Below, one piece after another: positions 1 through 64,000 of a DNA stretch of 64,000 nucleotides. The notes under the pieces were generated by a model. The model had not been told where the DNA came from. It saw nothing but the letters and a program-made list of their open reading frames with translations, and ran no database searches. How positions within the stretch are numbered: the stretch's first letter is position 1; every line of letters starts with the position of its first letter. Source of the DNA: Cenococcum geophilum 1.58 (lineage: Eukaryota > Ascomycota > Dothideomycetes > Gloniales > Gloniaceae); the NCBI GenBank assembly GCA_001692895.1, contig KV748221.1, positions 1,033,056 to 1,097,055 of the forward strand. The letters run 5' to 3'. Made by a program: the position numbers and the translations under genes.

Positions 1-493
1 GTATTAAGGCGATGGGAAGAAGGGGTGGGTTTGGGGGATGTACGAGTGGGTTGGAGGGGAGGGTTGGTGTTGTGGAAGTAATGCTGATATGACTGTGATG
101 AGTTTTCTTGGCTCAGAGAAACGTGTAGAGCAGATGCCACTGCCTTATGACTGCTTTTTGCATTAGGATACTGCAACGAAACTCAATTGTTGCGGTAATT
201 GAGGTATTGTGTGTAAACAGGCCCCTCTCGTCACTCATATGCCTGTGTGATAGACTCGAAAGCGGTGTGGGAACTCAGACCTAGACACGGTGTTAACAAG
301 AGCAGTTCAAGAGCGAATTCCAAGACGCATTTGCGGAGAAAAAAAGAAATGCAGTCACATATACCCCGAACATAGCACGGTATCTACGCGCAAAACAGCC
401 AGCCACACTGTACATACGAACCCGACCGCTAAACCCCCAATACTCCCAACGCCGCCCACTCCTCAACCCAAACCCCCCTCTCCTCCCTGGAGC
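1..493. other. left-edge intergenic DNA
   Basis: No gene is seen in this stretch. It lies downstream of the SNARE gene that ends at 494 on the minus strand and probably includes its 3' untranslated region. The open frame starting near 290 on the plus strand is the antisense of the SNARE gene. Confidence 0.5.
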
Positions 494-1371
494 TCACTTC
501 AACACGACAATCAGAAGCACCAAAACCACAATCAGCACCACAATAACCGTCAAGCTCCAATTATCCCTCGCCTTCCGCCCCACCCTCTCCAGCCGTCCGC
601 GCGCCCTGCGAAACTGTCCCTGATGCCGGTCCACCCCCTCATCGACCTCATCCAGCAAGAGCACCTGCCCGTCCAGCTCGTCGCCAATCTGCATGCTGAG
701 CTCGCGCTGCCGCCCGATCGACTCGCCCAGCCGGTCCAGCTGCGCGTCCTGCTCGCGCATCACCTGCGCGTGGTACGTGTGGATCTGCTGGTTGTCGAGC
801 TCGCGGTGGTCCGGGGGGGCCGCGTCGTCCGGGTCGTCGCGGTAGGGGAAGAGCGCGGCGCGGTTCGGGTCTGGCGGCGAGGAGGCGGCTGGGTTGTCGG
901 TGAAGCGGACGGATCTCGAGGTCTGGGATGTGCGGGCGCCTTTCTGGGACGGCGGTTGCTGTGCTGCGGCGAAGTCAGGGGAGAGGGAGGCGTTGTTTGG
1001 GGAGGCGAGGGTGGCGGAGGGGTTGGCGCCGTTGGAGGCGAATTGCGTGGTTAGGTCTGTGAGCTGGGTGTTGAGGGTGGAGAGCTGGTCTTGGAGCGAG
1101 CTGGAGAGTGTGAGCTTAGGCTTTGAAGCCGCGGGGGCTGGAGGTACTAGAGGAGAGAGGGAGAGAGAGAGACAACGTACACGTCTGGTGATTGTTCCAG
1201 CTGGCTTTCCAGCGCTTCGATGCCTGAGCGGAAAGAGTCGAGCGAGCGGGATATTTGGCCATCTTGCGAGTTCGGCGAGAGGTTTAGGGAGATTGCTCGC
1301 TGTCTTTCTAGCAGGGAAAGCTTGATATGATCGGCGAGGAGAAATAACTGGGAGGGGTTTGTCCTCGACAT
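494..1371 (-). CDS. syn8: Syntaxin-8-type Qc-SNARE
   Basis: Two exons, 1371-1181 and 1100-494, are joined across an 80-bp intron (GTACGT..CTCCAG, CTAAG-like branch site) and give 265 residues. The C-terminal 89 residues show the signature: a SNARE heptad region beginning MREQDAQLDRLGESIGRQ, a central Q in ELDGQVLLLDEVDE, a basic linker and a single C-terminal membrane anchor WSLTVIVVLIVVLVLLIVVL ending in Lys. The N-terminal part (NPSQLFLLADHIKLSLLERQ) fits the N-terminal helical domain of fungal Syn8 proteins. Such proteins act in vesicle fusion on the endosomal/late-Golgi pathway as tail-anchored SNAREs. The linker between the two parts is Ala/Pro/Asp-rich and variable. The gene is divergent from the RING gene at 1757. 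The splice choice is inferred from frame; an acceptor just upstream would introduce a stop. Another Qc-SNARE (Tlg1-like) is the main alternative. Confidence 0.85.
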
Positions 1372-1756
1372 GATTACGGCGTGGTTGTGAGGTGTGGAGA
1401 TGACGGCGAGACGGAAGCCGAGTTAGAGGAATATTAGTTGGCAGAGAGCAAAAAGCGGTACAAAGAAGATGGTTCAGGCAAAAAGAGAGGAGGATGGCTT
1501 AGTAGGGGCCGCTATAAACAGAACAGGTAAATAGCTGAGGTATGGGTGGAGGAATTGAGTGGTTTCGGAACCGGCCCGTGCTGGCATTCCGATTTGTTCG
1601 ACGTTCAAGGTTGACAACAATCCCTCGCCTTACTCAACTCCACCACCATAGCTTTGCACAACATTATGAAATCTCGCCCTGATTCTCTCCTTGCTATATA
1701 ATCCCCCTCCTCCCCCGCTTTTCCGCCCGACAGCCATCTTCTGGCTCATCACCACC
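1372..1756. promoter_or_regulatory. shared divergent promoter, SNARE and RING genes
   Basis: These 385 bp separate the start codons of two divergent genes, so they must hold both 5' leaders and promoters. A TATATAAT-like stretch lies at about 1694-1701, close upstream of the RING gene start, followed by a CT-rich leader. No further operator was recognised. Confidence 0.45.
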
Positions 1757-3463
1757 ATGTCTTCCATCCCGTCTCGCCGACTGTCTCGGGCCTCAAGCAG
1801 AGCCGAATCGGCTCTATCCTTCCAGTCTTTACCAGCAAGCACTGCTCCCCTTGCTCTCAGCTCTCCAGTGGTCGCACATCGCCCTGAGCCCTCTGATTTT
1901 GTGGTCGGTGGCCCTCCTAATTCACCTTCTCCATTAGCTCTGAGGGCTTCCAACTCACCTTCGTCGAAGCGTCGAATCAACCGACATAGAAAGGTTCCAA
2001 TCGACGTACGCACCCTTGAGTACCTCGAGCCCTGCGACAGCAACCTAGTTTGCCTCATCTGCCATTGTCCCTTCGATAAAGCCGTCCGCCTCGCCTGCGA
2101 TCACGTCTTCTGCAATGACTGTGTGGAGCAAGCATTTGCTGCTCAGGAAGGCCCAGCCCCCAAAACCTGTCCTACATGCCGAAGCCGAGTAGATCTCAAT
2201 AAGGAGCCTCTTCCCGTCCCGAGAATCCTGACCAGCATGCTAGATGAGCTGCGTGTCAGGTGCCCGAATCAAAAGGTTGGGTGCACGTGGGCGGACAAAC
2301 GGAGCGATGTTCAAGACCATGTCGAGCTGTACTGTGACCATGCTCAGGTTGAATGTGCTTCTCCCGATTGCCGCTTGGGCGTTCTGCAGAAGGATTTCCA
2401 CAAGGGCTGTCTTCATTACACTGTCAATTGTGAACACTGTCACACGTCAATGATGAAGAAGGACCTCGAGGTATGTTTTTTTCTAGTTAATCCTGTTCTC
2501 AAACTGACATATCTTCTCCAGGATCATCAGAAGCAGATCTGCCCCAATCGAATGACTGATTGTTCCAGCTGCTTCACAGAGATCCTTCGCCATGATCTAC
2601 CATCTCATCTCAAAGATGTCTGCCCGAAGGCTACTGTCACGTGTCCTGGTTCGGTCTGTGGCTGCTCCTTCGCCCATGAGCGCACTGTAGTCGTTGAACA
2701 CGTCACGATCTGTCCTATGGCAACCATGGCACCATTCTTCCAATCTCAAAAGGCACGTCTAGACGAACACGAGTCCCAGCAAAAGCTTCTCCAACGCAAG
2801 GTCGAAATCCTTGAAGGTGGCTTGTCAAGTATTCATAATATGCTCTACCCCGCCAACCCAAATCCAAATGAGCCGTGCCCGGTACCCAATCCACTGGATC
2901 CCAACGCTATGGACTACGCACCCGGACCACTTCCGGGGACTCCCGACTTTCGTCTTCCAGCCCCAGCATTTCCGTCTGCATCCCAGACAGACCAAGCAGC
3001 AGCAGCTGGCCACCCGCCCCAGCCTCCATTCGACAGCTCCACGCACCACCTGCTCAGCCTTCATGAGTCTCTCCGCGATGAAGTCAGCCGCATTGCCAAT
3101 GCTCTAACCGATCTCGAGGGCCGCACAAACATGATGATCATCAACGAGAATCAGCGCGTCAAGGACGAGATGCTGCACGCCAACGCGGCCATCAACTCAA
3201 TGCGCATGCAGCTGCACTGGCTGACTAGCGCACGTCTCCAGGCACAGAATCGAAGCGGCGGGCCAGGCTCGAGCTCAGCGGCCGGAAGCAGCAGTGCGAG
3301 CAGAGCTAGTGGAAACGGGAGCGGAAGTGGAAGCGAAAGCAGAAGCGGAAGCAGAAGCGGAAGTGGGGGTGCCGGAGCTGGCGGGAGCAGCTCAGGGGGT
3401 GGGGTGACATTGAATCCGATCCGCCGGCTGAGCGACTCGAACCGTCAGGACACGAAATTGTGA
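1757..3463 (+). CDS. RING and TRAF-type zinc-finger protein, probable E3 ubiquitin ligase
   Basis: The protein is about 551 residues with a start at MSSIPSRRLSRAS; an upstream in-frame ATG at 1691 lies in the CT-rich leader. Exons are 1757-2470 and 2522-3463. The intron (GTATGT..CTGAC..CCAG) is 51 bp with no stop, so the frame stays open through it. Residues 99-141 form a C3HC4 RING (CLIC, CDHVFCNDC, CPTC). TRAF-type Cys/His fingers follow to about residue 310 (VRCPNQKVGCTW, HKGCLHYTVNCEHC, CPKATVTCPGSVCGCSF). After that come helical, probably coiled-coil segments and a Ser/Gly/Arg low-complexity tail. RING plus TRAF fingers in fungi usually means a ubiquitin ligase, but there is no MATH domain here, so this is RING-TRAF-finger rather than a full TRAF. 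Substrate unknown. Confidence 0.85.
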   Translation: MSSIPSRRLSRASSRAESALSFQSLPASTAPLALSSPVVAHRPEPSDFVVGGPPNSPSPLALRASNSPSSKRRINRHRKVPIDVRTLEYLEPCDSNLVCLICHCPFDKAVRLACDHVFCNDCVEQAFAAQEGPAPKTCPTCRSRVDLNKEPLPVPRILTSMLDELRVRCPNQKVGCTWADKRSDVQDHVELYCDHAQVECASPDCRLGVLQKDFHKGCLHYTVNCEHCHTSMMKKDLEVCFFLVNPVLKLTYLLQDHQKQICPNRMTDCSSCFTEILRHDLPSHLKDVCPKATVTCPGSVCGCSFAHERTVVVEHVTICPMATMAPFFQSQKARLDEHESQQKLLQRKVEILEGGLSSIHNMLYPANPNPNEPCPVPNPLDPNAMDYAPGPLPGTPDFRLPAPAFPSASQTDQAAAAGHPPQPPFDSSTHHLLSLHESLRDEVSRIANALTDLEGRTNMMIINENQRVKDEMLHANAAINSMRMQLHWLTSARLQAQNRSGGPGSSSAAGSSSASRASGNGSGSGSESRSGSRSGSGGAGAGGSSSGGGVTLNPIRRLSDSNRQDTKL

Positions 3464-4762
3464 CGTGGGTAAAGGCATAAATGCTGAGGATGACAGGAAA
3501 GTGACTTACGGCTTACGACAGCAATGATAACACAAAGTGGTTCGAGCCTTTGATGTTTTTTCTTACGATTTGGACGGCGTACATGAGCAATGATAACACA
3601 AAGTGGTTCGAGCCTTTGATGTTTTTTCTTACGATTTGGACGGCGTACATGAGCAATGATAACACAAAGTGGTTCGAGCCTTTGATGTTTTTTCTTACGA
3701 TTTGGACGGCGTACATGGTGTTCGCTCTTATGCATTGGCGAAAAGCACGGCGACAAAACGGTGAAAACCGGTGAAAAACCGGTGAAAAAACGGCGAAAAT
3801 GGCGCGTGTTTCGGGAACTGAGGGATGACTGCATGTGCTCAGGCAACCAGGGTAAACAAGAGTTGGAGCGCTCTTGAATTGATTGGGAGCTACTGGGCAT
3901 GAGCATGGGACAGGGCAGCACTAGCGTGTGGTTTTTTCCTCTGGAACCGTTTTAGAACTGGCTGGGTTCAAGGAATACCCTAATGGCATCAAGGAGTCTG
4001 GCTTCAGGGAAGCAGGCGGCTTTTGGTTGGACATGGATGGAAACGGAGACCGCTGTTCACTCATTCACAGCGACGATTGCTACCATCGGACGAGCGAGTG
4101 GTTTACGATGTATGGCCATGACGTAGCATACTTCACCCAACGGCCCTTTTGCCGGCTGACCACAACCTAACGAATTGAATAGATCCCGGCATGCTCGTTC
4201 TGGCCCTCTGGGCCTCTGCGTGCCCCGAGACCGTGTAGACGATACTGTCACAGCAAGCCCTAGGGATAAAGACAGACGGTAGTTGAAGTACAAAATCAAC
4301 ACGATTTAATCCTGAACTTGAATTTTCAACTTCTGCTTAAAACCAGCCTAGACTCAAAATTCGATGAGGAATCACTCATTATATACATCCTATCTTTTGG
4401 TGGCAGTGCTATAGTCGCGCCGAGCCGAAGGGTTGATGTACAATACAGGAGGGCGGAGCGAGGGTCCGTAACAGCAACCCTTAGTCTGCACTATTCAAAC
4501 GATAAATATTAACTCCCTGATCGGTGAGAGGTTCGCCATGCTATTTTGATATAGCCGATGGGCAGATAAGGCTTGCGTACTAGACTTCTCCCGATTTGCT
4601 GATCTAGGATAGTTAGAATAGAGGGGCGTTCCCTGCGTGGGGAGGCAGATCGCTAAAAGTAAACACTCTAGATGCGAACAGGGTGTCGAAACCCTGCATT
4701 CCACCTGATATATCAAAAATTGAAACATTGTGGAGTTGTCGTTCCGTGGCACCCGGAAAGAC
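3464..4762. other. intergenic DNA with a minisatellite
   Basis: This gap lies between two converging genes. It contains the 66-bp tandem repeat described separately, a run of short CGGTGAAAA-like repeats at about 3758-3800, and otherwise no supported gene. A short open frame near 3928-4170 has no recognisable motif. Confidence 0.5.
3521..3717. repeat. 66-bp tandem repeat, three copies
   Basis: Copies at 3521-3586, 3587-3652 and 3653-3717 are identical as far as can be read. The period is a multiple of three, and both strands stay open through the array (plus: MMFFLTIWTAYM; minus: MYAVQIVRKNIKGSNHF). It begins 57 bp after the RING gene stop and probably lies in its 3' region. Confidence 0.95.
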
Positions 4763-6742
4763 TTAGGTTCCGAGTTCCATTGATCTCGGTTTTCCGATCA
4801 CCGAAACTCCCGAGCTGTTAACAGACGCCTTAGATTTTGAAGGGGAGTGAACGATGACCTTGTCGAGATCGTGGGTTCCTCCTTTAATTTTCTTATATCT
4901 GATGTCCCAACGCACTTCGCATTCTTGCGCTCGACTACCAATTCTATACCCTAGAGACGGAAGCGCGATAACATGCTCTTTTCCAGTATCGCCTACCATA
5001 ACCAGTGCAGGTAATGTCCACCGGATGTTAGCCGGCTTTATGGCGGTGATTAAGGAATTAAATCGGTTCAGGTTAGCTCTCGTTGTCGGGCTCATCAATG
5101 CCTTTCGCATAGGTCTTATATCAGCCTCCCGAAGACTCCGTATGATCACAGTACGTTTCGAAGGGTTAATGATGCGAATCCAGAATCGGCCGTCAAAGAG
5201 TTGGAATCCATCACTTGTACGAGCGGCATCTAAAGCATTATCGCTCCCTAGTTTATTAGAGTTTATAGTTGTTGAAGCAGGTTCGTTCAGACTATAAGGT
5301 TGACGAGAAAGGAGCCAATTGTATTGAGGCGTGAATGGCTTGGGATGTAAGGAACTCCGCCGACCTTGGTCCACAATAGGTCGAAATTGGACCCCAGCAG
5401 CAGTGAAACCATTTGGCGATGGTCTCTCAAGCGTATTAGAAGTCCTCAGCGCTGGAAAAAGTGTATCAATCACAGTGTCAAGCCTTCGCGGGGACACCGT
5501 CTCGTTGGGAGAAACAATTTCAGCTAAGCGTCCAAGGAGCAACGCAGCCACCGTTCTCGCAATGCTAGAGTCACTTTCCAAAACCCTGAACGTCTTCTCT
5601 GAAAAACGGACATTCAAAGTTCCATATCGCACATCCAACTTTAGCTCGCAAGAATCGAAAAGCTCTTCGGCTACTTCCATATTTTGGCCTAGCCTATATT
5701 GCATACGAAGTGACAGGTTGACAAGCTCGTCCTTCCTAAGAGCGGCGGGTAGACGGTGGTGTTGGATAATGTACCGGATAGCATTGCGCACAGTAAGCGT
5801 TTTGTCTTGATTTGTATTGTCCTCTACCCAAGGCATTTGGTTCTCAAGACATGTGGAAATGAGCTTCTCCTTACTAAACTGAAGCAACGGACGCAGTATC
5901 TGAACCCCGCCGGTCTCTATTTCCATGAGAAGGTTAGATTTTCGCTCGGATATGGAGTCTCGCATGTTTTCCAGTCCCCCGCTTTGATGCACGCCGTGTA
6001 GCCCAAAACACTCAGGGATTTCTTTGATGGCTTGGATTCCCCGTAGGCCTGATCTTACATGTCCTTGAATAAGCCTCGTGATGATTGTTTCAGCCTGATC
6101 ATCGCTATGGTGGGCAACTAGGAGGGAGCGGAGCCCATGATCACGGCAGGCAATTCCCAAAGCTTGGTAACGAAGAGTTCGTGCTTGAGTCTCGAAATTC
6201 AGCAGCTCGCTTGGGTTGGTCCCTTTGGACCACTGGAGTGGGAGAATGTGCGAGTTCATGCCAGCTTTAGAGGGTACACTGTTAGATACCATGTGACAAC
6301 GGTTGTAAACCCCAAATGCAACTCACCATGCTTCAACAATTGCTGAGCAACCCACAGAGCCTCTTCAGTACTTTCCGGACGGCTCTTATGGTCAACAATC
6401 AAGGCTACACACTTGGGGAAATCGCCAAGAATGTGAGAGGTGTTTGCACAGAGGCTCGCCAGAGCCATGGAATCTACTCCACCGCTCACTGCAAGGCCTA
6501 TATTTCATCAGTTGAGGTTCCCAAAAGCCTTGGCCACGAAGGAAAGCCTCCCACTTACCAAACCTCTGTGACTTCACATTCTTCGTGGATGGCCATATTG
6601 AACCCAAAGCCTCCCAAAACTCTTCAAGACTCACGGGAGGAGCTTTCTGCTCCCCAGCCGCCTGACTAAAATATTTCAAAGCAGCAGCATTGCGAGGCGC
6701 GCGAAGCTCTCTTGTGAAAAGAAGGCCAGTCCTGCTCCACAT
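4763..6742 (-). CDS. tRNA(Ile)-lysidine synthase-like PP-loop ATPase (TilS/MesJ family)
   Basis: Three exons, 6742-6559, 6497-6327 and 6264-4763, give 618 residues. Introns are 61 and 62 bp with GTAAGT and GTGAGT donors and a clear CTAAC branch in the second. Residues 66-72 are the PP-loop SGGVDSM. VALIVDHKSRPES, HILPLQW, ARTLRYQ and LLVAHHSDDQAET follow in the order usual for TilS. LRPLLQFSKEKLI and VEDNTNQD, then RNAIRYII, match the end of the catalytic domain. The family makes lysidine at the wobble base of AUA-reading tRNA(Ile). In a fungus this is expected in mitochondria, and the Arg-rich, acid-poor N-terminus (MWSRTGLLFTRELRAPRNAA) fits import. The C-terminal 300 residues are less conserved. 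It shares a 247-bp promoter with the chaperonin gene. Confidence 0.85.
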
Positions 6743-6989
6743 CCAATTATAGTTGCCAGCTTGACCCTGAGTAGTATACCAACGGTGTTCTGGCCGCGGC
6801 TCTCCCGAGGTCGGGAATCGGAAGCTGCCCCCTGCACAAGGCTTGGCATGGCTTCTGGAATTTTCTCATTTGCAAAACTCGATTCACCGCAAGCACCACA
6901 GCTATCCCAAGACCTTCAATTTTCCAATTCGCAACAGCTCGCTCTCCGATTTCTGCGCAATCATCCTTCATTCTTCATCCACATTCAAA
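6743..6989. promoter_or_regulatory. bidirectional promoter with heat-shock element
   Basis: Only 247 bp separate the TilS-like start (6742, minus) from the chaperonin start (6990, plus). At 6853-6865 lies a perfect three-unit heat-shock element: TTC, two bases, GAA, two bases, TTC. It sits 125 bp upstream of the chaperonin ATG and 111 bp from the other start. Heat-shock factor binds such alternating units. Control of chaperonin 10 is expected; an effect on the second gene is inference. Confidence 0.75.
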
Positions 6990-7552
6990 ATGGTGAGCTT
7001 CCGTGTCCCATTTCCCCAGGAATTTGAACTAATTAACATTTCAGACCACCGCTCTTAAGTCTATCCGCTCGCTCGCTCCCCTCCTCGACCGCGTGCTGGT
7101 GCAGCGCGTGAAGGCCGAGGCCAAAACTGCAGGGGGTATCTTCCTGCCCGAGAGCGCTGTCAAGGAGCTCAACGAGGCCAAAGTGCTCGCCGTGGGCCCT
7201 GGCGGATTCGACAAGGATGGGAAGAGGATCCTGTGCAGTGTGCAGCCAGGTGATAAGGTGTTGATTCCTCAGGTAAGGGATACTATCTCGAGATTATTTG
7301 AAAAGAAGCAGTTTTTTGATGAAGTGGCGGTGACGGATTGGTGCATTGATTGCGCTGCAGAAGACGATAAAGAGTGATGTGACGATGCATGGGTCGCTGA
7401 CAGAGATATAGTATGGTGGAAGCCCAATTAAGGTCGGCGATGAAGAGTATTCCCTTTTCCGGGACCATGAGTACGTTCTCCCTTAATCCTGCTAACTCCC
7501 GCACTCTCCATCACTAACCTCCTACAGACTGCTAGCCAAGATCAATGAGTAG
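6990..7552 (+). CDS. hsp10: Mitochondrial 10-kDa chaperonin (GroES/HSP10)
   Basis: Four exons, 6990-6992, 7045-7272, 7412-7470 and 7528-7552, give 104 residues, the usual length. The first exon is the ATG alone, followed at once by a 52-bp intron. The protein shows LLDRVLVQRVKAEAKTAGGIFLPE (core plus mobile loop, about residues 14-37), AKVLAVGPGG, VQPGDKVLIPQ and YGGSPIKVGDEEYSLFRDHELLAKINE. It caps HSP60 in the mitochondrial matrix; GroES proteins are imported without a long cleaved presequence, which fits this start. If intron 2 (7273-7411, 139 bp) is kept, the frame runs on for 35 unrelated residues to a stop at 7375-7377, destroying the C-terminal strand. The promoter has a heat-shock element. 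Confidence 0.95.
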
Positions 7553-8274
7553 ACGACAACACCACCCCTCCCACCCTATCATTTCCTGTACCAACGTGTA
7601 ACTATATCCGCCGCAACCATAAGCACTCGCACGAGCCACGTTCAAAGCTGGGCGTTCGTTGGCATTTTGGGAATCTGCAAGCATTTGAAAGCGTACTTTA
7701 CCTGCTCTTGTGTAGTTACAAGATTCAAGAGGCCAAAAAAATAATAAATCTCTGCTCATGTTAACGACTCACTAATCTCCTACTGATCTGCTTCACGACG
7801 TATTCCTGAGGCAAATTTGGCATTGTAAACAATTGCAATTGTGAAAAGGTTCTAATACACATTCAACCCGGCTTAGCGCCGCTAGTACCGTACAGTATAT
7901 TTACGGACGCCTTAAACGCCCGATCGATTCTGGCTTCGTTCCAGAAGCCGTCGTCGTCTGATACAAAAGCAGGACTATAATGTTCCCGCTTCCCAAGGCC
8001 ACGCTCCCAAGCGCATGATGCAAAAGAAGATATCTGCAACGAGATAGGGCCATAGTCTGCTCCTCCTATAGATATAATAATCCAATCATTCGGGACGTTG
8101 TGCCTCTGCTGCCGACTTGTCGAGATGAAGGATGAGAAAGTAATTCATCTCTGTTCAGAGTCTTGCATAGCAGAGAATAATGCCCTATTAGTCAAATATT
8201 ATGGTATCCGTAGTACTTACAAGACTTTCCTCATTCGAGGCGCACGTGGTACGCAACATAGGCGTGATGTTACC
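7553..8274. other. convergent intergenic DNA
   Basis: This is the 3' gap between the chaperonin gene (plus) and the carrier gene (minus). It should hold both 3' untranslated regions. No gene, repeat or RNA was recognised; short open frames here lack motifs. Confidence 0.5.
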
Positions 8275-10380
8275 TCATCTGAGATCAAGCATCTTCTTTG
8301 ATTTGTCGTAAACGACGTAGGTGATAGATACTGCTGGCACGACTTTCAGAAGATTCGGCGTGAGACCCTTGAACAAGCCTCTCACTCCTTCGCCCTTGAT
8401 CGTTTGCCGCGTGACATCAACTATTCCGGTGTAGGTTCGCGGGTGCAGCACCGTGCCTTGGCTTTGAAGTCGGGTGCGTAGAAGATTGAGTGGATACACA
8501 GAGCTTGCTCCAATAGCGCCGCTGAATCCACCAATAGCTGCTGTCATGAATCCGCCAGGCTGTGCGTCTTCCTCGTGACAACTACGATTCTTGGCATTGC
8601 GCCTCGCGACAGCACGTTTTAGGTATTCAAAAGTCCCGAGGTCAATTGCAGAGTACGGAAAGATACCGAAAATGCCCATTGGTAGGCCACGATAGTAAGC
8701 TACGATGCCGCCGGTGCGCCACATTTTCTTCGCTGTTGCGATGATGAGTCTATTTCCGTGCAGGCCTCCGGACACGGTTTCGCATTGCATACGACTGTAG
8801 AGAATTAGAAATTACTCAAATTCATTATATGTGGACTCACAATTTCAGGGTATCGATGGGATAAACAGCAAATCTGTCGAGGTGAGCAAGCATATTCAAC
8901 AGTGGAAGGGTTGACGATAGCTCACTGCGAAATCATGCCTCCAATTCCGCCCGCCACGAATTTTGACCACGATTGGATCTTCGTCGGATCGTTGTGACCT
9001 TCAAGTTTCGCAAAGACGCGCTTCGCGGCCTGCAAAGGTTATTATGGGCGTTCCACCTAGCTAGGATCTACAAACCTCATATGACCCAAATTTAATGGCT
9101 GACTCAGGCATCACTTTGATGACATTCAATCCATTCCCTAGTTGTTGTATGAGCTTACGGGTTATCCTCAGAAAGTGGCAGTATCACTCACCAGCATAAA
9201 GGCTGCGCATCCCTCCGGCCTCCCATAGCTCTTTCGTGGCATCTGCCAGCGGCCTCCAAGCATGCTTAATAGCCTGTAGAACCGCACCTGACTTAGCTGC
9301 CGAAACAGTCTCTTGCGCGATGCTGGTTTGGGCAATGAGATACACCTTCAGCCGATCGAGAGGAGCGGTCGAGGTGCGAGAGACGATACCAGCAAGGCCT
9401 CCCGCCACAAAGTAGCCTGAATTGGGAACACACGCAATCAGCACCGGCTTCAAGTTTTCCCATTTGGTCCAATCCGTATCCGGTACGATAGCCGGTAAGT
9501 CGACAGTTTCCACTTCGGGCGGGAGGGGCTGCAAAATCACTTGATGTTGAGTGCCATATACCTCCACGCTTTCAATATGCAGAGGGCGTCGGGGTGGTGT
9601 TTTTGCGATGCTTATAATAGAGCCAAAGAAAATATTAAGAAATTGCTGCTTTATACCTAGTCCATCAATAACGTCGTCACTGATCTGCGCGTCTCCCTCA
9701 GGGTTCATCTTCATTGTGGAAGAATAATATGACAGCACTGCTTTTAGGTTTGGCGTGGTGGCTGGTATGAATAGTAAGAAATCACTTCACTCAACGGTTA
9801 GTGTATTTAAATGGCACATAGTTTAGCTATCCAACTCACCGCCATTCATCGAAACTTATAACTCCATCATGATTCGTATCGACCTCTGCAAAGAACCGGT
9901 CCAACTTGGAGCTCGGCACTGCCAATCCAGCGCGCATAAACGCAGCTTGGAGTTCGTCCTTTGACAGCTTGCCATCTTGGTTGTGGTCAATACTCCTAAA
10001 TAAAAATAATAGCTCCCTTTCCGTATGCTTTACGAACGAGCAAAACTCTTTGGAGGTCGCGGTCAGCGATTGTTATCGGAAGTTATGGTGAACGAGAAGG
10101 CCTATCAACTTGCTGACCATTATACTGAATTCGACCATCTCCATCCGTGTCTACGGTCTTTAAAACATCTGTGAGAAAATGATCCGCGTTTTTGAGAGCT
10201 AGCAATCCCAATTAGTTAGCGATTGAACTGGCAATCCGGAAGTACCGACATACGGTGATCAAGCTTCCGAAGACCTTTCTTCAGCCCAGCAAGATCCAAA
10301 TGGCCTTGCTTTCGCGTGTCGAGCGTTGCCCACAATGCCTCCACCCGCGCGTCCTGAGCATTCGCAGTTTCGACATCCAT
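8275..10380 (-). CDS. EF-hand mitochondrial carrier (SCaMC/SAL1-type, ATP-Mg/phosphate family)
   Basis: Eight exons (10380-10254, 10198-10118, 10047-9840, 9784-9192, 9137-9076, 9029-8926, 8873-8841, 8794-8275) give a continuous 575-residue frame. The N-terminal half is a calmodulin-like domain: EF1 at about 21-32 is degenerate (no acidic residue at several positions), while EF2 (DTDGDGRIQYNE, 59-70), EF3 (DHNQDGKLSKDE, 90-101) and EF4 (DTNHDGVISFDE, 126-137) look able to bind calcium. The C-terminal half has three carrier repeats with PLDRLKVYL, YPIDTLKFRMQ and YPLNLLRTRLQ signatures. Such proteins sit in the inner mitochondrial membrane and exchange ATP-Mg for phosphate, switched on by calcium. 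An Asp/Glu carrier is less likely because of the length and single EF block. One intron acceptor is AAG rather than CAG/TAG. Confidence 0.9.
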
Positions 10381-11060
10381 CTTCTTCTCCAGTGTAAGGA
10401 GCGGCTATCTCCCGGCTATCATGGCTGTCTCCGGAGGCACACAAAGGAGAGCCTGTCGGCGCGAGCGAAGCGCGATGGATTCACAATTCAGTTGTAGAGA
10501 AAGCATAGGAATGGGTAAGGACGTGCAGAGATAGTGGGGCTTTGAAGCCTATGATGACGCTGAGAAAGTTGGTAGACGTTTTTTTCGGCCAAGCCGAAGT
10601 TCAAAGTGGTTAGCCGCGGCGATGGCCGCAGGCCAGAAAATTACCGGGCAGCCCTACGATATTGAGGTAGTCAACCCGCTGGCACAATTGAAGTCTGCTA
10701 GAGGCTGTGCTGTATACTTTGTGGCTGCCGTCTTGTCTTTTGACCCTTGTTTGCCTGGCTGTATGTCAGCTAGCGGTTTGATTCTAAATCAAAGAACAGA
10801 GTGTGAAAGAGAAAACTCTCACGGCTTACCACTGCCAGCCTCCCGAGTTATCTCCCCCGCCAGCTCGACCAGAATCTGCACTCCTTCCTATCAAAACGTC
10901 TTTCGGTGCTTTCCCTACTAAAACTATTTCAAAGGCTCATTATCTATCTACACAATATGTGCATCATTTGTTCACTCTGAAGTCTTTTTTTTGTTTCTTA
11001 TCATGTCTATTGCAAGACACAGTATTACCTTTCGTTTTATACCACCCCTCCTTTGCAGGT
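10381..11060. promoter_or_regulatory. divergent intergenic region, carrier and cyclin C
   Basis: These 680 bp lie between two divergent starts. The last 130 bp before the cyclin ATG are pyrimidine-rich and end CTTTGCAG just before GTATG, so a leader intron is possible. No specific operator was recognised. Confidence 0.4.
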
Positions 11061-12049
11061 ATGGCGGCCAGCTATTGGGACTCCACACAACGGAAGTTCT
11101 GGACTTTCACAAAGCAACAACTCGCGCTCGAGCGGCGAAGGCTTGAAGAGACGGAACGGGCTCTGGTACAGCAATATCCCTTACCAGACAGACGCCTGCT
11201 AAGTATTTATTTCTATCACCGTAAGGCCTCCAATCTACCTCTCTAAATGCAAATTAAATGATCGTCTATAGAACTATCTAAGCTGGCAAGGCCGCTTTCA
11301 GTTCGTCAGCAAGCTTTGGCTACAGCACAGGTCTATGTAAGGCGGTTCTATACCAAGGTCGAGATTCGGCGTACGAATCCAACGCTTGTTCTAGCTACTG
11401 CACTATACTTAGCTTGCAAGATGGAAGAATGTCCCCAACATATCCGAATGGTATTAGCGGAAGCCAGGCATTGCTGGGGTAAGCTTTCATCCCTCCTAAT
11501 ACGTTCGTTGCCTAATGAGGACTCCCAGATATGCCTGTGAACGATACATCAAAGATCGGCGAATGCGAGTTTACGCTTATCTCGGAAATGAACTCGCAAC
11601 TCATCATCCATCATCCTTATCGAAGTTTATCAGAACTCCAGACCAACTTCCAGCTAACCCAAGAGGAGATTACGCTGGCGCGGTCAGTCATCAATGACCA
11701 TTACTTGACAGATCTTCCTTTGCTTCATGCTCCTCACGTTATTGCAATCACTGCGATGTTCCTTGCGGTAGTGCTCAAGCCTGCCCAGAGCGGACTACAG
11801 GGGCATGTGGCAGGGTTTGCTAATGCGTTACAGACTTTAGGCAATGCACGGTCTTCAAGCGGCTCAGGTACCCAAAACAGGGTGCAGAAGCTGGTAAACT
11901 GGCTGGCAGAAAGTAATGTCGATATTGAGGCAGTAGTGGACTGCACGCAGGAGCTCATATCGCTCTATGAGATTTGGGAACAGTTCACTGATAAGACATG
12001 CAAAGACCAAATTGCGAGATTTGTCAAAGGAAGAGGGCTAGACAAGTGA
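11061..12049 (+). CDS. ssn8: Cyclin C, Mediator CDK8-module subunit
   Basis: Exons 11061-11220, 11272-11478 and 11529-12049 give 295 residues. The start [20 protein letters not shown] and the stretch [44 protein letters not shown] are typical of fungal cyclin C. The cyclin box continues [24 protein letters not shown]. The second helical repeat carries [26 protein letters not shown] and [29 protein letters not shown]. Cyclin C binds the Cdk8/Ssn3 kinase in the Mediator kinase module and mainly represses transcription in response to growth and stress; in fungi it can also act in mitochondrial fission. Introns are 51 and 50 bp. A short Ser/Gly/Gln insert near residue 230 is the only unusual part. 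Confidence 0.92.
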
Positions 12050-13723
12050 AGGCTACGGTCATGAGCTCGTCAAGAAGTTCTAGGTTATTGGGGTTTGGGG
12101 AGATTTAGATGTTTTGGCGGCGTTCGGGCGCTTGCGTTTAGCATAGCATCGAGGGCGTCTTGCAGCGGAGAGTTTCTTAGCTCCGAGGACGTCCAGAGAG
12201 TAGCCGTACAAGAGGTAGCGAAGCTATTGAATAAAGTTCTCACTCGCAATATGAAATGCAGTCAGACACAATCCGGGGAACCTAAACGTTGGACATGCCG
12301 ATATCTTCTCACACACGACATCGGACGTTTTATTCGAGTCCCGGCCTTGACGTTGTTCAGGTGGCTACAATACATGGAGCGGAAGGATATGACGATCGCT
12401 TGGACAGCATGCGGCGGTAGCACGCAATGGTGGTCTCGAGATTTACTCGGAACGCTCTACATACTCGGTGACGGAAGATCTCCATTGGCCCTGCGTCTCC
12501 AGTTCCCCCGTTCCAGCGCCAGTCGAGACAACGAGCGGTACCTGGGGAGGGCGCATGAGGACCACAGACATCAATTGCTCGAGCCTAATGAAGTATCCGC
12601 CGCGTCCCTCCAGACTCGAAGCGCCCCCAAAGTCGCACAGCGGCCGGCTTCAATTCTGGACCAAGTGATCCACAGCAATTTGGGGTGGGATGGGGTCGGA
12701 GCGAGGGCCTGTCTGACATGCCCAGCTGTGCCAGTGTCAATTAAGCTCCATCAGCTAAGAGTGGGTCCAGCTGCGGGCGGTTCGCTGTGCAACTCAGATC
12801 GACCAAGGGCTGCCAACACAGCAGGAAATAAGTGGCCATGCAAAAGGTTCTCGAAGCGATTTGGCAGACGTGATGCTGGCCAGCGATCTTCAAAACCGCC
12901 CAAGCCACGCGGTGCATGATGGAAAATGAGCGGTCAGTCACGATGGCCAACCTCGTCCGAGGCTGAGCACCGGCGCAGCGAAAGAGGGCAAGTCGAGGCG
13001 GGCTTGGCTGCATAAGTTGTTTGGCATGCCTGTGCCTGGTCCCTGCCTGCGGGTGTCTGTTCGCCTGGGCAGCGTTCGAAGATGGAGTGCAGATGGCGCA
13101 GGCAGCGCAGAAGGTACACAGACGGCGCTCGAAGAGCCAGCAGTGTTCAGAAAGACTCACGAAGCATCGGCAGGTCGGCTGCTGCTTTGGGGTCCCGGCG
13201 GGGCAAAAAGCAATGGCCGCTTTCGCTTTCGAGTTGAGCACCAGCGCAGACGACTCCGGCGACCATCAGGAACTAGTCGAGGGCCGTGGACATGATTGGA
13301 CGCACTGTGACGCTAGTGGCAAAACCCTTGCCCGAGTTAAAGTGGGCTCAGCCTTCTAGCCTCCCATTCGCATTCCCTTCAAATCCCCGCCTCTTCAAGT
13401 CCGCCAGCCCTCTCTCCCAGCGACTCTACCTCACCCACCTCCGACCTCCCACCAAGCCGAACAACAAACAACGAACAACATAGTAGTAATATCCGAACTG
13501 TCTCGCACTCCTGGCCGCTTTCCTTTCGCGACTCTTTCTGCGCCCTTTTCCGCCTATCACGCCTTGTCGCCTCCTTTGTTTCGCCTTTTGTTGTGGTCAT
13601 CCCGTCAACTAATCCCGCAATCGCCTTAATTCGGTCTCACTCGCCCAGCACTCAGCCCCGAACACATTTTGCGACAGCCTCAACCGTCTCCATCAAACTG
13701 CCATCTCCAATACCTCTGCCATC
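12050..13723. other. long non-coding stretch and 5' leader
   Basis: No gene is supported here. A long open frame at about 12095-12919 has no proper ATG, no motif and Cys/Ser/Arg-rich composition. From about 13340 to 13720 the plus strand is strongly CT-rich, the pattern of a long fungal 5' leader, and belongs to the gene starting at 13724. Confidence 0.5.
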
Positions 13724-14417
13724 ATGTCACAGTTCTTCAACTACGGTGGACAGCATCACCCGTCGCACATGAATGCGCACACCTCCCATAATCACCACGG
13801 GGGCCGATCGCGGAGAGCTCCGCGCTTATCGGCTGCTCACAACCACAAGCAGTTTCGGCAGGTTCGCACTCCCAAGGAGTTCGTTGTAGAAGCACCGAGT
13901 ATCACCGCATTTCGAAGGGATTTCGAAGCAGCAAGATCATTCGACTTAGAGGACGACGAGATGTTCTGTCCTTTCCATCTACTCACTGAAGATGATGTAA
14001 GTTGACCTGCTTTTGCTTTCGTCTTGTCCATCTCGATACCTCGTCCTTCCGGGTATCGCATTAGCTGTATACACATCTTATAAGATGCTGATCCGCTATG
14101 GACAGCTTCAATCCATTCACTCCTCTGGATCTGATCGATCGTCTTTATCGAGCGGCTCGCCCGAATCGTCTCCTCTTCAGCATCAGCTGCAGCCTACTCC
14201 CAGCTTTGTATTATCATCTGCACCGAATCCATATACGCCGGCCGGATATCAACCACAGCAAAATTCATCGCAAACTAAACTTCATCAGCCACTAGCTCAA
14301 CGAACTCGCAATGCAATTCCAATAGTCGATCCATCCACGCGAGCTGTTGCCAGCCCGCCTCCATCTGTCTCACCAAACAGGCAGATCCAGCAACAGTTCA
14401 TGGGTCGACGCTGGTAA
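13724..14417 (+). CDS. Conserved fungal protein of unknown function, His-rich N-terminus
   Basis: Exons 13724-13996 and 14106-14417 (109-bp intron, GTAAGT..ACAG) give 194 residues. The first third is His/Arg-rich (HHPSHMNAHTSHNHHGGRSRRAPRLS). A central block follows: FRQVRTPKEF, ITAFRRDFEAARSFDLEDDEMFCPFHLLTEDDLQSIHSSGSDRSSLSS. The rest is low-complexity Pro/Gln/Ser and ends MGRRW. I believe this architecture is widespread in filamentous ascomycetes as an uncharacterised protein, but I cannot name a function. The SIHSSxSDRSSLSS stretch would suit phosphorylation. The leader is long and CT-rich, which suggests active or regulated translation. Confidence 0.8.
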
Positions 14418-15627
14418 TGCCCCTGCAGGCAGGAGGCCGGAGCGATTTCTATTCGATTTGCATTGCGGCGCGCTTCGTTGCTAGACTAGTGGCTACCCCA
14501 GGATCTATTTGATATTCTTCCCGATTTTCCGACCGGAGGATCCGTTCATACTCATCAACTCGTTTTGTACAAATCCGCAACAATATTCTTCGACATTTTT
14601 GGGGATACCACTCTAAATCACGGGCAACGGCGTTGCGATGTAGCGAAAACATCTTTCTTCTTTATCGATCGATTAGAACGCATTTGGTCCCGACATGTCT
14701 TCCAGCGTTACGCATGATGGTGGTCTGCAATGTTTTGGTGTTATACAGGGTCTCATCTCGGAATTACTTTTTTTTTAATTGTCAAGACTCCCAAAGAAAA
14801 AATTCGGTTACAGATAAAGGTGTTCTGTAGCGTTGGTGTTCTGCAAAGTTTATCGTTACCCAGCTCCTGCTTTTGTTTGGAGCCCTTCAAAGGGTAGATT
14901 TCTTTTGTATGGGCAGGCGGGTTTACGTAGGGCTGGTATACCATGGCGCGAGTCTTTGAGAAACAGCGGCGGTGTCGGGTTTTGGGTTCAGGTGCATATC
15001 TCCATCACATCATGTTGGATCTTTGTCTCTCGATACTGTACGCTGGGATGAGACTACGCGGTCAATTGTGTGCTTTTTCGTTTTTTTGTATCAGTTGGGA
15101 TCGACTTTATATCCCCCCAAAGGAAGCTAATTGGGGGTCATTTTTACTGATCTTCTACCCGGACGTCGGACTATTTTGCGAACAATTCTACGAAACACGC
15201 CTCTAAATTAGGTAGTGGAAATTTTTTGTCATAGGATTCAAATCACAGCTTTGATCACACTTCATTCCTGATTCCCTCCACAGATACTCGAGAGTGATGA
15301 CCTTCGCAACAGCTGAAACTTGGTACCACCTCCTTCAAGCCTAGTACGTAATAGTGATAATCGTCTTGGTATGACGACATCCCTTGGAGCTTAGCTCTTG
15401 ATATATTCTATCAACAGCCAAACAGTTTTCCTTTCCTCCAGCCTTTACCATCGAAAACTGCAGACAATCGCTCAAGCACCTCGCATACCTATAACGCTTT
15501 TTTAATTAGCCTAACTAGCTCCTCACGCTCCTATCTCACCTCTACGCCCGGAAAAGGCATTGAAAGTCTCGGACATCTAAGCCCTACCTTGCAAACGTAG
15601 AAGCTTCCACATCAGTCAACCACCACC
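14418..15627. other. intergenic DNA and leader of the next gene
   Basis: No gene is supported. The last 150 bp are pyrimidine-rich and form the 5' leader of the gene at 15628. Its final 45 bases plus the ATG recur exactly at 19406-19453. Confidence 0.5.
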
Positions 15628-15630
15628 ATG
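15583..15630 (+). repeat. 48-bp leader segment, original copy
   Basis: These 48 bases end exactly with the ATG of the small mitochondrial gene and are identical to 19406-19453. See the finding on leader duplication. Confidence 0.95.
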
Positions 15631-16290
15631 TCAGCGTTCAGAAACGTCACATTCGCAATGCGACGTAGTAGCTTCGTCTTATACCGTTTCTCACAACGGG
15701 CAGGGCTTCAAACCTCTGCAGGGAGATTGTCCGTGAAGGAATCAGAGCTTGGTATGGTAACCCCTCTTCCTAGCAACATTACGCAGTCATCAATAGTCCG
15801 CACAACGGGCTGAGAGGCTCCATTCTTGATGGAGTGTGCAATTGGCTAGATAGGCAGCTTTCTTTAAGTTCCAGGGTACCGCTGTCTGTGGAGCCAGGAA
15901 AATACGTTCCTACACCGCGGGCTTGGCAGCCTTCCTTTGATCTTACGAGACCTGCATCTCACATGCAATATTTTCACTGATATTTTCAAACTTAGGTAAT
16001 GAAGAACGCGCAAAGGAGGTGGAGGAACACAAGCAGGACCTGCTAAGGAAGCAAAAGGAAGGCAAGGGACATTGGAAGGAACCGCTGGCTTCGGATAGTG
16101 AGAGTATTGTACGAACACCTCTTGTTTCCATTGTTTGGAGATACACTTAACCCTTTTTTGAACTGTGTGGCTAATGCGGAAATCGGAATAGATCAAAGCG
16201 GACCGCGACGAAATCGATGCGACAGAAGAAACTATCAAACAACTGCAAAAGGAAACTGAGAGAACTGCTGAACACGAGTACAAGAAATGA
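15628..16290 (+). CDS. Small conserved protein, probably mitochondrial
   Basis: Three exons, 15628-15751, 15996-16108 and 16192-16290, give 111 residues; introns are 244 and 83 bp. The N-terminus (MSAFRNVTFAMRRSSFVLYRFSQRAGLQTS) is basic, hydroxylated and almost acid-free, like a matrix targeting signal. The rest is highly charged and helical: EERAKEVEEHKQDLLRKQ, EGKGHWKEPLASDSES, IKADRDEIDATEETIKQLQ. The KQKEGKGxWKExLAS core looks like a short, widely conserved fungal family, but I do not know its function. Intron 1 is unusually long for this genome and has an early in-frame stop if kept. The leader sequence of this gene is duplicated near 19.4 kb. Confidence 0.75.
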
Positions 16291-16906
16291 AGAACCACTT
16301 TGTTTTTTTTTACGGCCAGCTAAAAGACCAAGGGTACTAGAGTGTATTGATCATGGAATTGGTAGAAAACCTGAATCCCACGCGCATGTTCGCGGTCTGA
16401 GGGGAATCAGATTTGTATTTGTTAGTGTTAGTGTTAGAGCTGTTTGATAAATATTATTGCTGGAGAAAATCATCCGCGTACTTTACCATGCTCAATTACT
16501 CGTTACCTTTGCTGGACTTGTAACCATAGTGTTAAACACTTACCCCAATACCATTCTACACCTCAACAAAAACCGCCTGCCTAAAAATGAGTTTTCAGTG
16601 TTCATCCATACCGTTAGTGTTTCTGGAATCCATTCTGGTACATACTCCTAACAGTGATCTATTTGGACCGGCGCGAACACTCACGCCAATTGGGTCCAAA
16701 ATGGCGAGCTAGCCTATATAGGTAACTATTATTCCTATTTAGATATGGCACGTGGGATCTGGAGTGGATTTGATCTCAGATCCACGCCATATTATTGCTT
16801 AAGGCTTAAAACCCGCATTTAAAATACTAAATATCTAGTTAAATAATTACTAAGAAAGTAGGAAGAAGGCAGCGGCGAGACGTTTACTGCTCAACCAGAG
16901 GACTTC
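16291..16906. other. intergenic DNA turning AT-rich
   Basis: No gene is seen. From about 16,700 the sequence becomes AT-rich and repeat-bearing. It contains the palindrome listed next and the left flank of the split solo LTR. Confidence 0.45.
16743..16792. repeat. imperfect palindrome, 16-19-bp arms
   Basis: The left arm (16743-16761, ATATGGCACGTGGGATCTG) and right arm (16777-16792) are reverse complements except for three extra bases in the left arm. The loop is 15 bases. It could fold as a hairpin or be the core of a small foldback element; no target duplication was identified. Confidence 0.8.
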
Positions 16907-18960
16907 TGTGAGGCATATTGCCAGGGTATACGGTAGGGAGTAGGCAAGCCGAGCATAAGTCAGGAGAGTCGATAGAAGAGGACGATATGGCAAAGAGTAG
17001 GGTAGGGCAATATCCTCGTACAGAGACGAACCGATGATGCAGGTCCGGGGAGCTTTTCAGGCTTAGCCGAGGCTAACGTATTAGTCACCCGATCGAGCCA
17101 CCCCCCCGATCGAGCCACCCTCCCGATTGAGACATCGTCCCGATCGGGCCACGCTCTGAGCAGAGCTCTCGTATGCACAGACTCTCACCCAAAACGTCAA
17201 TTCTATTAATACTATTTAAAAACTTCGTCCTGCATAGGTAGTTCCTTCCACACCTTCTTCGCGAACGTGATAACACCTTGTAGAGCTCCACGTCTTTCCT
17301 TTTGGGTAGCCTCCTCCTGCTCCTTTTCCTCCCTCTCTTGGTTCTTCTTAAGAGCCTCCCCTACTGATAAAACTCGTGCCTTCCCATATGACGTCTTCTC
17401 CTTGCCACGACGTTGTCTCTTCTGCTTCTCTATAAGCTCCGTACTGACACGCTGAAGAACAATCTTATTAGTAAGAGTGCTTAAAGCTATTTGCTGTAGA
17501 TCGAGTATTGCTTCTAAATGTAGGGGTGGTGCACCTTGTAGAATTAGATCAACGACTTTATTAATCTTCTCTCCTACAGAAGGAGAGATAGGAATATTAA
17601 TTCGAACACCATTCTTATTTGTAAGGCTTGCAAAAGGAGAAGTCTTAGGCCGGATCTTTGATAACAGTAGAAGGATTAAGGGGAATAAGACCTGTTGCCC
17701 GCCACGCACTAGCTATATTAGTTAAAGATATAGCTTTATTACGCGCAGCTTAATAGTATTGCAAGAACTCTAACTTAGTGATACTTAAGGCTCCGTAGAG
17801 TGCAGAGTTATGGAGGTGCTTTTTGTAAGCTCGCGCCAAGGGACCAAATACGCCGACGTTGAGAGGTTGAAGTCTATGCGTCGAATGTGGGGGGAGGCAG
17901 AGAGCCACGATCTTATAAGCCTCGTAATACTCGATGAATTACATTAATACGTGGCTCTTGTGGCCATTAAGAATCAATAAGCGATAGATTCCTTAGAGTC
18001 GTGGGTTTATATATAATTTAAAGTGGTGCAACCAGTTGAGAGCAATATCCGAATTTATCCACCCTAAATCGCTCACTTAGATAACCGCCTAGCGATTAAG
18101 GCGTGGAGTTATCCAAGCTCGTTGTATTTGCTTTCCTTTAAAGATAATATAAGGAGGCAGCCGATATCAATTTCCTAATATGCATTCGATTAAGGACACC
18201 CACTCGCGAGTGCCTGCCTCTGTAGTGAAAACCTTAGCCTCCGACCGTGATATTAACACCTTAATCTTATTACCAACTCCTATTGCGATTCCCTTCTCAT
18301 CCATATTATATTAATCTCCCTTAGAAATTCCGTACTTGGCGACCGTAGCTGCGTACAGCTTAAACTAATCTTTAATAATCTCGGGGTCTTCGGCGTCCTT
18401 TCGCTTTTGATTAAGACATCTAGCAAATCGAGCTTTAAGTTCTGGGTGGCGATTAAGGAAGTTCTTATACCAGTGTTGGCCAAGCTCCGTAGAACACTTT
18501 TTTGCTTTGAGAAGATCTTTAGCCATAGATTTAAGATGCTAGATTTGAGGTGGCCACCCCTAGCTTCCCATAGTATTAATTCATTTAACGATAGAGTCTT
18601 CCTTAAAGACTGAGAGCATTTGCTGGGCTTGATGAGACTCCTTGCACGACCGGCGCCCCTTCTAACGGTGGTTAAGAGTTGATCGCGGTAGGTGGTGAGA
18701 TTTAGCAAGCTGACGAATAGATTGGTCGGGGTTGGCTTCTAAAAGCTTAATCGCAATTTGCATTCGAGCTTCTTGATCNAGTTCAAGCGGTGCGACAGCC
18801 GTAGAGTCCATGGTTGTGGTGTAGGAAAGGTAAGATGCATCAGAAAAGGGGTGATTTGAATCGCGATCGGCGGGTGGCTCGATCGGGGGGGTGGCTCGAT
18901 CGGGTGGCTAATACGTACCCCTGAGAGCCCTCGGGTGATGCACCCGAGTAAGCCCTTACA
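16907..18960. mobile_element. solo LTR of an LTR retrotransposon, split by a DNA transposon
   Basis: The outer element is about 212 bp long in two parts, 16907-17075 and 18918-18960. It begins TGTGAGG and ends CCCTTACA, and is flanked by 5-base duplications that differ at one position (ACTTC / ACCTC). It is homologous to the uninterrupted copy at 32639-32896. No internal retroviral genes are present, so this is a fossil left by LTR-LTR recombination. The DNA transposon at 17076-18915 inserted into it later. Confidence 0.85.
17076..18915 (-). mobile_element. Fot1/pogo-like DNA transposon (Tc1-mariner superfamily), RIP-damaged
   Basis: The element is 1,840 bp with a TA duplication (17074-17075 and 18916-18917). 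Inverted ends start about ACGTATTAG and each carry tandem copies of a CGATCGAGCCACCC motif. A transposase gene runs on the minus strand from about 18811 to 17212, near the 530-540 codons usual for Fot1. Near its start, MDSTAVAPLELDQEARMQIA and SIRQLAKSHHLPRSTLNHR form a DNA-binding helix-turn-helix. YNMDEKG is the first catalytic Asp motif. The second and third read NGHKSHV and LQPLNVG, with Asn where Asp is expected, the result of G-to-A change. Several TAG/TAA codons and at least one frame change interrupt it, so it is inactive. The last 165 codons are open and Lys/Glu-rich. Confidence 0.88.
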
Positions 18961-19379
18961 ACCTCATAGAGCCGCCAGCGGAGCTAGAATAGGGCAGGAA
19001 CCTACGGTCGCGCAGACCTCGCAACCTCAAAACTAACTAGCTTATTAATTAATCAATTAATCGCCTCTATTTCCTCTTATTTAAACTTTAGTAATAAAAT
19101 ATATAATATTCTACTGGGCGGTAGGCTAAACTTTCTAATTAGGAAAGTGCAAAACCTTTAGACAGCGACCTCCGTACTCAAGCCAGCAAACAGCCGCTGC
19201 GGACATGCTCTCTTACGATAGAAATGCCTATACGGCCGCATAGTCGCTTGAAGATCAACAAGAGATTAGTTGCACCGCGATACGTGCGACGGTCTAAACT
19301 CATGTCAAACGCCTCAACTGCGCAGCCAGCCCTACTTTATGGACATATCATTAGACCCACAGCAGCAGCCGCCCTCTGG
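18961..19379. other. intergenic DNA upstream of the patatin-like remnant
   Basis: The first half is AT-rich. The second half is GC-balanced with open frames lacking motifs. No gene is supported. Confidence 0.4.
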
Positions 19380-19470
19380 CCATGCCCGACAAGGAGCTCC
19401 GAAGGCCTACCTTGCAAACGTAGAAGCTTCCACATCAGTCAACCACCACCATGCCCGACAAGGAGCTCCG
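19380..19470. repeat. 22-bp direct repeat flanking a copied leader segment
   Basis: A 22-bp sequence beginning CCATGCCCGACAAGG occurs at 19380-19401 and again at 19449-19470. Between them lie about 4 bases and the 48-bp segment copied from, or shared with, 15583-15630; the ATG belongs to both the segment and the second repeat. Confidence 0.95.
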
Positions 19471-19700
19471 CCTGCTCGCGCTCGGTGGCAGCGGGGTACG
19501 TGGCCTGTTCGCGCTGATGATCCTCGAGTAGGTCATAGAGACGATTAACCCAGACTTGCCGCCGAAGCCTTACGACTACTCTCATATGATTTGGGGGAAC
19601 AAGCACTGGCGGGTAGGCCGTCACGACATACTAAGATACCGGACGTGAATGCTAACAGACCAGGCTCATCGCAATTATGCTTGGCCGGCTTTTTAGCATC
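19451..19700 (+). pseudogene. patatin-like phospholipase, 5' remnant
   Basis: From the ATG at 19451 the frame reads MPDKELRLLALGGSGVRGLF, then ALMILE and, after a TAG, VIETINPDLPPKPYDYSHMI. This is the start of a fungal patatin-like phospholipase with its GGSGVRG oxyanion-hole motif. After an extra base the nucleophile motif GTSTGG follows in another frame, then what looks like a short intron (GTAGGC..CTAAC..CCAG, about 19615-19664) and LIAIMLGRL. Homology ends near 19,700, so only the first 70 or so of about 300-plus residues remain. Patatin domains occur in fungi as lipases and as effector domains of NLR-type receptors; the neighbouring NLR gene on the other strand makes the second idea attractive but unproven. 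Confidence 0.7.
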
Positions 19701-19947
19701 TTCCAGTGTCGTTCTCCATCGTCGTCCGTCATCCTCCAGCGCCCATCACAGGTCAATAATGATCTATGCCAAAGAGTTCGATGCAGCAGTGATCATAGAC
19801 ACGAAGTTAGAGCCTCCCTCCTTTAGGCCATCTCCTCGTCTTCCAGTCAGCCCTGGCCCAGAGTCTCCTCTACTGAACGTTCCAAGCGAAATTGTACGCC
19901 TCATTATTGGCTCTCTGCCCCGATCCTCTTCACACACTTTATCCTCG
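19701..19947. other. sequence between patatin remnant and NLR gene
   Basis: An open frame on the plus strand (about 19750-19971) reads FDAAVIIDTKLEPPSFRPSP and LLNVPSEIVRLIIGSLP. The last phrase resembles an F-box core, but the match is too short to call. It may be part of a lost gene. Confidence 0.3.
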
Positions 19948-22900
19948 TCAGACGAGGAACTCGAACATTGACACTCGGCCTGACGAATGCCCTAGAACGA
20001 CAGTTCTCCCCCGAACGGCAACGCAACTAGCGCGATAATCGGGAGGAAGCCAAAGTAAGTTCTCGGACCCCAGAGTTACCCACTGCTCTTTTACGAATAG
20101 TCTTGGGCGCAGGGCTGGTCGAGCTTGCACTGACATAGAAGCGTTGGAGATGACGTCGAGGACTCCCCTATCCGTGAGGAGGTAATTTCCATCGCTGGTG
20201 AAGCAAAGCTCCTGAATAATTGCACAGACCTGGAGCGTCTGCCGCCCCTGTCCCGACCGCGCGTCCCACAGCCTGACGGTTTTGTCCCACGACGCCGACG
20301 CCACGACGGTCCCGTCTGGCGAGAAGGCCACGGCTTTGACGCAGTCCGAATGCCCCCTAAGTGTCTGCCGCTCCTGTCCTGACTGCGCGTCCCATAGCTT
20401 GACGGTCTTGTCATCCGATGCTGACGCCACGACGGTCCCGTCTGGCGAGAAGGCTACGACGTTGACGTAGCCCGAATGCCCCTCGAGCGTCTGTAGAGTG
20501 GCGCTCCATACCTCTTCTGTTTCGGGGAGTCGTTCTATCAACCGCGGTATCTGGTTTTTGAATTGCTCCCGAATTACACTCCTTTTTGGTGCAAATATCA
20601 ACGCAGAAGCGTATACTTGCAGCGGCGCCTGTTCAATCGCTGATCGACTATACTGTGCAAATCTTTTGGTATCGTGAACTAGCCTTAAAAGACTGGGGCC
20701 CTCCGTGTTCTTATAGATTCGGTCAGCTTAGATACCCAAATTATTTATATGATAAACTCACCGACAGGCCTAATTCTAAGGCTGTTGTGGCATGTATGCC
20801 ATCGGTGAGCCTTCCTATCCAACTAAGTGCCTCAAGCCAGTGAAAGACGTTTCGATTAAGAAATTCATGAACCCAGTTGTCGTCAGAAAGTTTAGTCCCA
20901 CTCTTCAGCACATGTTGCACCCAGTATATGCAGGCATACTGGGCCTCTGGAGGTAAATATTTTTGAATTGTCGACGTCTTAACATCTGAGACTAATATTC
21001 CATGTCGCTTAACATTGCAAATATCGTGATTGAGAATATTTGATAGGAGATTTATACAATGCTCAGCCATTCCCTTATGCACCTCCTGTTCTGTGATGGA
21101 AAAATGTTGACTGGTACATCTTTGACGATCAAAAAGAAAGTCTCGGAATGATGGATGTAAAGGGAAAATCGGAGAGCTCTCATCGTCTGGCACGTTAAAT
21201 AATGACCTTAGAGGTCTTAACCCCCGATGAATTGCGGTGTACTCTATATCCAAAAGACGGCCTAGGACCATAGGCGAGAGGGGTTGAGACACGACCGCAA
21301 TAGCGCTAATGATATTCTTCATCTCGTTTGCAATGTGAGCTTTGTCTCGCAGATCTTCAATGTGCTTTAGTGAATAGCTTAGTATTTGAGTGTACATCTT
21401 GTCGAGCTCTAAATATGGTGATTTCAGAGGTGTGCTTCGTTTACGCTTCCGAGATTCACTGTCGTGGATATCGGGAACGAAAACGCTGAGCAGGTCATCA
21501 GGTGACCAATGGTAATTACTTTTGAGAAAGCGACAGACTGTTGCAGCATAGATGAATAACCCCTCGGACTTGTTGACAAGGAGATTGAGTCTGTGTTCGC
21601 CAGGCCAGTCAGGAGCGACTTCCTCAAAAATCTCTCGGATCTCTGAAAACTGCATCTTAAAGAATGTTAAGATGTCCCGATCCACAACCTCTCGGGATAT
21701 CTCATCAAGGACCAAGTCGTGATGGTAAATTGACGGCATTTGACGAAATCCGAGCCGAAGTGGAGTTTCCGGCCTGCTAGTGATGAAAATTCGGAATTGA
21801 ACGGTAGTAATATCTTTAATCTCTGAAAGTAATCGCAATAGAACACGAACATCTTTATCTTCTTCGCACTCATCTAATGCATCGATGACTATGAGAAGCC
21901 GTGACTGATGGAAACTATTGTCTAACCTTGTGAATGGTGTCAGGATAAGGTGGCGCCATTGGTCATCGAGCGAGTGGCTTGCGATATCGTTATGCTTCTC
22001 CACTAATGTATATATGAGATTTTTGAGAGCTGGTATCCTTTTTGATAGTTGTACGGCAATAGTTGGAAAGAACTTGCCGGCGTGTGCTAAGTCTCCTCCA
22101 CCACGGGAGAAGAAGAAGCTCGCTCCAAGACATCCATTTTGGTCGTTCTCTCGGGCAACGGTGCGGGCAATAGTTGACTTCCCAGTGCCAGCAAGGCCAT
22201 TCAACCAGAAGATAGGTCTGTCATCGCGTCCGTGAGCCCAGTCTCTTATTTCTTGAAGAACTTCAACTCGAGTGTTTTCAAGGCAGGTAGACTCATGCTG
22301 TTTCTCATATGAATTAAAGGCAGCTTGTGAAACATTCGGCAGCCTGTCAAGCTGAAAATCCTTTGAACGCTTGTCGAGCTCCTCCCGCAGCCGAATTAAC
22401 GCATTCTCCCTCCCTTCACCGTAGATGAGCGGCATGTGGATGTCGAAAATGCCCAGCAGAGAGTACACCTTGTCTTCTTCACGTTTGGTCTCACGTTTTG
22501 CTGCCCATGACATTCTCTCTCCAACGCCGAAATAAAACAAAGGCCTTCCTTGAAGAGCTTCAATAGCAATCTCCGTTATTTCATGAACTTGTCGCTCCAG
22601 AGATTTCTTGTCCCCGAGTCGCTCGCGATTTATAGAGAAGAATTCAACTGATGCTGGAGCAATAAGCTCTTGAAGCGTCCAGCCACGAGTGAACTATCTG
22701 CTTTTCCGAAAAGCCGATTCCCACGTAAACAGGGAGATTTGATCGTTCATATTATAGCCACGTGCCGAAACGTCTGACAGGTACACATAGCATTTAGCCG
22801 CATCACGGTACCAGCGAAACATAGAGTTGATAGCCTCCGAGAGCTCAGTGTTGTTTGTTTTGTCGATGCAACATGTGTCTACCCAGAAGTATTGTAGGCC

Positions 22901-23104
22901 ATCGCAAGCAGCTCGTTCTCCGCAGAATCGGATCTTGTTATAGCCAGCCTTATTCTTACCGGTACCCTCCGCCAGGTCTTTGCAGGTGACCTCTTCGCTA
23001 TCAGCTCCCCAAGTATGAGAAAGAATCGCATATCGGGGAATATTGTCTCCAATAAATTCGGTTAGGCTAAAGTCGCCATTATCTTTAAGTTCTAAGAGAC
23101 GCAT
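19948..23104 (-). pseudogene. HET-NACHT-WD40 receptor (HNWD/NLR type), one break
   Basis: Three domains follow one another on the minus strand. HET: starts at 23104 with MRLLELKDNGDFSLTEFIGD, then RYAILSHTWGADSEEV, YFWVDTCCIDKTN and AINSMFRWYRDAAKCYVYLSDV; after a single break near the middle of the HET region it continues GWTLQELIAPASVEFFS. NACHT: P-loop GLAGTGKSTIAR near 22,190 and Walker B LLIVIDALDECEE near 21,880, followed by a helical region. An intron at 20761-20710 (GTGAGT, CTGACC branch, TATAAG acceptor) leads to the WD40 exon ending at 19948, with two almost identical WD units and degenerate blades. Such proteins control heterokaryon incompatibility or non-self recognition, the HET domain triggering cell death. 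With one break, the N-terminal 136 residues or the NACHT-WD part could still be made separately, so loss of function is likely but not certain. Confidence 0.85.
20242..20493 (-). repeat. two near-identical 126-bp WD40 units
   Basis: Two 42-residue WD units, each with VAFSPDGTVVASAS.DKTV.LWDA, follow each other with a 126-bp period and differ at few bases. Very similar WD units are the mark of fungal receptors whose repeats are shuffled and under diversifying selection. Confidence 0.85.
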
Positions 23105-23613
23105 CTTGATGCGAGATTTGAGAGGACGGAAGAGGGGAATTTACGAGACAGATGCGAACACAATGACTCGCCTCGTTGGAGGAAGATATCATGCGTAGCT
23201 GTCTAGAGTAATGCGTTAAGAGGAGAAGCAAAAAGGTTGAACATTTGGCGAAGAATAGATTTGGCGGCCAGACGATCTAGGAGGAGTATTTCAGACAACT
23301 TGAAGAAGGGGCTATGCCATGAGCCCCACCCTATCGTAATAATATTCCGGAACTCTCATTGGCTGGCGCGTTGTGCATGTTGTTGGAGCCAATGCTAGGG
23401 TGTGGCGCAGCAAGGCTTCACATTCTGCTTGACTTCTTTGCTCTTGCGCAGGGCGATAACTATGTGAGGGGTCACGAGGAAGCTCACTTAGGCTTAGCTC
23501 CCAGCTTACTTAAGCGAGACACTTTTAACTTCTTCACTTATTCTGAGCCCTCCATCGACCGCTTTCAGATCAACCAAAGCCTATACCCCGCATTAGCTCT
23601 CACACTACCCACA
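23105..23613. other. upstream region between NLR gene and small gene
   Basis: These roughly 500 bp separate two divergent starts and should include both promoters. The last 100 bp are CT-rich with a leader-like look. No repeat or RNA was recognised. Confidence 0.4.
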
Positions 23614-23817
23614 ATGCCCCGCGGTGTCAAACGCGCACAAAATGGCTGCTTTATATATGTTGGGTTTGATCCCGCAAATATTAAGCCGGACGAGGTTTCC
23701 ACTCTAGATACAATTAAGACCGTTGTAGAAAACATGCAGATACACCATCAAAACAATACACCCCCTATACGTTATTATACGGGCCCTAATATAGTTATAA
23801 GCTCTACGTCTGCGTAG
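23614..23817 (+). CDS. short hypothetical protein at the edge of the AT-rich block
   Basis: The frame starts in a good context (CACAATG) after a CT-rich leader and reads MPRGVKRAQNGCFIYVGFDP, ANIKPDEVSTLDTIKTVVEN, MQIHHQNNTPPIRYYTGPNI and a short tail, 67 residues. I do not recognise it. The frame is open for another 250 bases upstream, but those codons look like leader. It stops exactly where the 12-bp satellite array begins. The array itself, in a neighbouring frame, can encode KALL-like repeats, so the gene may once have had a repetitive charged tail, or this may be a gene end cut by the repeat. Confidence 0.4.
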   Translation: MPRGVKRAQNGCFIYVGFDPANIKPDEVSTLDTIKTVVENMQIHHQNNTPPIRYYTGPNIVISSTSA

Positions 23818-23825
23818 AGGTAGAG

Positions 23826-24632
23826 AGCTTTATAAGGACCTTCGCGAGGACCTTCGCGGACGAGCTTAGGGGTAAGCTATACACGGAGCTATACACGAAG
23901 CTCTGCACGGAGCTCTACCTAAGCTCTGCGGAAGCTCTACGCGAAGCTCTACCTAAAGCTCTACTCAGAGCTCTGCTCAAAGCTCTGCTCAAAGCTCTGC
24001 TCAAAGCTTTACTCGAAGCCCTATATAGAGCTCTAAAGCTCTACTAACACGCAGTACTAATATACTAGGAAGGTTCTACAATCGGCCGTACGAACGCCTA
24101 TACAATTAGTCGCTATACAACCGTCTCTACAAACGGCTCCATAAATATCGCACGATTACCCGTACAAACGCCTATATAATTAATCGATTAATTAATTAAT
24201 TACCTGTACAAACGCCCGTACGAACGCCTATACAATTAATTAATTAAATATCCATATAATTGCCTATACAATCGTCTATACAAACGTCTTTACAAACGTC
24301 TCTATAAATGTCTACACGAACGCCTGCACAAACGCCTATATAAAGCTCTGTTTAAAGCTCTATATAAAGCCCTTTACAAAGCCTTTAAAAATAAGCCTAA
24401 ATACAAGGTCTATATAGAGAAGCTTTATTAAACCTCTACTTAAATATCTAACTAACCTCTGCTCGAAGCTCTGCTCGAAGCTCTATTTAAAGCTCTATCG
24501 AAGCTCTGCTTAAAGCTCTGCACAAGGCTCTACTTAAAGCCCTATTAAAGCCCTATTAAAGCTCCACTTAAAGCTCTGCTTAAAGCTCTATACAAAGCTC
24601 TACTAAAGCTCTACATAAGGCTCTGCTTAAGG
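23826..24632. repeat. degenerate 12-bp satellite array (GCTCTGCTCAAA-like)
   Basis: About 800 bp consist mostly of 12-base units. Variants run from CTTCGCGAGGAC through GCTCTGCTCAAA to CGTCTCTACAAA and back. In one plus frame the units read ALLK, RLYK or ALYK over and over. The CGTCTCTACAAA block in the middle is more AT-rich. The same family in opposite orientation lies at 35640-35818. The array marks the change from GC-balanced to AT-rich DNA. Confidence 0.85.
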
Positions 24633-24905
24633 CTTACCCCCTATTGCAAAGCAGCCCCCACAGCGCAGTCCCCCGGGGGCTGCGCAGCATAATAGAGAGA
24701 TAGGATTTGCGAAACAAATCCCTACTAACCAGTATTTATAGGTTAAAAGTTTTCTTTTACTAGCAGTTTAATAACTCCTCTATATTAAGGGAGTCTAATA
24801 TAAGTATAAAACGTAATAAGTCTGCTTTAAAAGCTATAATATTTAATAATTTATCCAAAATATTAAAGTTTTTTTTTAAAGGGGTGCTAAGAAGATCTGC
24901 AAATA
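24633..24905. other. AT-rich flank of pogo/Tigger-like element
   Basis: A GC-rich palindromic patch (CAGTCCCCCGGGGGCTG-like, about 24672-24690) is followed by AT-rich DNA. A 70-residue minus-strand open frame spans the element end and is not supported as a gene. Confidence 0.4.
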
Positions 24906-26944
24906 CAGTAAAGCCGCGTTTTAACGTTATCTTGGTACACCGTTCCTCTACGGTATAACGGTCAATAGCCATAAACAGTTAATTTTACTATGAGGTTTAT
25001 AAGGCTTACGTTTAAATTTAATACGCCGTTACGTTTAAAGCTCTCTTATATAAGAACGGTATAGCACGAGCTATTATAGGGTTAAAACCCCTATTTTTAG
25101 AAGCATTAACCCCTTACTCTTAAGCCTATAAACCAGCACCGTAGCCATTAATATTCATTAATTTAATACCCCTCTTGCCCTATACAATGGCGAAGCCTAA
25201 GGACGGCCCTAAGCACCTCCGCCGCTATAGTATTTTAGAGTATAAAAGGCAGCAGATCCGGGTATACTGCCGTAAGAACCCTAGAAAACCTTAGAGAAAC
25301 ACTACTCGCTTTTTTACCAATTAATTTTATCGCCCTATTTAACAGTCTATTATATTAGACTCCTTAAAGCCTAAATATAAGTACCTTAATTTACTAGTCC
25401 TTTAGCGCGGCTAGAAGGGCTTTAGGGGGGGTAGAGCTCCTAACAATCCTAAGCTTAAAGAAGCGCTATTTAAATAGCAATAGCGGATATAGGCCGCTGA
25501 TATACTTATTACTAGTAACCTTATTTAGGCTATAGTAATAAAGCTTTAGAATATAATGGCGTATTATCAGGGTTAATAATAGCCTAGCTTCTTAAGCGGT
25601 TAGGTTAATAACTTTAAGAAGAGAAATTAAATATTAAGACAGAAACTATATAGTAAGGCTAGGTTAGTAGATATAAAGGGCGCTAAGGAACGTATATAAG
25701 AGCTTAGGGTTGTTATAAATGCGTACCTAAATTAAGACGTCTATAATATAGATAAGGCAGGGCTTTTCTATAAGGCCACGCTAGATATAGGACTTGCAAC
25801 TATAGGGCAATTAGGCACTAAAAAGTAGAAGGAGCGTATTATAACTATTTACCGCAGCAACGCAGATGGCAGCTATATTGTACCCCTATAAATTATTAAA
25901 AGAGTAAAAAATCCTTAATATTTTAGCACGTAGCGTAGTAACCTTAGGGGCCTTAACTTCGCCTAAAGGTTTAATAAGAAGGCCTAGATAACGGCGTTAA
26001 TATTCCTTAATTATATTAAGTGGTTTAACGGCTTAATAGGCGGCAGAAAGGTCCTCCTACTTATTAATTCCGCTCCTGGCCATACTGGGGATATACTTAT
26101 AATATTAGAGCGCGCCAGCTTGCTTAATACTAGGGTTAAATTTCTGCCTAAAAACGTTACCTTTTTCTATTAGCCTCTAGATTAGGGTATAATTTAAACC
26201 TTTAAAGCCTATTACCGCCGCTACTGGCTGTCCTATATAGTAGATTAGGTATAATAAGATAGGAACCCCCTTAAGACGATAAACGTACTTAGGGCTATTT
26301 AGTGGGCTATTATAGCATAGTATAAAATTAACCCTTAAACCGTAATGAATTGCTTTATATATTTAATAATCTTTAGACCCCGTAAGGGCCCCTAAGGTAC
26401 GCTAAGCGGGTATAGTAAGCCTTAGCTTAAGGCTAAATTAGAGGTATATTTATAGTAGCTTAGCTAGGTAGGGCAAATTAGGCAATTAATTCCTATTAGT
26501 AATTTTATTAATACAAATAGGGAGGACGCTTTAATAGAGCCTAAGGCCTCTATATTATAGGAAGTAATTAAAGTCTTAATTATTACTTTATATAACGCGC
26601 TAGATAATAAAGAAAGCAATAAGGAGGTTAAGCTATAAGTTATTAAGCTTAATAAGGCTTTAGATGCACTAGAGCGCCTTAAGCTCTATAAGGGGTAGCA
26701 AGAGAATGGTAATAAGACTCTAATTATAGCTCTTATAAAGGTAGAGAGAGTAATTTAAGGCCGTTAAGCCGCGTAGGTAAGGCAGACGACTATTACAAGC
26801 TTCTTTAAGTAGTTATGGATAGAGAGAAGAGTTAATTTAGCCCCTTGCAGCGATTAATAAGTGAGCTCGCAATATAACGTTTTTATACGGCATAACGTTT
26901 AAACCCCCTACTACCAAGCTGAACGGTATAACGCGGCTTTACTA
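24906..26944 (+). mobile_element. pogo/Tigger-like DNA transposon with CENP-B/DDE-type transposase, RIP-damaged
   Basis: The element is 2,039 bp flanked by TA (24904-24905 and 26945-26946). The left end CAGTAAAGCCGCGTT matches the reverse complement of the right end except for a C-to-T change at the first base. Ends beginning CAGTA are usual for pogo/Tigger elements. The transposase frame starts at 25187 (MAKPKDGPKHLRRYSILEYK). It keeps NIDKAGLFY, LLINSAPGHTG, FLPKNVTFFY and PLD in the order of the DDE catalytic core, then a Glu/Leu/Lys-rich tail ending near 26,860. Dozens of TAG/TAA codons stand where Trp or Gln is expected, so it is dead. Confidence 0.85.
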
Positions 26945-27118
26945 TATTACAAATATAGCCAATACTCGCCAATACTCACCAATATTGATTAGTAACAATA
27001 TTAATTAATCTAATTAGCCAATATTGAAAATAAAAACTACGCTAGCTAGAATAGCAGATTTAGAGATTAAGGCTTCCTCTTAAATAAATATAGTCGGATA
27101 CTATAATATATAACTCTA
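26945..27118. other. AT-rich spacer with CCAATA-type short repeats
   Basis: Short CCAATACT/CCAATATT repeats occur at about 26960-27025. Nothing else was recognised. Confidence 0.4.
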
Positions 27119-27520
27119 ACGAAATCGCAACATTATTCTTATAGGGGTAAGTTGATAGCTGGCACCACGTAAATAATTCTTAACTAAACTTCTCCCTAAG
27201 CTGGTGGTTCCCTTAGCAATATACTCCTATCCGGGCTTTAAGAACTTAGATTTAAGAATATAGCTCTTCTCCGGCAATCCTCTAAATCCTACAGTAGCTT
27301 CCTACCCTCTATACGCGTTACCACCGTTCTAGACAACTACCCGGAAGCCGACCTTATCGCCACCTTCTAAGGCTAGGATATTGTAGTAAATGCCTTAACT
27401 AGCACCTCTGTTGCAGAGAAGTATTAATTTATTAACGCCGCCGTTATAGCCGGTATTAAGCGCTACGTTTCATCTAAGTATGGTCTTAACAACCTAAACC
27501 CGAAAGCATAAGAGCTGTCT
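27119..27520 (+). pseudogene. NmrA-like/isoflavone-reductase-type oxidoreductase remnant
   Basis: In plus-strand frames, RNIILIGVS and LAPRK resemble the Rossmann start, and VTTVLDNYPEADLIATF, DIVVNALTSTSVAEKY, FINAAVIAGIKRYVSSKYGL and NNLNPKA match the first 120 or so residues of fungal NmrA-like NAD(P)-binding proteins of the isoflavone-reductase group. TAA/TAG codons interrupt it in the RIP manner. The rest of the gene is not recognisable. Members act as redox sensors or reductases in secondary metabolism; this copy is dead. Confidence 0.7.
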
Positions 27521-27529
27521 TCTGTGCTA

Positions 27530-28614
27530 CTAGTCTCTCTTTTATATAACTATAATATGCCAGCTAGGACAACGCTTACTTATACCTCCCTATCTTTAAG
27601 GCTATACTTTAACTGTTATCTCTTTACCTATAAAGATTTGGGTAGCAATAAGCCCTAAGCTAGGTACTAAAGAACTTTATTAATATTAGGGCGCTGCGTA
27701 TAGTTATTCGCTGCCTACTAGTATCTTACTATCTTAATAAAGAGACCGCCGACTACAAGTTTGGATTAGCCTATCTACTACTAAAAGCTATTAAAGCTCT
27801 ATAATGTAGAATACTTATAATATATATAGCCTCTAGCTAGCGACGCGTACGCACTCTTATAATCCCTAGCTATTTTATTAATAGCATTTTAATAACTCTT
27901 CTAAAAGGAAGGGCGTAGCTTCTCGTTATCCTTACTATCGCGCTATAGGTTAATAGAGAACTTCTATAGGTAGTAGTTATATATTAGCTTAAATAAGATA
28001 ATACCTATAAACCAGATATTAATAGAGTAGTTATAATCCTCTAGCTTAAGCTTAGAAGTAGGATAGCCGATTATACTAACTATACCTAGCTTAGGCCGTA
28101 ATAACCTACCTACCTAGATATACTAATATCTAATAGGATAAAACAGAGCGGCTTACCAATAAGGCCAATATTAGTCGGCTTTAGGCCGTGGTATAGCTAG
28201 TGTCCGTTATATATAACTTTAATACCTAGTATTACGGCGCGGAATGTAGTTGCTACCTCTATTATTATATCCTTGCACCTTCTATTAAGCTTATATATTA
28301 GCTATATTCTCTTAAACTATAATTTTAAAAATATAAGAGGCTTACCCCTTACTCTAAGTCCTTACTAAGTTACTAAAGGTCTAGGGCGTTATTGGCTTTA
28401 GGACAATAGTAACATTATTAAAGGCCGTCTTAGAGGAGAACTCCTTACTGTTAGAGTAGATCACCTCTACTATACGCAAAATTCGCTTGCTGTCGTCTAA
28501 CTTCTATATAAAATTAGTTACTTCCTAAAGTGTCTCAACCTCTTTATCCACACTATAATAATTTTGAGAAGTCCGCTTTACTACTTTAATAGCAGCTACG
28601 TTAGCTAACTAATC
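27530..28614 (+). pseudogene. unrecognised coding remnant interrupted by the piggyBac-like element
   Basis: One plus-strand frame is nearly free of stops except TAG/TAA of the RIP kind and has protein-like composition (for example LLILGRCV, LLKAVLEENSLLLEQITSTI, RKIRLLSSNFYIKLVTS). The frame seems to resume after the 28618-33401 insertion (about 33405-33480). I do not recognise the family. Confidence 0.4.
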
Positions 28615-28617
28615 TAA

Positions 28618-31600
28618 GGGAGCGTTCGGTTGCAATCTGGAGGCCCCAGATTCAGTTCAGAATGGAGTTGATCTGGAGCTCCAATCTGATTCTGAGGCGA
28701 CTGTTCGGTTNAATTCCAGTTCAACCTGACTTCAGCCACAAATTTTTGATGTTCCTCTGACCGCCCAAAAAACACGCTAAAAGTTACTAAAAAGTTGGCA
28801 ACTTTACTGTATACGGCTTCTGAACTGAAGGTCTTGGCGTTAGTTTAATCTGGAGGTCTACGTTCCAGATTTCAGATTCAGTTCATTCTGGAGCCTTTAG
28901 ATTGCATACGCCCGTGCTTTTACAAAGCCACAAACGCGTATCAAATTAGGAAGGAACGCGTCCTTTCTGCCGGAAGAAAGCACAGGTCAACGTCAGATTG
29001 AAAAAGCTCCGGGGTACAGCTGAGCGTGGTCCGGAGAAAGTTGAACGTGGTCGCCGATGGGGGTCGGCGAAAGTTGAGCGTGGTCACCGATGGAGCGCCG
29101 GCAAAAGGTCGGCGGTACTCAACTTTTACCCATACAGAACGCGCATTAGTAGCCACAATTTGCCTTTAGCAACCATATGCATTAAATATGCGGTGCATAT
29201 GCTAAGTATATGCACATATATAACTACAAGAGAAGTATATTAAGTGGCTTATTGGTGGTTGTATATGCTAAGCATATACGGATAATAAGTATATTGCATA
29301 TACTAAGTATATATATATATCTATAAGAATATATCGCAACGGTAAGTATATACTAGATATAGTGTATATTAGGCATATGCCTAGCATATACTAGATATAT
29401 ACTATAATATATATTGCGGTATTGCTAAGTATTGCTATAGTATATATAAATACTATACTATAGCTTACCTTTTTAGAATAGTAAGTATATATCCCATTAT
29501 ATGGCAACCGTTTCTTGCACTTTTTGTATATGTAAGCCTCATAAGCCTATCTAAGGCTCTATACCGTATATAGCTTGGTGTTAAGGCCTTGAGTTAGTAC
29601 TTTTACTTGGCGGCAGGGGTGCTAGCGCCTTATTGACATCTTCGACGCTTGAATATTGCGGTGAACAGCAGCAACGTGGCTAGGAAGCCTGTATAATATT
29701 TAGTGTAGTTAATTAAAAAGCTTTAATATCGTCGCCGCCTATTTAATCCTTAAATTGCCAGCAAAATATTGTCCTTATGCCACCTAAAAAACGTTGTGCG
29801 TCTTTGGCTCTAAAGCCTTTAAGGCCTCTAAAGCCTCTAAAAGCACCTCTAGCCTAGGAGTCCTATTTACAATCCTTTTAAGCGACGCAGTATACACATA
29901 ATAGCTTATCGGCAGTAGTTGCGCAGCCTCCAGAGGCTTTAGTAGCTTTAGTAGCTACGCAGTAGGCAGCGGTGCTAATTAAGGATATTAAGGAGACTTG
30001 GCTAAGCAGCCAGATTAAGGATATTAAGGACGAATTAGGAGCCGTTTTTAAGGCCCGCAGTAAGACCGCTAAGGATAAGGTAGATAAGGTAGATAAGACT
30101 AAACTACTAGAGCTATTAGCTAAAGAAGTTATAAAAATAGGCCTTCCTACCGTTCCTACTTTATGGGAGCCTATAGCCGCTGTTTCTAAGCTAGATCTTA
30201 AAGTTATTAACCTTCCAGATAAGTTAATATTCGCCGCTTAGCGTGCTAGTGAGCCTATTAGTGGCTTTAACGCGGGTAATAAATCTAATAATCTTCCTAA
30301 CCAAGTTAAGGATAAGCGCTCTACTTACTGTATACTAGCAGATCAGATTAGTATAACGTCTAGTAGATATAGATCTGGATAGAACCTACTAATTCGAGTA
30401 TTTCTACTGTTCTTTAGTATTAGTATATTTAAGAGGCTCGCTGTTAATATAAACCTATATATAGTATCTCAAAATGCTAGCAGATATTACTAATTAGGAT
30501 AATATACGGGTAAACAATTACAGGCGTAGAAGGAGACCTCTACTAGCGAATTAATAATTTGGGTAGGGCTTATTATCTATATAGGCGTCTTTAAAGGTAC
30601 TTAGGTATAAGATCTTTGGGCTATAGATCCTAAATATCCTAGATATTTAATCAGCTTATTTATAGGTTAGAAAAAATAGGAGTAACTTAAGCGCTTCTTC
30701 TATATTTTACTACCTCCACTAGAGGGCGTTAAACGTTATATCTTTAAGAAAATCGAGCTGTTAACGACTCCTTTAGGTAAGGCGTTTAGAAAGTACGTTA
30801 TACCTAAATCTATAGTTAGCTTTAATAAGATAATAATAAGGTTTACTAGATAATCTACAGCTATAGTTAAATTGCCTAGCAAGCTAATACCTAAGGGCTT
30901 TAAGATAATAAGCCTTTGTTAATATGGATATTGCTATAGCTTTATATTTACCTTACCTAGCTGCTTTTTTAGGCTTCCTTTTTAAATAGATTATTAAAAT
31001 ATTGTTCTCTTAAATACCTCTAAGTGCGTCCTCTACCTTACCTAACAACTTCCTCTTTAGGCTTATTAATTTTGCCTATTTTTAGATAACTATTTTATAA
31101 ATATTCCGTTATTCCAGGTGCTTTGACGGCTTAGAATTGCTATAGCTGGGACGGTTCGATTAAACTTAAAGGACTATCTAAAGGTGTATAAAAGGGTTAA
31201 TAAAATAAAGAAAAGGCTACTATTTAATTTTATTACGGGAACAGTTATCAGCGTAATTAATCTAGTGCTTTTAATTGTATAGCAGGATAAGAATTTAGTA
31301 CGGTTTTTGACGACAGCTTATTTATACAGTAATAAAGACGTTAATAAAGTTAATTGGCGTTAACCGCGGGCATATAATTCCTTCCTTAAGAAGCTAGTAG
31401 CTAACGTTTGGGGTAATAATCTAGTTAAGAAGTTAACGCTTCCTAGGGTCTCTATCGACTACAATAACTGGATAGGCGGCGTTAATATTTATAATCAGCT
31501 TCGAAGCTACTATACCACCTAGATTACCACTATACACACCTAGCTGCCCTTATTCTTCTAGGCGCTTAATACGGCTATAATTAACGCCTATATTATTAGT

Positions 31601-33401
31601 AAGAAGATCTTCTAAACGTCAAGCAGGCCCTTCCTTTAAAACCACCACCGTTTCCATATACGATTAGTATGGAATCTTATTATTATAGGTAGTTAGCAAA
31701 TAGGCCTAAATAAGCAAGATACTGAGCGTCTTCTTTATTAGGGCTTACTAAAACACAGGCAATATCAACCTAGTATTAGGCCTGGCCATAGAAATATTAA
31801 AATAAATTAAAAAACCACCTACGTCACTGCTAAAACCCCACTACCTATAATTCGACGGTGCAGGACGCGGACTCACCGTTCTATTAAAAGATTTATAAAG
31901 AAGCAAGGTTATAAGGGCCTATTAAGGTGCTAGATATGTAGATAGAAGGAGGTAAAGAAGCTTATAACAAAGATAAGGCAAACAGTATATGAATGTAAGG
32001 TTTATAGGCTTCCTCTGTGCCTTTAGTGCTTTAACAACTTCTATTTAGTAGGCGATAACTAGGTAACTATTTTAAGCCCTCTACTTCCTTACGCCCCTAA
32101 TATTAAGACTCTAAAGCTAATTAAGCTTTTAGTGCAGCGTCCTGCTTAGCCTCCTTTAAGTCCTTCTTTACCGCCTTCAATTAATCCTCTATGCTAAATA
32201 ACCGCTGACTAAACCGTTTAATGACCTGTAGCACTTAATACATCTTATTTAACGTATACTGCACATCCTCCCTTATAACCTTAAGCTGGTCCTTTACCAG
32301 CTTATTTTTATTAACGTTAAGAACGTATATAAAGCGTACAGGTGGCAGTAATTCGGTAGACTTTAATAGAGGATTTTCCTATATAATTAGCAGCTGGTTA
32401 ATAGAGGGAGGGTAGAAACCTACAGACATAACGTCATATATCACGACTTTTTGCTCAACTTCCTTAAAAAAAAATTTTTATTGGTGTTTTTAGTGGTGGC
32501 CTTCTGCAGCATTTTGTCGGCATCGCAATATCGACGTGTTTGGTGGGGCTTGCTAGTTAAATCGCGCTAGCTAGGGTGCCTGCAGCATGCTAACCCGAGC
32601 AAAAGCGCCAAAAGCGCCCAATACGAACAGTGACTTCTTGTAAGGCAGTATTGCCAGGGTGTACGGTAGGGAGCAGGCAAGCCGAGCATGAGTCACATAG
32701 GGAGTTGATGGAAGAGGACGATATGGTAATGAGGGTAGGCAATAGCCTAGTACTGAGACGAACCGATGGGGGAGGAAGGAGGCTGCAAGCCCGAGGAGCT
32801 TATAAGGGGTGGCCAAGGCCTAGCCGAAGGCTAGCCTTGGCAGCCCCTGAGAGCTCCCGGGATGTAGCCGAGTAAGGGACCAAAAGTACCCTTACACTTC
32901 TGCCGCACGATGGGATAATATATTAGTAGTATATATGCTAAGCATATGCGTAGTATATGCATAGTATATACTTAGGTAGATATTATAGCGCAGCCTACCT
33001 TAAAGGGAATACTTTAGAGGGCAGTATAAGTTAATATATTGTATATGCTAGGCATATGCCCAACATATACCAGGCATATATAGCTATAATCTTTTTTAAA
33101 AATTTAAAAATTATATTAAAGTGTCTGTATATGCCCTGTATATGCCTGGCATATACAGGGCATATACAGGGCATGTACGCTAGGATATTTGCAATTTAAG
33201 ATTAACAACTGTGCATTTTCTATTTTATTTAAATTGCATATGCATTGCATATGCGTAGGCTGAGCGTGGTCCAAAGCTGAGCGTGGTCCAGGGTTAAATT
33301 TGAAGTTCGGACCACGTTGAACTTTCGGACCACGCCGAGCTTTTTTCGGACCACGCCGAGCTGTAAGCCCAAAAAGCTCCAGATTGCAACCGAACGCTCC
33401 C
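28618..33401 (+). mobile_element. piggyBac-like DNA transposon, 4.8 kb, RIP-damaged
   Basis: Perfect inverted ends of at least 25 bp start GGGAGCGTTCGG at 28618 and finish at 33401. The flanks allow a 3-bp TAA duplication (28615-28617, 33402-33404) or a 5-bp CTAAG one, not TTAA. Inside the ends lie copies of a GAGCGTGGTCC motif (about 29017-29110 and 33250-33362, both orientations), then clusters of TATATGC palindromes (29170-29480 and 32920-33250). The coding part (about 29780-32450, plus) opens with a 89-codon clean frame (MLIKDIKETWLSSQIKDIKD), then piggyBac blocks: LIIYIGVFKG, IIRFT, FLDNYFINIPLFQVL, IDYNNWIGGVNIYNQLRSYY, AIINAYII, and a C-terminal Cys-rich finger. RIP-type stops abound. 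A solo LTR sits at 32639-32896. Confidence 0.8.
32639..32896. mobile_element. solo LTR, 258 bp, uninterrupted
   Basis: It begins TGTAAGGC and ends CCCTTACA and is flanked by a perfect 5-bp duplication CTTCT (32634-32638 and 32897-32901). It is the intact relative of the split copy at 16907-18960 and shares the phrases ATTGCCAGGGT, GTAGGGAG and GACGAACCGATG. It is GC-rich and shows little RIP although the transposon around it is heavily mutated, so it is likely younger than the RIP wave or too short to be recognised. No internal genes; a fossil. Confidence 0.9.
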
Positions 33402-33404
33402 TAA

Positions 33405-33590
33405 GGTAAAGAATACTCTTCCGTAACTACTCACACCTAAAGCATCTTCTAGTGTCTACCTACCCATCATTCTCTTATTAGGGAGTAGGGTTGGCATTTT
33501 AATATTAATATTAGCAGCCGCTAGCCCGCTAAGAGCGTGAGCTATATAGCGTTTCATCAGCAAAATGTTCATGCCTCCTGACAGTACTGA
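33405..33590. other. right flank of the piggyBac-like element
   Basis: This stretch probably continues the unrecognised coding remnant of 27530-28614 for about 75 bp. It then runs into CTGACAG-rich satellite DNA. Confidence 0.35.
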
Positions 33591-33670
33591 CAGCTCCTGA
33601 CAGCTCTTGACAGGGCTGTCAGGAGCCCCAGGAGACACTCACACTCGGTATCCTGTCAGGAGCCTGTCAG
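33591..33670. repeat. CTGTCAGGAG/CTCCTGACAG palindromic repeat cluster, left copy
   Basis: The decamer CCTGTCAGGA and its variants occur several times in both orientations, including a palindromic pair around 33600-33625. A second larger cluster lies at 35830-36055. Confidence 0.75.
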
Positions 33671-33800
33671 GAGCGCACCCGGACCACCCGGACCACACGG
33701 ACCATACGGACCACCAGGACCTCCAGGATCTCCAGGACCATCAGGACCTCTAGGACCTCCAGGATCTCCAGGACCATCAGGACCATCAGTACAATTAGGA
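33671..33800 (-). repeat. 9-bp repeat array encoding Gly-X-Pro collagen-like units
   Basis: Units of the CCAGGACCT type repeat with a 9-bp period. On the minus strand they read [20 protein letters not shown], a collagen-like pattern, in an open frame of 67 codons (33859-33656). No signal peptide or gene context supports a real protein, so it is listed as a repeat. Confidence 0.8.
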
Positions 33801-33934
33801 CAATTAGGATAATAATTAGGAAATTTAAAAATAAGGTGTATTAATGCTCTAGTATTCACAGCCAGCCAATAAATATGAAAATTAGTTTAATTTTGAGCCC
33901 TATGCTATATACAGGATNCATAATCCAAATTGAT

Positions 33935-34570
33935 CCTTCCTGCCTACTGCCTGTATCTGTCTGTCATAGGAGCCCTGCGTCGTTCTAGGGGGACGATCGT
34001 TGAGCGATCGATCGAGGGNGAAGCCTTCGCAGAGGCTCCAAATCGTCGATTGGCGGTGTTCTCGATAATCCCCCGGCCGTGTACTGATTTCCTAACTAGG
34101 CCTAGGGCCTACCTGCCTGCCTACCTGCCTGCTTACCTGCCTTGCTTACCTGCCTGCTTACCTACCTGCTTGCCTACCTGCCTGCCTGTGTCAGTGTCTG
34201 ATTTAATTTGGGGGAGGGGTCGGCCTAATCGAGGGCTCTACTCGATTCGAATCGTTCTCTACGGCCGTTCGCTGGCTGCCCTTCCTGCCTACTACCTATG
34301 TCTGTCATAGGAGCTCTGCGTCGTTCTAGGGGGACAAATCGCTCAAGTGTTGAGCGATCAATCGAGGGGGGAAGCCTTCCGCAGAGGCTCCAAATCGTCG
34401 ATTGGCGGTAATCCCGATAATCCGCTGGCCGTGTACTGATTTCCTAACTAGGCCTAGGGCCTGACTACCTGCCTTCCTGTCTGTCTGTCTGTCTACCTGC
34501 CTGCCTGCCTGCCTGCCTGCCTATGTATTAGTGTCAGATTTAATTCGGGGGGGGGGGGTCGGCCTGGTCG
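33935..34570. repeat. 345-bp tandem duplication with TGCC microsatellites
   Basis: Two copies start at about 33935 and 34280. Both contain the GTCATAGGAGC / CGTCGTTCTAGGGGGAC phrases, an ATCGATCGAGG-like patch, GTACTGATTTCCTAACTAGGCCTAGGGCCT, a (CCTG)n tract and a poly-G/GTCGGCC tail. They differ by small insertions and substitutions. The style resembles a ribosomal spacer, but no rRNA sequence is present. Confidence 0.85.
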
Positions 34571-34723
34571 AAGGCTCTAGCTGTACATTCGAACGGTGGT
34601 TGTCTGGGGTGCCTCCCTAGTAGGCCTTAATTCGATTCGGTGACGGGCCGATATCGAAGCTTTGGTTCAATTCGATCGATCGATTGATTAAATCGTTCGT
34701 AGTGTTCGCTGGCTAGTTGTTCG

Positions 34724-34797
34724 AACGGTCGTCTGGTCCTGGTAACGGTCGTCTAGTTCTACGACGGTCGTCTGGTTCTGGCGACGGTCCTCTGCTA
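34724..34797. repeat. 20-bp tandem repeat, about 3.5 copies
   Basis: Units of ACGGTCGTCTGGTYCTGGYR repeat with slight changes. They lie in the same GC-rich island. Confidence 0.7.
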
Positions 34798-34856
34798 GCT
34801 CCCGTTCTGGTACCTCCCTAGGTAGGGAGGATGTAAGGAAGGAAGGGTAAAAAAAA

Positions 34857-35547
34857 GGTCGCCACTAATCGTACACCCCCTAAATGATATTCGTACACCC
34901 CCCAATTGATATTCGTACACCCCCTACCTTATTTAGTTTAGACACTTCCTCACTAAGTTTAGACGCTTCCTCACTAAGTTAGATTATCACGTGCGTTTGA
35001 CTTATTTGCGCCTGCATTACAAAAATTAAAGTACGAGCCCATAGTATAGCCAGTATTTCGCTTAAATGCTAAGGGCTTTCTATAAGTTAACGCGATTAGC
35101 AGTTATAGAGCCAGCTATAAAGTTAATCGGCCGACTACTACGACGCTCTATAATTGCAGGCTCTTAGATATAAAGTAGAGGTGTTAATTTGGGTCCTACT
35201 GGGCGCAGGCGCGGGCGTAGGCGCAAAGCAGAGGTAGCAGTACCTAAATTAGTTTATATAACGCCTTACAAAGCACTACGCAATCCAATTAATTAACTTA
35301 GGCGTGATCTAAATTTAGACTCTACTACTTATACTATAACTAAAATTAAGACTTAATCGTGATGTTACTGTTATAAAACTTACATGGCGCGTACTTTGAT
35401 TTTCGCAATACAGGCGCAAATAAGTCAAACGCACGTGATGATCTAACTTAGTGAGGAAGTGTCTAAACTAAATAAGGTAGGGGGTGTACGAATATCAATT
35501 GGGGGGTGTACGAATATCATTTAGGGGGTGTACGATTAGTGGCGACC
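34857..35547. mobile_element. 691-bp long-TIR element, MULE-like or MITE
   Basis: The ends are long inverted repeats of about 170-190 bp starting GGTCGCCACTAATCGTACAC. The left arm has an extra 21-bp tandem copy of a TTTAGACRCTTCCTCACTAAG unit. Both flanks are runs of eight A, so an 8-bp duplication is possible but cannot be told from an A-tract. Each arm has three CGTACACCCCC motifs. The core (about 35050-35380) is AT-rich and reads LIGRLLRRSIIAGS, GPTGRRRGRRRKAEVAVPKL and VYITPYKALRNPIN in one plus frame, a fragment of unknown origin with an AT-hook-like basic patch. Long arms suggest a Mutator-like element that lost its transposase. Confidence 0.75.
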
Positions 35548-35639
35548 AAAAAAAATTAAGGTAGCTACATAGGGGACATACTTGGCAGAGGCACGTGTAG
35601 ACGCTATCGGGAATATAGCGGGGACCCGATAGTAATATG

Positions 35640-35818
35640 TGTCGCTTCGTGTAGACCTTTGTGCAGAGCTTCGTGTAGAGCCTCCGTACGCAGAGCTTCG
35701 CGCAGAGCCTCGTGCAGAGCCTCTATGCGTAGAGCTTCGTGTAGAGCTTCGTGTAGAGCTTCGTGCAGAGCTTCGTGCAGAGCTTCGTGCAGAGCTTCGT
35801 GCAGAGCTTCGTGGGGGG
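35640..35818. repeat. 12-bp satellite array, inverted relative to 23.8-24.6 kb
   Basis: Units AGCTTCGTGCAG repeat about 14 times. Their reverse complement (GCTCTGCACGAA phase) is a close variant of the GCTCTGCTCAAA unit at 23826-24632. Plus-strand reading gives ELRAELRA, minus-strand ALHEALHE. It is less mutated than the first array. Confidence 0.85.
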
Positions 35819-35829
35819 CGTCGCTTAGG

Positions 35830-36055
35830 GGGGGCGTTCCTGTCAGGAACGCATCAGGATAATAGTCCTGTTAGGAACGCATTAGGATGATAGAGTCCTG
35901 TCAGGAACGCATTAGGATAATAGGGTCTTGTCAGGAACGCATCAGGAACGCATCAGGATGGTAGGGTCCTGTCAGGATCGCATCAGGATAGTAGGTTCCT
36001 GTCAGGAGCCTGTCAGGACGATCAGGAAAATTAAAATCCTGCCAGGAGCCTCCAG
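35830..36055. repeat. 30-bp repeat array built on CCTGTCAGGA
   Basis: About six units of CCTGTCAGGAACGCATCAGG plus ATAATAG(GG)T follow each other with a 28-36-bp period. The core decamer is palindromic. With the left cluster at 33591-33670 it brackets the GC-richer island. Confidence 0.85.
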
Positions 36056-37191
36056 GATCTTGGCACCCCAACAAAATGCTGATGTACGCGCTTCCTTAAA
36101 ATTATCTTTAGCAGCAAATTCCGTTTACTAGAAGTAGTATTTAAGCTTATTAAGTAGTATCTTTATACTATACTAGTTTAAGTAATACGGCCGCCGCGTA
36201 GCTGCGTCTCTATTAACCGTTAGCTGCGCCAATAAAGACCTAGAGTAGCCTATAATATAAAGGCCCTTACTTTTAAAAAAAAGTTAAACCGCGTATAGGG
36301 GTTCTGGAGGTTAATATTATACGACTTTATAAAAGACCTAGTGTAGAGAAGTAGGTTAATGGGTATGTTTTCTAAAGGGCCCTTTCCCACTACCTATCCC
36401 CTCTCCGGTATAGCTAGTAGAGACTATAGCCCTAATAGATAACAGCCGACCTAGACTATATTAAGCTTTTAAAGCTGCTCCTTAGTGTTAGTATCTAGCT
36501 CCGTAAGGGTTTCGCTTACTTTACTATTAGTATTATACTTAGTACATTCTATCTTATATTAAAGGCGAACTATCTTATTATTATATATCTGCTTAGGCTC
36601 GATAAGTACACAGCGGAGGGTAGCTTAAGCGTTATTTACTTAGTTATTCTAGCGCCAAGACGTAAGGGCGTTATAGATATCGCTAAATACTAGCCTAGCG
36701 AGGGTATTCGCCGGTATAAGGGACGCAAAGGCGCGGTCCGATATTTAATAATAGATAGGGTGCTTACGGCAGACTCTAATAAGGGATATAAGCTTTAAAA
36801 TGCTATAGGAAATATATACCTTTTTAAATACAACTACTAATTATAGAACCCCTTCTTAGTAGTTCCGTAACGTAAAGACAGCTAAACTATAACTACTTAA
36901 TCTTATTTCCTCTAGTAGGTATAAAATATGGAACGTCTATATACAGCATCTTTAGCGTATCGCAGTCGTCTTACCTCCTACTAAAGTAAGGTAAGCTTAT
37001 GCTAGGAATATACCTTACCCCAAATACTATAAAAGGTAGGGTTTAAGCTTAACGATTTAAGATCTACCTAGCAGAGAAGGATTTTTAAATCCTTAGGGCC
37101 TTTGCTAGCTAGCTTTTTGGCCTATTATTATAGCTAAAACGTATAAGGCTAAAGCTAAATATTACTAATTCGTTAATAATATAGGTTCCCA
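36056..37191. other. AT-rich RIP DNA, no recognised element
   Basis: The sequence is rich in TA, TAG and TAA. Protein-like stretches can be guessed on both strands but match no family I know. No terminal repeats were found. Confidence 0.45.
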
Positions 37192-37351
37192 CCTTACTTT
37201 ACTTTTACTCTACTTTACTTCACTTTACGTACTTATACTTTACTTTACTTCTCCTATCCCCTGCAGTACGGCATATACCCCCCCCCTCCCCCCTACACTA
37301 CTGCTTTCCTTATCCTATACTCTACTTTACTTTACTTTACTTTACTTTACC
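37192..37351. repeat. TTTAC pentanucleotide satellite, left array
   Basis: Two blocks of CTTTACTTTAC-type units (37192-37252 and 37322-37351) flank a C-rich patch. A similar array in opposite orientation is at 38872-38962. Confidence 0.8.
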
Positions 37352-38871
37352 TAATTAACTTAATTATACCTTTAGCATCGCGCTTATCTAGTATATATAT
37401 CGCCCTACTTAGTAAAGCAAAAGTTTACTATAGGCAGCTACATAAGTAGTTACCTTTCTATTAGGACTTTTTAAAAAGTACCTATTTTACTAATAAAACT
37501 GTATCTAAAACTTCCAATCTTTATAGGGTTATAGTCGCTTTAGGATTTACCTCTATATATAAAATACTACTAACTAACCAAGTTACTTTGGGGCTATAGA
37601 CCTATAGCGGCGGCTATTAAGACTCTATTAATAAGATTTACTTCTACGTCCTAGTATAGATAGAAAGACGCTAGTTGTAAATAACGTTATGTAAAATAAT
37701 ATAGCGCTTTAGCAACTAATCTAAAATAAGGTAAGTCTTATCTCAAACCCCTATTTCTTATATACCCCTCCCCCTTATAAGAGCACTAATAATTAGTACG
37801 CTAGTTCCTATCTACTAACTCTATAATGCTTAGAGACTAAAAGGTTAGAATAAGTTAGTTTTCCTCTTTTTAAAAAGGCCTACCGTAGGGGCGAAAGCTT
37901 TATAGCGTAGTAGTTAGGGTATATAGTAAGAACGGCGCGGTGCGGGTAGGCGGTAAAATATACAGCAATATTAAAACGGAAAACGTGGAGACGAGGCAGC
38001 ATCTTAAGGACGAGCATTTCCTTCTTATTGTGGACGCTGGCAACTAGTATATAATACTAGGTAGGCCGATATATCGTCTTATATTAATATAATAAAATAT
38101 ACTACTAGCTTTATTCCGCTAGCTAAATATAGGTAGCCTCCCTTTATATACTATACTCTATAACCGCCTTTATAATACCCAGGCCGAACTCTATTCTTAT
38201 ACCCTATTCCGCTAGTCTAAACTTAATAAAGAGTAGAGAGTACTTATTAAATAAGCAGTTAATCTACACTAGTGCGTCTATATATTTATCCTTTAAAAAA
38301 TCTAGTAGGTTATATAGGGGCGTTGTTAAAGACACCCCTCCCTACGGCATCGCCCTATAGGGTAGATTATCGCGGCGTTCCATCTTCTAATCTAGGCTCT
38401 TTAGCTAGTCTAGCGGTATAGAGAGCCAAGCGGCGTAGTGCTTAATCGCCTAAGCTAGGCCCTCTAGCTTAGCTACGGTGCGCCACTAATTAGAGATAGT
38501 ATTGGCGTAAATATTAGTAGTTATAGCGCGTACCTATTTACCGCGTAGGTTCTAGTATAGTTTACTAAGTATATTTAGGGTGGTGCTAATAGCGTATAGA
38601 AAGAAGACTTTAAGGGAAATAGACAAGAGCTTAACAAGGATTATCCTAGCTTTTTTACAGTAATTATTACTAATAATCGTGTCTAGGTCCTCCCTAACGA
38701 CGGTTACTACCTTTAATAACCTATTTTCCTTAAGATCTTCTAGGGGGAAGAATCCGCTTAAAACCCTCTAAATCCCATTATTAAGCACGGTGATAAGGCT
38801 AGTATAATTTATAAGCGTAGGTATAGGAGCTATAAAGCCATTTATAGAAAGGCTTAAATGGTAGAGAGAAG
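37352..38871. other. AT-rich RIP DNA between inverted TTTAC arrays
   Basis: This 1.5-kb stretch holds protein-like remnants (for example LKDEHFLLIVDAGN near 38,010) that I cannot assign. The satellite arrays at both ends face each other. Confidence 0.4.
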
Positions 38872-38962
38872 AAAAGTAAGTAAAGTAAAGTAAGGTAGAT
38901 AAAGTAAGGTAAAGTAGGTAGGTACGTAAAGGAAAGTAAAGTAGAGCGAAGTAGAGTAATGC
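38872..38962. repeat. GTAAA pentanucleotide satellite, right array (inverted)
   Basis: Units of AAAGTAAAGTA type repeat about 15 times. They are the reverse complement of the array at 37192-37351. Confidence 0.8.
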
Positions 38963-40900
38963 AACGCTATATAGCTGTGTATTGGTCTATGCCCCCTATT
39001 AGGAGGGCTAGTATAGCCAAACCAGCTATAAGTTCTAAAGGAACCACCCCATCTAAAAGAGATTAGAATTCTGAGTTTTTTATTATACAATTACTTGCAA
39101 ATCGGACTCCGATTTTTGTACGTACTATAGTAGATTTTCGCACTTTAGGCTGACGACTAATATAGGGTCTTAGAAGAGATTGTATAGAAATATAGTATAA
39201 AGTTTTATAAGGCTTGCTAAGAACTGCGAGGACTATACGGCGCTAACTATTTACAATAGGGCGGGTAGTATAAGTAGCGAAAACGCCGATAAGTTATTGC
39301 CTTCGGTCGTAACAAAGGGCAAGTTTACTTAAGACTTAGGGGCCAGAACTTAGAGCCTAACAGCCTTAAGGGGCTAGGAACTAGGCGGAACCCTATAAAA
39401 ATAGGACTAAAAACTAGGTCCTAATTAGCTTAGGCTTACTTAATTTTATACTGCCACAGCTTATATTCGCTTAGTTATAGCTTAGTTTAAAATCCTATAC
39501 ACTTAGGTTTAAAAGCGGAAATAAACCTTAGAGGCAAATCCGAAGAACCCTACATTTATACATGCCTAAGGGCGCAGAGGTAAGTATTGGAGATAAGTAC
39601 CTAGTCACTTATTATATTCCCCTATAAGCAATAGTATTATATTAAAATAGCGAGGATATTAAATAGGGTGCTGCTTTCTTTTTTAAATATAAGATATAAG
39701 TGTCTAACGAACCTATAGAACGTCGCTATTAAGGATGACCTCGTTCTATAAACTCCTAATAGCTCCTTATTTAGAGGATATTACGAGCTAAGAATTAATT
39801 AATGCAAATTATTATATAGCTAAAGGTTCCTCTTTCCGCTAAACCAAATTTGGTTAAGCGTTGGGTGCCTAATTATAGCACGAGGATAAGTTAAAGTTGG
39901 ATAAAACTCTCCACTAAGTGTACGTATGGATATATATAGTTCCAGTCCCTAAGGGAGCCCCCCTTAGGAACCAATTTAAGGCCCTAATAACTCTTTAAAT
40001 GTGTTGGTATGCTTTAATAACGTGCAGAATATATATATTATAATAATATATACTATATAGTATTATTAGTAGATAATTAATTCTCTAAGATCTACGTGTC
40101 ATAAAGGATAAAGTTTATCGCGTGTCCCCCCTAACCTAAATAAGACTAGCGTTAGGGCTAGTATCCAATACAATATATTCTAGCGACAGAATATAATCTG
40201 TTTCTGCCCCTCTTTATAAATAGATGCTGGTCCCGTTTAGAACCTTGCATATATTATAAGTTCTTATTTAGCGCTAAAATTAGTAACCTTCCCCGGCGTA
40301 ACGAAAAACCCACTATACCGAAGCTACTTAGACCGATTAATATCTTAAGTCCTACCTCGTCTCTTTATAAGCCTATAGTTAAAGGTAGTAAACCATTTAA
40401 TTATAAGGGGTTAATTAATACTAAATATTAATATATGTATAGAATTCGAGTTCCTAAAAGCTTAAGTACCCCAATTTTTGTTGGGAACGCGGGGCATTTC
40501 ACTTTATAGGGATAGGGGTTAGAAAAGAGAACTAGTTCTATTACGGTAAATTACTAATAAATATTTAACCGGCCCTTTTTCTAAGCTAGTCTAGTTTTCA
40601 CTTAGCCCTCCTACACGGCTGCTTATATTAGCAGCTAAGGGTATATAAATATACCCTCTTTAGAGGGTCTAGAATCCACAAAGGTAGAAAATTCCAATTC
40701 GTACTTAATAGGAGGCCTTAATATTCACTTAGCGGATATATTCACTAGTATTAACACGGGCGTCTAAGGGTCGATTGGCGTTATATTTATGCTAAGAGCA
40801 GGCAGTATAATCGCAAACTCTTATAAGGTTCTCTATAGTTAATCTAAGCTCATATATAGCAAGGGCTAGAAGAAGAAAGCGGTAGAGAAAAGGGTTTAAT
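38963..40900. other. AT-rich RIP DNA, no assigned element
   Basis: No terminal repeats or convincing protein motifs were found. A phrase near 40,700-40,900 faintly recalls a retroelement RNase H region, but too weakly to call. Confidence 0.4.
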
Positions 40901-41320
40901 TTTAGAGGGGTGTAATTTTTAATAGTGATTATTTTTTGTGGTCTCTAAGAGCGTCTAATTTAGAATGTTTTTAACCTTACAACAAAATTAGGTGCTCTAT
41001 TTTTAGTCTCCTAAAAGCCTTAGGCTTTTAGGATTAATTCTCTAAGGAGCCTTTAAGTCTAAGTAGCTAAGTCCCAGTAATAGTCTCCTAGCAGTCCTAG
41101 ACCTAGAATTAAGCTCTTAGAAACCTAAGACTTCTAAGAGAATTAGTTTTTTTAGGAGTTTTAGGTTTCTAAGGAATATATTTTTAAAAGTTCCATAGCA
41201 CCCTATAATAGAATAATTATTTCTCCTAAAATTGCATCCCTTTTAGGATCGACCCTCCTAAGATTAAATCTCTTAGATATTAAGCCCTCCTAAAAGCCCT
41301 ACCTAGATAACCAGAAGCCG
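40901..41320. repeat. CCTAAAAGCC/GGCTTTTAGG hairpin-rich stretch
   Basis: Short palindromes around CTTTTAGGA and CTAAGAG recur many times in both orientations, for example AAAAGCCTTAGGCTTTT near 41025-41041. It may be the terminal part of a lost foldback element. Confidence 0.6.
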
Positions 41321-42045
41321 AGTGCTAGTAATAGCAGCCTGTAAAAATTATGCGGCTAAAGAAATAACTACCTATAGAAAGTATACGGCCGCAGCGCCTG
41401 GGAGCAACTTATGGCCTAAAAGTATTACCCTAAGAGTAATTTATTTCTAGTGGCCTTTCCTATTATATAGCCCTATTATTTTTAGCAAAATATTTAATAG
41501 TATTTAAGCTCTTAGCCGGAGCATCTGGAGGGGAAATATCCTCTTAGAATGCTTACTAACTAAACCCATAGTAGAATAGCCTGCTTAGCGCTATGCCCTA
41601 TTATTTATAGCGGATAAGACAGTATCCTAGTATACGTTTAGATTTAAGGTCGCCTATATATATCTATATACCCCCTAATAATATAAGTATTCTATATGTT
41701 TATATTATACTAAAGCTACATAACGCAAATTTATTGGAATGTATATATATTACTAGCCAATAGACAGTGTAGTTAAGCAACGTACTACTACCAACTATTA
41801 ATAAGAATAAATGTAAAGAAAGAGAAAGGGTAGCTAAATTCTAAATGTATATCTACCTATATGCTAAAAGGGCGTGCGTTCTGTAGAGCTAAGTATAGGA
41901 CTACAAATTATCAAACTAACATCCTCCCATAAAACCATAATGAAATTCTATATTTGCAGTACTATAATAACTAGCAAATACTATATATAGGATATTTTTA
42001 ATTCACAATTCTGCAATTAGGTTAAGTGGAGTTTAATTATTTAAA
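41321..42045. other. AT-rich RIP DNA
   Basis: A plus-strand frame with RIP-type stops runs through most of it, but I recognise no family. No repeats at its ends. Confidence 0.4.
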
Positions 42046-42265
42046 TAGGGTTAACTGGTAAATAGGGCTGTTAATTAGGCTTAGTTAATTAGGTTAACTA
42101 GTTAATAGATTTAACTAATAGGCTGACTAGTTATTAGGTTTAACTAGTAAATAGGCTAACTAGTTATTGGGGTTACTAATAAATAGGCTAACTATTTAAT
42201 AGGTTTAACTAGTAAATAGGCTAACTAGTTATTAGGTTTAACCGGTAAATAGGCTAACTATATAG
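42046..42265. repeat. 33-bp AT-rich minisatellite
   Basis: Units of GGCTAACTAGTTATTAGGTT plus TAACTAGTAAATA repeat about six times with small changes. GTTAACTAGTTAAC-like palindromes occur within units. Confidence 0.85.
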
Positions 42266-42994
42266 TAGGCCGTAAAATTCCGATTAACTTCCTTAGTAAA
42301 CTTATTATCTCCATTTATCTTACCCTTTTTAATTTCTATAAGTTTTTATGTTCGGAATATACTCTAAAGGCACCCGTAAGTAAAGACTAAACGCGCGAAC
42401 CCTAATAGGAGAATAAAGTAAATATGTAGAAGAATAACAATTAAAGGAAACTAAGGGAGCTCGGATAAAACAACCATACTAATTTAAACTCCCTTATCTA
42501 TCTACCCTTATATTAAAAGCTAGTCTATAATAAGTAATATCTAAAAGCGGATTATAGGCAGCCCTAGAACCCTAGCCATAAGCGCGCTACGCATTTAGTA
42601 ATTCTATAATTATCGCTTTAAGACATAAAAGTTGTTCTTTAATAGTAGATCCTCCTATAGCTAGATTAGTAGCCTATAGAGGAGGTTAATAGTTATTATC
42701 TGGTGGGGGAGTTAGGTAGGAAGGCGGAGGAGTTACGTTTATTAGAACGGGCGGTGGCGCAGTATAGCTAGTTAGTAGAGGACTGTAGGGAGGCGGAGGA
42801 GTTATATAGATAGGCTAAGGAGCTTAACAGATTATAGATTTCATATTATACTTACCTTTAGAGGCGCTTTATAAACTTCTTCTTAAGGCTATATTACAAA
42901 AGTACCGCGTTTAAATCTATAGTAATAAGATATATTAGGCGCGGTAGAAAGAAGGCAAAACAGGTAAGATTTAAACTAGTTATAACTTTTACAG
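42266..42994. other. AT-rich DNA with a helical coding remnant
   Basis: Near 42,690-42,900 a plus-strand frame reads REAEELRLLERAVAQYS, then REAEELYRQAKELNR, a coiled-coil-like remnant of an unknown protein. The rest shows nothing. Confidence 0.4.
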
Positions 42995-43375
42995 ACTATT
43001 ATTCTCCAAATATAACTGTTTGTTAGACTAGTTATTCTCTAGATATAACTACTCTAGACATAGCTATTCTAGATATAGCTGTTAGATATAGCGTTCTTAC
43101 TCTTTAAACGTAACTATTCTCTAAACATAGCTATTCTCTAAACGTGGCTATTAGCTATTCTCTAGTGGCTACTCTCTAGACGTGGCTACCCTCCATATAG
43201 CTATTCTTTAGACGTAGCTGTTCTCTAAACATAGCTGTTCTCTAAACATAGCTGTTCTTTAGACGTAGCTATTCTCTAGATATAGTTCTCCTATTTAGCG
43301 CTACTAAGAGGACTGGCCATTTTAGGCCAATTAGGCATCCAATAATTCTCTAAACGTAGCTATTCTTTAAACGTA
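42995..43375. repeat. 17-bp minisatellite (AGCTRTTCTCTARACRT)
   Basis: About 18 units of a 17-base motif run from 42995 to 43290 and resume at 43350-43375 after a short unrelated gap. Variation is mostly C/T and G/A. Confidence 0.85.
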
Positions 43376-43448
43376 ACTAAGATCCCCTAACTACGGTTAG
43401 CTAAAAATAGAGGGTCCCAGAATTGGGTTCTAAGGATAATATTTAAAG

Positions 43449-46400
43449 CAGTGTGTCCAAGAGTTAGTTACGCTGTCAGCTTCGCTGCTAAGAGGCTAAT
43501 AACGTAAGCAGTCAGCGAGCTTATAGAGTTATGACAGTTAGTCAGCTATAAAACTGCAACTAGCTAGCAGCTCGCTGTCTTGGCGGTAAGATTTGGTAGT
43601 AAGTTAAAACTTTTATTAGAAGTTAAGGATATTTAGACCTTTAGCTAAGATCTAGTTAAGCTTACTAGTAAATATAAATACTAACTTATTAATAAGCGGT
43701 TACTATTAGGTAAAGCTCCTATATTACTAATATAAAAGTATAAAGTAATCCTTTTTTAATACGGTCTTTTAGGAAAAAAGAGGCTCTAGCTTAAAGACTA
43801 CGCGTTTTACTTATAATTAGTAGTAATAATTATATTAATAGCTATATGAAATTAAAGTATAACCTTATTATTAACTCTAAAAGTTATAGTAGTTATAAAC
43901 GCTAGCCAGTTTAGACAGCTAGCTATATTTAGGTCTATATTAATTAAATAATTCTATAAGATATTACTGTTACGGCACCGTAACGGATCTAGTCAGGGGG
44001 CTTGCTTGAGCCTTAGCATATGTATATAGACGTGTCCTTTTCCACCTTCTGCTTCTTATCTTAATATCCGGGTCCATAGACCCCTAAGGAAATTAACCAA
44101 AGACTAGAAAGAATCTAGGCAGCAATTAAAAACGGGCTAGAAGAGCACTGCCCGGTTTTAAGACTAGGCCCCTATACGCAATATATATAGTCCGCATAAT
44201 ACGCAGTTCTTATAGCTAGCCAACAACGAGCAAGAAGGAAATACTTAAGCAGCTATAACCCTGAAGATAAGAGACGATATAAAGATACAAGAAACTAGTT
44301 AAAGAATACCCTAAAAAAAAGCAAGGAATAACTGGAGACGATTTATAAATAAGTATACTTTTAACCTAAGCCTCCCCTATAACAAGGGCCTATAGGCTAT
44401 AGCAAAATAGGCAAAGAAAAAGGTAGGGCAATTAGTAGAAGACTTATACCTACTACCCCTATAAAGAGCAGGGGAATTATAGGCTACTAATAATAACGAT
44501 AAAAAGGTAAAGATCCTTATAAAGAGGTTCTTCCCCTAACTAGCTCCAGCAGACCTTAGTAATATCACAGGTAAAGCACCGGTAACTCGCCTACGGGTTA
44601 ATAGCGATATAATAATAGAGGAAATGGCCAGAACTATTAGCCGCCTTTTAAACAATATAGTACTAGGTCCAGATAGGATTCTAAATAAGGCCTTAAAGAC
44701 CTATAGACCACTTATAGCACCCTAGCTTACAGATATAGCTAGAGCATGCTTTACTATAGGCTACTACCTATAACTTGGAAGATCTATAACGACGGTTATC
44801 CTATAAAAAGAAGGTAAAGTAAATTACTTAATCCTAGGAAGCTACCGCCCTATTGCCTTAAAAAACACCCTTAGTAAGATCTTAGAAAAGGTAATAGCGG
44901 ACCGCATAGCAGATACGGCTAAGGAATATACCCTACTACTATAGAGCCAAATAGGGGCAAGAAAGAACCGCTTAATACTATTAGCACTTACGCTATTCGC
45001 TGCCACTATTAAATCTACATAGGCGATGCGAAGGGACTTTATAGTATCAATGCTTAGCCTAGACATTAGTGGCGCCTATAACAATATACCCTATAAGCGT
45101 CTCCTATATATCCTTAGGGCAAAAGGCTTTTTAGAATAAATTATATAATTTGTCTAAGGGTTTATAGGTCAGAAAGAAATATTATTAGTCTTTAGCGGAT
45201 ACCAGAGCCCCTCTATTACAGTTATAATAGGAATACTATAAAAATCACCCCTCTCGCCTATACTCTTCCTTTTCTTTATAAGTAACCTGCTTAACTCCTT
45301 TAAGGAAGGGGCAACCTAGAAAATAGGCTTCGTTAACAATATAAACCTAATTATATACAGGCTATTAGCCGCAAAGAATTGCAGAATGCTAGAGAAAGCT
45401 TATAACACCTATATAGAATGGGCAAGATAATATAGAGTCTAATTCTTACTAGAGAAATACCAGCTAATCTATTTTATAAGAAAACGCAACCAATCTATAG
45501 ATCTCTAGCATATAATCCGCATCTAAGGCTTTAAGGGTTAACTAGTTTAGGGCCTAAGAGTATTAGAAGTATGGGTAGACAGCAAGCTCTAGTGGAGCGT
45601 ATATACGGCATAAGCGGCCTATAAGGGCCAAGCATAGTACATCGCATTATCTAGGATCGTTAATTCTATATAGGGCCTATGCTTCTAAAGGTTACGCCTA
45701 CTATATATAGCAGTTGTCCGGCTAACTATAATATATAGGTCTAGTATCTGGGCCATTGGAGAATCTAAGAAAGGCCCCCCTAAGTCGCTCCTTAAACCAC
45801 TCTAAAAGGTCTAAACAGCCTACCTTTAGAGTATAATAGGCGGATATAAGCGAACGGCCATAGCACTACTTAAAAAGGAAGCTAATATTCCCCCCCTATA
45901 ATTATATATTAAAGCCGCTGCAATATAAAGGGCCTAAAATAAACGTAACTCTAATATTATAAAGTATATTAAGACACGCCTAAACAAACTATAGAGGGAC
46001 CCTAGGGCGCCCTATAGGAAAACAAACTAATAACCCCAAAGTAGGGAAGATATATTAGAGAAATAGGTAAAGAAAGCAAAAGAAGAATAGTGCTGCTTTA
46101 GGGCCTAGGCCTATATAGAGGAGGAAGGGAGACATATAAGAGGCCAGCAAAGATAATAGTAAGAGAGAGAAAGGAGCTAAAGCAGAGCATAAAAGAATGC
46201 TAGGAAACCATCTACCGCAATATAATACTGGTTAGACTAACGCTAGAGAGGCGTATAGGAGTTAAAGGTATAGAGGCTAACTAAGGTAAGAGGAACCCAA
46301 GCTATAGTATGGTTAACGCTATAGGGGGTAAACACTTTAGGGCTCTAAGAAGGCCTAATAAAGGCAGAAAATATAATAGCGACACTCTTAAGAACAGGAA

Positions 46401-47464
46401 TAATAGGACTAAAAGACTGGCTCTACTAGGTAGGTATTCTAGTAGGTAGCCTAAGATGCAAATATAGCTGGCCAAAACAGATACCAAAATATGTAATACT
46501 GTTATGCCCCTTATATATTAACTAAGAAGTAATACTTTTAGTAGCTAGCACAGAGAACTATAATATACTACTCTTAACACAAAAAGGCCTTAAGGCGGTT
46601 ACCTAGTAGCTTATTAGCCAAAATATACTAAACCAGTTCTAGGTTATAAGGGAAATAGTAATAGAGGGTAAAGGGGCGAGCAACGGGCGCCCCCTAATGA
46701 CTCTATAGTAGTAGAGTAAAGTTTATAATACTAGCGCGTCCGTAGGCTTATTACGGCAGCAGTAGTTCCTAAAGAGGTTAAAAAGTAAGGTAGTAGGAGT
46801 ACTATAAGTGACTCGTAGGCGCCTTGTAGGCGCTTTATAGGCGAGTCCTAAAAGGCAGGGAGATGGATTACGGGGTTTTCTTAAATAGAGTTTTCTCCCT
46901 ATATGTATATAAGGAGTAGTCCGCGTGGGCCTAATAGGGATCCGAATTGGACGTTAAGCAATGAATTATTATTATATTAACTCTAGTAGGGCTTTAACTA
47001 TACTCTAGTTAATAAGTTTAAATATTAATCTTATTAGCTATAAGCTAACTATAGAGGTAAAAAGGCTAGCTTAGTAAAATATATTTAATAGAGCTTTATA
47101 TTTAATTAAATTTAATATAAAAATAGAGCCTTTAGAGCCTTTACTACTAACTATTTTACCTATTTTTTTAAAAAGCTTTTATAGGTATATAGGATAAATT
47201 TAGCTATATTTAAATACTATATTAGATAAATTAGGGTCAAATTTTAATTAAGTAATATTTATATTTATATATAGTGAGGTACTGCTAAAATCTGCAATAA
47301 AATACTATAAAGCCTATACTACTTTCCTAATTGGGACAGCTAGCTGGCAGCTTCACAGTTAGCGTACGTTATCCAACAGCTAGCGGACAGCGAGCGATCC
47401 AATTAACGCAGCCAGTCAGCTATTTTTCTTAAGATCGTAGCTAAGCTGACTGTTAGACACACTG
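43449..47464. mobile_element. hAT-type DNA transposon, non-autonomous, split by a LINE
   Basis: A perfect 8-bp target duplication ATTTAAAG (43441-43448 and 47465-47472) brackets inverted ends CAGTGTGTCCAA and its mutated partner CAGTGTGTCTAA. An 8-bp duplication with CAGTG ends is the hAT signature. Subterminal copies of GTCAGC/GCTGAC-like motifs occur at both ends. Without the LINE the element would be about 1.0-1.1 kb, too short for a full hAT transposase, and no transposase motif was seen, so it was non-autonomous before the LINE arrived. Confidence 0.88.
43990..46975 (+). mobile_element. Tad1-like LINE (I/Jockey group), 5'-truncated, RIP-damaged
   Basis: Plus-strand frames show the linker, reverse transcriptase and RNase H/C-terminal region of a Tad1-type LINE ORF2. 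In order: LGPDRILNKALK, GSYRPIALKNTLSKILEKVI, LLALTLFAATIKST, VSMLSLDISGAYNNIPYKRL, KSPLSPILFLFFISNLL, GFVNNINLI (the F-V-D-D box with both Asp read as Asn), and EKYQLIYFIRKRN. The downstream part includes ALLRTG-like and CPLYIN stretches. The endonuclease domain and ORF1 are absent, so it is truncated at about 43,990-44,080, as is common for LINEs. Stops are RIP-type. The 3' end near 46,960-46,975 has an ATTATTATTATATTA tail. It lies inside the hAT element. Confidence 0.85.
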
Positions 47465-47472
47465 ATTTAAAG

Positions 47473-48132
47473 CCTAGTAAAAACTTATATAAGTTATTAT
47501 AAATAACCTGTTCTCCCGTAGCAAATATTATTAAATAGGCCACATAGATATATAAAAAGCACAATTCCTTAAGCACGAATAAAGATTCGCAGTAGAGAGG
47601 AGGATTAAGTATATAAAAAGTAGACCTTAATAAGGGTGTGGCCGGTACGAGTTAGCCGCCCTCCTTACTAGTAATAGTAAAGCGCAACCTACACCAGACC
47701 GAATATATGCTGGGCTAGTTTAGGTAGGACGTTAGTAGTACATAACCGAAATATATGTTATAATTAGACTAAAGTAATTACTATACTTATTTTATCTTTC
47801 TCTGGGCCGCCATTACGCCTTAGATTAAATAGTTAGGCATTAGTATATAGCCATATATTCGTAATATAAGTGCATTATCCCTTAACACGCTAGTTTGCGT
47901 CCTATGTTATTAATAAGAACTAGCTAATTAAATTAATTAAATAAAGGCTATACGCGTTGTTTTAATTCTAGTGTTCTATACGGACCACTTAATTTTAGGA
48001 CGCAAGCGTATTAAAGGATAACTTCGTTAGTCTATACGCTAGCCTATTTAACTACCCTCTTCCTATTTAAAAACTAGGTACTTAAAAGTCTGCCCTTAGC
48101 GCTAACAATCTCTTACCCAGATTATACCCTAA
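47473..48132. other. AT-rich spacer downstream of the hAT element
   Basis: This stretch lies just beyond the 3' end of the TPR-CHAT remnant and may include its terminator region. No motif was recognised. Confidence 0.4.
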
Positions 48133-50450
48133 AATGTATATACTACGCCCAAAGCAGCGGCCGCTTATAGTATTTATTCCTTTCCCAAATCTTTATAACG
48201 GCCTTATATAATGCTAATACAGTAGCTCTATTATCGTACTTTACAATTCCACCTTAATTAAATTTGGAGTAGAACGACTTTGTAATATCTATATATACTT
48301 TATTATAAGGCAGCTATAAATACCTAACTATATGCCTAAACCCTGCGACCTAAAACCTATTAATAATATAAAGCACTTTATCTAAAAGCCTTATTGCCTA
48401 GTTCTGCGCGGTAGAGCAGGCAGAGAGATATACAATCTCTACCTATAAGAAATGGGCCTAAGATACCTTACAAACGCTTAGTATATTCTACCTTAGCTCT
48501 TAAGTAGATGTTCTTACTATCTATAGTATTAGGCCGCTTTTAGAAGGGTTAGCTAGATCTAATACCCTATAGTAGGTAAAGTAGGCAATATTACATTTCT
48601 AGAGTTAAGCTATAGCGCTTATAACGTCTAGGTACTTTAGAGTCTCTATAGAAATAGAAGGCCCTATAGCTGCTATAACCTTAAATCTCTCCACTCTTAT
48701 CCCTAAAAGATTACTTACACTAGGGGTTTCGGGTATAGTTATAATAGCTACTTTTTAAAAATCGCGGTAAGGTAGAATAATAGTTCTAGCACGCTCTTAG
48801 GCATATTAAAGGGCTTTAATTATTAGCGTATAGGATAAAATGGCCTAGTAATACGCACTTTCTATTAGTTTAGTAGAGATACTACCGGTAGAATAAAAGG
48901 GGAAGGAACTAGTAAGGCCAGTTCCAATCTACTAAACCCTTAGTAGGTCTTCTACGGAAGGCTATATATAGTAGTAGAGCTCGTCTAATATAGGCCTTAT
49001 ATACCCGCGCCACAGCCACAACAAGAATTAAAGGTAGGCTTTGTTTTTGCGGCCGTGCTCGCTTAATAAAGTCATAGTAAGGTCCTAATTAATCTAGTCC
49101 TTAGCTTCGCGTGCGCTTAAACCTAAAAGTAGAAGGACCTTAAATACATTAGCAGTAACAATAATGGCATCACTCCTAAGGTTAGTAATGTTTATAACTA
49201 CAATACTACCTTTCATAGAATAGCGCTGCATTTGCTTAGCAGTGAGGCCTTTATAAAATTAGCCGAACCTAGAAAGTTGCTAGATATCTTATACGCACTT
49301 CTTAAGCTTTACAATTGCTTCTATCCGGCTTATTAAAGTAGTCCTCCGCGTACAGTTATCTGCGATATTTTTAGCAGGCTTATTTACTTCTAAATAAAGA
49401 CTTTTATATTACGCACGTAGCTAGGGATAGTTAGCCTTTAGTTTAGAGGTATCGCTTTAATTATCTATAAAAAGGCTTAGAATAACTCTATGTCCTTACT
49501 CTGGTACCTCTAAAGCCACTTAGGGTCCCCTTTCTATTTAGAGAGCAAGAGAGTAGGTAGTTATAGCTAGTTTAAAAAAGTGTAAAATAATATATTATTA
49601 GTTCTAATAGTCTAAGGATCTATTATAAATATAAGGCAGCAAATTTATAGCCTCTACTAAGAGATTATACGCGCTTTTAGTATCTTCCTAACTTTAAAGT
49701 AGCTAAAGCGCCTAGGTGGAGGCACGTATATAAATAAAGGGAGCGGCACTTTCGCAATTCTAGGCCTGTTAAGTTACCTAAATAGCCTCTTTAAGGTCTT
49801 CTATCTTTTTTATACGTTTATATCAGCTCCTAAGTTTATTTCCTAGGTTATTTAGCCTCCCTACAAGATCTAAATAGTCTTTAGGCGTAATGTTAACCGC
49901 CTAGTACGCTATAANAATAGCCTCTTTAAGGTCTTCTATCTNTNNTATACGTTTATATCNGCTCNTAAGTTTATTTCCTAGGNTANTTAGCNTNCNTACA
50001 AGATCTAAATAGTCTTTAGGCGTAATGTTAACCGCCTAGTACGCTATAAGAATAGCCTCTTTAAGGTCTTCTATCTCTCCTATACGTTTATATCGGCTCT
50101 TAAGTTTATTTCCTAGGCTACTTAGCTTTCTTACAAGATCTAAATAGTCTTTAGGCGTAATATCGACCGCCTAGCACGCTACTAGAATGGCTTCTTTAAG
50201 GTCTTCTATCTTTCCCATACGTTTATATCCGATTTTAAGTATAACTTCTAAGTTATTTAGCCTCCTTATAAATACTTTATGCCCTTCTAGCGTCTCTACT
50301 ATAGTATACTTCCCCTTCTTAATCGCTTCTTTAAGATCTTCTATACGTCCCTAGCGCTAAAACAGCTTAAATTTTAACGCAGTATAGTGCATATATAGTT
50401 CTATTTAGAGGTTATTATCTTCGCCAGCTATAACGCTTAAGGTAAGCTTA
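48133..50450 (-). pseudogene. TPR-CHAT protein (caspase/separase-like protease domain), RIP-damaged
   Basis: On the minus strand, five TPR-like units (about 50360-49781, EDLKEAI..A..AV.ITPKDYLDLV.RL..LGNKL..RYKR) lead into a CHAT region. Recognisable phrases are SAYNLLVEAINLLPYIYNRS, then ALEVPE, a VVNITNLRSDAII-like strand, VYLSACSTAQN-like and AGFRHIV-like stretches near 48,400 and finally PLLWA followed by YIHFRV near 48,140. The order and spacing fit fungal proteins with 42-45-residue tetratricopeptide units and a C-terminal CHAT domain, thought to act in regulated cell death. Many RIP-type stops make it a fossil. Sequence N-terminal to the repeats (about 50,400-50,900) is not recognisable. 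Confidence 0.8.
49781..50360 (-). repeat. 135-bp tandem repeat (45-residue TPR units), 4-5 copies
   Basis: Copies begin at 49781, 49916, 50051 and 50186, with a diverged fifth at 50321. The period is exactly 135 bp. The second copy contains all of the local undetermined bases (N), a sign of uncertain assembly in near-identical units. Confidence 0.92.
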
Positions 50451-51119
50451 AAGTTCTTAAGTAAAAGCGGGTTAAAGTTAAACCCACCGTTTATAGCTGT
50501 CGGATATAGAATATAAAGATATACAAAACAAGCCTAATAAGCTATTTAGTACCACTCTTAAATCTCTATAGGTAGGGGTACTGCACTACTTACTAGCCCC
50601 GTAGCGCGTTCTAAGCTTACTTTTGCAAAGTTTAGCTTAAAGGGTGTGGCGCAGCGCGGCTAACTCTAGGTAGCTTAATAAAGCCTCTTTGCCACGTTAT
50701 AGTTTAAAGTCAAGCTACTTCCCTAACTTATAAATGCATCGATTGTGTAAACAATCTCCTTATAGACATCTCTTACTTTAGCAATAGTAAATTTATTATA
50801 TAATACCTCAAAGCATCCTACTTTCGCGGTTTTTCCTCCCGCTGTCAGCTGTCAGCCTTAGACGTTTTATTATTAGCTTTAACGACCCTCATTAAGACTT
50901 CCATAATCCTCTTTGCAATACTAGCCCCAATATTACTCAGAAAATCCAAACTTAGTACAATAGCATTTACCATTCCGTCAACTAATAAAAAGTAGCATTA
51001 TAGCTTACAACCTTTCTTTCCTCCTCGTTCTCAAAGCGTCTTAAAGCGTCAATTTAGATTATAGCTAATTAAGCTAAAATGTACTACTTAAACAACGCCG
51101 GATGGTGGTTTTAAGATGC
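50451..51119. other. AT-rich DNA between two fossil genes
   Basis: It probably includes the eroded 5' part of the TPR-CHAT gene. A CTGTCAGCTGTCAGC patch is at about 50,841-50,858. Nothing else was recognised. Confidence 0.35.
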
Positions 51120-52510
51120 TGTGCAATCTAGAGAAACCCGTAAGTAAATTAAGAGAATAATTAACAAAGGGGAAAATATCTATATTATAGTAGCATATTA
51201 TATGTTGCTAGACGCTTAAATAATAAAACAGCTAGGAGGGCAAAGCACTACTAGTAGGAACTTAGCGATACTAGTATTAACAGCGCTAACAGCATTTAGC
51301 GTAGTTGTACCGTTTAGCAATATAGCAAATCCTAGGCTCGGTAGCTTTTGCGGTTATATAAAAGATAAGCAAAGACAGTTTATAGCGCTAGGCGAGCAGA
51401 TATACGCAGTATAGTATTACAAGGTCCATTATAGATGGTTTACGCGCAATAAAGTTAATAAAATAACACTTGCGAAGAAAATATAATAGGAAAGGTATAA
51501 CAGGCCAAGGTATCTCTAAAGCGAGATTAAAGATATAATTAAGGTGGAGCTAGAGGATAACAAGATTATATTAGAAGGTAATTATAACAAATACATAATA
51601 AAATCTGGAGAGGTTTTTATATCTAACAAACATATTAATATAAATAGTGCTAAGCATAAGACAGTAATATAGCCTATAGATGGCCATATAGAGCCCAACC
51701 TAAGAAAGAGTTGTCTAAGTTCCGAAGGAAATTAGGTAAATATTGTCTCTTTAAAAAGACCTAAAGACCCCTTATCGCATAATAACGGTCCCAAAAAGGC
51801 TCTAAAATTCCCTCCTATTTATCCTTTTGTACAGTCTACCAGGGACAGAAAAGACTACGCTTGTTAAGATATTAGCAAAGTACTTTTAATATATAATAAT
51901 TAGTAACTGCTACGGACATCAACCAAAAACTTATTGGAGAAGGCGAAAAAGTAATTTAGAAGATGTTTGCCAAGGCGCGCCTAAATCATCCGTTTATTAT
52001 ATTTATTAATAAGGCCGATGCTATATTCGCCTTATAATTAGCTAGGATTAATAAATATTATACTAAATATCTAAGTCAGTTTCTAACGGAAATAGAGGGT
52101 ATTTATTACGATAGGACTAAAAGCCCTATTGTAATAGCAGCTACTAATAGACCTTTTAGCATTAACGAAGTAATCTTACACCGTCTAGGCTAGTATATCC
52201 TAGTTAATATTCCTAATGCTAATACAAGGGAGGAAATCTTAAAAATTTATCTAAAAGGTAAAAAGCTAGCATAGGATATCGACATTTGTAAGCTTGCAAA
52301 CACTACCTATAACTATACTAGATCGGATCTAAAGAACTCAGTTCTCTTAGCCGCACTTATAGCCGTTTAAGAAGAGATTAATAGCGCTAATAGATTAAGA
52401 AATACCCTAAAAGTGGCCTCGTCAAACCTAATATACTATACGCCATATACTTCGCGGATTGCATTTCTTATAAGCAAAGCGAGAGAATACCTTATCTCCT
52501 ATTTTTGATA
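51120..52510 (+). pseudogene. AAA+ ATPase remnant, RIP-damaged
   Basis: Plus-strand frames carry the AAA+ module in order. Near 51,840, PGTEKTTLVKILAKYF is the Walker A with Glu where Gly is expected. EGEKVI and KMFAKARLNHPFIIFINKAD follow, the Walker B with Asn-Lys for Asp-Glu. KSPIVIAATNRPFSINEVIL is sensor 1 and the arginine-finger region. Then come NIPNANTREEILKIYLKGKK and a sensor-2 helix YNYTRSDLKN. The family is closest to single-AAA, ATAD1/spastin/fidgetin-like proteins; the N-terminal 200 residues (from about 51,120) are not diagnostic. The G-to-A type replacements at both Walker motifs and many TAG/TAA codons show it is dead. Confidence 0.8.
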
Positions 52511-55079
52511 CAGTTAAGAAGATCCGCGATTTCTATATAAAATTTAGAAGTAATGTAAAGATAGATAGGGTTGCAAGTTAATTAACGAGATTTTAATATT
52601 AAATTAAGTTAAGTGCCAGGATTTAATTAATTTAACCAATTAAGTAACTTAATTTCTTAATCTCCTCTTAGGACCAATTCGAGAAAAAAAATATATACTT
52701 AAGGATACGGATAAATCCCTTATAAAGGAGGAGCTATTTAACTTAATAGGTTTAATAGAATACCTAGAACTAGATAGGTAAATATTAGCGTAGATTTTTA
52801 CAGTGTATAGGGATATATATTAATTATATATATAAATTATTACAACTAAAAAGCTTAATATAGCTCTTACTATGTCTATTTATAAACTTTACGCAAAGAC
52901 AAATTTAATAGGTATTATATTTAGGTTTAGGGCTTCTAGGAGGCTCTTAATCCTAAAAAAACTAATCTTAATTACCTATTCCTACCTTTATTTTCTAGTA
53001 TAATTGCTATAAAGGAACTGTAAATAGTGTAAATAGTAGTAGAAAAATAAAAGATTAAAGATATAGTAAAGTATGAGGCTTTATATGCCTAAGGCAATAC
53101 TAAGCTAAGAGCCTATACTGCGCTACACCGCGTATAAAGCTAGGATAATAAAATATATACCTTACTCCTTATAACAAGTAATAACTAAAGGAGTATCCAA
53201 CTAACCTAAAAAAGTCTTTTATTTAACGTCTAAAATTAGGTACTCGATTTTTAAGGTCTATTTAATCCCCTAAACCTCCTTAATATTATCGCCTCCTTTC
53301 TAGCGCTCGGCCCCGAGTTAAGCAGCAATACTAATTATTTAAGCGATAGGAAATTTTACTAATAACTCTCCGCTCCGCCTAATTGCTTTTATAGCATCTT
53401 AAGTCTAAATAAATCTAGAATATCTTCTCGATAGGCATTCTCGTCTTATCTTTACGCTTACTTTAGTTACTCTTATTTATATCGGCCCTAATCTTAACAC
53501 AGTGCTTAACGGCCTCATTTCTAGCCTAACTACTATACTCAATAAAAAAGGGAATAAGCCTCGCTATTTTACTATAACGTATAGTCTTACAAATATTGTA
53601 ATACTATTTAATTGCTTTAAGCCCGGCGAGGACATATATCTCTATCTTCTACAATTACGCCTCTAAAGTGGCATACTTATAGTATACACTCTTAAAGATA
53701 CGAAACTCTTAGGGCGTATTAATAACTAACTAAAAGTAATTTATAAATACTAAAGCTAGAGGTTCCTTTTAGATATATTAAAGACTGGCGCGGATATAGA
53801 TCTAGAGATTACCCTATTTATACATAAATAGTAAACGCTAGTACCTTACAGGATATCTAGCAAGAATTTAAAGCCGCTATAAGTACTCTTAATTAAAGGC
53901 TTCTTTAATAGACATTTAGCTAACAATATTAAGTTTAAAAAAAACCGTTTAAAGCCTAAGAAGGGGAAATATCTATTAGAGGCAGGAGATATTAGCAAGA
54001 ATAACATAATAAAGCGTTAATCGTAGACACATAGTAATTTAAGAGATGGAGTTAAGAAATAATATTCTTAAGTTTTTCAATCTAAGGCTAGAGGAATTTA
54101 GAAAGAAATTAAGGTTTTATTTAACTTAGCTATATTTATAACTATAAATAAAGAGTTCTATATTAGGCACTTCTAACTTTAAAAGGCTTATTCCATTAAT
54201 TCTGGCGTCCTATACTCTAAATCACAGCTATATATACCCTACAATGTCCTTATATTCTAGACATTATTTAGATTATTTTCCGTATACTATACGCCGTTTT
54301 GTCTAGCCATATTACACTTACGCGTGCACTTATTAAAGTAAAAGTAACTATAACTATATAAGAGTGTTTCCTAAACACATATAGTATGCCTTTAAAGACG
54401 AGTTAGCTGCTTTCTATAAATAGTAAGGAATGATTATATAAATTTAAGGCAGAATGCTAGCTCTTCTTTTATAGGAATTTATAGTTTTATAGCCTTTTAC
54501 AAAGTAATATTTCTTAAAGCTATTAATATAAAACAAAGCTAAAGAAAGTAGACTTTAGTAGGTATATAAACTATTAATACTTATCTCTACTTAAATAAGG
54601 CTAGATTTATGCCTATTAGTATAGATGTATTAGTAGCAAAGATATATAAAAATAGCTGCATACAGCAAGAAAATGTACTTAGATATTTAAACTATTCCAT
54701 TTCAAGGTGCCTACGGTAAGACTCTAAGGTATTAAGTAGTAGCCTTATAGGTATTACCAACCGGTAAATATAGATCCTTTTATATCTCAGACATTAATAT
54801 CTAGTAATACTACCTATAAATCAATATCCAAAACGCAGTAAAAGTGATAGTATTTTATAAATAAAAGAAATTAGGGGCGCTAAGCAGGCCATTTTACTAT
54901 AGGCTTAATAGGGGCATCCTAAGAGGATATTTTCCTATAGATGCCTCCGCTAAGAGGATAGTGCCTAAAATATGCCTCTAATCATAGTATAAACTACTAA
55001 TTTAGCAGCAAGATAATAAATATATACGCTCTAGATACCGCCCTTTATCTAGCTCTTTTAGGCCAGCACTTAGTATACC
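52511..55079. other. AT-rich RIP DNA, unassigned
   Basis: Several protein-like stretches can be read on both strands but none matches a family I can name. No terminal repeats were found in about 2.6 kb. Confidence 0.4.
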
Positions 55080-55325
55080 TACGATATTAATAAGTACCTA
55101 TAAGTAGGAGTACCTATAATTACGGGGAATACCTATAATGGAAGGGAGTATCTATAATAGGGGTACTCCTAATAGTAAGGAGTACCTATAATAATAAGTA
55201 CCTATAATAATAAGGAGCACCTATAACAATAAGGAGTACCCACAATAATAAGAAGCACCTATAATATTAGGGAGTACCTACAATAGTAGGCACCTATAAT
55301 AGTTAGGAGTAACGGGGAATGCCTA
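55080..55325. repeat. 19-20-bp minisatellite (AATAAGGAGTACCTATAAT)
   Basis: About 12 units of a GGAGTACCTATAATAATAA type motif follow each other with variable length. Confidence 0.8.
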
Positions 55326-57049
55326 CAGCGATATACCTTTGGCCGGTTTTTAGTGGCCATCTCTAGATAGTTAGCGTTTAGCTTACGTATTTCGCTTACA
55401 GATTTCGCAAAAAGTATACTATTTAATTAGTATTTACATCACTTTATTTTTATAAATTAGAAACTAGATACTTTAATTATAATACGACTCTTAGCTAAGT
55501 TATAGTAATTACTAGAGATCTCTATAAGAGTCTTTACTATAGTTAATTTTAGGCCATCCTAAGAAGAAATATCCCTTAGGATGCCCTACCTAAACCTATA
55601 TTATACTAGTTTAGTCTTAGCAAATCACCTAGCTCGCATAATAGTTCTCCACCTTTATATACTTGGCAGCGTAAATTAGGCCAGCCTATAATTTATAGTC
55701 CTCTATAAAGAAAAGACTTATTACTTTTTAATCCAGATATCTTAGAATTAGCCTTTATTAGCCTACCCTCTTTAATCTAGTTAAAATATGCTAGCGTTTT
55801 CTTAACTGGTGTGGGGTGGAACTTTTTCTTTAAAGTAATTAGTAGTCCGTATAGCAATAGAGAGAAAAGGGCCTACTAGATCTTATATGTTTAGAGGCTA
55901 TAAAGGTTAATCTATAGACGTATAGGTATAAAATCGACCGTTACGCTGTATTAGGATATAGCAATCTGCGTTATAATCTCGCTTTAATCTATTGACCTTT
56001 TGTAAAAAGGTCTCCTTTTACTTTCGAAAATTCTTATTTGTGGCTCGCTTTAACCTTAGTAGTAACCTTTACTTTAAACACATTACTATAGTACTAGATA
56101 ATTAATAGCCTATTAGCGTTTTATAGGGTAACTAAGGTGCGAGTTAGCTCTAAATTGCATATTAATAAGGTAGGAATATTAAGAATAAATATAGAATCTA
56201 CCCCTTAATATTAGCCTAAGTTTCAACTAAAAACAAGATCTTGTTTTAAGAACTAGATCCAATTATAAAAACCATATTCTAATTCTAAAGGCTATATCCC
56301 AACTCTAGGTCCCAAATATACTAAACGTAACTAAAAATATATAGTATTAAGCCAATTAGATTATTTTCAGTTCTAACTTAAATTGCGATTTTAAAAACTA
56401 GATTTAATTCTAGAGACTAAATTCTAATTCCAGTTTTAAAATATAGGCCAATTAACTACTATAAAAAGGGCGCAACCCTAAAAACTGGATCCGGTTCTAG
56501 GAACAGAATCCAGTTTTTGGGAAATAGGTCGATTAACTGCTATAAAAAGAGGTTGTATCTATATTTAGCATATTAGGTTTAGCTCATTTTGGGATTAGCT
56601 ACGTAATCGATTATAGGCATATAGTTAACCCGTTCTCTAGCCCCTTCAGCTTCGCTATATAAGAGCCCCGCTATATAAGCCTTACGCTTCGCGAAACGGG
56701 CTAAGACTAATAGGTGTAATTAGTTATAGACTAAAAAACGCTGCCTACCCAGCTATTATAGCTTAGCATTTAACTAAGCCCTATAAAGCCTTAGTCTAAG
56801 CCATATTAGATCGGCTTGACTTTTCTACGCCCAATCTTTAATTCTCGCGTTCGCTCGCACCTTACTTTCTTCCTTATACTTTTCTCCCTAGTCATTTCCT
56901 CATTGCAAGACGCGCCCGACGTATACTTAACCTCCCTACACTTATCTATTATTATACCATCCATTATATACTAGCCTCTTTAATCTCCCCTTCTTATCTA
57001 CCTACCCGCTTACTATATCGGCCCTCCCAATATAGCTCTTAGCGCGTTT
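55326..57049. other. AT-rich DNA with dispersed short repeats
   Basis: Between about 56,230 and 56,530 a motif like AACTGGATCCGGTTCTAGGA and decayed relatives recur, some as palindromes. A short GC-rich patch at about 56,630-56,700 has GCTTCGC repeats. No gene was recognised. Confidence 0.4.
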
Positions 57050-59590
57050 ACTTATAATAGCAAATCCCTCCTAATTAGAGATAATTAAAACAAAACCTAT
57101 TAGAGAAGGACTAAATAACTTTCGCGATTTATTTAACTTAGCTTATTAGGATCTAGATATCTCTAGCTCTTTAAACTTATTACACTAGATAGGTAATAAA
57201 GGTAATTGCTAATATACCTATTACAAGTTTCTATCTAACGCTTATAGAACTAAAGAATATTTTACTTAATCTAATACTAGCTCTATAGGGCCTTCCCACT
57301 TCTTATTTATTACCATCTAATAGCGGCAATAAAAGCCTTCTTATTAATCTATTAAGACTTAATTTAGCGGTCGGTTCTAATAACTTTAACATTAAGCGGT
57401 TCCTACCTCTTCTAAATACGATCCTTTAGATTGAACCTAATAAGGTTATCTAGGAAAAGGCATACGCCATTATAATAAAGTCTACGCCTCCCCCCCAACC
57501 GCTACCATTTTACGTTTAAACCCCATATCTATATAATATAAGTAGCTTCGCCAACTTATCCAAACACAGAAAATATATAGATAATATTTTAAAGGAGGAG
57601 CTAGGCCCTCTTTATGTGGGGATTCCTAGCTTATATAAAGCATTCTTTAGGGAAGTAGAAGGTCTTAAAGAGGCAAGCGCCGCCGTTTTTAAGAAATGCA
57701 AGGAAGGGGACAATCTACTATACGCCGATAAGGGTAGCTAGCGAAACTGGCCTAAAAGCGCAGAGCAAGATAATATCCTAGAGTAGTTTAATAACCTAAT
57801 TAAATCATTTTTAGGCTTTATAGAGAAGCATGGGTCCGCCCTAAAGACACGATAAAAGCTCGTTATATATACTAAGCAGCCCTTATAAGGGTCTATAGCA
57901 AAGCAAAAGCTAAATATTAGTTTTGTAGATAATCCAATAGCTAGCGAAAGCTCTTAATACTATTAGTTACATATACTTATACTAGGAGAGCTAAAGAGTA
58001 ATTTAAATACCAATATAGCCTTGCAGGCATAGTTTACTTCAGGGAAATATATAAGGGAAGTCTTCGCCACTTAGAACAATCGCCGCTTTGTCCTAGGTTT
58101 TACCCTTTATAAATCTATTATATAGCTATAGGAGTATAACCAGGTAGAAGGCATTACATTATCACTATTTAATATTAATAAAGACGGACTATAATTTACC
58201 TCGGCGATATTAGGGTTTCTCTTAATAAATAAAGAGCAGCTTTTTATAAACTACTAGGACATAGTTACTAGTACATGTTAAGCTGCCCTAAGGGATTCAT
58301 GTATATAGGACTATAGCGCCATAGCCTAGAGGCTGCATGCGCAGTATTGTATGTAGTATAATACAATGGATATAAAAAAAAGAAAAAAAGAGCAGCTTAG
58401 GTTTAACCCTACTATTTTAATATCAGACGGCAAACAATATATTAAGGTCGTGCGTAATAATTAGACTAAGTATCTTATCCTTAACAAACTTATAAAGCGG
58501 GCACCCTATATTACTAATTAGGCGACAACTTACTAAAAGGCGCACCGTAAGAGTAACACCTCTAAAATACCTCTTATTATTAAAGACTTATAGCAGTACC
58601 TAAAACGCAAGGAAAAAGGTAAACTACTACGTAAGGCAGTAGAGAAAGGAGTAATTAATATAGCTAGGTACTATTACTATAGGACTATTTATATAGGTAG
58701 ATAAGATAATAATATCTTTAATATCCGCAAGGGGCTGGATATTACTAAAGTAACAAACTATAAGCCTAAAAGCCTAATAATGCCTTTAAGCGTAGCTAGA
58801 GTATAAGGCAGTATAAAGAAAGGCCAAAGTACTAGTAGAAAGAGGTTGTCCAGCTATACCAACGCCCCGTTACCGCCTAATAAGCACCTATATTTAAGCT
58901 CTCTAATTAAGCGCCCTATTATATAGAATTAGGTATATTAACGCGTTATTACTTATAACTATAGAAAGGCTCTTTATAAGGCAAGCTCTCCGGCTATAAT
59001 GCTTACTACGCTAAAGGGTAGTATTAAAGGATATTAGTCTTTATATACGCAGGCCAGCATCCTCTAACGTAATATTTTAATAGGCAACCTCTTAATAAAT
59101 AAGGAAGACGACAATCCCTCCTAGAAGTCATTCTTAATTAATCTCAATCTCGCGATTAAAAAGAAGTGAAAAGGACTTTTAGAAGTACGGGGTAAAACTA
59201 ATATAAGAGCGTTTATGGCTATAGAAGTACTTCTAGGCGAGAAACACTCCTTTAGGTATAATTTAGAGTTGTTCTTCTAGGTGTTTTTCTAGATATGCAT
59301 TTATTATAAGGGTCTAAATAAAAAGCGCAAGCCTATCCCAAGGTTTAAGAAGTAGAATTATATTAACACTAAAGAGCTAGCTAAGTTAAAAAAAGAAGGG
59401 GTAGCTTATAAAAGTGATTTCATTAAAACAGCAGAGGAGTACTTTACGCCGTACTATTAGTTATTAGTCCCCTAGGTTAATAGGCTCCGGAAAGTAGTAT
59501 TTCTAAATAGTAGGAAGTAGAAGAAGGATAATCTAGAGCTATATTCTAGAATAAAGAAAATACTTTAGTAAGTATAAAAGGATTTAAAGG
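57050..59590 (+). pseudogene. FunK1 fungal-type protein kinase, RIP-damaged
   Basis: One plus-strand frame preserves the whole layout of a FunK1 (Pkinase_fungal) protein. The N-terminal part includes LGPLYVGIPSLYKAFF, AAVFKKCKEGDNLLYAD and RRFVLGFTLYKSII, then FNINKDGL and ILGFLLINKEQL. The kinase part has ATTY, LIIKDL, GVINIARYYYYRTIYIGR and NIRKGLDIT. Ser-rich linkers follow, then NAPLPPNKHLY, RVITYNYRKALYKASSPAIM, a catalytic-loop region with NILIGNLLINKEDDNPS, SFLINLNLAIKKK (the DFG-region analogue, with Asn), FMAIEVLLGEKHSF and YFTPYY. The His-Arg-Asp loop is lost and many TAG/TAA codons interrupt it. FunK1 kinases are expanded in mushrooms and some ascomycetes; their targets are unknown. 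Confidence 0.82.
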
Positions 59591-59879
59591 TATTAGCAAA
59601 GTAAATAGAATAATATTTTATTATCTTATAATGTTCTACAGCACAACTAAAGATTTAGGCGGCTAAGGCTAGGTAGTAGCCTTAGTTAAAACATATATAA
59701 AACAGTATAGGGTAGGCTAAATAAACCTAGGAAAGCGGATAACCCAATTTTCTACTAGATTATTAGGTCCCTATACCCTACTATCCTATATAGGCTTTAT
59801 TTTTCTACAAAACACATAATCTACTCCCTAGCCTATTAGAAGCCGCCTTATACCACCTAAATTGAGGCCATAAAAGAAT
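59591..59879. other. AT-rich spacer after the kinase fossil
   Basis: It contains the probable 3' region of the FunK1 remnant. Nothing else was recognised. Confidence 0.35.
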
Positions 59880-60300
59880 TAATCCACTACTCTAACTAAT
59901 CCCCTACTTAAATAAGTCCCCTACTTAAATAAATCCCCTATAAGAGCTAATGCCCATATATTTCGCCGCCCTATAGGAACTAATCCCCTACTTTAATAAA
60001 TCCCCTATAGGATTTAGTCCCCTACTCTAATAAATTCCCTACACTAATAAATCCCCTATAGAATCCAGTCCCCTACTTTAACAAATCCCCTATACTAATA
60101 AATCCCCTATAAGATTTAGTCCCCTACTCTAACAAATCCCCTACGCTAATAAATCCCCTATAGAATCTAGTCCCCTACTTTAACAAATCCCCTATAGGAT
60201 CTAGTCCCCTACTCTAATAAATCCCCTACGCTAATAAATTCCCTATGCTAATAAATTCCCTATGCTAATAAATTCCCTATGCTAATAAATTCCCTATGGG
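59880..60300. repeat. CCCCTA-rich minisatellite, 17-20-bp units
   Basis: Units such as GCTAATAAATTCCCTAT (17 bp, four near-identical copies at about 60230-60297) and related AATCCCCTAYDYTAAYAA motifs fill the stretch. Confidence 0.85.
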
Positions 60301-60559
60301 TACTAATGCCTATATATTCTACCACCCTATAGGAACCAATCCCCTACGGCTTATATTCCTATATAAAAGATCGCCCCTAAAGGTAGCTCCGCAAGGCCTA
60401 AAGGAACTTTACTCTAACGATTATAAATAAAAGGGTTAGTCTAAAATACGTTAATAGCGCTAAATTTAAAAGTGTAGGCCTTAGGGTTAAAAAGCCCTAG
60501 GGGAAAAAAGCCTTAGGGGAATAATCCTATAGGGGAATAAACCTATAGGGGAATAAAGC
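60301..60559. other. AT-rich spacer with AGGGGAATAAACCTAT repeats
   Basis: A short array of TAGGGGAATAAACCTA-like units occurs at about 60,500-60,560. Nothing else was recognised. Confidence 0.4.
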
Positions 60560-61125
60560 CCTATATTAGCGACTTAGTTAATTAAGGCACGAGTGCGGTA
60601 AGAGGGATGCGTAAGCCTATATAATTGGTAGTTTATAAACAAGGATCTAAAGCTAAAGAAAGGGAAGGAGATAGAGGGCGGCGCCGCTTAACGTTATATA
60701 TAATCCTCTAGTTACGTAATAGCAATTATCTAGAACTATATAAAACTATCCATAACTATTTATAACTATTTGCGACTATCTACTATAATCCACTAATATC
60801 TATTAGCTATAATCTACTAGTTTCTACTAGTTTCCACTAATTTCTACTAGCGCTATTGTTAGCGACTTAGTCAATCGAGGCACGAGTACGGCAAGAGGGA
60901 CGCGCAAGCCTGTACGATTGGTAATCTATAAACGAAGATCTAAAGCTAGAGAAAGGAAAGGAGACGGAGGGCGGCGCCGCTTAACGTTATATACGATCCT
61001 CTAGTTATATAGCGGCAACTATTTAGAACTATAAGAAACTATCTGCGACTATCTGCGACTATCTGCGACTGCCCGCCATAATTTACTAATATCCATCAGC
61101 TATAATCCCCTAGTGCCGTAATATT
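60560..61125. repeat. 293-bp tandem duplication, probably within the Gypsy LTR
   Basis: Two copies share GACTTAGTYAATYRAGGCAC, GGGCGGCGCCGCTTAACG and GATCCTCTAGTTA with a 293-bp offset. The first copy is the more RIP-mutated. A (CTATCTGCGA)n stutter is at 61046-61075. The block abuts the polypurine tract of the Gypsy fossil, so it is best read as its LTR or part of it. Confidence 0.75.
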
Positions 61126-64000
61126 ACCCCCCCCCTCCGGGAAAGCCTGCCCTTAAGCTTTATACGTCCGTATTATATCTATAGGGTATTCTTATTTTTA
61201 TGCTTAATAGGCAGCTTATTATCTTCGCTATTCTAGCACTCTATCTACTTATTAAGGTACTTTAGGGGTCCGGGTTTGTTAGGGTAATAACTATAAAATT
61301 TTTAAAGCTTATAGGGACTACCTATAAAGTTCTATGTAGGGTACTAAGTGGGGTCTAAGTTGTACCCTTTCTAACTAACACAATATTTTAACGTTCCCCT
61401 TATAAGCTTACAGGCCAGTATTTCTTTAATTTCCTATTCGTCGTCGCTATTGACTTAGATCGGTAGGGGAGGTTAATTCTTTTATTTAGGTAATAGGTTA
61501 TTTATAGCTTTCCGTAGTTTATCCGGAGAGAAAATAGGGTAAACTTTAATTAAATCTGGGAGCTTTACTTTATACGCGTTACCTATCTTCTTAAGAACCT
61601 TATATGGTCCTACTATCTAATAATCTAGCTTATGGCTAAGTCGTTCCGTCTTCTAGTTTTTTATTATAACCCAGACTATATCTCCTACGGCAAAGTTAGG
61701 CTCTCGCCTATACTTATTCGTCTACTGTTATATTAATTTCTAGGCCTTTTCTAGATTTGTATAGGCTACTATCTAGGCTTCTTTTAAGCGCTTGGTGTAC
61801 TACTAGGCTTCCTTATAAGATAGTTTTTTTATATATAGTCTAGGGTCCTTCTAGTTTTTCCTAGTCAAAGCTTATACGGGGTAGTAGCCCATTTTTAGCT
61901 AGATAGGGGTAAATCCTATAGAGTCGTAAGGTAGGGTCGCTTGGGCGTAGTTTATTAGGGGTAGTAGTTTGGCCTAGTTATTTTAGAAGTAGTTAATAAA
62001 GGGCCGAAGTCTCTAGTCTAAGTATTAATTTACAATTTCTGTCTAATTATTTGTTTGGGGGTGGTATACTATAAAAAGCTTTAGCTTAATACCTAAGATT
62101 TGGGTAAACTTATTCTAGAAAGCCGAAATAAATTGCGGCCTATAATTGGATATAATAGTATCTAGTAGTCCGTAAATTCGGTAGACGTAGTAGATATATA
62201 GTTAGGCCACCTCTTTAGCATTGATATTTTTATAATAGGGGATTAAGAACAGGCGCTTACTAAAGAAGTTAACTAGGATTATAACTATATCGTATCCGTT
62301 GCGGTCCGTAGGTAGTTAGTAGAAGTCTATAAAGATATACTACTAGGGGCGTTCTAGTATTGGGAGTGGTTTTAATAGTCCTAGGGTCTTATCTTGTGGA
62401 ATTGTAGATCTACGGTAGTTGTTATAGTTCCGTATATAGCGGTTAATATCCGCTATTATTTTAGGCTAGTAGTAGTGGTTGCTAATAATCTTATAGGTTT
62501 TATTTTTTCTAGGGTAGGCCGTAGAGACCTAGGTATAAGCTTTGGTAATAAGCTGGGTCCGTAAGTTTTGTTTTTTAGCTACTACTAGCCGTTCCTAGTG
62601 CTTAAGTAGTCCGTTTTTAAGGGATTATAGGCTAGCGACGTTCTTTACCTTTTTGCGGTACTCCTATAGAGAGGGGGTTGTTTGGTTAGCCTATAGTAAT
62701 TTATTAATAAGGTTAAGTTTAGAGGAGTTAATAGGATATATCTTGGCGCCTAAGGAGTCCATGCTTAGTTCTGCCTATATCTAGGGGTTAAGGTATTCTA
62801 GTTATAGTAGCGTCTAGGTTTATAATAAGATCTTTATAGCTGTCTGGTTATTTAGGTCTTGCTTACGCCTTATAAGAGCGTCCGTACGGTTTATAGCGCC
62901 TGGTTTATATATAATTAAGAAGTTAAACTAAGATAGGGTATCCGCCTAGCGTGCCTACTGGGCTATAAGGGCCTTAGTTGTTATAAAGTATCTAGGGCCT
63001 TATAATCTAAAACTACCTTAATCGGCCTAGGGGTCCCCTCTAGCTATATACGCTAGTGCTAAAAGCTAGAGATAATAGCCAGCATTTCTTTATTATAGAT
63101 GTGGTAGTTTAGCTTAGCATCTATTATAGTCTTTAAATAGTATGTAATAGGGTGCTACTCTTCGTCTGGTTGCTTCTGGGAAAAAATATTAGCTATCGCG
63201 TTGTCTAAGGCATTAGTTTCTAGCATTAAGGGCCGTTTTAGGTTAAAATGAGCAAGTAGGGGAGCCAATATTAGCTGTTTCTTAAGTTTATTAAAGGCCT
63301 GCCTATATATAGCGTTAAAGTAGAAGGGCTAGTCTTTTTTAGTAAGACGGTTAAGAGGCTAAGCAATCCTACTATAGTTCTTAATAAAGTGTTAATAGAA
63401 GTTATAAAAACCTAAAAATGATTATACCCCCTTTACGGTCTATGGGGGTGCCTACTGGTTAATTATAGCCGTTTTCTTTGGGTCGGTTTTAATTCCGTTT
63501 ATACTAATAATAAAACCTAGGTACTTTATACGCTTAATACTAAACTCTAACTTCTTAATATTAACCTAGAGGCTAGCCTTATAGAGCTATTATAGGACTT
63601 TATGGACGTGCTCCTTGTATTCTAGCTTATTCTTAAAGTAGATTATAATATTATCTAAATAGGCCGTATAGAAGTCGTTAAGGTAGTTAAAGAGTACATT
63701 GTTTATATACCGCTGGTATATAGCTAGTCTATTAGTTAGTCTAAAAGGGAGTACCTTATATTTATACGCTTTGTAATAGGTCCGAAATATAATAAGATCT
63801 TTAGACCTAGGGTCTATTCTAATTTAATAAAAGGCCTAGCGGATATTAAGCTTTATAAAGACCTTAGCTCTACTTATTTGGGCCAGAGTCTTATTAAGTA
63901 GGGGTAGCGAATAGCGGTCCTTGCGGGTTATATTATTTAGCTTATAGTAGTTAATATAGAAGCGGAGTCCTCTATTTAGCTTTTTAATAAAGAGAATAGG
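61126..64000 (-). mobile_element. Ty3/Gypsy chromovirus fossil, pol 3' part and polypurine tract
   Basis: The element reads leftwards from the right window edge and is incomplete here. In order on the minus strand are reverse transcriptase (about 64,000-63,400), RNase H (about 63,300-62,900), integrase (about 62,700-61,700) and a chromodomain-like tail (about 61,450-61,250). A polypurine tract with a run of nine G lies at about 61126-61138, next to the putative LTR. The reading frame carries many RIP-type breaks, more than ten. It is old relative to the gene-rich block and belongs to the chromodomain-bearing (chromovirus) branch. Its 5' LTR and gag would lie beyond the window. Confidence 0.85.

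Follow-up and report, generated by a model that had tools for sequence, protein, structure and literature searches.

The start of a patatin-like gene fragment in Cenococcum geophilum 1.58 carries a short stretch that also forms the leader of a small gene further upstream, and the last bases of this copy are the start codon of both. This raises the question of how the leader of one gene came to lie in front of another, and whether its edge at the start codon points to a copied transcript. Coordinates refer to the window, the whole 64,000-nucleotide stretch of contig KV748221.1 that was analysed. We regard the arrangement as probably a neutral scar of DNA break repair, in which a staggered break was patched from nearby DNA, and give this reading a probability of about 0.85.

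Table 1. Features of donor and target in the window
Feature	Position	Strand	Basis or remark
Donor: leader end and ATG of small gene	15579..15630	+	51/52 match to 19402-19453; two genomic places
Small donor gene, 111 aa	15628..16290	+	inferred exons 15628-15751, 15996-16108, 16192-16290
Patatin-like gene remnant: leader and 5' end, stop after codon 26	19283..19690	+	blastn to C2 and C8 paralogs
First 22-bp target copy, with the remnant's own ATG at 19382	19380..19401	+	aligns to the single copy in the C2 paralog
Templated filler, 47 bp	19402..19448	+	matches 15579-15625 with one mismatch
Second 22-bp target copy, first five bases CCATG common to donor	19449..19470	+	

Layout of the insertion and its recipient

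Comparison within the window returned the copy described in the earlier note unchanged: 19406-19453 equals 15583-15630 in 48/48 bp, and the direct repeats on either side agree in 22/22 positions at a spacing of 69. The match grows by four bases on the left to 52 bp, with the sole mismatch at 19405 (C in the donor, G in the copy), and the claimed extent of the copy, from its start in the leader to the start codon, was confirmed as 15579-15630. The 22-bp repeats enclose the copied leader on the patatin side, and the donor leader itself has no flanking direct repeats. Between them lie 47 bp; the copied match closes with CCATG, and these same five bases open the second repeat. The net insertion of 69 bp is made up of the 47-bp filler and one additional 22-mer. 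Base composition alone would yield some 1e-6 pairs of 22-mers within 200 bp per window, and some 1e-19 pairs of 48-mers. Counting exact repeats that measure 24 bp or more and begin at least 500 bp from each other, the window has four, and the leader copy is the only one in direct orientation.

The state before the insertion can be read from paralogs. By blastn, the paralog on contig C2 covers the whole remnant and the one on C8 its part from 19379 on; paralog homology stops near 19690. The C2 paralog is the closest relative of the remnant (loci L004 and L024), and both flanks of the insert align to it, with 75% and 80% identity. Query positions 154-272 and 320-561 give two alignments which overlap there by 22 bases (2801853-2801874), so that the 22-mer occurs in this paralog once, with nothing in between; this single copy is 21/22 identical to that of the window, and no filler is found. 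The 69-bp net duplication with a templated filler proposed earlier, such as template switching during repair of a staggered break would produce, is thereby borne out, the empty paralogous site revealing which copy is derived. It should be noted that this site is known from paralogs of about 80% identity and less, not from an allele or another strain. The first exon region of the C2 paralog matches the Pfam family Patatin (E 3.7e-9), and the C8 paralog gives a Patatin match of 5.2e-6, just short of the family cut-off; the two short pieces of the remnant itself (26 and 38 aa) have no Pfam match.

A search with the remnant protein gave 30 genomic matches. Loci were obtained for 20, one being the window, and the remaining 19 paralogs were examined, with ten further matches left out. 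None of the 19 shows a second copy of an 11-mer from its first codons in the 300 bp upstream, and all lack 14-mers of the 52-bp leader in the interval from 300 bp upstream to 60 bp inside the match. Two of them (L033, L039) have no ATG at the aligned start. Judged from the sequence, the patatin side is the recipient, since the direct repeats lie there and its paralogous site is empty. For the same reasons the reverse direction, with the leader gene as recipient, was ruled out.

The donor is a small gene whose introns were placed by eye for the translation. Its product matches no Pfam family, and the label "mitochondrial" given to it before was not backed by sequence searches of Pfam or PDB. 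In the genome its exons match strongly only at their own locus; two weak matches, on C38 and C118, reach 39% identity (E 5e-4).

How often the stretch occurs was determined by searching 177 Mb on 162 contigs. The query 19380-19480 led to the insertion site and to the donor, two places in all, and the 26-bp core with up to three mismatches to the same two (reversed control: 0); as the search skips very common words, repeat counts are lower bounds. Presence of the same 48 bp before many unrelated genes, named beforehand as an observation that would speak against the insertion, was thus checked in the organism's own genome, and two copies were found. With the lower-bound reserve, the 52-bp stretch is therefore neither a common leader nor a mobile repeat. 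A common leader element was ruled out on this count, and a mobile element on the same count together with the lack of visible terminal repeats. The target duplication around a repeated filler does resemble what a small mobile element, or a common regulatory one, leaves on inserting with duplication of its target, but with two genomic copies, one of which is the leader free of flanking repeats, such an insertion is extremely unlikely. Nor were the many genomic copies of an introner-like element found, the genome search giving two places. A search of a plasmid collection returned no match, which is uninformative for a fungus.

An assembly error that fused donor and target sequence is very improbable. 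The two leader copies and the insert are known from assembly sequence, and a single N stands near 18779; the genome search returned the same contig and hence gives no independent check on the assembly. However, copy and donor differ at one base, and a duplication with filler is a biological pattern.

Edges of the copy and source of the template

At the right edge CCATG is common to donor (CACCACCATGTCA) and target (GGCCATGCCC). These five bases could derive from either, so that the target duplication measures 17 to 22 bp. When places in the 6-kb region were joined at random 200,000 times, 0.52% of the joins shared at least five bases. On the plus strand of this region CCATG occurs five times, including the donor and the two target copies, and CATGG twice, which leaves few other landing sites of this kind nearby. 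CCATG stands at the start in 8/19 paralogs and is thus a usual context in the patatin-like family. The shared CCATG and the two coinciding start codons have to be counted as one fact, as ATG is common to any start codons. The left edge has no shared base beside the join; AAGG found here is either donor AAGC with one change or a result of added untemplated bases.

The stop of the copy at the start codon is, from these letters, probably due to the CCATG microhomology alone. A microhomology at two start codons explains the boundary without recourse to an mRNA template. Here lies a trap of wider relevance: a copy halting at a start codon seems functional, and yet the common context of start codons is itself a microhomology which can set the edge. 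Homology on one side only would fit a copy primed by CCATG, with the opposite end closed by end joining.

The following course may be pictured. A staggered break, or two nearby nicks, would open the start of the patatin-like fragment, and both ends would keep the 17-22 bases between the nicks, which would yield the direct repeat. On the lower strand the right-hand piece would have CATGG at its 3' end; this end could then anneal to CCATG at the donor start codon 3.8 kb upstream, be extended some 47 nt into the leader of the donor gene, be released and finally be joined to the left-hand piece in a step that would use no homology. A replication fork switching templates twice would leave an identical product and is counted within the break-repair reading. 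The insertion, its two components, the empty paralogous site and the shared CCATG are observed directly. What we infer is that a break occurred, in which direction synthesis ran, how the steps followed each other and which enzymes acted.

Arguments against break repair include the lack of clear homology at the left junction and the lack of a second isolated event in the scan of 104 kb, so that recurrence lends it no support. The position of the donor is in its favour, as this lies on the same contig and strand, 3.8 kb upstream of the target; by arithmetic from genome size, a random genomic place would be as near in about 4 of 100,000 cases. A template so placed, on the same strand and at this distance, points to local DNA more than to an mRNA that diffuses freely. 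The earlier suggestion that an mRNA-derived filler would account for the functional boundary loses its ground by this, together with the CCATG common to donor and target, which already gives the edge.

A transcript of the donor acting in cis, for example in an R-loop, might still have been reverse-copied at the break, with the left edge as its 5' end. RNA-derived patches have been described in human cells (PMC5110952; PMC12065846). The favoured direction of synthesis uses the sense strand as template, whose letters are those of the mRNA, and the copied stretch lies within the leader, where no intron is available to test its origin. However, an RNA template explains nothing beyond the DNA model, since CCATG already accounts for the edge at the start codon and nearness on the same strand fits DNA, and the insert has no A-run. 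A rule links pyrimidine-rich stretches to the position of the transcript start, and the one that we read near 15519-15550, about 30 bp upstream of the copied edge, would place the start further left of that edge. We therefore consider an RNA-templated patch improbable. Its more specific form, in which the template was the transcript of the neighbour at its own locus, with priming by five bases at the start codon and synthesis running to the transcript's 5' end, appears very unlikely. If it were true, start-codon contexts common to genes would be landing sites, and repair could swap whole leaders between neighbours.

Comparison with known insertions and search for recurrence

The insertion is well explained as a further case of the already known templated insertion with target duplication. 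As in insertions at staggered breaks with a templated filler, the target repeats are direct and identical (22/22), an empty site with one target copy is found, here in the C2 paralog and not in an allele, and the source of the filler is retained, 15579-15630 being still present. Vaughn and Bennetzen reportedly described natural patch-mediated tandem duplications with a filler patch in rice in 2014. That case concerns a plant.

New introns in Daphnia, inserts between direct repeats of 4-12 bp, have been read as repair of staggered breaks (PMC4202315). The present insert likewise sits between short direct repeats of the target; unlike in Daphnia these measure 17-22 bp, splicing of the insert is hypothetical, and a nearby donor is identified. 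Human templated sequence insertion polymorphisms fall in two classes (PMC5110952). Shared with them is a donor that was copied and not excised, and the junction microhomology resembles class 2, which has no target duplication; here a target duplication stands alongside the 5-bp microhomology. The LINE-mediated class 1 shows target duplication, poly(A) and a T-rich site, the latter two being absent in our case: by reading of the sequence, the filler holds no A-run and neither edge a T-run, and an insertion of the LINE type was ruled out for want of poly(A). Human donors are moreover distant (PMC5110952), whereas the donor here is near. The insertion thus fits neither human class fully.

In Magnaporthe oryzae, nuclease-induced breaks led to tandem duplications of neighbouring sequence and to insertions from other chromosomes or mitochondrial DNA (PMC9684475). 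This is likewise a filamentous fungus, with induced breaks in contrast to the natural scar described here, and a duplication combined with a local patch is not described in the part of that study available to us. For inverted insertions in yeast, microhomology-mediated synthesis followed by end joining was proposed (PMC11724301); our case would share the use of one microhomology and one end-joining step, and differs by its direct orientation. In mammalian cells, small tandem duplications can stem from fill-in synthesis at 3' overhangs (PMC8355091). In animals templated insertions are linked to polymerase theta, and insertions are rare in yeast (PMC9779921).

A literature search for natural templated insertions with microhomology in filamentous fungi returned a review and genome-editing studies; a natural case may exist in print. 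Fungi are not known to possess polymerase theta. The value of the present site lies in being a clean natural fungal example of what looks like break repair with target duplication and a patch from local DNA, with donor, target and empty paralogous site all in one genome.

Recurrence was examined by scanning 104 kb for direct repeats around a filler whose donor is more than 500 bp away. This gave 187 repeat pairs with any distant 14-mer in the filler, in six of which at least 80% of the filler was covered; only these six were considered singly. They comprise the leader event, four arms of two inverted-repeat pairs (judged from the tabulated entries) and one pair in a duplicated segment (69125). 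An earlier scan of the 64-kb window gave 260 pairs, among which those with a matching filler seemed on inspection to be chiefly tandem arrays or inverted repeats. No rate can be derived from one event.

Two repeated regions were encountered along the way. A segment of about 2 kb at 60560-62490 recurs some 8 kb away across the right end of the window, at L051 (~68700-70680 in window coordinates), with 82-89% identity (82-84% over the longer pieces), and holds the pair 69125. At 34857-35547 two exact 103-bp arms are inverted to each other with starts 588 bp apart, each containing an internal 14-bp direct repeat.

Fate of the patatin-like fragment and its surroundings

The repeats had been described as the first codons of the patatin-like remnant. 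This stands for the repeats, with the correction that the frame also starts at the first of them, at the ATG 19382. From this first ATG the reading frame now runs for 13 codons, ending with a TAG inside the insert, and the second ATG opens 26 codons before a stop. With its early stop and only the 5' end left, the target looks dead as far as its sequence can tell, which makes a function of the insertion unlikely; an effect on a working protein is likewise unlikely. That the fragment was given a foreign leader is correct as a description of the layout, but it is a decayed fragment whose own ATG stays upstream. In a living gene such an event would bring a leader swap and a small upstream reading frame at once.

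A new intron was also considered. A possible GT-AG intron would start from the GT at insert position 19 (GTAGAA), with AG partners at 43 (AAG), 46 (GAG) and 72 nt (CAG, past the insert). GTAGAA departs from the usual fungal donor consensus. The letters would thus allow an intron across the insert, one whose GT side is poor and whose use is hypothetical.

The low level of RIP noted earlier says little, as the short insert, the donor and the remnant all give similar indices. These are 1.0 and 1.22 for the 69-bp insert and 1.0 and 1.25 for the 52-bp donor stretch, both too short for the indices to perform well, and 0.95 and 1.22 for the remnant; the window as a whole gives 1.42 and 0.83.

The region that separates donor and target contains a stretch of 1841 bp (17076-18916) with inverted ends of 48 bp which are 96% complementary and consist of repeated GATCGAGCCACCC motifs. 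By these features it looks like a decayed DNA transposon. Two of its broken frames have no transposase match in Pfam, and one of them gives a sub-threshold match to fungal rhodopsin (E 0.016). Without this stretch, the distance from donor to target would be about 2 kb. Positions 19130-19177 represent the end of a dispersed element, with 21 other genomic places among the matches listed; several of the copies form inverted pairs 0.3-9 kb apart, and three that were compared diverge directly after CCGTA. A partner end was not found within the window. Downstream of the remnant, successive frames on the minus strand (19948-23104) encode a HET domain, an NTPase of the NACHT type and WD40 repeats; this region looks like a gene of the heterokaryon-incompatibility type (STAND).
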